A stretch of DNA of 43,845 nucleotides from Faecalibacterium sp. Lineage in GTDB: Bacteria; Bacillota; Clostridia; Oscillospirales; Ruminococcaceae. Every line of letters starts with the position of its first letter. Position 1 is the stretch's first letter. The notes under the pieces were generated by a model. That model was not told the DNA's origin, searched no databases, and was given only the letters and a program-made list of their open reading frames with translations. Below, in pieces: positions 1-43,845 of this stretch. A program made the position numbers and the translations under genes. The stretch covers positions 1 to 43,845 of the forward strand of contig JARHYC010000025.1 of NCBI GenBank assembly GCA_029264955.1, read 5' to 3'.

Positions 1-57
1 TTTGAAGCCGTTCGCTTTTCAGCGGGCCGTCGGCCGTCGTGCGGCTGACAAGATAGT

Positions 58-85
58 ATTATACTCGCTTTCAAAAATAAGTCAA
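58..85 (-). promoter_or_regulatory. Strong sigma-A promoter reading out of the left edge
   Basis: On the minus strand TTGACT and TATAAT are separated by 16 bp. The predicted transcript begins near position 50 and leaves the window with a GC-rich leader, with no start codon or RBS before the edge. Promoter strength and a GC-rich untranslated leader would suit an rRNA, tRNA or other highly expressed operon, but the product is not visible. Confidence 0.6.
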
Positions 86-293
86 CACTTTTTGCGCACT
101 TTTTTCGTTCTTTTACTGTCTTTGACATTTTAATTAGTTTTATCTTTTACTTTTATACTTGTTTTAGATATTTTCTTGCTTTTTTGCTCGATTTTCGCAT
201 TGACACTGCTTATTTTGCGCCGTATCATAGGCATATATCCTTGCAAAGATTTCTCATAGATTTTCTTTTCTTCCTTTTTATAAGGGGTATTTT
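86..293 (+). promoter_or_regulatory. Gene-free AT-rich leader with promoter for the 294 gene
   Basis: This stretch holds no convincing gene. It is AT-rich and contains a sigma-A-like promoter: TTGACA at 200-205, a 17 bp spacer, and TATCAT at 223-228, pointing at the gene starting at 294. Nothing else structured was recognised. Confidence 0.5.
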
Positions 294-707
294 ATGCAGA
301 TTGATTTCAAAAAGCTTGCAGGCGTCCAATGCTGTCGGCGTTATCAGAAAGACTATATCGCACGTACCAATACCCGCAGTGAAAGCGCAACCTTAGAATG
401 CATCAAATTCTATGTGGATGGTCGTATTCGCTTTGAGCAGCATTGCTACGGTGAAGCCGCCGGGTGCATTTTCTCTCTTTGGGCAAAGCGTATAGATTCC
501 GACGGTACGCTTCATTGGGATACACCACAAAACGGTTACTACGATTCTTCTGTATTACCGTCTACTCTTGTCGCTATAGATGAAAACGGTTGGCTTTATT
601 TTGACCAGGATCACTTTCCTTGGAAGCCGTCGGCCGAGCTTTCTTCCGATCCTACCGCCGGATATTCTAAACGGAAAATGTTATACTTCCATCTGTTTCA
701 TCACTAA
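294..707 (+). CDS. Hypothetical protein, 137 aa
   Basis: I do not recognise the family. The product is soluble, with no signal peptide or membrane segment, rich in aromatic residues (many Tyr, Phe, Trp) and contains four cysteines, two of them adjacent near residue 13. The ATG at 294 is preceded by an AAGGGG ribosome binding site and by a TTGACA/TATCAT promoter at 200-228. The next gene starts 22 bp downstream on the same strand with its own RBS, so the two are probably co-transcribed. An overlapping frame starting at 184 lacks a good RBS and was not chosen. Function unknown. Confidence 0.6.
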   Translation: MQIDFKKLAGVQCCRRYQKDYIARTNTRSESATLECIKFYVDGRIRFEQHCYGEAAGCIFSLWAKRIDSDGTLHWDTPQNGYYDSSVLPSTLVAIDENGWLYFDQDHFPWKPSAELSSDPTAGYSKRKMLYFHLFHH

Positions 708-729
708 TGGAGAATAGAAAGGGCTCTTT

Positions 730-1119
730 ATGTTAGGCTTCTTACTAGGTATTCTGTCCTTGATTGTTGGTTTTTATCTCTTGATCAGTTGCTTATGGCG
801 CAAACTGCGCTGCCGCACTTTCGTTACCGCTACTGTAGTATTAGGTTATCATCAGGATACGCTCACCAAAATCGGAACGCATCACAAGAATAATTTTCCA
901 CAGTACCATTTTACGTTAAACGAAAAAAGTTATCTGGTCACTGACTACAACGTATCCCATGGCTCTGCAATTCATGCAGGTGATGTAGTTCGTCTTTTAT
1001 GCGACCCATCCCATCCAGACCTTTTCTGGTATGTAAATGGTAGTTTGTGGCGTGATGTGATCTGGGGTGTGCTGTCTCTTCTTTTTGCCGGATTCATCCT
1101 ATTCTTATTCCTTATATAG
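730..1119 (+). CDS. DUF3592-like small membrane protein, 129 aa
   Basis: Two hydrophobic segments, at about residues 2-23 and 107-129, flank a soluble beta-rich middle portion containing a VTATVVLGY-type strand and later an AGDVVRLLCDPSHPD stretch. This layout, TM-beta domain-TM with a dielectric-like extracytoplasmic segment, matches DUF3592-type proteins of Firmicutes; the function of that family is not established. The ATG at 730 has an upstream purine-rich AGAAAGGG site. It follows the 294 gene by 22 bp and is followed by a strong hairpin and T-tract, so the pair forms a short transcription unit. The family assignment comes from the pattern, not from an alignment. Confidence 0.65.
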   Translation: MLGFLLGILSLIVGFYLLISCLWRKLRCRTFVTATVVLGYHQDTLTKIGTHHKNNFPQYHFTLNEKSYLVTDYNVSHGSAIHAGDVVRLLCDPSHPDLFWYVNGSLWRDVIWGVLSLLFAGFILFLFLI

Positions 1120-1123
1120 TATA

Positions 1124-1174
1124 AAGAGTCTTCAAGAGGTGTGTAACATCTTCCCATGAAGGCTCTTTTCTTTT
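1124..1174 (+). terminator. Intrinsic terminator after the 294-1119 pair
   Basis: An 11 bp stem (AAGAGTCTTCA at 1124-1134 with TGAAGGCTCTT at 1157-1167, one G-U pair) is followed by a T-rich tract. The 22-nt loop could form a small second hairpin. Confidence 0.65.
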
Positions 1175-1228
1175 CACTTGTATATTTACCTCCTTTTTCA
1201 ACATACTAATGCTTGGAGGTGATTGCAA

Positions 1229-1498
1229 ATGAACACATTGACTCCCTTTATCCAGCATGACATGGATAATCTGCCAAACGAAACCCACGGTCGCGCTGAT
1301 GGCGGAAAATCTTGTGAGCAATGGGTGCACAGCTGTTTTCCATGCCGTCAGAAAAACGCGCGTTCCTTTCTAAAGGGCGAAACTCCTGGCATTCAACAGA
1401 GCAGTGCTCCCGAAATTGCCGTGAATCGCTCTTGTCAGGAAGACGATGAAACTGTGCAGCGTCTACTTGAATGGCGAGAAGAAGCCCCTTACGGGTAA
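1229..1498 (+). CDS. Small cysteine-containing hypothetical protein, 89 aa
   Basis: The ATG at 1229 lies 8 bp after a good GGAGGT site at 1215-1220, which decides this start over an in-frame TTG at 1223. The polar product has Cys at about residues 29, 35, 38 and 69, including a C-x5-C-x2-C cluster that might bind metal. No family is recognised. A frame on the opposite strand (1248-1589) is of similar length but has no comparable RBS. The gene precedes ydbC by 93 bp, with a separate promoter between them. It may be a real short gene or a chance frame with a lucky RBS. Confidence 0.4.
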   Translation: MNTLTPFIQHDMDNLPNETHGRADGGKSCEQWVHSCFPCRQKNARSFLKGETPGIQQSSAPEIAVNRSCQEDDETVQRLLEWREEAPYG

Positions 1499-1526
1499 CT
1501 TCCGCAATATTTTTACAAAATTCCGG

Positions 1527-1555
1527 TTGCATTTCTGCAGCGCTTCCCTTATTAT
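1527..1555 (+). promoter_or_regulatory. Promoter for the PC4-like/HD gene pair
   Basis: TTGCAT at 1527-1532 and TATTAT at 1550-1555 with a 17 bp spacer sit 37 bp before the start codon at 1592. They would drive the 1592 and 1857 genes independently of the upstream small gene. Confidence 0.45.
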
Positions 1556-1591
1556 GATAGTGAAAATGAAAAGAAGGCAGGTGCTGCAATT

Positions 1592-1855
1592 ATGGCAGGA
1601 TTTTCTTACGAAATTACCGAACGTATCGCTGTACTCTCCACCGCAACTACTGGTTGGGAGCGTCAGCTGAACATGATTAGCTGGAACGGTCGTGAGCCGA
1701 AGTACGACATTCGTGACTGGTCTCCGGACGGAACCAAGATGGGCAAGGGCATTTCTCTGACCGCAGAAGAGCTGTCCAACCTGAAAGGCATTTTGGACGA
1801 GTTGGATTTGGGCGAACCGGACGCTATCGGCGATCCCGACTTCCCGGAGTTCTGA
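1592..1855 (+). CDS. ydbC: YdbC/PC4-like single-stranded nucleic-acid-binding protein
   Basis: This 87-residue protein has the pattern of the bacterial YdbC/PC4 family: an N-terminal strand ITERIAVLSTATTGW with a Trp, a second strand LNMISWNG, the motif KYDIRDWSPDG, then GKGISLTAEELSNLKGILDEL, a beta sheet followed by a helix. Family members are small dimers that bind single-stranded DNA or RNA. The acidic C-terminus is typical. The ATG at 1592 has an AGGTG site 8 bp upstream. The stop is one base from the next start at 1857, so this gene and the HD gene are translationally linked. The native target and role are unknown. Confidence 0.8.
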   Translation: MAGFSYEITERIAVLSTATTGWERQLNMISWNGREPKYDIRDWSPDGTKMGKGISLTAEELSNLKGILDELDLGEPDAIGDPDFPEF

Positions 1856-1856
1856 T

Positions 1857-2441
1857 ATGGACTATCGAGAAGAATTTATTCGTATCTTCCAGGAAAACAT
1901 TAAACGTCCCGGTGCAGACAAACTGCTGACCTGGATGGATGAACGAACCGACTTCTTCCACGCTCCGGCGTCTACACGCTTTCACGGTGCTTGCGAAGAA
2001 GGTTTGGTCATGCACAGTCTGAATGTTTATCATGCTTTGCACGATATGTATTTCACGGAAGAAGAAAACGAAGAAACATTTGCCGTTGTCGCATTGCTGC
2101 ACGATTTGTGCAAGGCTAATTTCTATAAAGTTGGTACCCGCAACGTAAAAAACGAAACGACCGGTCAGTGGGAGAAAGTTCCTTTTTATCAAATCGAGGA
2201 TATGTTCCCCTATGGCCACGGTGAAAAAAGTGTTTTTCTCATTGAACGCTTTATGAAATTGCACACCGCTGAAGCCGTTGCCATTCGTTGGCACATGGGC
2301 GGTTTTGATGATGCAGCAAGAGGCGGTAGTTTTGCTATCAGCGCAGCGTATGACAAATACCCGCTTGCTGTAAAACTGCATATCGCTGACCTGCACGCCA
2401 CCTATTTAATGGAGCACGGTACCAGCGATGTTCCCCGCTAA
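1857..2441 (+). CDS. HD-domain metal-dependent phosphohydrolase
   Basis: A 194-residue soluble protein with HD-superfamily features: a first His in GLVMHSLNVYHAL near residue 46, the paired HD in VALLHDLCKANFY near residue 83, and further His in the stretches YGHGEKSVFL and AVAIRWHMGGF. This is the metal-binding array of HD phosphohydrolases that cleave nucleotides or other phosphoesters; the substrate cannot be read from the sequence. The start overlaps the end of ydbC apart from one base, with its RBS (GGAG) inside the ydbC 3' end. It is followed by a strong terminator and faces the convergent cell-division genes. Confidence 0.8.
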   Translation: MDYREEFIRIFQENIKRPGADKLLTWMDERTDFFHAPASTRFHGACEEGLVMHSLNVYHALHDMYFTEEENEETFAVVALLHDLCKANFYKVGTRNVKNETTGQWEKVPFYQIEDMFPYGHGEKSVFLIERFMKLHTAEAVAIRWHMGGFDDAARGGSFAISAAYDKYPLAVKLHIADLHATYLMEHGTSDVPR

Positions 2442-2449
2442 TCAGATGT

Positions 2450-2491
2450 AAAACAGGGCATTCCGCATTTACTTGCGGAATGCCCTGTTTT
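2450..2491 (+). terminator. Intrinsic terminator after the HD gene
   Basis: A perfect 18 bp inverted repeat (2450-2467 with 2474-2491) has a 6-nt loop and ends in TTTT. It begins just after the stop codon at 2441 and has A-rich and T-rich flanks on both strands. Confidence 0.85.
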
Positions 2492-2524
2492 CTTACACGC
2501 TAAATCTTACACACAAAATATAAC

Positions 2525-2570
2525 AAATAAGGAGTAATCCCAGCCGATTCGCTGGGATTACTCCTTATTT
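2525..2570 (-). terminator. Intrinsic terminator after the DivIVA-like gene
   Basis: A perfect 20 bp inverted repeat (2525-2544 with 2551-2570) has a short CGATTC loop. It lies 17 bp beyond the stop of the minus-strand gene at 2587. It is palindromic enough to act on both strands and, with the hairpin at 2450-2491, insulates the convergent units. Confidence 0.8.
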
Positions 2571-2586
2571 CATTTCTATTTGTTGC

Positions 2587-3702
2587 TTATTTGCCGCCCA
2601 TCATCTGAACCAGCTTATCCAGCAGCATTTCGCTCAACGTCTGCTGTACACGCGGTTCTTCTCGCATATTGCACGTTTCGGATGCCATCTTGGGATTACT
2701 GTAATATCGGGGCTCTGTTTTTTTCTCTGTCTGCGGGAAATCTACAACTTTGCTATGCAACGACTGCACATCCGCTTCTGCATTGGACAAAGCAGACTCC
2801 AGCGCATCAATAGAATGCTGCAAATCCTGTGTAACACGGGCAATGCTTTGTTCCACAACAGCCAAATCGCGACGCACCGAACTTAGACTATCACCAATAT
2901 TGGCAGCTCCTGCACTCAGGCGTTCCTTTGTAGTTTGTTCTTCTCGTTTTGCCGCATTGCGCGCCATCTCAGCCTCTGCCTGCACCCGAGAAATCTGTTC
3001 TACCGTCTGGCGGCGCAATTTCCCCATTTCCTGATTGGCATAAGCCTTTGCCGCAGCTACATCCTGTGCAGCCTGTTTTTTGGCTGTTTCCACCTGCATC
3101 TGCGCACTGCGCTGTGCATCCGCCAAAGAAGCCTGTACCTGTGCGATACGGTTCTCTGCTTCCGTTTGGCTCTGAGCCAGCTTTTCCGCAGCATCTCGTT
3201 GCACCTGTGCTACTTTTGCCGCAGCAGTGCTGGCAGCTTCTGCTACGCGCTGATCACAGTTTTTTTTTAATTCTTCAATTTCAATCTTCTGGCGTTCTAT
3301 CTGTGCTTGCTTTTCTTCGCACTCGCGCGTTTTCTGGTTCAGGTCTCTGCGTAGGCATACGACCTCCGCTTCTTTATCAAACAAACGGCGTTTATAATCT
3401 TGGTTCTGGTTTACCAGCTCTGCCATTTGGTTTTTCTGCTTTTCCACCTGTTCCAGCGTATTCTGGATTTCTTCAGCCTGCTGATCATTCTGCTGCATCA
3501 ACTCCGCAATCTGATGCAGCATTCCTTCTGCTTCCTGCTTCAGCTGGTCACATTCTTCATGTGACTGTCCCAACTCTGCCTGCAATGTATCAATTCGCTC
3601 CTGCGCCTGTTTTTGCTGCGCCAGGCTTTCTGCCGAAAGTTTGTCAATGCAAGCAAGTACATCTTTTTTATTAAAGCCGAATACAGCTTTTTTGAAAACC
3701 AT
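2587..3702 (-). CDS. DivIVA-like coiled-coil cell-division protein
   Basis: A 371-residue protein starting MVFKKAVFGFNKKDVLACIDKL, the short N-terminal motif seen in clostridial DivIVA-like proteins next to ftsZ. From about residue 25 to 310 it is Gln/Glu/Lys/Ala-rich heptad sequence predicted to form a long coiled coil, followed by a low-complexity Ser/Thr/Pro tail and an amphipathic C-terminal end (LSEMLLDKLVQMMGGK). There is no membrane segment. The ATG at 3702 has a GGAAG site; an in-frame TTG upstream would place the RBS inside the gene. It lies 53 bp after ftsZ on the same strand, so a role in septum placement or Z-ring organisation is inferred. Confidence 0.75.
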   Translation of the reverse strand: MVFKKAVFGFNKKDVLACIDKLSAESLAQQKQAQERIDTLQAELGQSHEECDQLKQEAEGMLHQIAELMQQNDQQAEEIQNTLEQVEKQKNQMAELVNQNQDYKRRLFDKEAEVVCLRRDLNQKTRECEEKQAQIERQKIEIEELKKNCDQRVAEAASTAAAKVAQVQRDAAEKLAQSQTEAENRIAQVQASLADAQRSAQMQVETAKKQAAQDVAAAKAYANQEMGKLRRQTVEQISRVQAEAEMARNAAKREEQTTKERLSAGAANIGDSLSSVRRDLAVVEQSIARVTQDLQHSIDALESALSNAEADVQSLHSKVVDFPQTEKKTEPRYYSNPKMASETCNMREEPRVQQTLSEMLLDKLVQMMGGK

Positions 3703-3755
3703 ATTGTTTTCTTCCAAAGGAAGTCACCCTCCTCTCCCGCAAACTTCGCCTTTGC

Positions 3756-4880
3756 TTAGTGGCGGTTCTTATTCAGCAGTTCCATCAGCGTGTCAAAATA
3801 GTCCGCATCTTCCTCTTTTTCAGCAGTTGCGGGCTTTTCAGTGTCTGCGCTGAATACTGCTTCGGGTGTGCTTACTGTGCCAACCACGCTGGCAGCCTTG
3901 TCCACAATCGGGGTAACCGGCTTAGAGTCGAAACCCGTTGCAACAACAGTAACACGCATTTCATCTGCCATGGATTCATCGAATGCAGTACCCCAAATGA
4001 TGTTTGCATCGGGATGTGCATTTTCAGTAATCAGGCTTGCTGCAGTTTCTACATCCTCCAAACTGATATCCGGGCTGGAAGTGATGTTAATGATAACACC
4101 ATGTGCGCCTGCAATACTGGTTTCCAGCAGTGGGCTGGAAATTGCAGCCTTTGCTGCATTTTCTGCTTTCCCAGCACCCTTTGCCTCACCAACACCCATA
4201 TGGGCCAGACCAGCATCCTTCATAACAGAACGAACGTCCGCAAAGTCCAAGTTGATGAACGCCGGCACATTGATCAATGCGGAAATAGACTGAACACCCT
4301 GTCGCAACACGTTGTCTGCTGCCTCGAAAGCGTTCATCATGGTGATCTTTTCTGCACTGATCTGCTTCAAGCGTTCGTTGGGAATTACGATCAGGCTGTC
4401 CACATGCTCCATCAGCTTTGCGATGCCCTGCTCAGCCAGACCCATCTTGCGCTTGCCTTCAAAGCCAAAGGGCTTGGTCACGATGCCGACCGTCAGAATA
4501 CCCAAGTCATGTGCAACCTCAGCAACAACAGGTGCTGCACCCGTACCAGTGCCACCACCCATGCCAGCGGTAATAAACACCATCTGTGCACCCTTCAGTG
4601 CATTGGCGATTTCATCTTTGCTCTCTTCTGCAGCGCGCTGACCGATTTCGGGATCTGCACCTGCACCACGCCCCTTGGTCAACTTAGAGCCAATCTGAGT
4701 CTTCATAGTAGCCTGGTTCTTAAACAATGCCTGCGCATCGGTATTCATGGCGATAAATTCCACGCCCTCCAAACCAGAAAGAACCATGCGGTTCACTGCA
4801 TTACCACCGCCGCCGCCAACACCGACAACTTTAATATTTGTAACGTTCTCCTCGGTTGCTTCATCCAGCATGAAAGCCAT
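3756..4880 (-). CDS. ftsZ: Cell division GTPase FtsZ
   Basis: Tubulin-like GTPase that forms the Z-ring. Seen in the 374-residue product: [17 protein letters not shown] at the N-terminus (nucleotide loop T1), the tubulin signature [10 protein letters not shown] near residue 105, the T5/T6 region with IVIPNERL, and the synergy loop with [14 protein letters not shown] variable Ala/Glu/Thr linker follows residue ~315 and ends in a short tail ([15 protein letters not shown]) that replaces the usual C-terminal binding peptide with an acidic/hydrophobic version. The ATG at 4880 is set by GGAGG 9 bp upstream. It has a promoter in the gap to murA and is followed by the DivIVA-like gene. Confidence 0.98.
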
Positions 4881-4965
4881 ATTGTTTTCCTCCAACTACA
4901 AATAGTATATTTTCGCTCATATATACTACGCATTTATATATGACCGGGTATATCTTAACAGTCTA

Positions 4966-4994
4966 ATTTTAACATCATTTTATAGCAATTACAA
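4966..4994 (-). promoter_or_regulatory. ftsZ promoter
   Basis: TTGTAA and TAAAAT on the minus strand are separated by 17 bp and lie about 90 bp before the ftsZ start, leaving an AT-rich untranslated leader. No terminator hairpin was found after murA, so read-through from murA may add to ftsZ expression. Confidence 0.5.
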
Positions 4995-5033
4995 GGAATA
5001 TTTGGCTCTCTAAGGAAAAACTTAAGCATATTT

Positions 5034-6296
5034 TCACTTTTTGAACATACGCATCTTGCCCCCTAGCTGGCGAAATAAACTTTTCAAGTCTGCGTAACCC
5101 CTTTTTATATAAAATGCGTCCCGAATTTCAGTTTTTCCGGTTGCTGCAAGAGCCGCTATTGCCAGTGCTGCGCCCCCACGCAAATCCTGTGCACACGTCA
5201 TCGCACCATGCGTGATTGCGCCAGAATTGATATACAAAGCCGCATCTTGCAATCGCACCCGTGCGCCCATAGCACCAAACCCTTCCGCACAAGCAAAACG
5301 CTTTGGAAAAATCGTATCCTGAATACAGCTTTCTCCATTCGCCTGAAGCAGTGCTGCTGCCAAAAGCGGTGCAGCATCGGTAGGAAATTCTGGATATGTC
5401 CCCGTTTCCACCAATCCAACCCCATGCAATAGATCTCGGCGTTCAATGGTAACTCTTTCTTCTTCTCGCCGTATATTGCACCCCGCCTTTTCCAGCACAT
5501 CCAAAACCGGTGCAAATAGCTCGGCCCTCACATCCTGCATCGTTACACAGCCCCCTGCTGCCGCACAAGCACATGCAACCGTTGCTGCTACAATTCGATC
5601 GGCAATCGGGGTATAAGTTGCACCGAAAAGTGATGGTACACCTTCAACTCGAATGGTTTCAGTCCCCGCTCCCGTAATGCGCCCACCACAAACACCCAAA
5701 AACTTTGCCAAGTCCGTTATTTCCGGTTCTCGCGCTGCCCCATGTAGTATGGTTGTGCCTCTTGCACAGACTGCCGCAAGCAGCAGCGTTTCCGTTGCGC
5801 CCACACTGGGGCAGCGCAACGTGTATTCCGCTCCTTGCAGCCCATGCGGAGCCCGTAAATACAAACGCTCTTCATGCCAGTGTATCGATGCACCCATTTT
5901 TTCCAATCCGTCCAGATGGATATCAATGGGTCTTGCCCCCAATTTGCACCCGCCGGGCAGGCTTGCATCCACCGAGCCCATCCGTGATAAAACCGGTGCT
6001 AAAAACAAAACTGACGCACGCATTTTGTGCATCATTTCTGTAGACAGTGAACTTTTCAGTTGTCTCCCCGGGGTAATCAGTACACGGTCCCCGCTTTGCC
6101 GCGCGGAAACACCAAGCTCTCGCAGCAGCGCAAGGCTCACCTGCACATCGGAAAGGTCCGGAACTTTTTCCAGGCAGACTTTTTCCTGACACAACACCGA
6201 AGCTGCCAGCAGCGGCAGCACACTATTTTTTGCAGATGGGATTTTCACTGTCCCACACAGCGGATGACCGCCCCAAATTTCCAAGATTTCTGTCAT
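5034..6296 (-). CDS. murA: UDP-N-acetylglucosamine 1-carboxyvinyltransferase MurA
   Basis: First committed step of peptidoglycan synthesis: transfer of enolpyruvate from PEP to UDP-GlcNAc in the cytoplasm. The 420-residue product has the KIPSAKNSVLPLLAAS start (Lys/Asn of the UDP-GlcNAc site), RASVLFLAPVLSRMG, and the catalytic loop LPGGCKLGARPID with the active-site Cys near residue 117, so a fosfomycin-type target Cys is retained. The second half repeats the EPT fold (FPTDAAPLLAAALLQANG, then LRGGAALAIAALAATGKTEI). The ATG at 6296 has a GGAGG site. It lies 72 bp downstream of the SEDS gene in the same direction. Confidence 0.96.
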   Translation of the reverse strand: MTEILEIWGGHPLCGTVKIPSAKNSVLPLLAASVLCQEKVCLEKVPDLSDVQVSLALLRELGVSARQSGDRVLITPGRQLKSSLSTEMMHKMRASVLFLAPVLSRMGSVDASLPGGCKLGARPIDIHLDGLEKMGASIHWHEERLYLRAPHGLQGAEYTLRCPSVGATETLLLAAVCARGTTILHGAAREPEITDLAKFLGVCGGRITGAGTETIRVEGVPSLFGATYTPIADRIVAATVACACAAAGGCVTMQDVRAELFAPVLDVLEKAGCNIRREEERVTIERRDLLHGVGLVETGTYPEFPTDAAPLLAAALLQANGESCIQDTIFPKRFACAEGFGAMGARVRLQDAALYINSGAITHGAMTCAQDLRGGAALAIAALAATGKTEIRDAFYIKRGYADLKSLFRQLGGKMRMFKK

Positions 6297-6368
6297 AGAA
6301 AAGCCTCCGTTCCCACAAGATATTCCACCTTATGCCAAACGGCACTTTTCCGTGCAAAACAGGTGTAT

Positions 6369-7532
6369 TTATTGTGTTCCCCGCCGTGAAACCGAAAGAA
6401 TAATGCCCATTTCTCCCAGCAACATCACCAGACTGGTACCTCCTGAAGAAAAGAACGGCAAGCTGATTCCTGTGTTGGGAATCGTATTGGTTACAACTGC
6501 CACATTCAGCACCGCCTGTAACGTAACTTGAATGGTAAATCCCACAACTAATAATGCACCAAACTTATCTGGGGCACGCACCGCAATCGTCATACCGCGC
6601 AGCAGCAGCAATACAAACAACAGTAAGACGAAACACGCCCCCACAAAGCCCAACTCCTCGCACAGGATGGAAAAAATAAAGTCGTTCTGAGGTTCTGGGA
6701 CAAATAAATGTTTTTGTCTGCTGTTGCCTAGTCCCAAGCCAACCGCACCGCCGCTCCCGATGGCATACAGGCTTTGTATTGTCTGGTGACCGTCCCCCAG
6801 CGGATCTGCAAACGGATCGATCCAGCTGGAAAGTCGATCCATTGCGTAAGGCACCAGATCCGGCATCAATACAACTGCTGCTGCAATCGCAGCAACACCA
6901 CCTGCACCAGCCATCGCAAACCAACGCAAGCCCGTGCCGCCCACGAACATAAGCACTGCACCAATTCCCAAAATCAACAGCGTACCGGACAAGTGCGGTT
7001 CCAGCAGCATCAGCACCGCTACCGTGCCTAACACGATTGCAAACGGTAAAACCCCCACACGGAAACTTCCCATCCGCGGATGATTCAGTGCAATCATGTG
7101 GCTAAACACCAGCACCACTGCAAATTTGGCAATCTCACTGGGTTGCAGTGTACCCAACCCTGGAATCACGATCCAACGTTTGCAGCCGTTATATTCCGGC
7201 ATCACCAGCACTACCGCCAGCAAAATCAATGCCATCCCTAGCACAGGCCACGCCAACTTGTGATAGATGTGATAGTCCACACGGCTGGCTGCATACATAG
7301 CACCCAGCCCAATCGCTGCAAATAAAAGCTGTGGACGGATGTAGTTATATGGATCATCCCAGCGGTACATGCCTACTGCATAGCTGGCGCTGAACAGCAT
7401 AACCAGACCCGTCCCAACCAGAACCAATACCAAAACAAGGAAGGGTACATCCATCGGATGCTGTTGCCTCAGCAAAGTTTTTTCCGGTGTCTGACGGCTG
7501 TTCTGCGTATCAGACCGCTTTATTTTCTTCAT
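6369..7532 (-). CDS. ftsW: SEDS peptidoglycan glycosyltransferase, FtsW/SpoVE type
   Basis: A 387-residue polytopic membrane protein with about ten hydrophobic segments from residue ~27. SEDS features: KRWIVIPGLGTLQPSEIAKFAVV with the conserved PSE, the extracellular loop PEPQNDFIFSILCEELGFVG, and the C-terminal GISLPFFSSGGTSLV. The family polymerises glycan strands from lipid II with a partner class b PBP. Neighbouring murA and ftsZ argue for a septal (FtsW or SpoVE) rather than RodA role. Two in-frame ATGs occur; the GGGGAG site abuts the one at 7538 and is 6 bp from the one at 7532, so 7532 is chosen. Confidence 0.9.
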   Translation of the reverse strand: MKKIKRSDTQNSRQTPEKTLLRQQHPMDVPFLVLVLVLVGTGLVMLFSASYAVGMYRWDDPYNYIRPQLLFAAIGLGAMYAASRVDYHIYHKLAWPVLGMALILLAVVLVMPEYNGCKRWIVIPGLGTLQPSEIAKFAVVLVFSHMIALNHPRMGSFRVGVLPFAIVLGTVAVLMLLEPHLSGTLLILGIGAVLMFVGGTGLRWFAMAGAGGVAAIAAAVVLMPDLVPYAMDRLSSWIDPFADPLGDGHQTIQSLYAIGSGGAVGLGLGNSRQKHLFVPEPQNDFIFSILCEELGFVGACFVLLLFVLLLLRGMTIAVRAPDKFGALLVVGFTIQVTLQAVLNVAVVTNTIPNTGISLPFFSSGGTSLVMLLGEMGIILSVSRRGTQ

Positions 7533-7585
7533 TTGCATCTCCCCTTTCTATGTAGTGTACGCAGCAGCCTGTTTTCTTAAACCAA

Positions 7586-7643
7586 GTACAAAGCAAAAGC
7601 ACTATGCAGTTTTGCTTGCTTTGTACGCACAGGCGGATATAAT
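7586..7643 (+). promoter_or_regulatory. pepV promoter overlapped by an 11-bp inverted repeat
   Basis: TTGCTT (7616-7621) and TATAAT (7638-7643), 16 bp apart, precede the dipeptidase gene. The inverted repeat GTACAAAGCAA (7586-7596) / TTGCTTTGTAC (7616-7626) is perfect over 11 bp with a 19 bp gap. Its right arm covers the -35 element, and the arms are about 30 bp centre to centre (three helical turns). This layout suggests an operator, though an RNA hairpin for a transcript running toward ftsW is also possible. Confidence 0.5.
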
Positions 7644-7682
7644 AGAAGCAGTATACACATCAATATTGTGGAGGTTACCAAG

Positions 7683-9110
7683 ATGGATGTAAACGCAAGA
7701 CTGAATGAACTGCAGCCTGAAATGCTGGAAGCTTTGAAAAAACTAGTCAGTATCAAGAGCGTCGAAGATACCCCCGCCCCCGGCGCCCCCTACGGCAAGG
7801 GCGCTGCCGAATGCCTGAATGCCGCACTGGAGTTGAGTGCAAAACTAGGCTTCAAGACCTACAACATGGACGGCCACCTGGGCTGGGCAGAATACGGCGA
7901 AGGCGACGAAATGGTCGCTGTTCTGGGTCATCTGGACGTGGTGCCCGAAGGCACCGGCTGGACCAAGTGTAAGCCCTATGAGCCTGTGGTTGCCGATGGC
8001 CGCCTGTACGGTCGCGGTACCGTGGACGATAAGGGCCCCGTTGTTTCTGCACTGTTTGGCTTGAAAGCTCTGGCAGACGAAGGCTGGAAGCCCAGCCGTC
8101 GTGTCCGTGTGCTGTTCGGCTGCAACGAAGAAACCGGTTCTGACGATATGGCATATTATATGCACAATGGCGGCGAAGTACCTGTTTGCGGCTTCACCCC
8201 CGATGGCAGCTATCCCCTGATCAACGGCGAAAAGGGCATTGCTATCACCACTTATGAAAAGAAGCTGGTGCAACGTGGCGACTGGAAGCTGCTGTCCATC
8301 CATGGTGGCAGCGCATCCAACATCGTTCCCGCAAAGGCTGTGGCAGAAATTGCCTGCCCGGAAGATGTTTCCGTTTTGGCTGAACTGAAGTATCCCGAGC
8401 ATGTTCAGGTCACTCCCACCGAAACCGGTCTTCATATTGAAGCTGAGGGTGTATCTGCACATGGTTCTCTGCCTGAAAAGGGCGAAAACGCCATTGGTCG
8501 TCTGTGCCTGTTTCTGAAGCAGCTGCCCTTGTCCGGCGATGCCGCGGATGCTATTGCACTGATTGCTGACAAAATTGGCATGGATGTGCATGGTGAAGGC
8601 TTTGACATTGCACTGGAAGATGCGCTGTCCGGTCTGCTCAGCTTTAACCTGGGTGTTATCGACTGTGACGAAGGCAAGGTTCTGCCTGCACGCCGTGCCG
8701 GTGAGCCGGAAGATTATCAGGGCGCAACTGCTCTGCGTATGACTATCAACTACCGCTGGCCCGTCACCTTCCATTTTGAGGACTGCGGCCCCAAGCTGAA
8801 TGCGGCACTGGAGCAGGCAGGCTGGAAAGTTCTGGATGAGCGCACCGACGAAGCATTGTATTGCCCCGCTGACAGTGAACTGGTTCAGAAACTGCTGGCT
8901 GTGTACGAAAAGCATACCGGCGACAAGTCCGGCGCAATCTGCATCGGCGGCGGCACCTACGCAAAATCTATTCCCAACATTCTGGCATTTGGTCCCGGCT
9001 TCCCCGGCGAGGAGCTGAAAGAGCATGAGCCGGATGAATTCATGGATTTGGAGCATTTCTATCTGAATGCTCGTATCTATGCAGACGCAATCCGCGCACT
9101 GGCTGAGTAA
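7683..9110 (+). CDS. pepV: PepV-like M20 dipeptidase
   Basis: Dinuclear zinc dipeptidase of family M20, expected to hydrolyse Xaa-dipeptides in the cytoplasm. The 475-residue product contains the metal and catalytic motifs in order: GHLDVVPEG (His and Asp), GRGTVDDKGP (bridging Asp), CNEETGSDD (catalytic and metal Glu) and, near the C-terminus, ICIGGGTYAKSI. The length matches PepV (~470). GGAGG 7 bp before the ATG at 7683 fixes that start over an in-frame GTG at 7668. The dipeptide epimerase follows 15 bp downstream, so the pair forms an operon. Cleavage of D-containing murein dipeptides after epimerisation is an inference from this pairing. Confidence 0.92.
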   Translation: MDVNARLNELQPEMLEALKKLVSIKSVEDTPAPGAPYGKGAAECLNAALELSAKLGFKTYNMDGHLGWAEYGEGDEMVAVLGHLDVVPEGTGWTKCKPYEPVVADGRLYGRGTVDDKGPVVSALFGLKALADEGWKPSRRVRVLFGCNEETGSDDMAYYMHNGGEVPVCGFTPDGSYPLINGEKGIAITTYEKKLVQRGDWKLLSIHGGSASNIVPAKAVAEIACPEDVSVLAELKYPEHVQVTPTETGLHIEAEGVSAHGSLPEKGENAIGRLCLFLKQLPLSGDAADAIALIADKIGMDVHGEGFDIALEDALSGLLSFNLGVIDCDEGKVLPARRAGEPEDYQGATALRMTINYRWPVTFHFEDCGPKLNAALEQAGWKVLDERTDEALYCPADSELVQKLLAVYEKHTGDKSGAICIGGGTYAKSIPNILAFGPGFPGEELKEHEPDEFMDLEHFYLNARIYADAIRALAE

Positions 9111-9125
9111 AAGGGGGCTTTCCCA

Positions 9126-10223
9126 ATGAAAATCACCCGAGTACGGCTGGGTAAAATCCGTGTACCGCTGCGTGTACCGTTCAAGACGGCACTGCGCTCG
9201 GTTTCCAGCGTGGAAGACGTTGTGGTCGAACTGCACACCGATACTGGTCATGTTGGTTATGGCGAAGCACCACCCACCGGTGTAATTACCGGTGACACCA
9301 CAGGTGCCATTCTTGGTGCCATTCAGGATCACATTGCGCCCACAATTCTTGGGCGGGATGTGGCAGATTTGGAAAGCATCCTGATTGCCATAAATCACTG
9401 TATTCTGCACAACACCAGTGCGAAGGCTGCCGTGGATATGGCACTGTATGATTTGTACGGTCAGCTGTGCGGTCTGCCAGTATACAAACTGCTGGGCGGC
9501 AATCGCACCCAGATTGAAACCGATATCACGATCAGCGTCAACAGTCCCGAAGAAATGGCAAAAGATACACAAAACGCCATCGACCGCGGCTATTCTGTAC
9601 TGAAGTGCAAGGTCGGCAAAGAGCCGGAAAAAGATTTAGAGCGTCTGCTGGCGATTCGCCGCACGGCAGGTCCCACCCGAAAGATTCGCATTGATGCCAA
9701 CCAAGGCTGGAATCCGAAACAAGCCGTGCGCCTGCTGAATCAAATGCAGGAACATGATTTGGATATCGAGTTCTGTGAGCAGCCGGTTCCCGCTTGGGAT
9801 TTGGAGGGTCTGAAATATGTTACCGACCATTCTCCCGTTCCTATTCTGGCAGACGAAAGCGTATTCAGTGACCGGGACGCGCTAAGTATCATGCAGATGC
9901 GTGCAGCCGATTATGTGAATATCAAACTGATGAAATGCGGCGGCCTTTATAATGCGCTGCACATTGCTAGCGCCGCCGAAAGCTACGGCGTTGAGTGCAT
10001 GATTGGCTGTATGTTGGAAGCAAAAATCAGCGTAAATGCAGCTGTGCATCTGGCTTGCGCAAAACAAATCATCACCAAAGTGGATTTGGACGGTCCTGTG
10101 CTTTGCAGCGAAGACCCCATCCTTGGCGGTTCCGTGTTCTGCGAAAAAGACATTACCGTCAGCTCCAAACCCGGCATGGGTATTCAAGGCATCCAGTCCG
10201 GCAAAATCACTTATCTGGACTGA
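9126..10223 (+). CDS. L-Ala-D/L-Glu (dipeptide) epimerase, enolase superfamily
   Basis: Member of the mandelate racemase/muconate lactonizing group, subgroup of dipeptide epimerases (YkfB/YcjG type), which invert the second residue of dipeptides such as L-Ala-D-Glu from murein. In the 365-residue product the catalytic pair lies in LKCKVG (Lys near 160 and 162), metal ligands in RIDANQGW (Asp ~190), FCEQPVP (Glu ~218) and ILADES (Asp ~243), and the second acid/base Lys in NIKLMKCGG (~267). The N-terminal capping domain is complete. The ATG at 9126 has an AAGGGGG site. Its pairing with a dipeptidase supports salvage of cell-wall dipeptides; another dipeptide specificity is possible. Confidence 0.88.
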   Translation: MKITRVRLGKIRVPLRVPFKTALRSVSSVEDVVVELHTDTGHVGYGEAPPTGVITGDTTGAILGAIQDHIAPTILGRDVADLESILIAINHCILHNTSAKAAVDMALYDLYGQLCGLPVYKLLGGNRTQIETDITISVNSPEEMAKDTQNAIDRGYSVLKCKVGKEPEKDLERLLAIRRTAGPTRKIRIDANQGWNPKQAVRLLNQMQEHDLDIEFCEQPVPAWDLEGLKYVTDHSPVPILADESVFSDRDALSIMQMRAADYVNIKLMKCGGLYNALHIASAAESYGVECMIGCMLEAKISVNAAVHLACAKQIITKVDLDGPVLCSEDPILGGSVFCEKDITVSSKPGMGIQGIQSGKITYLD

Positions 10224-10235
10224 TTTTATAATAAC

Positions 10236-10272
10236 AAAAGAGCGTCTCTCCATTGCGGAGAGACGCTCTTTT
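10236..10272. terminator. Bidirectional terminator between epimerase and bioY
   Basis: A perfect 16 bp inverted repeat (10236-10251 with 10257-10272), 5-nt loop, AAAA and TTTT at the two ends. It sits between convergent genes and can serve both. Confidence 0.85.
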
Positions 10273-10283
10273 GTTGTAATATA

Positions 10284-10820
10284 TCAAGTTCTCACAAACT
10301 TTTTCAAACGTTTTGTCAACCACACTGCCAGCAGAATTTTCAGTAAATCTGGAATCACAAACGGGAACACGCACCACCCCAGGACCGTTATTATACCTAC
10401 GGTTCCGGTCGAATGAGTATATACCAGCATATACCATGCTGTACCTACAGCGTAGCATACCACTAGCCCTAAAACCATCGACAGTACCAGAACCCCAGTA
10501 CTTTTGCCAAACACTTTTTCCATGCCCCACATCAGCAAAGCAGAAAACAAAAAACCAAAGATATAGCCGCCTGTAGAGCCAAACAATGCACCCAGACCAC
10601 CCTTAAATCCGGAGAATACCGGCAGCCCCACTGCCCCCATCAAGATATATACCAATACTGCCAGTGTGCCGCACTGACCGCCCAGCAAGCCAATCGCTAA
10701 AAACACGGCAAATGTCTGCAAGGTAAAAGGTACTGCCGCCGGGATCAAAATCCAGGCACACACTGCCATCAATGCCGCAAAGATGCCAATATAAACAAGT
10801 TCTTTTGTTTTGGTGTGCAT
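10284..10820 (-). CDS. bioY: Biotin transporter S component BioY
   Basis: A 178-residue integral membrane protein with six hydrophobic segments and the BioY landmarks: VPFTLQTFAVFLAIGLLGG near residue 30, then LMGAVGLPVFSGFKGGLGALFG followed by TGGYIFGF. BioY binds biotin and works with an ECF energy-coupling module (EcfA/A'/T), which is not encoded in this window. The ATG at 10820 is chosen because it begins the conserved KTKELVYIGIFAAL N-terminus; longer in-frame extensions cross the promoter. It is a single-gene unit with its own promoter. No BirA gene or obvious biotin operator was recognised. Confidence 0.92.
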   Translation of the reverse strand: MHTKTKELVYIGIFAALMAVCAWILIPAAVPFTLQTFAVFLAIGLLGGQCGTLAVLVYILMGAVGLPVFSGFKGGLGALFGSTGGYIFGFLFSALLMWGMEKVFGKSTGVLVLSMVLGLVVCYAVGTAWYMLVYTHSTGTVGIITVLGWCVFPFVIPDLLKILLAVWLTKRLKKFVRT

Positions 10821-10850
10821 AATCGTTCTCACTTTCCATGTATTTTTTTT

Positions 10851-10880
10851 ACAATACTCCCTTTCGCCGTCGCTTGTCAA
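10851..10880 (-). promoter_or_regulatory. bioY promoter
   Basis: Consensus TTGACA (complement of 10875-10880) and TATTGT (complement of 10851-10856) with an 18 bp spacer, about 30 bp upstream of the bioY ATG. Confidence 0.65.
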
Positions 10881-10920
10881 GTATTTCTCAATCCTGTGTG
10901 CACATATTTGTACATAGCAA

Positions 10921-10962
10921 AACAAAAAGGATCACACAGAAATCTGCGTGATCCTTTTTGTT
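10921..10962 (-). terminator. Terminator of the pyrH-polC operon
   Basis: Inverted repeat of 20 bp (10921-10940 with 10943-10962) with one A/C mismatch that becomes a G-U pair on the minus strand, and a T-tract on that strand. It lies 16 bp past the polC stop. Confidence 0.8.
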
Positions 10963-10977
10963 ATTAAATGCAGCACT

Positions 10978-13900
10978 TTAGAAGAAGCTGACCTGACTGC
11001 TTTCGGGCAGATCCCCTAATGCGCCAACTTCACGCAGCTTATCAATCACACTGCTGCCAACGCCAGATGCTGCCTGCAATTCTTCAATAGACAAATATTC
11101 CTGTCCGTTGATGGTTGCTTTTTCTAATGCATCTGCCGCAGCGCCGCCCACGCCCTTCATAGCAGAGAACGGCAAACGTACCTTGCCATCCTCAACCACA
11201 TATTTGCTGGCATAGCTCTTACCCAGTTCAATGGGTAAAAACGCATAGCCACGTTCCAACATTTCATTTACGATTTGCAACGAAACCAGCAAGTCTTCAT
11301 CTTTTGCCACACGTTCTTCCTTCGGTCCACGCAAACGCGCATTGACTTCTTTCATGTGCTGGCGGGCGACCGCTTTGCCTCCCACAGCCGCCTCATAGTC
11401 AATATCATCACCACGCACTGTAAAGTACACCGCATAGAACGCCTGTGGCTTGTACAGCTTAAACCACATCAACCGAATCGCCGCCATCAAATACGCCACC
11501 GCATGGGCTTTCGGGAACATATACTTGATCTTGCGGCAGGATTCAATATACCAGTCCGGCACATCATGCTCTCGCATAGCTTCCTCCCAGCCTGGTGCAA
11601 AGCCGCCTTTGGCAACACGCCCCTTACGAACCGCCTCCATAATGTCAAATGCCATCTTGGGTTCCAAGCCTTTACGAATCAAGTACAGCATAATACTATC
11701 ACGACAGCCAATAACCTCTGCAATGGTACAAGTGCCGTTGCGAATCAGTTCATCTGCGTTACCGGTCCAAACGTCTGTACCGTGGGACAGACCCGAAATC
11801 TGGGTCAGCTCCGAAAAATTCTTGGGCTGTGCATCCTGCAGCATGCCGCGCACAAAGTTGGTACCCATTTCCGGAATACCAAAGGTGCCCGTCTGGCTGT
11901 CGATTTGCTCTGGGGTCACGCCCAACGCTTCGGGCGAAGTCAAAAGCGAATAAACCTTGGGATCGTTCATGGGGATGCTGTCAACGGAAATACCTGTGTA
12001 CTCCTCAAAATATTTATAGAACGTAGGCACATCATGACCCAATTCGTCTAGCTTGAGCAGCGTATCATGCAGGTACTTAAATTCAAAGTGCGTGGTCAAC
12101 AGGCCACCAGCCACATCGTCCGCCGGGTGTTGGATGGGGCAGAAATCATAAATCTCATAGGTGTCCGGCACGACAACCATGCCGCCGGGGTGCTGGCCCG
12201 TGGTTCGTTTGACACCCGTACAACCCAGCGTCAAGCGATTTTCCTCCGCACGATTGACGGTACGTCCACGCTCTTCCAGATATTTTTTTACATAGCCGTA
12301 AGCGGTCTTATCCTGAATACCCGAAACCGTACCTGCCTTGAACACATTCTCTTTACCAAACAGTTCTTCTGTATACCGGTGCACATTACTCTGGTATTCG
12401 CCAGAGAAGTTCAGGTCGATATCAGGTTCCTTATCGCCATAGAATCCCAAGAAGGTTTCAAACGGGATATCATGTCCGTCTACAATCAGTTTTTCACCGC
12501 ACTTGGGGCAATTCTTATCCGGCAGGTCGAAACCGTCGTCCACACTGCCGTCCAGAATAAATTCACTGTATTTACATTTCGGACAGCGATAATGGGGCGG
12601 CAGACTGTTTACCTCCGAAATCCCGGAAAAGTGTGCCACAGCAGATGATCCAACGGAGCCACGGCTGCCCACCTGATAACCACCTTCGTTAGAGTAAGCC
12701 ACCAGTTTAACCGCAATGACATACAAAACCGCATAGCCATGTCCACAAATAGAATCCAGCTCTTTATTCAAGCGATCCTCCACGATTTTGGGCAGCGGAT
12801 CGCCGTAATCCCGTTTTGCGTGTTCCCAAGTAGCATCACGCAGCTGTTGCTCTGCGCCTTCAATACTAGGTGGATAGGTACCGCGCGGAATGGCACGCAA
12901 ATTGTTATCAATAGAGTCCGCAATCTTATTCGGATTGGTCACCACGATTTCATACGCCTTTTCCCTGGGCAGATAGTTGAACTGAGACAGCATATCTTCC
13001 GTCGTGCGGTAATACAGCGGCGGCTGATGATCCGCATCCTTAAAGCCGTTACCCGCCTGCAAAACAGCACGGTAAATCTGATCTTCCGGCTCTTGGAAAT
13101 GTACGTCACCGGTGGCGATAACCGGCTTATGTAAATCCTCACCCAGCTGAATAATGGTGCGGTTAAAATCCTTGATGGTTTCCATGCTGGGCACTTTACC
13201 ATCACGTACCATATATTCGTTGTTGCCCAGCGGCTGTACTTCCAGCACGTCATAATACGATGCAATCTTTTTCAGCTCATCATACGAGCGACCATCTACG
13301 ACAGCACGGTACAGCTCGCCTGCTTCACACGCACTGGCCAGAATCAATCCTTCCCGCCACTTATTCAGGCTGCTGCGCGGTACGCGAGGCTTCTTGAAAA
13401 AGTTTGTTACATGTGCTTCGCTGACCAGCTTGTACAGGTTTTTCAGCCCAATCTGGTTTTTCACCAAAGCAATCAGATGATAATATTTCTTTTTCAGAAC
13501 TTCCTTGTTACCACCCAGACCTGTGTTGATTTGGCTGACCTTGGTGATTTCTTTTTCTTCCAAGTCGCCCAACAAAACGCAGAAAATCTCAGCCAGTGCC
13601 TCTGCATCTTCGTTCGCACGGTGGGCATGATACTTGCCCAGTTCCAGATGCTTATAAATATTGGTCTGCTTGTAGTTACCCAAACCGGGGCATAACGCCT
13701 GTGCCATGGTCAGCGTATCAATATAGGTACAGTCCCAATCCATATTGTGGCGGCGGGCAATCGCACGCAAAAAGCGAATGTCAAATCCGTTGGCGTTGTG
13801 TGCCACCAGAATTCTGCCATCGGCAAATGCCAGGAATTTTTCAAATGCCTCTTTTTCATCCGGCGCATCCGCCACCATCTCGTTGCTGATACCCGTCAGC

Positions 13901-15276
13901 TCCGTAATGCGGGGAGTAATTAGCTTCGGCGGTTTCACGAAGGTATCGAAACGATCCACGATTTCGCCGTTCTCCACGATTACCGCACCGATTTCAGTCA
14001 GGTATTCGCTTCCCGGGTCCAGACCAGTGGTCTCCGTATCAAAGATACAGAAGCTGCCCGTCAGCGGTTCATCCTTTCCGCCATATACGCAGGGTATCAT
14101 ATCATCCACAAAATACAGTTCGCAGCCATAAATGACCTTGAAATCCGGATCTTTCTTGTGAATATTATCTGCCGCCAGCATGGCTTCCGGATAGCCCTGG
14201 CACACGCCGTGGTCGGTAATTGCAATCGCGCGATGACCCATGCTGTGTGCCAGCTTAACGATTCCACCTGGGTCACAGAAGCCGTCCATGCTGGACAGCT
14301 TGGTATGCAGATGCAGCTCCACACGCTTTTCAGGTGCGTTGTCCTCACGCTTTTTCCGCTCTACAATCAGCACGTCGTAGGGGTACACCACATAGTCACG
14401 CTCATACTTATCGTATGTACAATCACCACGCACAATCACCGTTGCGCCGTTGGCGATGTCTTCCCACTTCGAGGCATCCTCACCTTCCTGCGCGCGCACC
14501 TTCAGGTTGATAGATCCCGTATAGTCCGTAATGGAAACCGTATAAATCTTACGGAAGTTACCCTTGGTTTCCTTAGCGAACACATCACCCCAGATAATAC
14601 ACTTGCCGCCTTCGCCGCCCAAATCCTTCAGCGGGGTCGGATCATGTGGCTTGAACATTTTGCCATGGAAAATCGTGCAGGGCTTTTCGGTCAGTTCCAG
14701 ACCGTCCATGTGCACTACAGAACCTGTACTCTTCTTTTCGAACGTCACAACAGGAGCCGCCGTCTTTTTCTCCAGACGTTCTTCCTGCTTCGCCAACTGG
14801 GTTGCATCTGCCACGCTGTACAACTCCACAGCAGGTTTGACCCCGGTGCGCTGCTCAATGCGCTCCGCCAACAAGCGAGGAAATTCCACCTCATTCAAGA
14901 TATGAACGCCGTTGCGTGCGCCCAGGCGAATTTTTTTTCCGTTTATCTCAATTTTGACCCCGTCCAAAAAGCCATTGATGGGAATACCATCTGCCTTCAT
15001 TTCTTCCAGCAGCATTTTCAATACAGCTTCATCCAAATGTGCATATCCAAAACAGTTGCGAATTTTCAGCTCGTAGCCTGCAAAATCCGGTTCCAGGCTT
15101 GCCAGCAGGCGCGCGCACATCATCGGGTCAAGCGGCGTTACGCTGCGCAGGGTAAACAGAATCTTTTTATCCATGCGGAACATCTCCGCCTTTTCCACGA
15201 TTACTTTGCCAAAATGGGCAGCAAAATCGGGGTCTGCCATAAACTGTGGCCAAAGTTTCGAAACCATCGGCTGCAT
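10978..15276 (-). CDS. polC: DNA polymerase III alpha subunit, PolC type
   Basis: Gram-positive replicative polymerase of 1432 residues. Domain order seen: N-terminal domain, OB fold (about 220-310, with GKCIIWGDVFAKE), PHP domain (VELHLHTKLSSMDG near 320), a DnaQ-like 3'-5' exonuclease inserted in the PHP domain (FCIFDTETTGLDPG near 410), the rest of PHP, the polymerase core with two CPKC zinc-type pairs near 900-930 and the catalytic PDIDLNFSGEY near 950, then a helix-hairpin-helix region and an SSQVSFF end. It is complete. GGAGG 8 bp upstream supports the ATG at 15276. It is the last gene of the long operon, with a GC-rich hairpin between ispG and itself. Confidence 0.98.
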   Translation of the reverse strand: MQPMVSKLWPQFMADPDFAAHFGKVIVEKAEMFRMDKKILFTLRSVTPLDPMMCARLLASLEPDFAGYELKIRNCFGYAHLDEAVLKMLLEEMKADGIPINGFLDGVKIEINGKKIRLGARNGVHILNEVEFPRLLAERIEQRTGVKPAVELYSVADATQLAKQEERLEKKTAAPVVTFEKKSTGSVVHMDGLELTEKPCTIFHGKMFKPHDPTPLKDLGGEGGKCIIWGDVFAKETKGNFRKIYTVSITDYTGSINLKVRAQEGEDASKWEDIANGATVIVRGDCTYDKYERDYVVYPYDVLIVERKKREDNAPEKRVELHLHTKLSSMDGFCDPGGIVKLAHSMGHRAIAITDHGVCQGYPEAMLAADNIHKKDPDFKVIYGCELYFVDDMIPCVYGGKDEPLTGSFCIFDTETTGLDPGSEYLTEIGAVIVENGEIVDRFDTFVKPPKLITPRITELTGISNEMVADAPDEKEAFEKFLAFADGRILVAHNANGFDIRFLRAIARRHNMDWDCTYIDTLTMAQALCPGLGNYKQTNIYKHLELGKYHAHRANEDAEALAEIFCVLLGDLEEKEITKVSQINTGLGGNKEVLKKKYYHLIALVKNQIGLKNLYKLVSEAHVTNFFKKPRVPRSSLNKWREGLILASACEAGELYRAVVDGRSYDELKKIASYYDVLEVQPLGNNEYMVRDGKVPSMETIKDFNRTIIQLGEDLHKPVIATGDVHFQEPEDQIYRAVLQAGNGFKDADHQPPLYYRTTEDMLSQFNYLPREKAYEIVVTNPNKIADSIDNNLRAIPRGTYPPSIEGAEQQLRDATWEHAKRDYGDPLPKIVEDRLNKELDSICGHGYAVLYVIAVKLVAYSNEGGYQVGSRGSVGSSAVAHFSGISEVNSLPPHYRCPKCKYSEFILDGSVDDGFDLPDKNCPKCGEKLIVDGHDIPFETFLGFYGDKEPDIDLNFSGEYQSNVHRYTEELFGKENVFKAGTVSGIQDKTAYGYVKKYLEERGRTVNRAEENRLTLGCTGVKRTTGQHPGGMVVVPDTYEIYDFCPIQHPADDVAGGLLTTHFEFKYLHDTLLKLDELGHDVPTFYKYFEEYTGISVDSIPMNDPKVYSLLTSPEALGVTPEQIDSQTGTFGIPEMGTNFVRGMLQDAQPKNFSELTQISGLSHGTDVWTGNADELIRNGTCTIAEVIGCRDSIMLYLIRKGLEPKMAFDIMEAVRKGRVAKGGFAPGWEEAMREHDVPDWYIESCRKIKYMFPKAHAVAYLMAAIRLMWFKLYKPQAFYAVYFTVRGDDIDYEAAVGGKAVARQHMKEVNARLRGPKEERVAKDEDLLVSLQIVNEMLERGYAFLPIELGKSYASKYVVEDGKVRLPFSAMKGVGGAAADALEKATINGQEYLSIEELQAASGVGSSVIDKLREVGALGDLPESSQVSFF

Positions 15277-15303
15277 TCTTCACGCCTCCTTTCCTGAAAG
15301 GCT

Positions 15304-15338
15304 CAAAATGCGGCGCCCCGGAAACCGGCTGCGCCGCA
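15304..15338 (-). terminator. Weak terminator-like hairpin between ispG and polC
   Basis: TGCGGCGC...GCGCCGCA arms (15309-15338) with an inner CCGG/CCGG pairing form a GC-rich hairpin followed on the minus strand by only TTTTG. It lies in the 92-bp gap between ispG and polC, the second largest gap of the operon, and could lower polC transcription or protect an RNA end. The short T-run makes full termination unlikely. Confidence 0.4.
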
Positions 15339-15368
15339 ACATTATTTCTTCATTCGGTTATGATTCTC

Positions 15369-16421
15369 TTACAGCTTATCAATTTCCGCCATAAACTGAT
15401 CCAGAATCGAATTCTTATCGCCTACCAGCTTGCGGACAGGCGTACCATGTACAAACAGCAGTGCTTCATCCTTACCGCCCGCAATGCCAATATCTGCCTC
15501 TCGTGCTTCACCGGGGCCATTTACGATACAGCCCATAACAGCAACCTTAATGGATTTCTTGCAACCGCGCAGACGCTGCTCTACTTCGTTTGCGATTTCG
15601 GTGCAGGGGTACTGGGTGCGTCCACAGGTCGGGCAGGTAATGACTTCCGGTCCTGCTACCGGGTAACCCACAGCACGCAGGATATTGTAACCGGCTTCCA
15701 CTTCCTTTTCCGGCTCATCTGCCAGAGAAACACGAATGGTATCGCCGATGCCTTCCAGCAGCATACCGCCAATACCCATACCGGACTTTAGCAGACCCAT
15801 CTGGTAGGTACCAGCTTCGGTAACGCCAACATGCAGCGGGTAATCGGTCATAGCTGACAGCTGGCGATACGCCTCCATCATACGGGGAACATTGCTGCTC
15901 TTAATGGAAATGACAATGTTATTGAAATCAAACTTTTCCAGCAGACGCACATGATACATGGCACTTTCTACCATCGCTTCCGGGACTGCTGCGCCGTACT
16001 TTGCCAGGATGTGCTTTTCCAAACTGCCACCATTGACGCCGATACGAATGGGAATGTTCTTGGCATTGCATGCCTTGACCACTTCACGCACACGGTCGTC
16101 ATCGCCGATGTTACCCGGATTGATGCGAATTTTATCTACACCAATATCCGCACAGGCCAGAGCTGCCCTGTAATCAAAGTGAATATCTGCCACGATGGGG
16201 ATATTCACAGCTTCTTTTACCGCAGCAATCACCTTTGCATCCCCTGCTGTTGGGCAGGTAATGCGCAGAATTTGGCAGCCAGCCTCTTCACAGCGTTTTG
16301 CCTGTGCCACATTGCCAGCCACATCCTGAATCGGCACATTCAGCATAGTCTGCACGGCAACCGGATAATTACCGCCAATGGTCACATTTCCAATTTTCAC
16401 TTCACGCTTCAACTGACGCAT
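15369..16421 (-). CDS. ispG: (E)-4-hydroxy-3-methylbut-2-enyl-diphosphate synthase IspG
   Basis: Penultimate step of the MEP isoprenoid pathway, reducing MEcPP to HMBPP with a [4Fe-4S] cluster. The 350-residue product shows the TIM-barrel start (VKIGNVTIGGNYPVAVQTML), VADIHFDYRAAL, KIRINPGNIG, and the cluster region ITCPTCGRTQYPC with three Cys plus a following conserved Glu, then VAVMGCIVNGPGEAREADIG. It is the short bacterial form without the plant/Chlamydia insertion. GGAGG supports the ATG at 16421. It lies 16 bp behind rseP and shares the operon with dxr, another MEP enzyme, and uppS, which uses the pathway product. Confidence 0.97.
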   Translation of the reverse strand: MRQLKREVKIGNVTIGGNYPVAVQTMLNVPIQDVAGNVAQAKRCEEAGCQILRITCPTAGDAKVIAAVKEAVNIPIVADIHFDYRAALACADIGVDKIRINPGNIGDDDRVREVVKACNAKNIPIRIGVNGGSLEKHILAKYGAAVPEAMVESAMYHVRLLEKFDFNNIVISIKSSNVPRMMEAYRQLSAMTDYPLHVGVTEAGTYQMGLLKSGMGIGGMLLEGIGDTIRVSLADEPEKEVEAGYNILRAVGYPVAGPEVITCPTCGRTQYPCTEIANEVEQRLRGCKKSIKVAVMGCIVNGPGEAREADIGIAGGKDEALLFVHGTPVRKLVGDKNSILDQFMAEIDKL

Positions 16422-16437
16422 GGAAACCTCCTTTTGC

Positions 16438-17562
16438 TTAGAAGAACAACCGGATCAAATCGTTTCCGGTTACAAAAATCATCAAGCCGAACAACAGTGC
16501 AAAACCAATCAGGTTTACAACCTCCTGCACTTTTGCCGGAACCGGGCGCCGTGTAACGCCTTCAATCAGCAAAAATATAACTTTGCCGCCATCTAGTGCT
16601 GGCAGGGGCAGCAGATTAAAGATGCCCAAATTGATGGTAATCAAAGCCAGCAAGCTCAGTACTGCACTCCAATCTACAGAGACTGCCTGTTCGATGGCAC
16701 TCACAATGCCCACCGGACCGGACAAGTTATTGATGCTCTCGCGACCGCGCGCCAAATCCATCAACGTAGTAAACACAACACGACTATAATAAATCTCATA
16801 GTTTGCTGCCTGACGAATCACTCCCATCGGTGTTCTGGGCACCGCGTACACCACGATCTGCGGCGGCATATAGATATTGCCTTCCTCGTCAGTAATTGTG
16901 TTAAATCGTACATCGTTCAGCTGTACCTTTTTCCCGTCACGCAAAACGGTAAAATCTGCGCTGTAATTTGGGGTACGGCTCAGCTCGTAAGAAAGGTCTT
17001 CCGGCACAAAACAGCGCCGACCATTGATTGCAATGATTTCATCCTCTGCCTGCAAGCCAGTTTCTGCGCACAATGCACCCTCGTCAAAGTTGTGAATCTT
17101 CAGCGTGATGATGGAATCATCCATTCCCACAAATGCCAGCAAAACTAAAAAGCCCAGCACAAAGTTCATAAATGCGCCCGCTACAATGATTACCAGCCGT
17201 TTCCACAACTTTGCCTTATCAAACGGGATGCCACTGCACTGCGCCGGGCGTGCAGGGCTACAATCCTCTCCCTCGTCCACGAAATCGTCATTGGTAAAAT
17301 CCTCGTCCTGCGGTACGGATGTGCGGGAACTTTCCGGGCTGTCCTCGCCTTCCATGGCGACATAACCGCCAATCGGTAAAAGACGAATGCTGTACTGGGT
17401 CCCGCCCCAAATCTTCTTTACCAGGGCGGGGCCCATACCAATGGAAAACTCGTTGACCTGCACGCCGCTCCACTTTGCGGTGATAAAATGTCCAAACTCA
17501 TGGAACAGGATCACGATGCCGAATACCAGCACCGCAATCAGGATTGAAACGATAGTTGACAT
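16438..17562 (-). CDS. rseP: Site-2 membrane metalloprotease RseP/RasP
   Basis: Intramembrane zinc protease of family M50 that cleaves transmembrane substrates such as anti-sigma factors and signal-peptide remnants. The 374-residue product has the HEFGH zinc motif in the first membrane segment (about 20-24), an acidic insertion near residues 75-110 (ESSRTSVP...NDDFVDEGED) not typical of the short forms, a single PDZ domain (about 155-235) and the C-terminal NLLPLPALDGGK third metal ligand motif. The ATG at 17562 has AGAGAGG upstream. The position between dxr and ispG is the common Firmicutes arrangement. Which anti-sigma factor it cuts is not visible. Confidence 0.94.
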   Translation of the reverse strand: MSTIVSILIAVLVFGIVILFHEFGHFITAKWSGVQVNEFSIGMGPALVKKIWGGTQYSIRLLPIGGYVAMEGEDSPESSRTSVPQDEDFTNDDFVDEGEDCSPARPAQCSGIPFDKAKLWKRLVIIVAGAFMNFVLGFLVLLAFVGMDDSIITLKIHNFDEGALCAETGLQAEDEIIAINGRRCFVPEDLSYELSRTPNYSADFTVLRDGKKVQLNDVRFNTITDEEGNIYMPPQIVVYAVPRTPMGVIRQAANYEIYYSRVVFTTLMDLARGRESINNLSGPVGIVSAIEQAVSVDWSAVLSLLALITINLGIFNLLPLPALDGGKVIFLLIEGVTRRPVPAKVQEVVNLIGFALLFGLMIFVTGNDLIRLFF

Positions 17563-17604
17563 GAAACCTCTCTTTCCAAAGCGGATGCGTCGCTTTTTCG
17601 CAGA

Positions 17605-18756
17605 TTACAGATTTGCGTGCACAAAGGCGCGTGCCATACGGTCACATTCATAAACATCCGCCAGGGTGTAGCTGCCGCCGAAGCTGTCGCTATCCACAAC
17701 AGCCTCCACCAGACGACCAATATCCAAAAAGCCGATTTTATCTTCCAGAAACAACTTAACTGCTTCCTCATTTGCACCGTTGGCTGCGCAGGGACCCAGA
17801 CCACCCTTGTTGATTGCCTTTTTGCAGGCAGCTAGGCAGCGGAATGTTTCTTCATCTGCCACATCAAAGGTTAGCTGCTTCAGCTGGGTGAAATCCAGTT
17901 CCGGTGTGGGGCAAGGCTTGCGCTCCGGCCAGGTCAGCGCATACTGAATCGGCAGGCGCATATCCGGACTGCCCAACTGCGCTATTACCGAGTTATCACT
18001 GAACTGTACAGCAGAATGCACAATGCTCTGGCGCTGCACAACAATTTGAATCTTTTCTGCCGGCAGACCAAACAGCCAAACTGCTTCGATTAGCTCCAGG
18101 CCCTTATTCATCAGGCTTGCGCTGTCGATGGTGATTTTAGCGCCCATATTCCAGTTGGGGTGTTTGAGCGCATCTGCCTTGGTTTTTCCGGCCAGCTCTT
18201 CTTTCTTCATACCGAAGAAAGGGCCGCCGGACGCTGTCAAAAGAATCTTGGTCAGTGCCTTTGCGCTGTTGGTATCCTGCAGACATTGGAAAATTGCAGA
18301 GTGCTCGCTGTCCACAGGCAGCAAATGCACACCGTGTTCCTTGACTGCTTCCGTAACCAGATGTCCACCTGTTACCAGACTTTCCTTATTTGCCAAAGCC
18401 AAATCATGTCCACTCTCGATGGCAGACAAGCTTGCCCCCAGACCGGCAATACCCACGACACTGTTCAACACAACATCCGCGCCATCCATTGCAGCAAGCT
18501 GAATCAAACCATCCTTGCCTTGCAACAGCTTCGGCGCGTTTGCCGTACCAGCCAACGCCGCATCTACTTTTTTGTATGCTTCCGGGTCAGTCACGCATAC
18601 ATACTTCGGATGAAATTCCGCAATCTGCTTCAGCAAAAGATCGGTGCTGCGGTTTGCGGAAAGACCAAAGATTTCATAGCCCTGCGCACGCACCACGTCC
18701 AAACTCTGGGTACCGATTGAACCGGTGGAACCCAGCAGTGTGATTTTTTTAGCCAT
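17605..18756 (-). CDS. dxr: 1-deoxy-D-xylulose 5-phosphate reductoisomerase Dxr
   Basis: Second step of the MEP pathway, NADPH-dependent conversion of DXP to MEP. The 383-residue product has the dinucleotide motif ITLLGSTGSIGTQSLDV at the start, ALANKESLVTGG, the metal/substrate motif LLPVDSEHSAIFQCLQ near residue 150, LTASGGPF, and the flexible-loop region HPNWNMGAKITIDSASLMNKGLE. The C-terminal NGANEEAVKLFLE is present, so the gene is complete. AAAGGAG precedes the ATG at 18756. It follows cdsA by 33 bp in the operon. The enzyme is the fosmidomycin target; nothing in the motifs deviates. Confidence 0.98.
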   Translation of the reverse strand: MAKKITLLGSTGSIGTQSLDVVRAQGYEIFGLSANRSTDLLLKQIAEFHPKYVCVTDPEAYKKVDAALAGTANAPKLLQGKDGLIQLAAMDGADVVLNSVVGIAGLGASLSAIESGHDLALANKESLVTGGHLVTEAVKEHGVHLLPVDSEHSAIFQCLQDTNSAKALTKILLTASGGPFFGMKKEELAGKTKADALKHPNWNMGAKITIDSASLMNKGLELIEAVWLFGLPAEKIQIVVQRQSIVHSAVQFSDNSVIAQLGSPDMRLPIQYALTWPERKPCPTPELDFTQLKQLTFDVADEETFRCLAACKKAINKGGLGPCAANGANEEAVKLFLEDKIGFLDIGRLVEAVVDSDSFGGSYTLADVYECDRMARAFVHANL

Positions 18757-18789
18757 TTATTTTCTCCTTTTTCGGATTTCGGACGCAAA

Positions 18790-19650
18790 TCAGCGATAGA
18801 ATACCACTGTTACAACCATCGTAACAAACGGTGCAATGAACAGCACACTGTCAAAACGATCCAACACACCGCCATGGCCGGGGAAGATGTCGCCATAATC
18901 CTTCAGACCACACTGGCGCTTGACCACACTGGCGAACAAATCGCCGTAAATACCCAGCACGGCGGCAACCATACCCAGCAGTGCAATGATAATATACATG
19001 GACACCCCCATGTTCGACTGTGTAAAGTATTCCACGCGATCGGCTGCATAAGCATAAATCAGCGTTGCTACAACACCGAATACCATCGTACCCAATACAC
19101 CGCCAATCGCACCTTCTACAGTTTTCTTGGGGCTGACTTTCGGGCACAGCTTATGTTTGCCGAAAGCACGGCCTGCAAAGTATGCACAGGTATCGCCACC
19201 CCATGCAAAACACAGAATCAGCAGAATAAAGAATACTGCGTCATAGCGGTATACGTCCACTGGCAGCAGATGCTTCAGGTAAACCAGCGAGAAGAAACAC
19301 AGCAGAATAATCCCGCCAAACATCACCAAACCAGCTACTTTTTGATAGCTGACCGTACCATTCCGTACCACCAGATAAATACAGGTAAACGCGATCGACA
19401 GATACGCCAACGGCAGCAGAATTACCCATACATAGGGCAGATAGAAGAACATGGCAGACAATGTAATCGGAATCCATAGTGCCAGCAACGGCCATTCTTT
19501 TTTGCCCATATCCATAGCATGGTACACTTCATAAATTGCAATCAGTGTAATACCGGCAACAATCAAATTGAATATCGGGGTATTGAACAACAGCAAAACC
19601 AACGCCAGTACGATCAGGCCCACAACAGCTGTAATCACACGAGTTTTCAT
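18790..19650 (-). CDS. cdsA: Phosphatidate cytidylyltransferase CdsA
   Basis: Membrane enzyme making CDP-diacylglycerol from phosphatidic acid and CTP for phospholipid synthesis. The 286-residue product has about eight hydrophobic segments, the cytosolic AGRAFGKHKLCPKVSPKKTVEGAIGG stretch and the C-terminal family signature SVVKRQCGLKDYGDIFPGHGGVLDRFDS with the metal-binding DRFDS. AAGGAG precedes the ATG at 19650. It lies between uppS and dxr with short gaps, the conserved order in Firmicutes. Confidence 0.96.
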   Translation of the reverse strand: MKTRVITAVVGLIVLALVLLLFNTPIFNLIVAGITLIAIYEVYHAMDMGKKEWPLLALWIPITLSAMFFYLPYVWVILLPLAYLSIAFTCIYLVVRNGTVSYQKVAGLVMFGGIILLCFFSLVYLKHLLPVDVYRYDAVFFILLILCFAWGGDTCAYFAGRAFGKHKLCPKVSPKKTVEGAIGGVLGTMVFGVVATLIYAYAADRVEYFTQSNMGVSMYIIIALLGMVAAVLGIYGDLFASVVKRQCGLKDYGDIFPGHGGVLDRFDSVLFIAPFVTMVVTVVFYR

Positions 19651-19665
19651 ACGCTAAAACGCTCC

Positions 19666-20382
19666 TTAAAGTCCGCCGAACCGTCTGCTGCGGCGGTTGA
19701 ATTCTTCAATGGCGCAATCCAAATCGTCCGGCGTAAAGTCGGGCCACAGAACGTCCATCTCCACCAGTTCCGAATAGGCTGCCTGCCACAGCATAAAGTT
19801 GGACAGCCGCTTTTCTCCGCTGGGGCGCAGAATAAAGTCCGGATCTTTCTGACCTGCGGTGTACATTTCGCCGGACATCATATCCTCGGTAATATCCTCT
19901 GGCGCAATTTCTCCGTTGGCAACCTTACGCGCCAATGCCTGTGCAGCGCGCACAATTTCCGGCCTGCCGCCGTAGTTGATGGCTACATTCAGAACCATGC
20001 CGGTATTATTGGCTGTTTTCTCTTCTATTTCCCGCATCTGCTTTTGATATTTCGGGTCCAGCATGGTACGGTCACCGATGAACAGAACTTTGTTGTTTTC
20101 CTTTTCATAGTTATACGCTTTGATCAGATACTGCCCAAACAGCTTCATAATCATGCCCACTTCTTCCTGTGGGCGGCGCCAGTTCTCGGTAGAAAATGCA
20201 TAAAATGTTGCCGAAGCCAGGCCCAAATCGTTACAGTAGTGTACGATTTGATCAAAGACTTCTGCACCGCGCTTGTGCCCTGCTGTGCGGGGTAAACCAC
20301 GATTCTGCGCCCAGCGGCCATTGCCGTCCATGATGATACCTACCGACAGACCAGCTGCGAAAGATTCCGGATGTTTTGTCAT
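19666..20382 (-). CDS. uppS: Undecaprenyl diphosphate synthase UppS
   Basis: cis-Prenyltransferase that extends farnesyl diphosphate to the C55 lipid carrier for wall synthesis. The 238-residue product carries GIIMDGNGRWAQNRGLPRTAGHKRG with the catalytic Asp near residue 19, FYAFSTENWRRP, and the C-terminal PDFILRPSGEKRLSNFMLWQAAYSEL motif. AGGAG precedes the ATG at 20382. Directly upstream lies a hairpin with a T6 tract (20397-20433), so transcription from frr may be attenuated before this gene. It sits 15 bp before cdsA. Confidence 0.97.
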   Translation of the reverse strand: MTKHPESFAAGLSVGIIMDGNGRWAQNRGLPRTAGHKRGAEVFDQIVHYCNDLGLASATFYAFSTENWRRPQEEVGMIMKLFGQYLIKAYNYEKENNKVLFIGDRTMLDPKYQKQMREIEEKTANNTGMVLNVAINYGGRPEIVRAAQALARKVANGEIAPEDITEDMMSGEMYTAGQKDPDFILRPSGEKRLSNFMLWQAAYSELVEMDVLWPDFTPDDLDCAIEEFNRRSRRFGGL

Positions 20383-20396
20383 AGTATAATTCTCCT

Positions 20397-20433
20397 AAAA
20401 AAGATACCGCGCACCACATCAGCGCACGGTATC
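20397..20433 (-). terminator. Terminator/attenuator between frr and uppS
   Basis: On the minus strand a 12 bp stem (GATACCGTGCGC with GTGCGCGGTATC, G-U pairs included) and a 7-nt loop is followed by TTTTTT, and the uppS RBS AGGAG begins immediately after. It has all parts of an intrinsic terminator but lies inside an otherwise tight operon, with no clear promoter after it, which suggests partial read-through. Confidence 0.7.
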
Positions 20434-20454
20434 TCGTCCATAGTTAACAGGAAA

Positions 20455-21009
20455 TCAGACGGACATAACTTCCTTCTGCTTATCGTCCACAGCCTTGTCC
20501 ACCATCTTGATGAACTTATCGGTCAGCTTCTGAACGTCCTCTTCAACCTTCTTCTGTTCGTCCTCTGTCAGCTCGCCATTTTTCTTTTCAGCCTTAGCCT
20601 TATCCATAGCGTCGCGGCGAATATTGCGCACAGCGACCTTCGTTTCCTCGCCCAGCTTGGAAACTTCCTTAGCCAACTGCTTACGGCGTTCCTCAGTGGG
20701 TGCCGGGAAAGTCAAACGGATTGCTACACCGTCATCAATAGGGTTGATGCCGATGTCGCTCATCTGGATGGCCTTCACGATGGGCTTCAGCAGGCTGCGA
20801 TCCCAAGGGGTGATGGTCAAAATGCGAGCCTCAGTAACTGCGACAGATGCCAGCTGTGCCAGAGGAGTGGCTGCGCCATAGTATTCTACCGTCACATGAT
20901 CCAGAACGGCAGGGTTTGCGCGACCCGCACGCACTGCGGCAAGCTCACGATCCAGATGCTCGAGAGAGCTCTTCATCTTGTCTTCGTATACCTTTACCAT
21001 GGTGTTCAT
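20455..21009 (-). CDS. frr: Ribosome recycling factor
   Basis: Releases ribosomes from mRNA after termination together with EF-G. The 184-residue length matches the family (~185). Seen: MKSSLEHLDRELAAVRAGRANPAVLDHVTVEYYGAATPL at the N-terminus, ILTITPWDRSLLKPIVKAI, DGVAIRLTFPAPTEERRKQLAKEV, and the helical VRNIRRDAMDKAKA segment. AAAGGAG 8 bp upstream favours the ATG at 21009 over the in-frame ATG at 21000. It follows pyrH by 57 bp. No rpsB or tsf gene lies upstream in this window. Confidence 0.98.
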   Translation of the reverse strand: MNTMVKVYEDKMKSSLEHLDRELAAVRAGRANPAVLDHVTVEYYGAATPLAQLASVAVTEARILTITPWDRSLLKPIVKAIQMSDIGINPIDDGVAIRLTFPAPTEERRKQLAKEVSKLGEETKVAVRNIRRDAMDKAKAEKKNGELTEDEQKKVEEDVQKLTDKFIKMVDKAVDDKQKEVMSV

Positions 21010-21066
21010 AGTCGATTCTCCTTTAATATATGATAGTGCCCGTCCAGCAGGCGATATTCCTAAAAA

Positions 21067-21777
21067 TCAGCCTTCGTAGACCAGAGTGCCCACAGCTTCG
21101 CCCTGCACAGCGCGTGCAATGTTATCCGGATCAGCCAAGTCAAACACAAAGATGGGCAGCTGGTTGTCGCGGCACAGCGTTGCAGCCGTGCCGTCCATGA
21201 CGCCCAGCTGATCTTCCAGCACCTTGCTGAAGGTCAGGCTATCGTACTTTACTGCATCGGAGTACTTGTGGGGGTCCTTGTCATAGACACCATCCACCAT
21301 CGTTGCCTTGAACATAATCTCAGCATCGATTTCAATCGCACGCAGTGCGCTGGTTGTATCGGTGGAGAAGAAGGGGTTACCCGTACCGCCGCCAAACAGA
21401 ACAATCTTACCTGTCTTCATTGCCGCAATCGCTTCATCACGGCTGAAAGGCTGCGCCACCTGCGGCATAAACAGACTGGTCATAACTACAGCCTCCAGGC
21501 CCTGCTGGCGCAGTGCATCAGCAACAGCCAGGCAGTTCATTACTGTAGCCAACATGCCGATTTTGTCGGCCAGCGTACGCTCCATCTTCCCGCTGGAACG
21601 CCCGCGCCAGAAGTTTCCGCCGCCCACTACAATACCGATTTCGGCACCCAGATCATGCGCTTTCTTAATGCCTGTGCAGATGCTCTCCATCACAGCTTCG
21701 TCAAAGCCGGTACCTTTCTGACCGCCCAAGGCTTCGCCGCTTACTTTCAAAAGGACTCTATTATACCGCAATGCCAT
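21067..21777 (-). CDS. pyrH: UMP kinase PyrH
   Basis: Hexameric bacterial UMP kinase (amino-acid-kinase fold), phosphorylating UMP to UDP. Seen in the 236-residue product: RVLLKVSGEALGG, GIVVGGGNFWRGRS, DKIGMLATVMNCLAVADAL, and later FKATMVDGVYDKDPHKY and the C-terminal ARAVQGEAVGTLVYEG. Two in-frame ATGs are possible. The one at 21777 has GGTGG about 7 bp upstream and matches the family N-terminus (xxYxRVLLKxSGEAL); the one at 21792 has no spaced RBS. It is the first gene of the operon, behind a good promoter, and lacks the usual upstream rpsB-tsf. Confidence 0.95.
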   Translation of the reverse strand: MALRYNRVLLKVSGEALGGQKGTGFDEAVMESICTGIKKAHDLGAEIGIVVGGGNFWRGRSSGKMERTLADKIGMLATVMNCLAVADALRQQGLEAVVMTSLFMPQVAQPFSRDEAIAAMKTGKIVLFGGGTGNPFFSTDTTSALRAIEIDAEIMFKATMVDGVYDKDPHKYSDAVKYDSLTFSKVLEDQLGVMDGTAATLCRDNQLPIFVFDLADPDNIARAVQGEAVGTLVYEG

Positions 21778-21831
21778 ATCCTTATCCACCATCCTATCTT
21801 AATATTAAAACTTACGCTTATAACTCTCTAC

Positions 21832-21860
21832 ATTTTACAATAAAAGACGGATATTGTAAA
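21832..21860 (-). promoter_or_regulatory. Promoter of the pyrH-polC operon
   Basis: TTTACA (complement of 21855-21860) and TAAAAT (complement of 21832-21837) with a 17 bp spacer, about 55 bp upstream of the pyrH start. It is the only clear promoter found for the ten-kilobase operon. Confidence 0.6.
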
Positions 21861-21914
21861 CATAAAAAGCACTTATCAAGCTGAACTCGGCGGTTTTAGC
21901 GGTTAATTTTTTGT

Positions 21915-21953
21915 AAAAAAAGAGCCATGCCCGATCATTTTCAGACACAGCCC
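21915..21953 (-). terminator. Terminator after the kinase-like gene
   Basis: On the minus strand a 13 bp stem rich in G-U pairs (GGGCTGTGTCTGA with TCGGGCATGGCTC) and a 6-nt loop is followed by seven Ts, starting 7 bp past the stop at 21961. The wobble pairs make it strand-specific. Confidence 0.65.
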
Positions 21954-21960
21954 AATCTTT

Positions 21961-22803
21961 TTATTTTGTCCAATACTCTTCCAACCCAGGTACACCACTC
22001 AGCTCTAAGCGGATGTATCCTATGCATTCCATCCGCCAGGCAACATCATCTCCACTTTCCGATCGGAACATTAACTTATTACTCAGTACCATATTGTCCA
22101 TAGGAATGTCTAATGTAACAGTTGTACCACTGCTGGTTGTTTTGACAACCGGTTTCCATTCCAGAAGTTCACACATCTCTCGACACAAATGCAGTCCAAT
22201 CCCTGCGCTATTCCAGGCAACTTCTTCCTCGAACATCGCAGTCCCACAGCATAGCGTGCGTGCTATCTGTCCAGTCATGCCACCGCAAAAATCTTGAATC
22301 AGTAACTGCGCACCATCCCTGCTTTTGCGTAGCCCCAAGATAACTTTTCCACCTGGTTTACTTGCCTGCAAAGCATTCGACAACAAATTCAAAATAATTT
22401 TCTCTGCCATTGCCGCATCCGTTATGACGCAGAACGGTTCTTTCGGCAGTTTGGTTTCGATTTGCACATTCGCTGCACGCTCAATCTGTGCACTTTCTTC
22501 TTGAATCAATTGCAACAAGGTACACAAATCCACTGGTTCCTGCCTTGGATATACCTGATCGTAGATGCAGGCATACAAATCCGCACAGTTTCGCCACATA
22601 CGCTCCATGCTTTTTTGCGCAAGTTCAATCCCTTCCAGCGACTGCTTGACCTTTTCGTCTGCATTTGGTTCATTACACCCTAAATGCGTCCAAAGATAGG
22701 ATTGATTCATTGCCAGCAAACTCAGCGGCCGTACCATTTCCTGTGAGATAGTATCTGCAATCATCCTGCTTAATATTTCTGATTTTTTAACTATTTCTCG
22801 CAT
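21961..22803 (-). CDS. Soluble histidine-kinase-like protein with degenerate DHp His
   Basis: A 280-residue cytoplasmic protein with no membrane or sensor domain. Residues ~8-75 resemble a DHp helical hairpin, but the place of the phospho-accepting His is a Gln in ISQEMVRPLSLL (normally SHELxxPL). Residues ~120-240 form a GHKL ATPase: N-box EKIILNLLSNALQAS, a D-x-C-G-G version of the G1 box (IQDFCGGM) and a G2 box GIGLHLCREM. ATP binding is thus plausible, His autophosphorylation at the usual place is not. A ~45-residue C-terminal extension follows. The ATG at 22803 overlaps the end of the regulator gene by 17 bp, with GGAG upstream, so they are coupled. Possible roles: phosphatase, phosphotransfer-independent regulator or scaffold. 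Confidence 0.75.
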   Translation of the reverse strand: MREIVKKSEILSRMIADTISQEMVRPLSLLAMNQSYLWTHLGCNEPNADEKVKQSLEGIELAQKSMERMWRNCADLYACIYDQVYPRQEPVDLCTLLQLIQEESAQIERAANVQIETKLPKEPFCVITDAAMAEKIILNLLSNALQASKPGGKVILGLRKSRDGAQLLIQDFCGGMTGQIARTLCCGTAMFEEEVAWNSAGIGLHLCREMCELLEWKPVVKTTSSGTTVTLDIPMDNMVLSNKLMFRSESGDDVAWRMECIGYIRLELSGVPGLEEYWTK

Positions 22804-23533
22804 AAACTGGCTCCTTCTGTTCTTCAGTTTGCGAGTATCTACTGCACACTTCCAATAATTTTTTCACGGTTGGACGTACGCCATCCAACCCATTTTCTTT
22901 TTTAAAACTCTGATACCCCGGAGTATTCTGCTTTTCCAGATGTGCAATAATGCGACGAAGACCACTGTCTACTGCCGATACCGAAACACAATGGTTTTCT
23001 GCCACCACAGATAACAATTCTTTGCGCAGCGCAAGTGGTTTATTTGCCTGTGCCAGTAGCGCAACCGCCTCTGCAAAATACTGTACTTGGGTCTGTTCCA
23101 ACTCAACGCCCCACTGCTTCAAAATCAATTTTTCCGGATTCGTCTGCTTCTCATCACAAAGCATTTTAATCCGCTGCGACAGGCTTTTCGGGTTCAGCGG
23201 CTTACATAAAAAGGAGTCTACCGCGCCAGGGATTCTACGTTGCATTCGAAAAAACCGCTGTGGCAATACCAAGACAATGACACTGGGGCGCTTCTGCAAC
23301 CGCAATGTCCGCAACCGCATCATCACCTCTGTTGCATCCATGTCCACCATGATTGTGTCCAATACAATGCAGTCATATGTGTCACCCCTGTCCAAATCCC
23401 GCAGTAAATTTTCTCCCTTTCGAAAGATGACACATTGCTCTGCTGTACCGGTTTCCAGCAGATAATCTGCCGTTGCCTGCATCAGGATGCTGTCCATTGA
23501 GCAAAGCGCGATTCTTTTCGGCTTTCCGTTCAT
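22787..23533 (-). CDS. Spo0A-like response regulator with atypical receiver
   Basis: A 248-residue protein. Residues ~6-130 are a receiver domain with phospho-acceptor Asp near 59 (DCIVLDTIMVDMD) and the conserved Lys in LCKPLN. The N-terminal acidic pair is reduced (LCSMDSI has one Asp), and the usual Thr/Ser before Ala is replaced in VLVLPQ. Residues ~140-235 resemble the Spo0A C-terminal DNA-binding domain: GVELEQTQVQYFAEAV, then VAENHCVSVSAVDSGLRRII, then RPTVKKLLEVC, matching the spacing of Spo0A's recognition helix region and its KPT segment. It is an operon partner of the DUF6514-like gene (11 bp upstream) and the kinase-like gene. It could be the organism's Spo0A or a diverged paralog; the weak acidic pocket favours a paralog. 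Confidence 0.75.
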   Translation of the reverse strand: MNGKPKRIALCSMDSILMQATADYLLETGTAEQCVIFRKGENLLRDLDRGDTYDCIVLDTIMVDMDATEVMMRLRTLRLQKRPSVIVLVLPQRFFRMQRRIPGAVDSFLCKPLNPKSLSQRIKMLCDEKQTNPEKLILKQWGVELEQTQVQYFAEAVALLAQANKPLALRKELLSVVAENHCVSVSAVDSGLRRIIAHLEKQNTPGYQSFKKENGLDGVRPTVKKLLEVCSRYSQTEEQKEPVYARNS

Positions 23534-23544
23534 GCTTATCTTCC

Positions 23545-23847
23545 TTATTTTCGAATTATTTGGTAGGGAACCAAATCCTCAGCAACATCTAGCCAGTTAT
23601 CCATCGGGATCGCGTTCTCATACAAAAACCGCAAAATATTGTATGCCATGATTCCCGTGCAATCCAGCTGTATTCCCTCTGACCTTCCCATCGTTTTTCC
23701 ATCGCTTTGTTCCAATCGGATTTCCCAGCAGTCGTCCACCAGATTCAGTTGATACCGAATCCAATGCGGCATCTGTAGCTTGCCCAACGCAGAAAACTTT
23801 CGAATATATTCGATTTGTATCCGCGGGGGTGCTGTCCGTTGTCTCAC
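23545..23847 (-). CDS. DUF6514-like small protein, copy 1
   Basis: A 100-residue soluble protein. Its C-terminal half has the family-like motif NILRFLYENAIPMDNWLDVAEDLVP, closely matched by the protein at 38869-39138 (LVRFLYENAVPMESWQDIVADAVP). The N-terminal EYIRKFSALGKLQ is likewise shared. The resemblance to the clostridial DUF6514 family is my recollection of that motif and not a search result; function unknown. The start is a GTG at 23847, placed 7 bp after GGAG; the ATG five bases upstream runs into TGA after two codons. It is the first gene of an operon with the Spo0A-like regulator and the kinase-like gene, so a link to that signalling system is likely. Confidence 0.7.
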   Translation of the reverse strand: MRQRTAPPRIQIEYIRKFSALGKLQMPHWIRYQLNLVDDCWEIRLEQSDGKTMGRSEGIQLDCTGIMAYNILRFLYENAIPMDNWLDVAEDLVPYQIIRK

Positions 23848-23878
23848 ACCATCGCTCCTTTCTTATTTATATAAAGTT

Positions 23879-23932
23879 ATTTTATCGCCGTAGTCTGCAC
23901 GATGCAACAAATAAAATGCGTCAAAATGCGTC
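23879..23932 (-). promoter_or_regulatory. Promoter and tandem 10-bp repeats upstream of DUF6514-like copy 1
   Basis: On the minus strand: GTTGCAT (-35 region), 17 bp spacer, TAAAAT. Just upstream are two perfect head-to-tail copies of a 10-mer (plus-strand AAAATGCGTC at 23913-23922 and 23923-23932), one helical turn apart. The nearer one supplies a TTTTGAC element 11 bp before GTTGCAT. The same TTTTGAC-N11-GTTGCAT-N17-TARAAT arrangement occurs at the second DUF6514-like gene. Confidence 0.55.
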
Positions 23933-23969
23933 GCATTGCCTAAAATCCTGTAACTTCTGCACAACAGTC

Positions 23970-23998
23970 TTGACATTTTGGTTGAGGAGGTATTAAAT
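23970..23998 (+). promoter_or_regulatory. tRNA-Ala promoter
   Basis: Consensus TTGACA at 23970-23975 and TTAAAT at 23993-23998 with a 17 bp spacer, ending 14 bp before the mature tRNA 5' end. Confidence 0.7.
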
Positions 23999-24012
23999 TA
24001 AGTGCATAGCGT

Positions 24013-24088
24013 GGGCCTGTAGCTCAGCTGGGAGAGCGTACGGTTCGCATCCGTAAGGTCGAGAGTTCGATCCTCTTCAGGTCCACCA
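24013..24088 (+). tRNA. tRNA-Ala(CGC)
   Basis: A complete 76-nt cloverleaf with encoded CCA: acceptor GGGCCTG/CAGGTCC, D arm GCTC/GAGC, anticodon stem TACGG/CCGTA with loop TTCGCAT (anticodon CGC), T arm GAGAG/CTCTT with loop TTCGATC, discriminator A. The third acceptor pair is G3-U70, the identity element for alanyl-tRNA synthetase. It has its own promoter and terminator and stands alone. It reads GCG codons. Confidence 0.95.
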
Positions 24089-24090
24089 TA

Positions 24091-24128
24091 AAAGGAGCTT
24101 CTATCTTTGGATAGAAGCTCCTTTTTTT
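24091..24128 (+). terminator. Terminator of tRNA-Ala
   Basis: A perfect 15 bp inverted repeat (24091-24105 with 24110-24124), TTTG loop and a T7 tail, starting three bases after the CCA end. Confidence 0.9.
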
Positions 24129-24156
24129 CTTGATGCCGTATACGATAATATTATCA

Positions 24157-24196
24157 CAAGAAGCGCCGTCTGACAAGTTATCCCGTGCGCTTCTTG
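24157..24196 (-). terminator. Hairpin after phoR
   Basis: Perfect 10 bp arms CAAGAAGCGC / GCGCTTCTTG with a 20-nt loop lie 17 bp past the phoR stop. The minus-strand flank is AT-rich (TGATAATATTATC, itself a palindrome) but has no T-run, so it may be a processing or weak termination structure. Confidence 0.4.
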
Positions 24197-24212
24197 CCTT
24201 GAGGCATTGGAC

Positions 24213-25892
24213 TTATATGGTTTGGTCCGAACTTGTTTGCATTGGGAACGCAACCGCAATGCTCGTTCCCTGCCCTGGCTTGCTTTGCACTGTAATTTGC
24301 GCATGATGCAGCTTTGCTGCGTGCTTTACGATAGAAAGACCCAAACCAGTGCCGCCTATTTCCTTGGAGTGACTCTTGTCCACCCGATAGAACCGTTCAA
24401 AAATACGCTGCTGATGTTCCTGGGGAATACCGATGCCTGTATCCGCAACCGTCAGCACTGCCTCTTCATCTTGTTTTTTCACAGAAATTTGAACCGATCC
24501 GCCGGACTTATTGTATTTGATAGCATTCTCACAGAGATTATATAAAATCTCTTGAATTAACTGCGGGATTGCATGGATCTCCAATGGCTCACCCGCCAAT
24601 TCCAGCGTCACTTTTGCCGACTTTGCCTGTTGTTTCAGTAGGTTCAGCGTCTGCTGTGCAACCGCGTACAGATCCACGTTTTTCCACTGCATTTCTCCAG
24701 CGCCTTCATCCAGATGAGACAACTGAATGATATCTTCCACCAGATGCATCATGCGTTGCGCTTCGCTGTAAATCTGCTCTGCAAAACGCGGCATATCCGC
24801 CTGCTGAACAAGACCATTCGTCATCAGCTCTGCACAACCCGATATGGTTTGCAGCGGTGTTTTTAACTCATGGGATACATTAGCAGTAAATTCCCGCCGC
24901 AGCTGTTCAATTTTTTCTTTTTCTGTTACATCCAACAGCAAAAGAACCGTTCCAAATACGGTTTCCTCTGCCAAAACCGGACTCGCATCCAGCTGATATC
25001 GCCCTTCTTTTAGTTCCAGAATGGTTTCGGCGTGTTTGCCTACTTCTGCCTGGCGAAGCACCAACTGCATTTCCGGGCTGCGGCAAACAGACAAAATATC
25101 CTTCCCCGTACAAGAGAGATCCGTATCAAACAATTGCCGTGCCGCCGGGTTGATACTCAAAATTTTCATATCCTGATTCAAAAGGATAATGCCTTCCGCC
25201 ATACCATTGGTGACAGTTTCAAACTGCTGTTGTTTTTGCCGCAGCCGGTTTTGCTGATTGCGAATCTGTCGCTGCTGATGGTCCAGTCGCCGCAGCAGCG
25301 GAGAAAGTTCATCATAGCCATCATTTTCCAATGGCGTATCCAAATTCAATGTGTTCAGCGGTTCTACAATTTTTTTTGCGGCGCGCGATGCCAAAATCAA
25401 GGACAGTACAAATGCTAGTAAAAAAATCACACAGATTGGCTGTAGCATTCCCAAAGTCAAAGTCAAAAGGGAATGCTGTGCAACCGACGTGCGCAGAATG
25501 GTACCATCCGGAAGCAGCTTTGCGCAATAAAACGATCGCTCTGTTAATGTCGTAGAGTAACGAGAACTTTCTCCCATGCCGTTTTTCAAAGCTTCGGTGA
25601 TTTCCTCTCGCTGCTGATGATTGTCCATTTGCGTGTAATCCCGCTCGGTATCATACAGGACAGCCCCATCTGTTCCAATCCAGGTAATGCGATACTCCGA
25701 GGTATCCAAATCCTCAAAATACCGCATCCCCTCATGCCGAACACCTTGTGCTGCCAGCGCCGTTTGCAACCGCAGCTGCTCTCGCTGTACATTGGAAAAG
25801 TAACCATACAAAATGCCCATAAACAAAACTGCTGCCGCCACAAACACACACAGCGTCACCAGCCAAATCGCATGGAAAATTCGTTTGGTCAC
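24213..25892 (-). CDS. phoR: Phosphate sensor histidine kinase PhoR
   Basis: A 559-residue membrane kinase. Two membrane segments (about 7-30 and 150-180) flank an extracytoplasmic sensor region; a HAMP-like segment follows, then a PAS domain (about 230-330, with GIILLNQDMKILSINPAARQLF). The DHp has the phospho-acceptor in NVSHELKTPLQTISG, and the ATPase has NLCENAIKYNKSGG, VADTGIGIPQEH and GTGLGLSIVKHAA. The start is GTG at 25892: its GTGA overlaps the phoB stop, and GGAGG lies 7 bp upstream inside phoB. It is the last gene of the pst-pho operon and is expected to phosphorylate PhoB when phosphate is scarce, under PhoU/Pst control. Confidence 0.95.
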   Translation of the reverse strand: MTKRIFHAIWLVTLCVFVAAAVLFMGILYGYFSNVQREQLRLQTALAAQGVRHEGMRYFEDLDTSEYRITWIGTDGAVLYDTERDYTQMDNHQQREEITEALKNGMGESSRYSTTLTERSFYCAKLLPDGTILRTSVAQHSLLTLTLGMLQPICVIFLLAFVLSLILASRAAKKIVEPLNTLNLDTPLENDGYDELSPLLRRLDHQQRQIRNQQNRLRQKQQQFETVTNGMAEGIILLNQDMKILSINPAARQLFDTDLSCTGKDILSVCRSPEMQLVLRQAEVGKHAETILELKEGRYQLDASPVLAEETVFGTVLLLLDVTEKEKIEQLRREFTANVSHELKTPLQTISGCAELMTNGLVQQADMPRFAEQIYSEAQRMMHLVEDIIQLSHLDEGAGEMQWKNVDLYAVAQQTLNLLKQQAKSAKVTLELAGEPLEIHAIPQLIQEILYNLCENAIKYNKSGGSVQISVKKQDEEAVLTVADTGIGIPQEHQQRIFERFYRVDKSHSKEIGGTGLGLSIVKHAAKLHHAQITVQSKPGQGTSIAVAFPMQTSSDQTI

Positions 25893-26563
25893 TGTGGTAC
25901 CTCCATTCGATAACCCACGCCGCGTACTGTTTCGATCCAATCTCCGCAGTTACCCAGTTTGGTGCGCAGCGTACCAATATGCACATCAACCGTTCGCGTC
26001 TCACCAAAGTAATCGGTTCCCCAAACACGCTGCAACAGCTGGTCGCGGGTAAAAACTCTCCCTGGGCACTCCATAAACAGTTTCAAAATTTCATACTCTT
26101 TCAAGGTAAGCTGAAGCCGCACACCATCTTTCCAAACGGTATGTTCGCTGGTATTCATGGTTAGTTCTCCTACTGTCAGCATATGCGCCTGCAGCTTGGG
26201 TTCTGTGCGGCGCAATACCGCTTTGATGCGGGATATCATTTCCATCATACCAAATGGCTTGGTTAAATAATCGTCAGCTCCGGAATCCAGACCGATTACT
26301 TTATCGTATTCCGTACCTTTTGCCGTAGCCATGATAACTGGGATATCCCCAGTTTCCGAGTTTGCCCGCAGCTCTTTCAAAATAGCAATACCGTCCTTGC
26401 CGGGCAGCATGATATCCAGCAAAATCAGCTGCGGACGCTGGCTTTTCAATGCGGCAAAAAGACCTTCTCCGCCATCAAATCCAGTAGCGGTAAAGCCAGT
26501 GGTTTGCAGAGTGTAAATCATCAAATCCCGAATAGCCTGGTCATCCTCAACGCAGAAAATCAC
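25889..26563 (-). CDS. phoB: Phosphate response regulator PhoB/PhoP (OmpR family)
   Basis: A 224-residue regulator. The receiver has the acidic pair in CVEDDQAI, phospho-Asp in ILLDIMLPG (near 50), Thr in IMATAKG and Lys in LTKPFGMMEM; the winged-helix DNA-binding domain (about 128-224) has TLKEYEILKLFMECPGRVFTRDQLLQ and RTVDVHIGTLRTKLG. The start is GTG with a GGAGA site 8-9 bp upstream. The gene overlaps phoR by 4 bp and follows phoU by ~100 bp that contains an extra promoter. It likely activates pstS through the repeats at 30814-30830. Confidence 0.95.
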   Translation of the reverse strand: MIFCVEDDQAIRDLMIYTLQTTGFTATGFDGGEGLFAALKSQRPQLILLDIMLPGKDGIAILKELRANSETGDIPVIMATAKGTEYDKVIGLDSGADDYLTKPFGMMEMISRIKAVLRRTEPKLQAHMLTVGELTMNTSEHTVWKDGVRLQLTLKEYEILKLFMECPGRVFTRDQLLQRVWGTDYFGETRTVDVHIGTLRTKLGNCGDWIETVRGVGYRMEVPQ

Positions 26564-26611
26564 GCTCTAGTCTCCTTCTTTCTGGTAGCTCTTTTACTCA
26601 ATTCCGAAATG

Positions 26612-26641
26612 ATTATACTCTATGCCACAGCCCTTCTGCAA
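26612..26641 (-). promoter_or_regulatory. Internal promoter for phoB-phoR
   Basis: TTGCAG (complement of 26636-26641) and consensus TATAAT (complement of 26612-26617) with an 18 bp spacer in the phoU-phoB gap. It would give basal two-component expression independent of the inducible pst promoter. Confidence 0.55.
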
Positions 26642-26661
26642 TCCTATTTGTATGGAGTGAT

Positions 26662-27312
26662 TCACTGTTCCTCCTCTGCCGTATAGCCCATAATTGAAAA
26701 CTTTACCCATCCCGCCACATTGACCGCATGATCTCCGATCCCTTCCAGATATTTTGCAATCATCAGCAAGTCCAGCGCATATTCCCCACTGTCCGGATTT
26801 TCTGCAATCTGCTGAATCAAATCCTTTTTCACATCATTGAATGCCTCATCCACCACATCGTCATATGCAATCACAGCTTCTGCCAGCGAAACGCTACGCT
26901 TTACATAGGCATCCACACTTTCTGTCACCATTTTGATGGTTGCCTTTGCCATTTCATTGATGCGTTCATGCCGAGGCAGTGCAGAGTCGCGCATAAAGTT
27001 TACAATTTCACCGATATCAGATGCCTGCTCACTGATACGCTCCAAATCCGTAATCATTTTCAGTGCTGCTGATACCTGACGTAAATCTTTAGCTACTGGC
27101 TGCTGCTGCAAAAGCAACTTCAAACAAAGTGCTTCCACTTCCCGTTCCTGCTGGCGTACCTCCTGGTTCAGTGCTGCCGTTTTTTGAATCAGCGCCTTAT
27201 CCCCGGTAGAAAGCGCTTTTGCTGCCAAGCCAATGGACTCCTCGCAAAACGCACCCATAGAAGTCAATTCTTTATTCAGCAATGCCAACTGCTCATCAAA
27301 CCGTTTTCTCAT
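26662..27312 (-). CDS. phoU: Phosphate transport regulator PhoU
   Basis: A 216-residue all-helical protein made of two PhoU repeats. Each repeat carries the metal-binding E/DxxxD-type pattern, as in ITDLERISEQASDIGEI (first) and AKYLEGIGDHAVNVAGWV (second). PhoU signals phosphate sufficiency from the Pst transporter to PhoR and limits uptake. The start ATG at 27312 overlaps the pstB stop by one base (TGATG) with GGGGAGG upstream. Complete. Confidence 0.96.
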   Translation of the reverse strand: MRKRFDEQLALLNKELTSMGAFCEESIGLAAKALSTGDKALIQKTAALNQEVRQQEREVEALCLKLLLQQQPVAKDLRQVSAALKMITDLERISEQASDIGEIVNFMRDSALPRHERINEMAKATIKMVTESVDAYVKRSVSLAEAVIAYDDVVDEAFNDVKKDLIQQIAENPDSGEYALDLLMIAKYLEGIGDHAVNVAGWVKFSIMGYTAEEEQ

Positions 27313-28067
27313 CAGCCAAACCTCCCCGTAATGTAATCTTCTGTCCGTTTTTCCTTGGGCTGGGCAAACAAATCTTCCGTCTTGTCATATTCCACCAGCT
27401 CACCCAACAAAAAGAATGCGGTTCGATCCGAAATGCGCACAGCCTGCTGCATATTGTGAGTCACCATGATAATGGTGTATTTCTTTTTCAGTGCCAGCGC
27501 CAGCTCTTCGATTTTAGAAGTAGAAATTGGGTCCAGCGCACTAGTGGGCTCATCCATCAGCAGAACAGCCGGTTCTACTGCCAGCGCACGGGCAATGCAC
27601 AGTCGCTGCTGCTGACCTCCGGAAAGCCCCAGCGCACTCTTTTTCAGCCGATCCTTTACTTCGTCCCAGATTGCAGCATCCCGCAGCGAGCGTTCTACGA
27701 TTTCATCCAGCTTGGCTCGATTGGTGATGCCGTGGGTGCGCGGACCGTATGCCACATTATCATAGATACTCATCGGGAACGGATTGGGCTTTTGGAACAC
27801 CATGCCCACTTCCTTGCGCAGCATATTCACATCTACCGATGGATCAAAAATATTTTTTCCGTCGTAAGTGATGGAACCGGACACCTTTACGCCGGGGATC
27901 AAATCATTCATGCGGTTCATGGTCTTCAGGAAAGTAGATTTTCCGCATCCGGACGGACCAATCAGCGCCGTGATGCTTTTTTCGGGAATTTCCATATTGA
28001 TATGATGCAGTGCCTGCGTATTTCCGTACCAAAGGCACAAATCCTGCACAGTGATTGCGTTGCTCAT
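27312..28067 (-). CDS. pstB: Phosphate ABC transporter ATPase PstB
   Basis: The 251-residue nucleotide-binding subunit of the PstSCAB importer. Seen: Walker [10 protein letters not shown] (near 33), the Pst-specific stretch [26 protein letters not shown], signature [16 protein letters not shown], Walker [13 protein letters not shown] and the switch His in [15 protein letters not shown] precedes the ATG at 28067, which overlaps the pstA stop by 4 bp (ATGA). Confidence 0.98.
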
Positions 28068-28927
28068 AAACTTCTCCTCTTTTTGAAATATCGCCCAGCC
28101 AGTGTTGCTGCCAGATTGATTCCCAGCGCCAGCAGCATTAAAATAGCGGCAATGGCAAAAGCCACCTGAAACTCGCCCCGGTCTTTTGCGTATACATACA
28201 AAGCTACCGTTAACGTTGCGCCCGCGCTGTTCAAGCCCTCAAAAAAGCCGTTCAGTGCATGGGCAAAGCCTGCGGTAAACAATAGCGCTGCGGATTCGCC
28301 CAGAATCCGCCCCACCGACAAAATACAGCCAGTCACAATTCCATCTACACAACTGGGTAAAACAACCGTGCGAATCACACGCCACTTACCTGCACCCAAA
28401 CCAAATGCGCCTTCCCGATAGCTCTGTGGAACGGTTTTCAGGCTTTCCTGCGTAGTACGCATCACGGTAGGCAGATTCATGATTACTAAAGTCAGTGCAC
28501 CTGCCAGCAGAGAGGTCTGCATATCCAGAAATTCGCAGAAGAACAGCATACCTACCAAGCCATAAATAATCGAAGGGATTCCGGAAAGGGTTTCCGCAGC
28601 ATATTCGATAAGCGAAACCAGACGTTTATTCTGTGCGTACTCGGTCAGATACACTGCTGCACCGGCACCGACAGGAATAACCAAAGCCAGTGTAGCCAGA
28701 ATAATATATATCGTATTTAAGATATCCGGCAAAATTCCAATGCTGTCCGACAAGTAACTGGGTTTTGTGCTCAAGAACTGCCATGTAATTCCGGGTAATC
28801 CCTGGTACAGTACATAAAGGATCATGAACAGCACCAGTCCGCAGGTCAGCGCCGCGGAAATCCCCATAAAAAAGCGCATCCAGAAAATATACCTTCTTCG
28901 CTTTCCTGCAATACGGTTGTTCTCCAT
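28064..28927 (-). CDS. pstA: Phosphate ABC transporter permease PstA
   Basis: A 287-residue inner-membrane permease with about six hydrophobic segments and the cytoplasmic coupling loop [28 protein letters not shown] (EAA motif). Two adjacent ATGs occur (28930, 28927); the AGGAGGG site is 4 bp from the first and 7 bp from the second, and the second makes the TGATG overlap with pstC that recurs in this operon, so 28927 is chosen. Forms the channel with PstC. Confidence 0.96.
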
Positions 28928-29799
28928 CATTCGCCCTCCTTATTCCGCTTCAAAAAGAAATTCAAAGACGCATTGATGAGCATGATGAACAAAAATAGCA
29001 CCAACGCAATCGAAAACAGCGCCTGACGCTGTAATCCGCTGGAATAAGCCATTTCACTTGCCACTGCTGTGGTCAAAAAGCGTACACTTTGAAACAGAGA
29101 TGGCATATTTGCTGCATTGCCGGAAACCATCATCACCGCCATTGCTTCGCCAATGGCGCGTCCCACACCCAAAACGACCGCAGCTGCAATGCCGCTGCCT
29201 GCCGCCGGAACCGACACCCTAAACCAGGTTTCTTCCGGTGTGGCTCCCAGCGCTAGAGATGCATCCTCATATTCAGACGGAACCGCCTCCAGTGCTGTAA
29301 TGGAAACATTGATAATCGAAGGCAGAATCATAATTGCCAGTACAATAATGGCAGCCAACAAACTTGCGCCATCCGCCACTCCAAAAACAGTGCGGATTCC
29401 CGGCACCAATACCATCATGCCAACTAAGCCGTACACTACTGATGGGATACCTGCCAACAAACTAACTGCGGTTGTCACAACACTTTTGATTTTGGCAGGT
29501 GCTTTTTTCGCCAAATAAACCGCCGTAAAGAAGCCTACCGGAACCCCCAACACAATGGCACCCGCTGTACCGTAAATGCTGGTCAAGATAAAAGGCAGAA
29601 TACCGAACTTAGGCTGTGCTGCCGTAGATTCCCATTCCTTACCAAACAAAAAATCCACAATTCCGATTTCACGAATTGCCGGAAGACCCGCAAGGATCAG
29701 ATATACTGTAATCAATAGTACACAGCCAACCGTAACCAACCCCAGCAAAAGAAACACACCGTGAATCGCTGTTTCCATCCCGTATTTTTTCTTGTTCAT
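28927..29799 (-). CDS. pstC: Phosphate ABC transporter permease PstC
   Basis: A 290-residue permease, about six hydrophobic segments, with the coupling loop ALEAVPSEYEDASLALGATPEETWFRV and the membrane motif GRAIGEAMAVMMVSGN. AAAGGAA lies upstream of the ATG at 29799. It is separated from pstS by a terminator-like hairpin, as expected where the binding protein is made in excess of the membrane complex. Confidence 0.96.
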   Translation of the reverse strand: MNKKKYGMETAIHGVFLLLGLVTVGCVLLITVYLILAGLPAIREIGIVDFLFGKEWESTAAQPKFGILPFILTSIYGTAGAIVLGVPVGFFTAVYLAKKAPAKIKSVVTTAVSLLAGIPSVVYGLVGMMVLVPGIRTVFGVADGASLLAAIIVLAIMILPSIINVSITALEAVPSEYEDASLALGATPEETWFRVSVPAAGSGIAAAVVLGVGRAIGEAMAVMMVSGNAANMPSLFQSVRFLTTAVASEMAYSSGLQRQALFSIALVLFLFIMLINASLNFFLKRNKEGE

Positions 29800-29818
29800 T
29801 CCAAGATTCCTTTCCTAC

Positions 29819-29855
29819 AAAAAGCAGCGGCTGCCATGTACAGCCGCTGCTTTTT
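29819..29855 (-). terminator. Hairpin between pstS and pstC
   Basis: Perfect 15 bp arms (29819-29833 with 29841-29855) with a 7-nt loop, ending in a T5 run on the minus strand, 10 bp after the pstS stop. It probably stabilises or partly terminates the pstS transcript and lowers pstCAB expression. Confidence 0.75.
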
Positions 29856-29864
29856 GCCGTCATG

Positions 29865-30725
29865 TTAGTGGGTTGCTACGGCACCAGCCTGCTGGATCAG
29901 CGGTACCGCATCCTCTGAAAGTGCAAAGTCAAAGAACTTCTGCGCCACATCGGTCAGATCGGTGTCGTTCTTGGTTACCAGCACAAACGGACGCTGCACT
30001 ACATAGCTGCCATTCTTGACGGTATCATAGGTGACTGCTACGCCATCAACGGTCAGTGCTTTGACCGTATCCTTCAATGCTTCCAAAGAAGCATAGCCGA
30101 TAGCATTGGGGTTACCTGCTACTGCGGTAATCACGTCGCCGGTAGAGGTCAGTTCCTGACGATACAGGCAGGCGTCCTTGGTTCCTGTGATGCTTTCAAA
30201 ACCATCGCGGGTGCCGCTGCCTGCTTCGCGACCAATCAGCACGATTTCAGCATCTTCGCCACCCAGCTGATTCCAGTTGGTAATCTTGCCCGTGTAAATA
30301 TCAGCAATCTGTTCCAGACTTAAATCCGAGACCGGATTTTCAGGATTTACAATCATCGCAATGCCATCATATGCCAGCACCGTTTCGGTCAGCCCGGATG
30401 CTTTTTCGTCCTCTTTCAGTGCACGGCTGGACAAGCCGATGTCACATCTGCCTTCCTGCACTGCTGTAATACCGGAACCAGAACCCGTAGGATTATAAGT
30501 AAAGGTCACGCCGTCGTTCTGCTGTTCAAAAGCTTCGCCCAGCACACCGATTACCTTTTCCATTGAAGTGGAACCATCGGTTGCCACCGTACCGGAAATC
30601 GAGGTATTCGCGGATTCTGAGCCGCTATTAGTAGTCAGATCAGACTTATTGCTTGTGCAGGCTGTCAGCATATTTACTGCCGCCACAGTTGCCAGCGCCA
30701 GCGCAATCACTTTTGCTTTTTTCAT
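29865..30725 (-). CDS. pstS: Phosphate-binding lipoprotein PstS
   Basis: A 286-residue extracytoplasmic binding protein. It has a lipoprotein signal with lipobox LTAC (Cys near 23), a Ser/Thr-rich linker, then phosphate-site motifs: VATDGSTSMEKVIG, NPTGSGSGITAVQEGRCDIG and IGREAGSGTRDGFE. The ending AVPLIQQAGAVATH is typical of the family. AAGGGAG precedes the ATG at 30725. It is the first gene of the pst-pho operon and is headed by a Pho-box-like promoter. Confidence 0.97.
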   Translation of the reverse strand: MKKAKVIALALATVAAVNMLTACTSNKSDLTTNSGSESANTSISGTVATDGSTSMEKVIGVLGEAFEQQNDGVTFTYNPTGSGSGITAVQEGRCDIGLSSRALKEDEKASGLTETVLAYDGIAMIVNPENPVSDLSLEQIADIYTGKITNWNQLGGEDAEIVLIGREAGSGTRDGFESITGTKDACLYRQELTSTGDVITAVAGNPNAIGYASLEALKDTVKALTVDGVAVTYDTVKNGSYVVQRPFVLVTKNDTDLTDVAQKFFDFALSEDAVPLIQQAGAVATH

Positions 30726-30800
30726 ATCTTAGTACTCCCTTATCTTGTTTCATTTATTTTCTTGGCTACACCCATATCTTACTTTCTTTACATCAAATCC

Positions 30801-30830
30801 ATTATCCTATTTCTGTAAATTCCATGTAAA
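30801..30830 (-). promoter_or_regulatory. pstS promoter with Pho-box-like TTTACA repeats
   Basis: On the minus strand two TTTACA hexamers lie 11 bp apart (complements of 30825-30830 and 30814-30819), the spacing of PhoP/PhoB direct repeats in Firmicutes. The upstream one is also a -35 element 18 bp from GATAAT (complement of 30801-30806). The rest of the gene-free stretch up to 31145 holds a candidate micro-ORF and two hairpins, listed separately. Confidence 0.6.
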
Positions 30831-30921
30831 GTAGAAGCTTTCCGCAGCTGTTTTTCTTTGATTCCGTGTCGTAATCTTATCTTAAGTGTAAGCTTGCATT
30901 CCTTTGATTGGTGGAAAAGCA

Positions 30922-30947
30922 AAACAAAGGCGCTCGCCCCTTTGTTT
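30922..30947 (-). terminator. Hairpin after candidate micro-ORF
   Basis: AAACAAAGG / CCTTTGTTT arms (30922-30930 with 30939-30947) with an 8-nt GC-rich loop, followed on the minus strand by TTTGCTTTTCC. It overlaps the stop codon of the 27-codon frame at 30946 and lies upstream of the pst promoter, so it could stop minus-strand read-through into pstS. Confidence 0.5.
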
Positions 30948-31029
30948 ATTGAAACAAGGGTACCGTGTCACCATCGTTGGCTGTAAACATAATTCGCCGT
31001 ATGAATGCCTTTACCCTATCGAATTTCAC
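30946..31029 (-). CDS. Candidate 27-aa micro-ORF
   Basis: A 27-codon frame begins at GTG (31029) with AAGG 7 bp upstream and ends within the arm of the terminator-like hairpin at 30922-30947. The peptide starts MKFDRVKAFIRRIMF, a basic amphipathic stretch, and ends in a polar tail. It lies between the lipoprotein terminator and the pst promoter. There is no convincing promoter and no family to compare with, so it may be chance. Confidence 0.25.
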   Translation of the reverse strand: MKFDRVKAFIRRIMFTANDGDTVPLFQ

Positions 31030-31100
31030 CTTGGTGCCTTATAAACAAAACGAATCCTATATTCAGGTTGCATAAATATTCTGTTTTCACCTTCCGATTC

Positions 31101-31143
31101 AAAGAAAAAGCTCCGGAATGTTTTATTCCGGAGCTTTTTCTTT
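31101..31143. terminator. Terminator after the lipoprotein gene
   Basis: A perfect 19 bp inverted repeat (31101-31119 with 31125-31143) with a GTTTT loop and A/T-rich ends, two bases before the lipoprotein stop codon on the plus coordinate. Confidence 0.85.
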
Positions 31144-31145
31144 AT

Positions 31146-31823
31146 TTAAGATTCTTTTGTCGCTTGTGCATACATTGCATCAATATCTTTTTGTACTTCC
31201 TGCGTATCAAACGAGAAGTATTGCGTTTTTCCTTTCATAAGGGCTTCCATTTCGATTTCTGCTTCGATTGGCATTTCGGATTGTGTTTCCCACAATACCA
31301 GCTCGTTTCTCTCATTGAACGTAAAGGTCCATGTCGCGGTAGTCATATTTCCGCTGCCATCCAAATCGATTTCTTTATTCCAGGTAATAGAATAAAGATC
31401 ATCCTTCTTTTCATGGGAAACCAAGGTCATTTCCAGTTCTTCCCACTCTGGCTGCGAGTTTCCGCTGATCGGCGGCATCACCATGTTTTCTTCCAGTCGG
31501 GTCCATTCGGTATCATTCCATTTTTCCAGAATCTCACCGTTTGTTTTTACAACAAGCTCCTCTGTATCGATCTCTGGCCAAGTTACTTTATAAGCCCAGT
31601 TCTCTGCATCCACATACCAAACTTCCGTGGGCGCGATTTCTTCTTCTTCGCCATTATACGCAGCCGTGCGCTCCGTTCGGTAGTGGACTGCATTCATAGC
31701 ATCTGGACGAATCCGGTTATATGCCTTCTTGGAAAGGCTCTCATCCGATTCACCACAGCCTGTCAGCATGACAATTCCCATTACAGTTGCCAACATCAAT
31801 CCAATCATTTTGGTTTTCTTCAT
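31146..31823 (-). CDS. Hypothetical lipoprotein, 225 aa
   Basis: Starts MKKTKMIGLMLATVMGIVMLTGCGES: a type II signal peptide with lipobox LTGC (Cys near 22). The mature part is acidic with many Trp and Tyr in alternating strands (VWYVDAENWAYKVTW, TWTFTFNERNELVLWE), suggesting a beta-rich, LolA/LppX-like or DUF-type lipoprotein fold; I do not recognise a specific family. AAGGAG fixes the ATG at 31823; upstream in-frame starts lack an RBS. It follows the ribbon-helix-helix gene by 60 bp without a visible promoter or terminator between, so it may belong to the SPFH transcription unit. Confidence 0.7.
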   Translation of the reverse strand: MKKTKMIGLMLATVMGIVMLTGCGESDESLSKKAYNRIRPDAMNAVHYRTERTAAYNGEEEEIAPTEVWYVDAENWAYKVTWPEIDTEELVVKTNGEILEKWNDTEWTRLEENMVMPPISGNSQPEWEELEMTLVSHEKKDDLYSITWNKEIDLDGSGNMTTATWTFTFNERNELVLWETQSEMPIEAEIEMEALMKGKTQYFSFDTQEVQKDIDAMYAQATKES

Positions 31824-31883
31824 ATAGATTCTCCTTTTTGCGCATCTTGATTGGAATACGCTTTTTCTGGGTCTGTACATCCC

Positions 31884-32090
31884 TTAAGGGTCGGACGAAT
31901 CTTCCGGTTCTTTTTCATCAAAGGTTTTCGGGACAGTACCCCCGTTCTTTTTATGCTGCTTGACGCACTGCGTCAGCAGATATTCGATTTGACCATTCAC
32001 CGAACGAAAATCATCCTCGGCCCAGGCAGAAAGTTCCTCATACAGCTTGGACGATAAGCGCAGCGGAATTTGTTTTTTCAGATTTGCCAC
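31884..32090 (-). CDS. Arc-like ribbon-helix-helix protein
   Basis: A 68-residue protein whose first 45 residues match a ribbon-helix-helix fold: strand [39 protein letters not shown], with the [12 protein letters not shown] helix typical of Arc-type regulators and type II antitoxins. The rest is an acidic tail. The start is a GTG two bases after the SPFH gene stop, without a strong RBS, so translation is probably coupled. No toxin gene lies next to it; the tight link to an SPFH protein argues for a role other than antitoxin. Confidence 0.75.
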
Positions 32091-32092
32091 AA

Positions 32093-33109
32093 TTAGTACA
32101 GACTACCGGAATTGACGACCGGCTGTGCATCATGGTTGCCGCACAGCACAACCAAAAGGTTCGATACCATTGCGGCTTTGCGTTCTTCGTCCAATTCCAC
32201 TGCGCCGCTCTCTTTCAGTCGTTCCAAAGCCATTTCCACCATGCCAACTGCGCCGTCTACAATCATTTTACGTGCATCAATCACGGCCGAAGCCTGCTGA
32301 CGCTGCAACATCACTGCAGCAATTTCCGGCGCATAAGCCAAATATGTAATCCGTGCTTCCACAATTTCCAGACCTGCAATCTGAACCTTGCTCTGAATTT
32401 CATCCCGAATCCGGGCTGCAACGACTTCGCTGGAACCACGCAGACTGCCTTCGTCGGCTACGCCGTCACCTGTGGTGTCCACATCTGGTGCCACATCGTA
32501 TGGGTACAGACGCACAATATCACGCAGCGCACTGTCGCACTGCAAAGACAGATATTCTTTATAATTGTCCACGGCAAAAACAGCTTTTGCGGTATCCACC
32601 ACGCGCCAGGTCACTGCAATGCCGATTTCCACCGGGTTGCCCAGACAATCATTGATTTTCTGGCGGGAATTGTTCAGCGTCATCAGCTTCAGCGAAATAC
32701 GGTTGCCGGAACCATCCGCCGACTGGGGCGTAATGGTCAGATTATTTACGCTGGCTTTATCCACATCGCCGGACTGGCTCAGTCTGGTTTTTGCCGCCGG
32801 GTTAATACAGGAGCAGAACGGATTGACCCAGTAAAAGCCTTCGCCTTTTAGTGTACCGATGTACTGACCGAACAGTGTCAGCACCAGTGCTTCCTGCGGA
32901 CGCAGAATTCGCAGGCCGGAGTACAAAAACAAACTTGCAATGATCCATCCCAGACAAACCGCCCACAGAACTACCTGCAACCAAACCTGCAAAATTCCAG
33001 TCGAAGCCACCAGTGCAAAGATACCGCCAATGGCTGCAACATCACCGAACAGCGTGCCCAGCAATACTGCCAGACCATGATTTTTATTACGCAATACTTT
33101 TTCCGTCAT
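32093..33109 (-). CDS. SPFH/band-7 domain membrane protein
   Basis: A 338-residue protein with two N-terminal membrane segments (about 12-35 and 42-65), then an SPFH domain beginning [32 protein letters not shown] and continuing through [26 protein letters not shown] and [30 protein letters not shown]. An Ala/Arg/Gln helical segment ([24 protein letters not shown]) follows. Such proteins oligomerise on the cytoplasmic membrane face, in functional membrane microdomains. GGAGG supports the ATG at 33109. It has its own promoter and precedes the ribbon-helix-helix gene. Function in this arrangement is not established. Confidence 0.9.
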
Positions 33110-33137
33110 AGCAATCGCCTCCTTGATTGATATCTAA

Positions 33138-33166
33138 ATGATATCACATTGTATGCTCAGAATCAA
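33138..33166 (-). promoter_or_regulatory. SPFH gene promoter
   Basis: TTGATT (complement of 33161-33166) and TATCAT (complement of 33138-33143), 17 bp spacer, about 30 bp before the ATG. GATATC occurs twice nearby (33130-33135 and 33141-33146 region), forming a small dyad over the -10 that could be an operator. Confidence 0.5.
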
Positions 33167-33257
33167 TATTGTGTCACATAATTCATCTCATTTCCGCTTC
33201 TTTTTATAACAGTCTCCAATTTTTGCCCCTAAAATTTACTTTGAATATCGAAATAGA

Positions 33258-33307
33258 TTGACAAATACAATCCCCATGCGTATAATCTCATTGTTTGAAC
33301 TTCAAAC
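33258..33307 (+). promoter_or_regulatory. Consensus promoter with FabT-type operator
   Basis: Perfect TTGACA (33258-33263), 17 bp, perfect TATAAT (33281-33286). At the expected transcription start lies the perfect dyad GTTTGAACTTCAAAC (33293-33307), which reads TTTGA-N3-TCAAA, the same half-sites and spacing as the known FabT operator. A repressor bound here would block its own promoter. Confidence 0.75.
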
Positions 33308-33334
33308 TATTTTTGTCATGATGAGGTGACGTAC

Positions 33335-33775
33335 TTGAAACAAACCGAACAACAAATCAATCGCTTTCTGGTAGAAGTTTTCAACGACGTGCTGCATCTG
33401 GAAGAAGCCAGTTTGGCGGATGGCCCCTGTAAAAATCTTTCTGTCAGCGAGCTGCACGTTCTGGAAGTGGTACATCGCAGCGGTGAAAACCCCAGTATGA
33501 GTGAGCTTGCCGCCCAGCTGCGCATTACCGCCAGTACCCTTACTGTAGCAGTCAAAACGCTGGAGCAAAAAGGATATCTGGTGCGCCAGCGTTGCCAAAA
33601 CGATAAACGCAGGGTTTCGGTGCGCCTGACCGAAAAGGCGGATACTGCCCTTACACATCACAATGAATTTCACCGCAAACTGATTCAGGATGTAAGCCAC
33701 CAGTTATCTCCTAGTCAGATGGAGGATTTGGCGCGTGCGCTGAGCATCCTGCATGATTTTTTCACCGGTCTGTAA
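33335..33775 (+). CDS. MarR-family regulator resembling FabT
   Basis: A 146-residue winged-helix repressor. The N-terminal INRFLVEVFNDVLHLEEASL, then CKNLSVSELHVLEVVHRSG, the recognition region SMSELAAQLRITASTLTVAVKTLEQKGYL and the wing RQRCQNDKRRVSVRLTEKA follow the layout of FabT, the fatty-acid synthesis repressor of streptococci that uses acyl-ACP as corepressor. TTG at 33335 is chosen because GAGGTG (33324-33328) is 6 bp upstream; an in-frame GTG at 33326 would lie inside the RBS. The operator on its own promoter suggests autoregulation. DegV follows by 24 bp. FabT identity is inferred from pattern; it is not next to fab genes here. Confidence 0.8.
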   Translation: MKQTEQQINRFLVEVFNDVLHLEEASLADGPCKNLSVSELHVLEVVHRSGENPSMSELAAQLRITASTLTVAVKTLEQKGYLVRQRCQNDKRRVSVRLTEKADTALTHHNEFHRKLIQDVSHQLSPSQMEDLARALSILHDFFTGL

Positions 33776-33799
33776 GGCCATAGAGAAAGGAAGATTCTT

Positions 33800-34657
33800 A
33801 TGATTCGTATTCTGACGGATTCTACTGCTGATATTCTCCCTGCCGAAGCTGCAAAACTAAATGTGGAACTGGTTCCCCTGCAGGTCACTTTTGAGGACGG
33901 CGTCAGCTACCGCGACGGTATGGACCTAACTCCCGAACAATTTTACGCCAAGCTGGAAACCTGCCACAACCTGCCCACTACCAGTCAGCCTAGTCCCGGC
34001 CAGTTTCTCTCTCACTTTGAAGAAGCACAGGAGGCTGGCGATGACGTCATTGCCATTCTGCTTTCCGGTGGATTGAGCGGTACCTGCCAGTCTGCGCAGA
34101 TTGCGGCTGCAACCTGTGATTATGACCGTATCTTTATCGTTGACAGTATGAGTGCTACTCTGGGCTTGCAGCTGCTGGTGCGCCTTGCCCTGCGTTTGCG
34201 CGATGAAGGCAAAACTGCTACGGAAATCGTATCCACTCTGGAAACCGAAAAACATCGTCTCCGTATCCTGGCAGTTGTCAATGATTTGAAGTATTTCCGC
34301 AAGGGCGGTCGCCTTTCCGGTGCCGAAGCCTTTGCCGGCAGTGTATTGGGCATCAAACCGCTGGTTGCTGTCCGCAATGGCAAAGTCGGACTGGCTGGCA
34401 AAGCACGTGGTTTGCCCGGCGCCTATGTACAACTGTTCAAGATGATTGATACCGAGGGTGGTATTGATACCGATATGGAATATATGATCGGTTATTCTGG
34501 TTATAAAAAAGCAGCTGAACCGGTTCGCCAATATCTGATGTCTAACATGGGCCTGTCAGAGCCTAGATGTGAGCATATTGGCACCGTTGTTGGTACCCAT
34601 GCAGGTCCTGGTGCAGGCGGCATTGCTTTCTTTGTAAAGAACACAAGTGCCAACTAA
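33800..34657 (+). CDS. degV: DegV family fatty-acid-binding protein (FakB-like)
   Basis: A 285-residue protein with the DegV layout: MIRILTDSTADILP start, VTFEDGVSYRDGMDLTPEQFY, the TSQPSPGQF motif near residue 57, LSGGLSGTCQSAQIA, the helical middle, FRKGGRLSGAEAFAGSVLGIKPLVAV, and the terminal HAGPGAGGIAFF. DegV proteins bind one fatty acid; FakB members present it to the kinase FakA for phosphorylation. AAAGGAAG precedes the ATG. No fakA lies in the window, so participation in exogenous fatty-acid use is an inference supported by the adjacent FabT-like regulator. Confidence 0.92.
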   Translation: MIRILTDSTADILPAEAAKLNVELVPLQVTFEDGVSYRDGMDLTPEQFYAKLETCHNLPTTSQPSPGQFLSHFEEAQEAGDDVIAILLSGGLSGTCQSAQIAAATCDYDRIFIVDSMSATLGLQLLVRLALRLRDEGKTATEIVSTLETEKHRLRILAVVNDLKYFRKGGRLSGAEAFAGSVLGIKPLVAVRNGKVGLAGKARGLPGAYVQLFKMIDTEGGIDTDMEYMIGYSGYKKAAEPVRQYLMSNMGLSEPRCEHIGTVVGTHAGPGAGGIAFFVKNTSAN

Positions 34658-34679
34658 CTGATTTTGAGTTGGATTTTCT

Positions 34680-34730
34680 AAAAAAGAAAGATCCCGGATT
34701 CGTCTTAGAAATCCGGGATCTTTCTTTTTT
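34680..34730. terminator. Bidirectional terminator between degV and metH
   Basis: A perfect 21 bp inverted repeat (34680-34700 with 34710-34730) with poly-A and poly-T ends, between convergent genes. Confidence 0.9.
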
Positions 34731-34741
34731 ATCGAAACAGA

Positions 34742-37099
34742 TCACCCCAGCACCTGCCGCGCTATATCCACAGCTTGTTTTGCATCTTTTGCGTAGAAAT
34801 CCGCACCGATCTGCGCTGCATAATCCGGCGTTAAAACAGCACCACCCACCATAATTTTACAGGGCAGCTGTGCTTTCTTCAGCGCCTGAATGGTCTGTTC
34901 CATGCTTCCCAGCGTAGTAGTCATCAATGCACTCAAACCAACCAAATGCACATCCCGCTTCCGCACAGCCTGAACCACTGTTTCTACCGGCACATCACGC
35001 CCCAAGTCGATTACATCATAACCGTAATTCTCCAGCAGGGTTTTCACGATATTTTTTCCAATATCGTGGATATCCCCCCGCACCGTTGCAACCACAATTT
35101 TTCCTTTCCCGATACTCTTCTGTCCAGAAGCAAGAATAGCATTTTTCACAACATCAAAAGCTGCCTGTGCTGCACCTGCCGCCTGCAGCAGCTGGGGCAA
35201 AAACAAAGTTCCCTTTTCAAAGCCAGTACCCACTGCATCCAACGCCGGAATCAAAACCGCGTTAATGAGTTCTTCCGGCTGCTGTGTAATCAGTGCGGCT
35301 TTCGCCGCTTGCGCCGCCGGGGTTTTCAAGCCCAGCATCACCGCATCATACAACGAAATTTTCTGCTGGCCCGCCACCGCCTTGGTCTCAGTTTGTTCTG
35401 CATAACGTGCCAGATAGGCTTTCGAATCCCGGTCTATATTATACAAAACCTTATAGCTTGCTACTGCTGCCATCATGCCTTCGGTATTCGGGTTCATAAT
35501 AGGCAAATCCAAGCCGTGTGCCATCGCCAACGTCAAAAAACTGGTATTTAGATATTCCCGGCAGGGTAAGCCAAAAGAAATATTAGAAACGCCAAGCACT
35601 GTTTTTACACCCAAACGCTGTTTGACCATCTGGACGGCTTTCAGGGTTTCTGCCACAGCTTCCTGCTGCGCACTGGCGGTCAGCGTCAGACAATCAATGA
35701 AAACATCGGTTCGCGCAATCCCGTTTTTTTCTGCTGCAAGTACAATTCTTTCTGCCAAAGCAAACCTCTGTTCTGCTTTTGACGGAATACCGGATTCATC
35801 CAGCGTCAAACCAACTACAGCCGCACCATATTTTTTGCAAATGGGTAAAATCCGGTCCAGCACTGCCTGCTCTGCATTCACCGAGTTGACGATAGGCTTA
35901 CCATTATAAACGCGTAAACCAGCCTCTAATACATCCGCACGAGTCGAATCCAATTGCAACGGCAAATCGCACACACTCTGTACCGCTTTGACCGTACAAA
36001 CCATCATTTCTTTTTCGTCAATGCCTGGCAAACCGACATTTACATCCAAAATCTCTGCACCCGCAGCTGCTTGTTCGGTTGCTTGTGTCAGGATGTAATC
36101 CATATCTCCGTTGTGCAAGGCTTCTTTGAAGCGCTTTTTCCCGGTAGGGTTAATGCGTTCACCAATCACACGCACCGTATCAATATTTACTGTACAGGTC
36201 GGTGTGCATACTGCGCTGTAATGTGCCGGCTTGCGACGCACTGGTGTCATGTTGCAGAATGCTTTATGCAGCTGTGCAATATATTCCGGCGTTGTTCCGC
36301 AGCAGCCACCCACCGCAGAAACACCAAGCTCTTGGTAACGAACCAGTGCTTCGCAGAATTGCTGCGGGTCGATGTCATAGGTTCCGGTTGCTGGGTCAGG
36401 CAATCCTGCATTAGGCTTTACAAATACCGGCAAGTTGGTCACCTTGCACAGCCGTTCTGCCAAGGGATAAATTTCTGCCGGACCAAGCGAGCAGTTAATA
36501 CCAACGCCATCTACACCCATGCCTTCGGCCAGCATTGCCAGTGCTTCCACTGTGCATCCGGTAAAGGTTCTGCCGCCAGCTTCAAATGTCATTGACGTCA
36601 AAATGGGTAGCGGAGTATTTTCTTTCGCCGCTAAAACAGCAGCTTTCAACTCATACAGGTCGGTCATGGTTTCCACCAAAATCGCATCCGCACCAGCCTG
36701 CCAGCCCGCTACCATAATCTGACGGAAGACTTCATAGGCTTCTTCAAATTTCAATGCGCCTGCTGGTTCCAGCAATTCCCCAATAGGTCCTACATCCAGC
36801 ATGACACGCGCATTTGTATCGGCAGCTGCTTGTTTCGCAACTGTAATGCCTGCAGTAATCACCTGCTCTACCGTATACCCACAGTCCCCCAGCTTTTTAG
36901 CATTGGCGCCAAAGGTATTCGACGTAATCAGATCACTGCCCGCATCAATATAGGCACGATGTACTGCCTGCACCACTTCCGGATGAGTAATGGACAACAG
37001 ATCCGGTCTTTCGCCCAGACGCAATCCGCTTGTTTGCAGCATCGTGCCCATTGCACCATCCAGCAAAAGGATACGTTTTGGATTAAATATCGTTTCCAC
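34742..37099 (-). CDS. metH: Cobalamin-dependent methionine synthase without reactivation domain
   Basis: Transfers a methyl group from methyl-THF via cob(I)alamin to homocysteine. The 785-residue product has the Hcy domain (1-~300: LLLDGAMGTMLQ start, Zn ligands in GINCSLGP and GGCCGTTPEYI), the pterin domain (~315-570: ERINPTGKKRFKEAL, LDVNVGLPGIDE), the cap (~580-670) and the B12 domain with DIHDIG (DxHxxG) near 680. It stops there: the ~300-residue AdoMet activation domain of E. coli MetH is absent. The start is GTG at 37099 after AAGGAGG, overlapping the activation-domain gene by 17 bp, so the missing domain is supplied separately. Confidence 0.95.
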   Translation of the reverse strand: METIFNPKRILLLDGAMGTMLQTSGLRLGERPDLLSITHPEVVQAVHRAYIDAGSDLITSNTFGANAKKLGDCGYTVEQVITAGITVAKQAAADTNARVMLDVGPIGELLEPAGALKFEEAYEVFRQIMVAGWQAGADAILVETMTDLYELKAAVLAAKENTPLPILTSMTFEAGGRTFTGCTVEALAMLAEGMGVDGVGINCSLGPAEIYPLAERLCKVTNLPVFVKPNAGLPDPATGTYDIDPQQFCEALVRYQELGVSAVGGCCGTTPEYIAQLHKAFCNMTPVRRKPAHYSAVCTPTCTVNIDTVRVIGERINPTGKKRFKEALHNGDMDYILTQATEQAAAGAEILDVNVGLPGIDEKEMMVCTVKAVQSVCDLPLQLDSTRADVLEAGLRVYNGKPIVNSVNAEQAVLDRILPICKKYGAAVVGLTLDESGIPSKAEQRFALAERIVLAAEKNGIARTDVFIDCLTLTASAQQEAVAETLKAVQMVKQRLGVKTVLGVSNISFGLPCREYLNTSFLTLAMAHGLDLPIMNPNTEGMMAAVASYKVLYNIDRDSKAYLARYAEQTETKAVAGQQKISLYDAVMLGLKTPAAQAAKAALITQQPEELINAVLIPALDAVGTGFEKGTLFLPQLLQAAGAAQAAFDVVKNAILASGQKSIGKGKIVVATVRGDIHDIGKNIVKTLLENYGYDVIDLGRDVPVETVVQAVRKRDVHLVGLSALMTTTLGSMEQTIQALKKAQLPCKIMVGGAVLTPDYAAQIGADFYAKDAKQAVDIARQVLG

Positions 37100-37745
37100 A
37101 GGTTTTTCCCTCCTTGCGATAACTGCACTTGTCCCGTAGGGTACAATGCGCACAGCCGGCACGTTGACCGCTTACCGAGTGATTTGCCACACCCAAAATA
37201 GCAGTAATGCTTTTACGAGGAACCATCAGATGCGAAGGCGTTGCGCACAGCCCGATTTTTCGTGGTGCATCCAACAAGCGAATCAGCTCATTCTGCACGG
37301 CAATAGGCCAATCTCCATAACCAGGTGAAAAACGTCCTGTCAAAAATTTTCCGTTTTGCTGTACCTGACGGCGCAAAATCTGCTCTGCCTGTTCCGCCAC
37401 TGCTTCTGCCAGTACCGATGCCATTGCATCCAGTACCACTGCATACGCCATATCCTGTGCACAAGCTACACGAGATGCAGTATCCACGCCTGCACCCAAG
37501 GTACACCCCAGTAAAATACAATCATCACACCCTTTCAGGTGCTTTTGAATGTCCTCTCCGATACAGTATTCTGCCAGTGCGGAACGCTCGGCGAAAACGG
37601 TTACCGCACGGGGTTTTGCTACGGTAAGCAATTCCCGCTCTGCCTGATCCAAAAGCTGTTGCGTCGACGCATCTGCATCCTGCCGCATTCCAAGATATCG
37701 CAGCGTCTGCTGTTGATCAATTGCTATTGGCAGCGTTAAGTCCAT
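37083..37745 (-). CDS. Free-standing MetH reactivation (AdoMet-binding) protein
   Basis: A 220-residue protein matching the vitamin-B12-dependent methionine synthase activation domain, which reductively remethylates cob(II)alamin with AdoMet. Seen: ILLGCTLGAGVDTASRVACAQDMAYAVVLDAMASVLAEAVAEQ, the AdoMet-site motif GRFSPGYGDWPI, LCATPSHLMVPRKSITAILG, and a C-terminal cluster CAHCTLRDKC with three closely spaced Cys that could bind a metal. AAGGAGG decides the ATG at 37745. It lies between metF and metH and overlaps metH, giving coupled synthesis of the two halves of a split MetH. Confidence 0.9.
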   Translation of the reverse strand: MDLTLPIAIDQQQTLRYLGMRQDADASTQQLLDQAERELLTVAKPRAVTVFAERSALAEYCIGEDIQKHLKGCDDCILLGCTLGAGVDTASRVACAQDMAYAVVLDAMASVLAEAVAEQAEQILRRQVQQNGKFLTGRFSPGYGDWPIAVQNELIRLLDAPRKIGLCATPSHLMVPRKSITAILGVANHSVSGQRAGCAHCTLRDKCSYRKEGKTCGNDI

Positions 37746-37758
37746 CGTGATGCCTCCT

Positions 37759-38622
37759 TTAGAGTAAATCGCAAATGCCCTCGTATACACGCTGTGCGAC
37801 AAGCTCATTGTTCATTGCATACAAATGGATCCCGTCTGCACCGCCATTAATCAAATCCCGGATCTGCTCCACTGCATATTCGATGCCGGCATCAAATAAA
37901 GCCTGCTCATCATTATCATATTTTGCAATCATTTTGGTAAACTGCGGCGGCAAACTGGCAGAACTCAATGCTATAGTACGCTGAATCTGACGCTTGTTTA
38001 CAACGGGCATAATACCTGCCTGCACCGGTAGCGAAATACCCGCCTTGCGGGTCATATTCAAAAAGCGATAATAACTGATATTGTCAAAAAACAGCTGAGT
38101 AATCAAATGGGTCACACCAGCTTCTGCTTTATAATGCAGATTATCCACATCCTCTTTCAGGCTGTTGCTCTCTACATGACCTTCCGGGTAGCAGGCACCT
38201 GCTACCCCGAAATCGCCTGTCTGCGCGATAGTGCGTGCCAAATCACTGGCGTGGATAAAATCCATCTGACGCGGTACATCTGGGTCAATGTCTCCGCGCA
38301 GTGCCAAAATGTTCTCCACATTTTCTGCTTTCAGAGTAGCCAGTGTCTGTTCCACCTGTTCTTTGGTTGCTTTGACGCAGGTCAGATGTGCCAGCGATTC
38401 AATGTGCAAATCATTTTTAATATGTGCTGCAATCATTCCCGTTGCATCGCTAGCTTTTCCACCACCTGCACCATACGTTACACTGATATAATCCGGGTTC
38501 AGTTTACTTAAGTTCTCCAGCGTAGGATACAGAGATTCTATATTTGCATCGACCTTCTTCGGCGGAAAGACCTCGATAGAAAACACACAGGATTTTTCTT
38601 TGAATTTATCGCTGATCCGCAT
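37759..38622 (-). CDS. metF: 5,10-methylenetetrahydrofolate reductase MetF
   Basis: Flavin-dependent TIM-barrel enzyme making 5-methyl-THF, the methyl donor for MetH. The 287-residue product has FSIEVFPPKK (with the catalytic Glu), ISVTYGAGGG, LTCVKATKEQVE, ILALRGDIDPD, and the flavin-site QLFFDN. The ATG at 38622 has GGGG about 10 bp upstream; ATGs at 38649 and 38646 lie directly on their purine tract and are less likely. First gene of the metF-activation-metH operon, behind a strong promoter. Confidence 0.95.
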   Translation of the reverse strand: MRISDKFKEKSCVFSIEVFPPKKVDANIESLYPTLENLSKLNPDYISVTYGAGGGKASDATGMIAAHIKNDLHIESLAHLTCVKATKEQVEQTLATLKAENVENILALRGDIDPDVPRQMDFIHASDLARTIAQTGDFGVAGACYPEGHVESNSLKEDVDNLHYKAEAGVTHLITQLFFDNISYYRFLNMTRKAGISLPVQAGIMPVVNKRQIQRTIALSSASLPPQFTKMIAKYDNDEQALFDAGIEYAVEQIRDLINGGADGIHLYAMNNELVAQRVYEGICDLL

Positions 38623-38685
38623 GGCTGCACGCCCCTTTCGCGGCATCATCCTGCCGCATTTTGACTTTTGGTTGATATTTCAATC

Positions 38686-38714
38686 ATTATAGAAGAGGCT
38701 TCTGCGGATGTAAA
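38686..38714 (-). promoter_or_regulatory. metF operon promoter
   Basis: TTTACA (complement of 38709-38714) and consensus TATAAT (complement of 38686-38691), 17 bp spacer, about 65 bp before the metF start. I saw no SAM, cobalamin or T-box leader. Confidence 0.65.
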
Positions 38715-38824
38715 GTTGTTTTCTGCACTAATGTATCAGAAGTTCTCCTTGATTTTTCTCTGTCTTGTCAAAACAATCACCATTACTTCCGCCCAGTTGC
38801 ATAACATATCCTCCACATCCATGC

Positions 38825-38859
38825 AAAAAAGCCACTGACTGTAACCGCCAGCGGCTTTT
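38825..38859 (-). terminator. Terminator after DUF6514-like copy 2
   Basis: Arms AAAAGCCGCTG and CAGTGGCTTTT on the minus strand (one G-U pair) with an 11-nt loop are followed by a T6 tract, 10 bp past the stop at 38869. Confidence 0.75.
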
Positions 38860-38868
38860 GGGATAAAT

Positions 38869-39138
38869 TTACATTATATTGGGTACTGCATCGGCTACTA
38901 TATCTTGCCAGCTTTCCATCGGAACCGCATTTTCGTATAAAAAACGAACCAGATGATGTGCTGCCTGTTCTGGACAACACAGTAATATCGCCTCTTTCCG
39001 TTGCGCTGTTTTCGTCCTCTTTTCCACTTCTAAACGCCATTCTCCGTTTTGCGGCCGGATGCGATATGTAAGCCGATACGCTGGCTGCAGCCCCTCTATT
39101 TCTGAAAATGTACGGATATACTCATTCTGTTCCTCCAT
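38869..39138 (-). CDS. DUF6514-like small protein, copy 2
   Basis: An 89-residue paralog of the protein at 23545-23847: shared EYIRxFS start, a middle beta region (RLTYRIRPQNGEWRLEVEK) and the strongly conserved end LVRFLYENAVPMESWQDIVADAVP. Function unknown. The ATG at 39138 is preferred, with AAAGGGG 11 bp upstream; the in-frame ATG at 39165 overlaps the predicted -10 element and so cannot be in the transcript. Single-gene unit with its own promoter and terminator. Confidence 0.7.
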   Translation of the reverse strand: MEEQNEYIRTFSEIEGLQPAYRLTYRIRPQNGEWRLEVEKRTKTAQRKEAILLCCPEQAAHHLVRFLYENAVPMESWQDIVADAVPNIM

Positions 39139-39163
39139 GCTTCCGACATCCCCTTTCGATTTC

Positions 39164-39211
39164 ATTCTACCGCTATATATCCGCGCATGCAACCGCAACT
39201 GTTTGTCAAAA
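39164..39211 (-). promoter_or_regulatory. Promoter of DUF6514-like copy 2 with Spo0A-box-like element
   Basis: On the minus strand TTTTGAC, 11 bp, GTTGCAT, 17 bp, TAGAAT: the same elements and spacings as upstream of copy 1. Read on the plus strand the distal element is TTTGTCAAAA (39202-39211), one mismatch from the Spo0A-box-like TTTGTCGAAA. A perfect TGTCGAA occurs at 39284-39290. Confidence 0.5.
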
Positions 39212-39312
39212 AGGGGCTGTATTCTCAGGGATTTTTCTCTCTCCGACTTTCTTTGTCCTGTTTTGTGTTTTCTCTCGCCAAAATGTCGAAATTTCCTGCC
39301 TGCTTTTATCAG

Positions 39313-39726
39313 TTAAATCAAAATGCCGCTGCAATGGTCCACTTCGTGTTGAATGATTTGTGCTGTCCATCCCGTAAAGGTTTTATAGCGTATTTGCATC
39401 TTCTCCGTCTGATACTGCACCTTAATATTTTTCCATCGTTTTGTTTTGCGCGGTCCACCTAAAAGGGACAGACAGCTTTCCTCCGTTTCGTAGCTTCCGG
39501 ACTTTTTGATAATTTCCGGGTTAAACATCACCATGTAGGTACCATTATTATCAAATGCAATGATATTTTTATCCACACCAATCATATTAGCAGCCATACC
39601 CACGCATTCGTCTTCGTGGGCGATTAATGTATCCAGTAAATCCTGTGCCACAGAAAAATCTTCCTTTGTAGCGGGTTCTGCCTTACGCTGCAAAAACAAG
39701 GGGTCATGCATCAGTTCTTTTATCAT
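39313..39726 (-). CDS. def: Peptide deformylase-like protein with altered motif 1
   Basis: Metallo-hydrolase of the PDF family, removing formyl groups from nascent proteins. The 137-residue product (shorter than the usual 150-190) has motif 3 IIQHEVDHCSG intact (HExxH) and motif 2 ESCLSL with the metal Cys. Motif 1, normally GxGxAAxQ, reads CVGMAANM: the first Gly is Cys and the oxyanion-hole Gln is Met. The fold and metal site are retained, so it may be active on other substrates, or be a second PDF beside a canonical one. AAAAGGAG supports the ATG at 39726. Confidence 0.8.
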   Translation of the reverse strand: MIKELMHDPLFLQRKAEPATKEDFSVAQDLLDTLIAHEDECVGMAANMIGVDKNIIAFDNNGTYMVMFNPEIIKKSGSYETEESCLSLLGGPRKTKRWKNIKVQYQTEKMQIRYKTFTGWTAQIIQHEVDHCSGILI

Positions 39727-39800
39727 AATATCTCCTTTTTTCGGCTTCTTCTCTTTAGTATACGGATGCCTTGGCGCAAGTGCAAGCCCATCTCTGCCAC

Positions 39801-39831
39801 AAAAAAGGAGCTGGTTTCCCAGCTCCTTTTT
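39801..39831 (-). terminator. Terminator after the alanine symporter gene
   Basis: GGAGCTGG / CCAGCTCC arms extended by A/T pairs, a 4-nt loop and a T6 run on the minus strand, directly past the stop at 39833. Confidence 0.8.
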
Positions 39832-39832
39832 A

Positions 39833-41242
39833 TCACATAGTTTTACGTTCTTTGATTTTCTCTTCGTAATCCTTCAGACTGTCCATTGCTTCTTTTGCCA
39901 ACGGAACCAGCGCCAGTAGGTTAAACACCGTCATCAGACCAACACCTACGTCGCCCAAGTCCCACACAAAGGTGTAAGCTGCCATACAGCCTACAAACAG
40001 CATCGCCAGCGCCAACACCTTGTATGCGGTCTGCCAAGACCACTTATCCCCAAACAGGTATGCTACATTCGAGCGTGCGTAGAACAGGATCCCCACAAAG
40101 GTGGAAAAGCTGAACAGCAACAGCGTGACCGCAATAAAAATCACACCAAAAGTACCAAAATGATAATTCATCGCAGCTTGCAGCAAATCCATACCGCTCA
40201 ATTCTGCTATAACTTCCTGCGGAGCCAGCAGCATGATCATGGCCGAGCAACTGCAAATAACGATGGTATCAATGAATACACCAAACGCCTGCAACAGCCC
40301 CTCTTGTGCAGGATGGTCAATTTTTGCTGCCGCCGCTGCACAGGGTGCTGAACCAGAACCCGCCTCGTTGGAAAACAGGCCACGCTTTACACCGTTCATT
40401 ACAACGGCACCCAAACCACCTGCCACTGCCTGCTTCACGCCAAAAGCTTCTTCAAGAATCGTATGGAACACACGCGGCACTTCGGTAATATTCATGGCGA
40501 TAATCACCAGTGTTGCCAAAAAGAAGCACCCTGCCATAATCGGAACTACTATATCCAGCACCTTGACCGTAGCATTTTTGCGCAGAACAATCACAGCGCA
40601 AATTCCAACCAATACAATTGCCGTGTACAGCGGCGGAATATGGAATGCGTTAAACATCGCAGAAGAAACCGAATTGCCCACAACCTGACTGATACCACAC
40701 CAACAAATCAAACCGGAAATAGCAAACAGCACTGCCAGAATGGAGTAACGCATCTTCTTTGGATCCTTATGGCGGACCCGTGCAGCATAGGCGTGAATGT
40801 AGTATGCCGGGCCACCACGATAGCCCCCATAAAGGGGATCTTTTTCATGATAAAGCTGTGCCAGCGTAGCTTCCACAAAAGCAGTAGCAGAACCAATCAG
40901 CGCCGATATCCACATCCAGAAAACTGCACCCGCACCACCCAGTGAAACAGCTGCAACAACACCCACCAAATTACCCATACCAACACGAGTTGCTGTAGAA
41001 ATCACCAGCGCCTGAAATCCAGAAATATGACCATCTTTGTCTTTGGTGTTATTTTGCGTTGCTATGTGCAGCATTTCTTTGAACATTCGAACCTGCACAA
41101 AGCGACTGCGAAAAGTAAGCCAGATGCCGGTTGGCACCAAAAGCAGAACCAGTAATGAGATACCCAGTTTGCTGCCGCCCGGCAGTGGAATGAAAAACAG
41201 ATCTGACCACAATAGATTATAAAAGAAGTAAAGAATCCACAT
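39833..41242 (-). CDS. Sodium:alanine/glycine symporter (AGCS family)
   Basis: A 469-residue transporter with about eleven hydrophobic segments. AGCS landmarks: GSKLGISLLVLLLVPTGIWLTFRSRFVQ start, GFQALVISTATRVGMGNLVGVVAAVSLGGAGAVFWMW (substrate and sodium site helix), GGPAYYI, and RGLFSNEAGSGSAPCAAAAAKIDHP. It takes up alanine or glycine with Na+. The ATG at 41242 has GAGGAC 8 bp upstream; longer in-frame extensions would cross the promoter. It is divergent from a LysR gene that probably regulates it. Confidence 0.95.
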   Translation of the reverse strand: MWILYFFYNLLWSDLFFIPLPGGSKLGISLLVLLLVPTGIWLTFRSRFVQVRMFKEMLHIATQNNTKDKDGHISGFQALVISTATRVGMGNLVGVVAAVSLGGAGAVFWMWISALIGSATAFVEATLAQLYHEKDPLYGGYRGGPAYYIHAYAARVRHKDPKKMRYSILAVLFAISGLICWCGISQVVGNSVSSAMFNAFHIPPLYTAIVLVGICAVIVLRKNATVKVLDIVVPIMAGCFFLATLVIIAMNITEVPRVFHTILEEAFGVKQAVAGGLGAVVMNGVKRGLFSNEAGSGSAPCAAAAAKIDHPAQEGLLQAFGVFIDTIVICSCSAMIMLLAPQEVIAELSGMDLLQAAMNYHFGTFGVIFIAVTLLLFSFSTFVGILFYARSNVAYLFGDKWSWQTAYKVLALAMLFVGCMAAYTFVWDLGDVGVGLMTVFNLLALVPLAKEAMDSLKDYEEKIKERKTM

Positions 41243-41278
41243 TTTTCTCGTCCTCACACTTGAATTATTACAGAAGTT

Positions 41279-41334
41279 AGTATACAGTACAAAGTAGCAT
41301 TTGTAAAATTGATAATAAAGATAGTTACCATCTA
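41279..41334. promoter_or_regulatory. Divergent promoter region with LysR-type site
   Basis: For the symporter (minus): TTTACA (complement of 41302-41307), 17 bp, TATACT (complement of 41279-41284). Upstream of that -35 lies the T-N11-A dyad with AGAT-N7-ATCT at 41319-41333. For lysR (plus) a weaker TTGATA (41309) / TATTTT (41333) pair would be overlapped by the same dyad, fitting autorepression. Confidence 0.55.
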
Positions 41335-41360
41335 TTTTTTCGATGATAGGAGGGCACACT

Positions 41361-42248
41361 TTGGATCTTAAAAACCTTACCACCTTTATTCATGTGGCAG
41401 AGCTGCAAAGCTTCACCAAAGCCGGTGAAAAACTGGGGTACTCCCAATCCACCATTTCCTTTCAGATTCGTCAGTTGGAGAATGAACTAGGCTTCCCCTT
41501 ATTTGAGCGAATCAACCACACCGTCACCCTGACCGATCCCGGATTCCGTTTGTTGAAATGCGCACACCAAATTCAAGCCGAATTGCAGGAGTTTCTGCGT
41601 GGTACCGTTACCCCACAGAAAATTGAAGGTTCTGTCCGGCTTGCTTTGGCCGCATCTCTTTGTGTTTCTCTGGTTGACCGGGTATTTCCTGCACTGCATC
41701 ATGAATATCCGCAAATCACTGTAGAATGTGCTACAGCAGGCACACCAGATTTGCTTCGCATGTTAAATCAAAACGAGGCCGATCTGATTTACGCAATGGA
41801 CAGCCCCATCCAAAATATCAATTATATTCTTTTGCAAAAAACACAAGTGCAAACGCATTTTATTTGCGCCCCTACCGATCCCCTTGCCCAACGTGACTAT
41901 GTCCCCGTGGAAGAATTGGTACAGCAGCCTTTCCTACTGACTGAAAAAGATATGAGCTACCGCCGTCTGTTGGACGAGGCACTTGCTGCACATTCCTTAG
42001 AGATCTCACCAGTCTTTGTCAGCGGTGACACCTACCTGCTCTGCGATTTGGTATCGAAAGGCTGTGGTCTTTCTCTACTCCCGGATTATGCCTGCCGCCC
42101 CATGTTGGAAAGCGGTGAACTATGCGAGGTAAAAACCGAACCCTCTTTGCGTCCGGTAGTCTGGGCACAACTGCTTCACCACCGGGATAAATGGGTTTCT
42201 GATCCTATGCGTATTGTCAGCAACTATCTTTGCCGTTATGCTTTATAA
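41361..42248 (+). CDS. LysR family transcriptional regulator
   Basis: A 295-residue regulator with the LysR helix-turn-helix: MDLKNLTTFIHVAELQSFTKAGEKLGYSQSTISFQIRQLENELGFPLFER, then a linker helix and a periplasmic-binding-like effector domain from ~90. The start is TTG at 41361, 6-7 bp after AGGAGGG; an ATG at 41343 is upstream of the RBS. It is divergent from the AGCS symporter with a T-N11-A site between them, so control of alanine/glycine uptake is inferred; the effector is not visible. Confidence 0.93.
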   Translation: MDLKNLTTFIHVAELQSFTKAGEKLGYSQSTISFQIRQLENELGFPLFERINHTVTLTDPGFRLLKCAHQIQAELQEFLRGTVTPQKIEGSVRLALAASLCVSLVDRVFPALHHEYPQITVECATAGTPDLLRMLNQNEADLIYAMDSPIQNINYILLQKTQVQTHFICAPTDPLAQRDYVPVEELVQQPFLLTEKDMSYRRLLDEALAAHSLEISPVFVSGDTYLLCDLVSKGCGLSLLPDYACRPMLESGELCEVKTEPSLRPVVWAQLLHHRDKWVSDPMRIVSNYLCRYAL

Positions 42249-42269
42249 AATATATTGCACACACGGAAA

Positions 42270-42306
42270 AGCGCCCGCCACCTGTTTATTACAGGCAGCG
42301 GGCGCT
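42270..42306 (+). terminator. Two-part GC-rich hairpin after lysR
   Basis: Outer arms AGCGCCCGC / GCGGGCGCT and inner arms CCTGT / ACAGG around TTATT form a strong hairpin 22 bp past the lysR stop. There is no uninterrupted T-run after it (GCTTATTC), so termination is likely but imperfect. Confidence 0.5.
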
Positions 42307-42331
42307 GCTTATTCTATAAGAGTGATTCATG

Positions 42332-42369
42332 ACAAAAAGAAAAGACTCATCACTTTCGTGATGAGTCTT
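42332..42369 (-). terminator. Terminator of the tRNA-Leu locus
   Basis: A perfect 12 bp stem (42342-42353 with 42358-42369), TTTC loop, and on the minus strand a TTTTCTTTTTG tail. It follows the CCA end of the tRNA-Leu remnant directly and so belongs to the original tRNA gene. Confidence 0.8.
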
Positions 42370-42425
42370 GGTGCGGATGAGAGGACTTGAACCTCCACAA
42401 CCTCGCGGCCATTAGAACCTGAATC
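42369..42425 (-). pseudogene. 3' half of tRNA-Leu(CAG), att-site remnant
   Basis: On the minus strand the sequence from the anticodon loop to CCA is intact: TTCAGGT loop with anticodon CAG, 3' anticodon strand TCTAA, a class II variable arm (GGCC-GCGA-GGTT), T arm GGAGG/CCTCT with loop TTCAAGT, 3' acceptor strand CATCCGC, A, CCA. The 5' half (acceptor GCGGATG, D arm, 5' anticodon strand TTAGA) is missing; the adjoining bases TGCGA do not pair. A break in the anticodon loop is the usual crossover site of tyrosine integrases, so this is probably an attachment-site end. Confidence 0.85.
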
Positions 42426-42663
42426 GCATATTTGCACTTTCAGCCTAGTACAATCCAATCCTATTATGTCCTATCAAATCCTTTATTTTAGCTACTTTAC
42501 AAGTGTTATCTAGTCCTGTTTTGTACAATCGTACACACTCTAAAACAGGGTAGAAATCGCTAGTTTTCAGAAAAAAAGGTAGAAAAAGCGGTAGAAAATA
42601 TCGCAGACCAAAAGTACAAAAATCAAAGGCAGTTACAAAGCCAAAAAGCCTTAAATTTAGAAA
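42426..42663. repeat. Arm-site-like repeats inside the element end
   Basis: No gene. It contains three direct copies of GGTAGAAA (42549-42556, 42578-42585, 42590-42597), each followed within a few bases by GC, a nested dyad CCTGTTTTGTAC-N4-GTAC...AAAACAGG (about 42514-42550), and several CCTA/TCCTATT-like words at 42460-42490. Such clusters next to an att core resemble integrase arm-binding sites. Confidence 0.45.
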
Positions 42664-42780
42664 TTATGCGAAGCATGTATTATGGTCAGTCAAGGCATCA
42701 TCTGCATATACTGTAAGCAAAGATGACATGAGTAAACTTATAACTAAAAGACTGGCTAAAGATCTTTTGAGTATTTTCAT
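42664..42780 (-). CDS. 38-aa secreted micropeptide (or truncated exported protein)
   Basis: A 38-codon frame with a very strong RBS (AAGGAGG, 7 bp before the ATG at 42780). The product begins MKILKRSLASLLVISLLMSS: basic n-region, hydrophobic core, and a signal-peptidase I site VYA after residue ~26. The predicted mature peptide is the 12-mer DDALTDHNTCFA with one Cys. It starts 17 bp after the stop of the 204-residue gene and is probably co-transcribed. It could be a signalling or bacteriocin-like peptide, or the leftover start of a larger exported protein cut by a stop. Confidence 0.6.
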   Translation of the reverse strand: MKILKRSLASLLVISLLMSSLLTVYADDALTDHNTCFA

Positions 42781-42797
42781 CTTATCACCTCCTTGGT

Positions 42798-43412
42798 TTA
42801 ATTTGTTCTATAGCTGTCAATATCAAATGACACTCCAGGATGCTTCTTCATATAGTCAAGCCGCTCTGTATTGCTCATCGCAGTAAATTCTTCCTGAGAT
42901 ACGCCAGTAGCTTCTTTCATTCGTCTACTTGCTTCATCGTGACGGGCTTGTTCTTCTGCGCGTCGCTGGTTAGATTCTTCCTGAGCTTTTGCTTGACGTC
43001 GTTTACCCTCTTCTTGGGCATCTAAAATGAACTTTTCTGCTTCTTCTCGTGAGATCCCGAAGTCTTTAATATAAGATTGAACCTTGGATTCAAAAGCTTC
43101 ATCTTTGGTTGGTGCGCGGTCTGGAGCGGTGTCTACTTGTTCTTCTGCTTTGGTCTCTTCAGTAGTCACAACAGTATCAGTTTCTCCATTGTTAGCGTCT
43201 TCAGTAATTGAAGTATCATACTTTTCTTTGTCCGCTGCACCTTCCGAAGGTTCAGCGGTTATAGTTGTTTCTTCCGTTATAGTCGGCTCTGAATTGACCG
43301 TGCTTGCACCAACAGAGACACCATCTTCGGGTGTTTTATTTCCAATCATCACCGCTGCACTAACACACACAACGGCAATAACCCCTACCACAATCCAATG
43401 TTTTGCTTTCAT
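42798..43412 (-). CDS. Membrane-anchored Glu-rich coiled-coil protein, 204 aa
   Basis: An N-terminal membrane anchor or uncleaved signal (MKAKHWIVVGVIAVVCVSAAVMIG) is followed by a Thr/Glu/Ala-rich low-complexity region (about 30-105) and a charged helical segment (about 110-185) with KVQSYIKDFGISREEAEKFILDAQEEGKRRQAKAQEE and RRAEEQARHDEASRRMKEA, a predicted coiled coil. The end has a second small motif, GVSQEEFTAMSNTERLDYMKKHPG. I do not recognise a family. AAGGAG sets the ATG at 43412. It probably sits outside the cytoplasmic membrane. Its low-GC context differs from the core genome. Confidence 0.65.
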   Translation of the reverse strand: MKAKHWIVVGVIAVVCVSAAVMIGNKTPEDGVSVGASTVNSEPTITEETTITAEPSEGAADKEKYDTSITEDANNGETDTVVTTEETKAEEQVDTAPDRAPTKDEAFESKVQSYIKDFGISREEAEKFILDAQEEGKRRQAKAQEESNQRRAEEQARHDEASRRMKEATGVSQEEFTAMSNTERLDYMKKHPGVSFDIDSYRTN

Positions 43413-43446
43413 ACTTTTGCTTCTCCTTATATTTTGTTTTAAGTAC

Positions 43447-43474
43447 ATTATACATGATGCGATGGCTCGTTCAA
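43447..43474 (-). promoter_or_regulatory. Promoter for the coiled-coil/micropeptide pair
   Basis: TTGAAC (complement of 43469-43474) and TGTATAAT with an extended -10 (complement of 43447-43452), 16 bp spacer, about 35 bp before the ATG at 43412. Confidence 0.55.
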
Positions 43475-43588
43475 TGCAGATTTTGACAAGGTGCGTTCCG
43501 TATCATTTTTGAGTTTTAGCCCGCAGCCTTATAGACCCTTTTTGAATTCTATATACATCATACAGTAAAGTTTTTTTGCACCTGCTTT

Positions 43589-43845
43589 TTATAAGTCTAA
43601 TCGTTCTTTTAATTCTGGATATTCTTGTACTATTTCTTTCATATAGTCTTTTATTTCGGGGTATTTCTGATAAACAGCATCCAACAAAAAATCTTTCACT
43701 ATTTTCATTTGTTCTTCTTCATCCTCCTGTTCGGCAGTTTCTATTTCATCTTCTTCCATATCCTCGTTGGGTATGTATTCTGGACATAAGGCCTGAAATG
43801 TATCCTCCATTCTATGAGAATCTAACGGTTCTGCTCCGACAGGCC
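43589..43845 (-). CDS. Partial acidic protein running off the right edge
   Basis: The frame is open from the stop at 43589 to the window end, so the true start may lie outside; an internal ATG at 43810 has no convincing RBS. The visible part is very acidic (a run rich in Glu and Asp: NEDMEEDEIETAEQEDEEEQ) followed by a helical tail, VKDFLLDAVYQKYPEIKDYMKEIVQEYPEL. This looks like the C-terminal tail of a larger protein. No family is recognised. It is encoded in the putative element. Confidence 0.5.
   Translation of the reverse strand, partial: PVGAEPLDSHRMEDTFQALCPEYIPNEDMEEDEIETAEQEDEEEQMKIVKDFLLDAVYQKYPEIKDYMKEIVQEYPELKERLDL

Follow-up and report, generated by a model that had tools for sequence, protein, structure and literature searches.

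The window, i.e., the whole 43,845-nt stretch of DNA that was analysed, contains three intact open reading frames on the minus strand, read from 23847 to 21961 in the order SML, REG and KIN. The first cassette gene, SML (23545..23847, minus strand), starts with GTG and encodes a small DUF6514-type protein of 100 aa with an FLYENA motif that is common to its relatives. It is followed by REG (22787..23533, minus strand; 248 aa), a pseudo-receiver with a Spo0A_C-type DNA-binding domain according to the domain matches and the receiver alignment, and by KIN (21961..22803, minus strand; 280 aa), a kinase homologue with a degenerate phospho-acceptor region (Gln for His) and an HATPase_c domain. SML and REG are 11 bp apart and REG and KIN overlap by 17 bp, in agreement with the earlier note, which was made from the sequence alone and had described the genes as overlapping or at most 11 bp apart. 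The neighbours, pyrH (UMP kinase) downstream (21067..21792, minus strand) and tRNA-Ala(CGC) upstream (24013..24088, plus strand), are treated as context outside the module.

Upstream of SML, the minus strand reads GACGCATTTTGACGCATTTTATTTG-TTGCAT-n17-TAAAAT. Repeat analysis recognized two copies of GACGCA as a tandem repeat: box 1, the upstream copy, at 23927..23932, and box 2, 10 bp from box 1, at 23917..23922. Box 2 starts 15 bp before the -35 element TTGCAT (23902..23907), which is separated by a 17-bp spacer from the -10 element TAAAAT (23879..23884). All four elements are on the minus strand. They go beyond what had been noted from the sequence alone, as does the range of intact to disabled copies given below.

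The SML protein of the window had no Pfam match of its own. DUF6514 (PF20124) was matched at E up to 1 by three of the eight aligned SML members, the window protein not being among the three, and the profile match behind the earlier label of a DUF6514-like protein is seen in part of the family but not in the window copy itself. Solved structures searched with SML gave nothing of note (best E 0.34). A second SML paralogue lies elsewhere in the window (38869-39198, minus strand), adjoining an MTHFR gene and without REG or KIN, and a 0A-type box, TGTCGAA, was seen by eye upstream of it (39284-39290). Solo SML copies were also observed in four relatives of the window's genus, g1 (L118, L130, L133 and L139).

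Distribution and position of the cassette

The SML profile search (E up to 1e-7) gave 49 loci in 44 of the 396 family genomes; the loci read comprised 47 from the profile search and the two in the window. SML, REG and KIN were found in that order on one strand at 43 of the 49 loci, so the arrangement in the window is more than chance, and the remaining six were solo SML genes. Co-occurrence of the three genes, which had been proposed as a check, is thereby confirmed within the family. The related suggestion that the small protein is a third component is upheld by this linkage, but two REG-KIN pairs lack SML.

These two pairs, L141 and L142, came from the REG search and were added to the 43 full cassettes to form the kinase set (n = 45). 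In both, a tandem-box promoter lies directly before REG, and the SML gene was not found at the locus; the genome of L141 (G081) keeps a solo SML elsewhere, and that of L142 (G052) has a second full cassette. Two loci of genus g26, L010 and L012, were excluded from the 45 because loci were chosen by SML match. They consist of REG and KIN with no SML match, and the His is kept while the REG Asp is changed to Gly, which is the opposite loss combination. L126 has an in-frame TAG inside SML (around 615-821) in an otherwise His-bearing cassette, and was omitted from two alignments and from the KIN tail count given below.

In an order-wide draw, 4 of 295 genomes matched SML. Three of them were of the window's genus, its own genome included, and at the fourth match (L152, another family) no REG or KIN was found within 1.5 kb. 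Among the carriers with a name are Anaerofilum, Gemmiger and a Faecalibacterium sp.

The pyrH gene lies downstream of 31 of the 45 cassettes, the window included, both His-bearing and His-less, and tRNA-Ala(CGC) is within the fetched stretch (about 3 kb) of 17/45. Five of the 14 cassettes without pyrH had less than 500 bp of downstream sequence; for the other nine (six in g1), at least 800 bp was available and pyrH was not found in it. Nor was pyrH found in the larger stretches around two g1 copies (20 kb) and the His-bearing L195 (17 kb). The window cassette keeps the common pyrH position, but its genus-mates do not. Orthology is therefore backed by position in the greater part of the set but not throughout.

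Kinase homologue, regulator and selection

The window KIN matched HATPase_c (36.2 bits), and HisKA was not matched even at E up to 1. The alignment places Gln at the phospho-acceptor His position. The highest 19-residue hydropathy mean is 1.36, which makes a membrane segment unlikely. Both readings, Gln for the phospho-acceptor His and a protein with neither sensor nor membrane segment, had been made in the earlier note and are borne out.

The phospho-acceptor His is missing from 33 of the 45 KIN and present in 12, and 13 kinds of residues replace it (G, A, Q, E, S, C, N, K, T, Y, M, R and D). In g1, all seven KIN lack it and have Q, S, G, E, T, D and S instead. One of the four KIN in g9 has the His and three have Gln, and g19 has one KIN with His and others with C, K and Y. 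Among published HisKA domains, 0.9% lack the His (722 of 76,471; PMC12632262, section 6, as excerpted), and the contrast with 33/45 is somewhat inflated because the published sample was picked by HisKA matches, which favours intact sites. A simple mutation of the window copy, with a normal His in its orthologs, had been raised as the alternative and is ruled out by the 33/45 count.

In the REG+KIN tree, one well-supported group of 15 rows takes in every copy that has the His as well as the Asp (11), together with four His-less copies. L104 (g9), the twelfth with the His, is placed among Gln copies and is paired with a REG without the Asp. At least four changes of the His state are needed on this tree, a count that cannot separate gain from loss because the tree is unrooted. 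An N-terminal part of at least 144 aa before the H-box was present in 8/12 His-bearing versus 1/33 His-less KIN (reading frames taken from the first start codon), and a PAS fold was clear in L105 only, among 10 kinases scanned.

Within the 33 His-less KIN, 30 retain the second N-box Asn and 30 the G1 Asp; the last G2 Gly is present in all 33 and the first G1 Gly in 32, the window being the exception with Cys. The kept core columns of the ATP site rank among the least variable of 258 alignment columns, whereas the former His column exceeds 72% of them in variability. Selection has therefore preserved the central nucleotide-pocket residues, not the phospho-acceptor. Speaking against this are replacements at the first N-box Asn (10 copies), the first G2 Gly (17) and the F-box Phe (23), the Cys of the window copy, and the g110 copies, in which no G1 Asp can be aligned. 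The window KIN keeps both N-box Asn residues, the G1 Asp and the last G2 Gly, has Cys at the first G1 Gly and Ser at the first G2 Gly, and lacks the F-box Phe. The usable ATP site that had been claimed for it is plausible from the core residues kept family-wide, but the window copy is odd at G1 (Cys).

When 12 close pairs of relatives were compared, dN/dS (YN00, or NG86 where YN00 failed) ranged from 0.04 to 0.27 across the three genes; the pairs share members and are not independent. For KIN, it was 0.08-0.27 in the nine close pairs in which both members are His-less. Two distant g1 pairs gave KIN values of 0.56 and 0.71, which are untrustworthy because their synonymous distances are near 1. 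The best relative of the window copy has 30% identity, so dN/dS comes from relatives only. Low dN/dS and the kept ATP core together mean that the His-less copies are not pseudogenes; for the relatives, pseudogenes are ruled out by dN/dS itself. The window KIN thus counts as a pseudo-histidine kinase, a His-kinase homologue without the acceptor His, with preservation by selection as measured in its relatives.

Decay of a former two-component system, with these genes as its remnants, is extremely unlikely. The catalytic residues were lost in many combinations and the relative L126 has a stop within SML, as decay would have it, but the three window frames are intact, dN/dS is low in all three genes over the 12 close pairs, the ATP-site core belongs to the least variable columns, and the promoter architecture described below is conserved.

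After the ATPase domain, the KIN C-terminal tail follows a basic-hydrophobic-Glu-hydrophobic pattern in 28/44 copies (3.9 expected from shuffles), whether or not the His is present. The pattern was written after the tails had been viewed, some of its matches are false, and the window KIN C-terminus (21961-22100) does not match it; the motif was set aside.

The window REG scored 32.3 bits with Response_reg (cut-off 30.2) and 21.8 bits with Spo0A_C, below the cut-off of 25. Spo0A_C was matched by 12 of the 13 aligned REG members, the window included (E up to 0.1; best 2e-19), and the Spo0A-type DNA-binding domain that had been proposed is accordingly supported across the family, with a sub-cut-off score in the window copy. 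The acidic pair of the window receiver is Met-Asp, i.e., one acidic residue is replaced, and Leu stands at the switch Thr/Ser position, just as the reduced acidic pocket and missing switch residue had been described; the Asp and the Lys are kept. With two of the five conserved receiver residues replaced, the active site is incomplete, and the window REG falls under the pseudo-receiver definition in the excerpted text of PMC12632262 (at least one of five residues missing). Across the cassettes, the REG Asp is kept in 34/45 and missing in 11/45; in the published set, 2.0% of receivers lack it (PMC12632262, as excerpted). Beside His-less KIN, the Asp is kept in 23/33 REG and missing in 10/33.

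These counts bear on the reading that REG is still controlled by phosphorylation, through another kinase or acetyl phosphate, and that KIN serves as a dedicated phosphatase or pairs with a His-bearing kinase in a heterodimer. It is given weight by the Asp, which the window copy and 23 of the 33 comparable cassettes retain. The window REG likewise retains the Lys and one acidic residue. Nearby, the window also encodes a full-length PhoR/PnpS-like kinase whose H-box is intact, and HisKA phosphatase activity is not strictly His-dependent (PMC12632262, section 6, as excerpted). However, the Asp is missing from the other 10 REG, the window receiver is without one acidic residue and the switch Thr/Ser, and the g110 KIN copies, which have neither the His nor an alignable G1 Asp, still show a dN/dS of 0.10. 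This reading is considered rather unlikely, and for the phosphorylation independence of REG suggested earlier the evidence points both ways.

Tandem boxes and their probable reader

The promoter architecture was scored as a 10-bp direct repeat (at least 4/6 matches) with the second box 15 bp before TTG and a -10 element at the usual distance. It was found in 28 of the 45 upstream regions, and 17/45 missed the strict form; in the control of 200 dinucleotide shuffles, the mean was 0.4 and the maximum 3. The repeat signal peaked at lag 10 and -15, the highest among 697 combinations. The best control combination at other lags reached 13/45, and neighbouring offsets at lag 10 reached up to 28, as expected for a longer repeat. 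For at least two of the 28 matches, L102 and L138, the TTG used as anchor is doubtful, and L102 has a proper site as well. In L113 and L116, judged by eye, a similar pair seems to lie about one helical turn further upstream. None of the six solo SML genes had the architecture. The box letters centre on GACGAA, the core of TGnCGAA, and variants between lineages include GACGCA, GACGGA, TAGGAA, GAAGGA and GATGAT. At the abrB promoter, Spo0A binds tandem 0A boxes 10 bp apart.

The earlier note had asked whether a separate canonical spo0A exists. It was found in the window genome at G000:C18 (TIGR02875 243.9 bits, cut-off 200; Spo0A_C 157.9 bits), which rules out REG as the sole Spo0A. Of the 44 SML-matching genomes, 40 have a Spo0A_C hit above 150 bits, the exceptions being G052 (66% complete), G205 (83%), G212 (97%) and G385, and SpoIIGA was present in all eight genomes tested, the window genome included. 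REG therefore adds to Spo0A and is no substitute for it, and the non-canonical branch of regulation proposed earlier is supported as a distinct branch beside canonical Spo0A.

Short Spo0A_C ORFs (about 115-185 aa), which have no room for a full receiver, were observed in G047, G202, G236, G247, G311, G329 and G385. Six of these seven genomes also have a full-length Spo0A, and one ORF in G329 is about 2 kb from spo0A.

The cassette might be a target of canonical Spo0A, with the tandem boxes being Spo0A sites that REG does not read. The common box keeps the G, C and G of TGnCGnA, which are Spo0A contact positions (G2, C4 and G5 of TGTCGAA; PMC3485338, as excerpted), and canonical Spo0A is present in those 40 of the 44 genomes. 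The boxes, however, differ by lineage, while the recognition helix of Spo0A is the same in 10/10 genomes. The Spo0A DNA-binding domains of these 10 genomes have a median identity of 90% (73-100%); for the REG DNA-binding domains the median is 21% (11-89%). Box distance tracks the REG DNA-binding domain, with a partial r of 0.32 when the receiver is removed (0/2000 permutations) and 0.24 when KIN is removed (p 0.0035), and not the receiver when the DNA-binding domain is removed (-0.07, p 0.79). The covariation set consisted of 31/45 promoters, selected partly by eye: 11 without a clear repeat were left out, as were L122, L135 and L138, for which the automatic anchor was judged wrong, and for L102 and L112 the boxes were placed by eye. 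Furthermore, G212, 97% complete, shows no canonical Spo0A, yet its locus L136 has a repeat of the cassette-promoter architecture. The cassette is thus very unlikely to be a mere Spo0A target.

Since the boxes covary with the DNA-binding domain of REG and not with its receiver, REG is singled out, and the covariation points to REG controlling its own promoter (autoregulation). Binding of REG to the boxes, the sign of the regulation and any further targets are inferred from sequence here.

The tandem GACGCA pair occurs without mismatch once in its own genome, at the cassette promoter. The box-plus-TTG pattern was searched with up to 2 mismatches in seven g1 genomes and gave 34 places versus 38 for the reversed-pattern control, and a wide regulon with the window box was not found. 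Five of the 34 places were cassette promoters (G000, G171, G236, G287 and G329). Missing from the 34 were those of G081 and G367, and one 1-mismatch place in G081 lies away from any cassette. No convincing native Spo0A boxes were found before spoIIGA at eight loci (L189 and L191 were read on the wrong ORF).

Proposed mechanism and known systems

The preferred reading, given a probability of roughly 0.62, is an autoregulated three-protein cassette in which the pseudo-kinase KIN and SML would adjust REG by contact. The cassette would descend from a soluble His kinase and a Spo0A-type response regulator, accompanied by a DUF6514 protein. KIN would have lost autophosphorylation of the H-box His in most lineages, including that of the window, and have been kept as a probable nucleotide-binding partner. 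REG would be placed as a tandem dimer on the two 0A-like boxes beside the -35 element of its own promoter. As KIN is without a phospho-acceptor, the input must reach REG another way: direct contact with KIN and SML would replace His-to-Asp phosphotransfer, and ATP or ADP bound to KIN would be the likely input. Both the formation of such a complex and the sensing of nucleotides are predictions of this scheme.

A wider version is possible, though doubtful. A Spo0A-type system at the pyrH locus would have been converted, in several lineages separately, to a phosphotransfer-free, self-controlling switch, in which the former kinase reads ATP/ADP and signals by contact, and the DUF6514 protein is an adaptor or antagonist. 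Fast co-evolution of the operator and the DNA-binding domain would then have led to genus-specific, insulated boxes, and the main direct target would be the cassette's own operon.

How pseudo-receivers are switched on and off was called a mystery in a 2025 review (PMC12632262, as excerpted). The cassette offers intact, half-disabled and fully disabled pairs in related genera, largely at one syntenic locus and with a mappable promoter. It lets one ask what replaces phosphate once two-component chemistry is lost, and by what route a regulator that coexists with Spo0A comes to be insulated from it. The DUF6514 family also gains its first testable context.

The SML family resembles DUF6514 (PF20124) in that members match the profile (the 3/8 given above) and differs in its neighbourhood: among 30 DUF6514 loci read with 1.5-kb flanks, a REG-like ORF was near one only (L050, opposite strand), and no KIN-like ORF was found. 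The literature search found no paper that mentions DUF6514 and none on a Spo0A-like response regulator in Clostridia. REG is similar to Spo0A (TIGR02875; PF00072 and PF08769) in its domain order, Spo0A_C-type domain and the TGnCGAA-like box core before the promoter. It differs in scoring 37.3 bits with TIGR02875 against the cut-off of 200, its recognition helix and receiver are altered relative to Spo0A, and a true Spo0A coexists with it.

With pseudo-histidine kinases such as DivL and RocA, KIN shares the homology to kinases and a proposed action on a signalling partner without ordinary phosphotransfer. It differs from them in sharing an operon with its regulator and a DUF6514 protein, in lacking any sensor or membrane part, and in a His that varies within one positional orthologue. 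The atypical response regulators ChxR and HP1043, again as excerpted, resemble REG in having a receiver without conserved residues and a DNA-binding output; they are of the OmpR/PhoB type and HP1043 is called an orphan, whereas REG is of the Spo0A type and has a degenerate kinase partner. From a canonical two-component system, the window pair differs in that KIN is without the acceptor His and the REG receiver is incomplete. Pseudo-histidine kinases and pseudo-receivers are already known kinds; what is new, to our knowledge, is a Spo0A-derived operon in which both partners have lost chemistry, located for the most part at a single syntenic locus and paired with an operator that evolves along with it.
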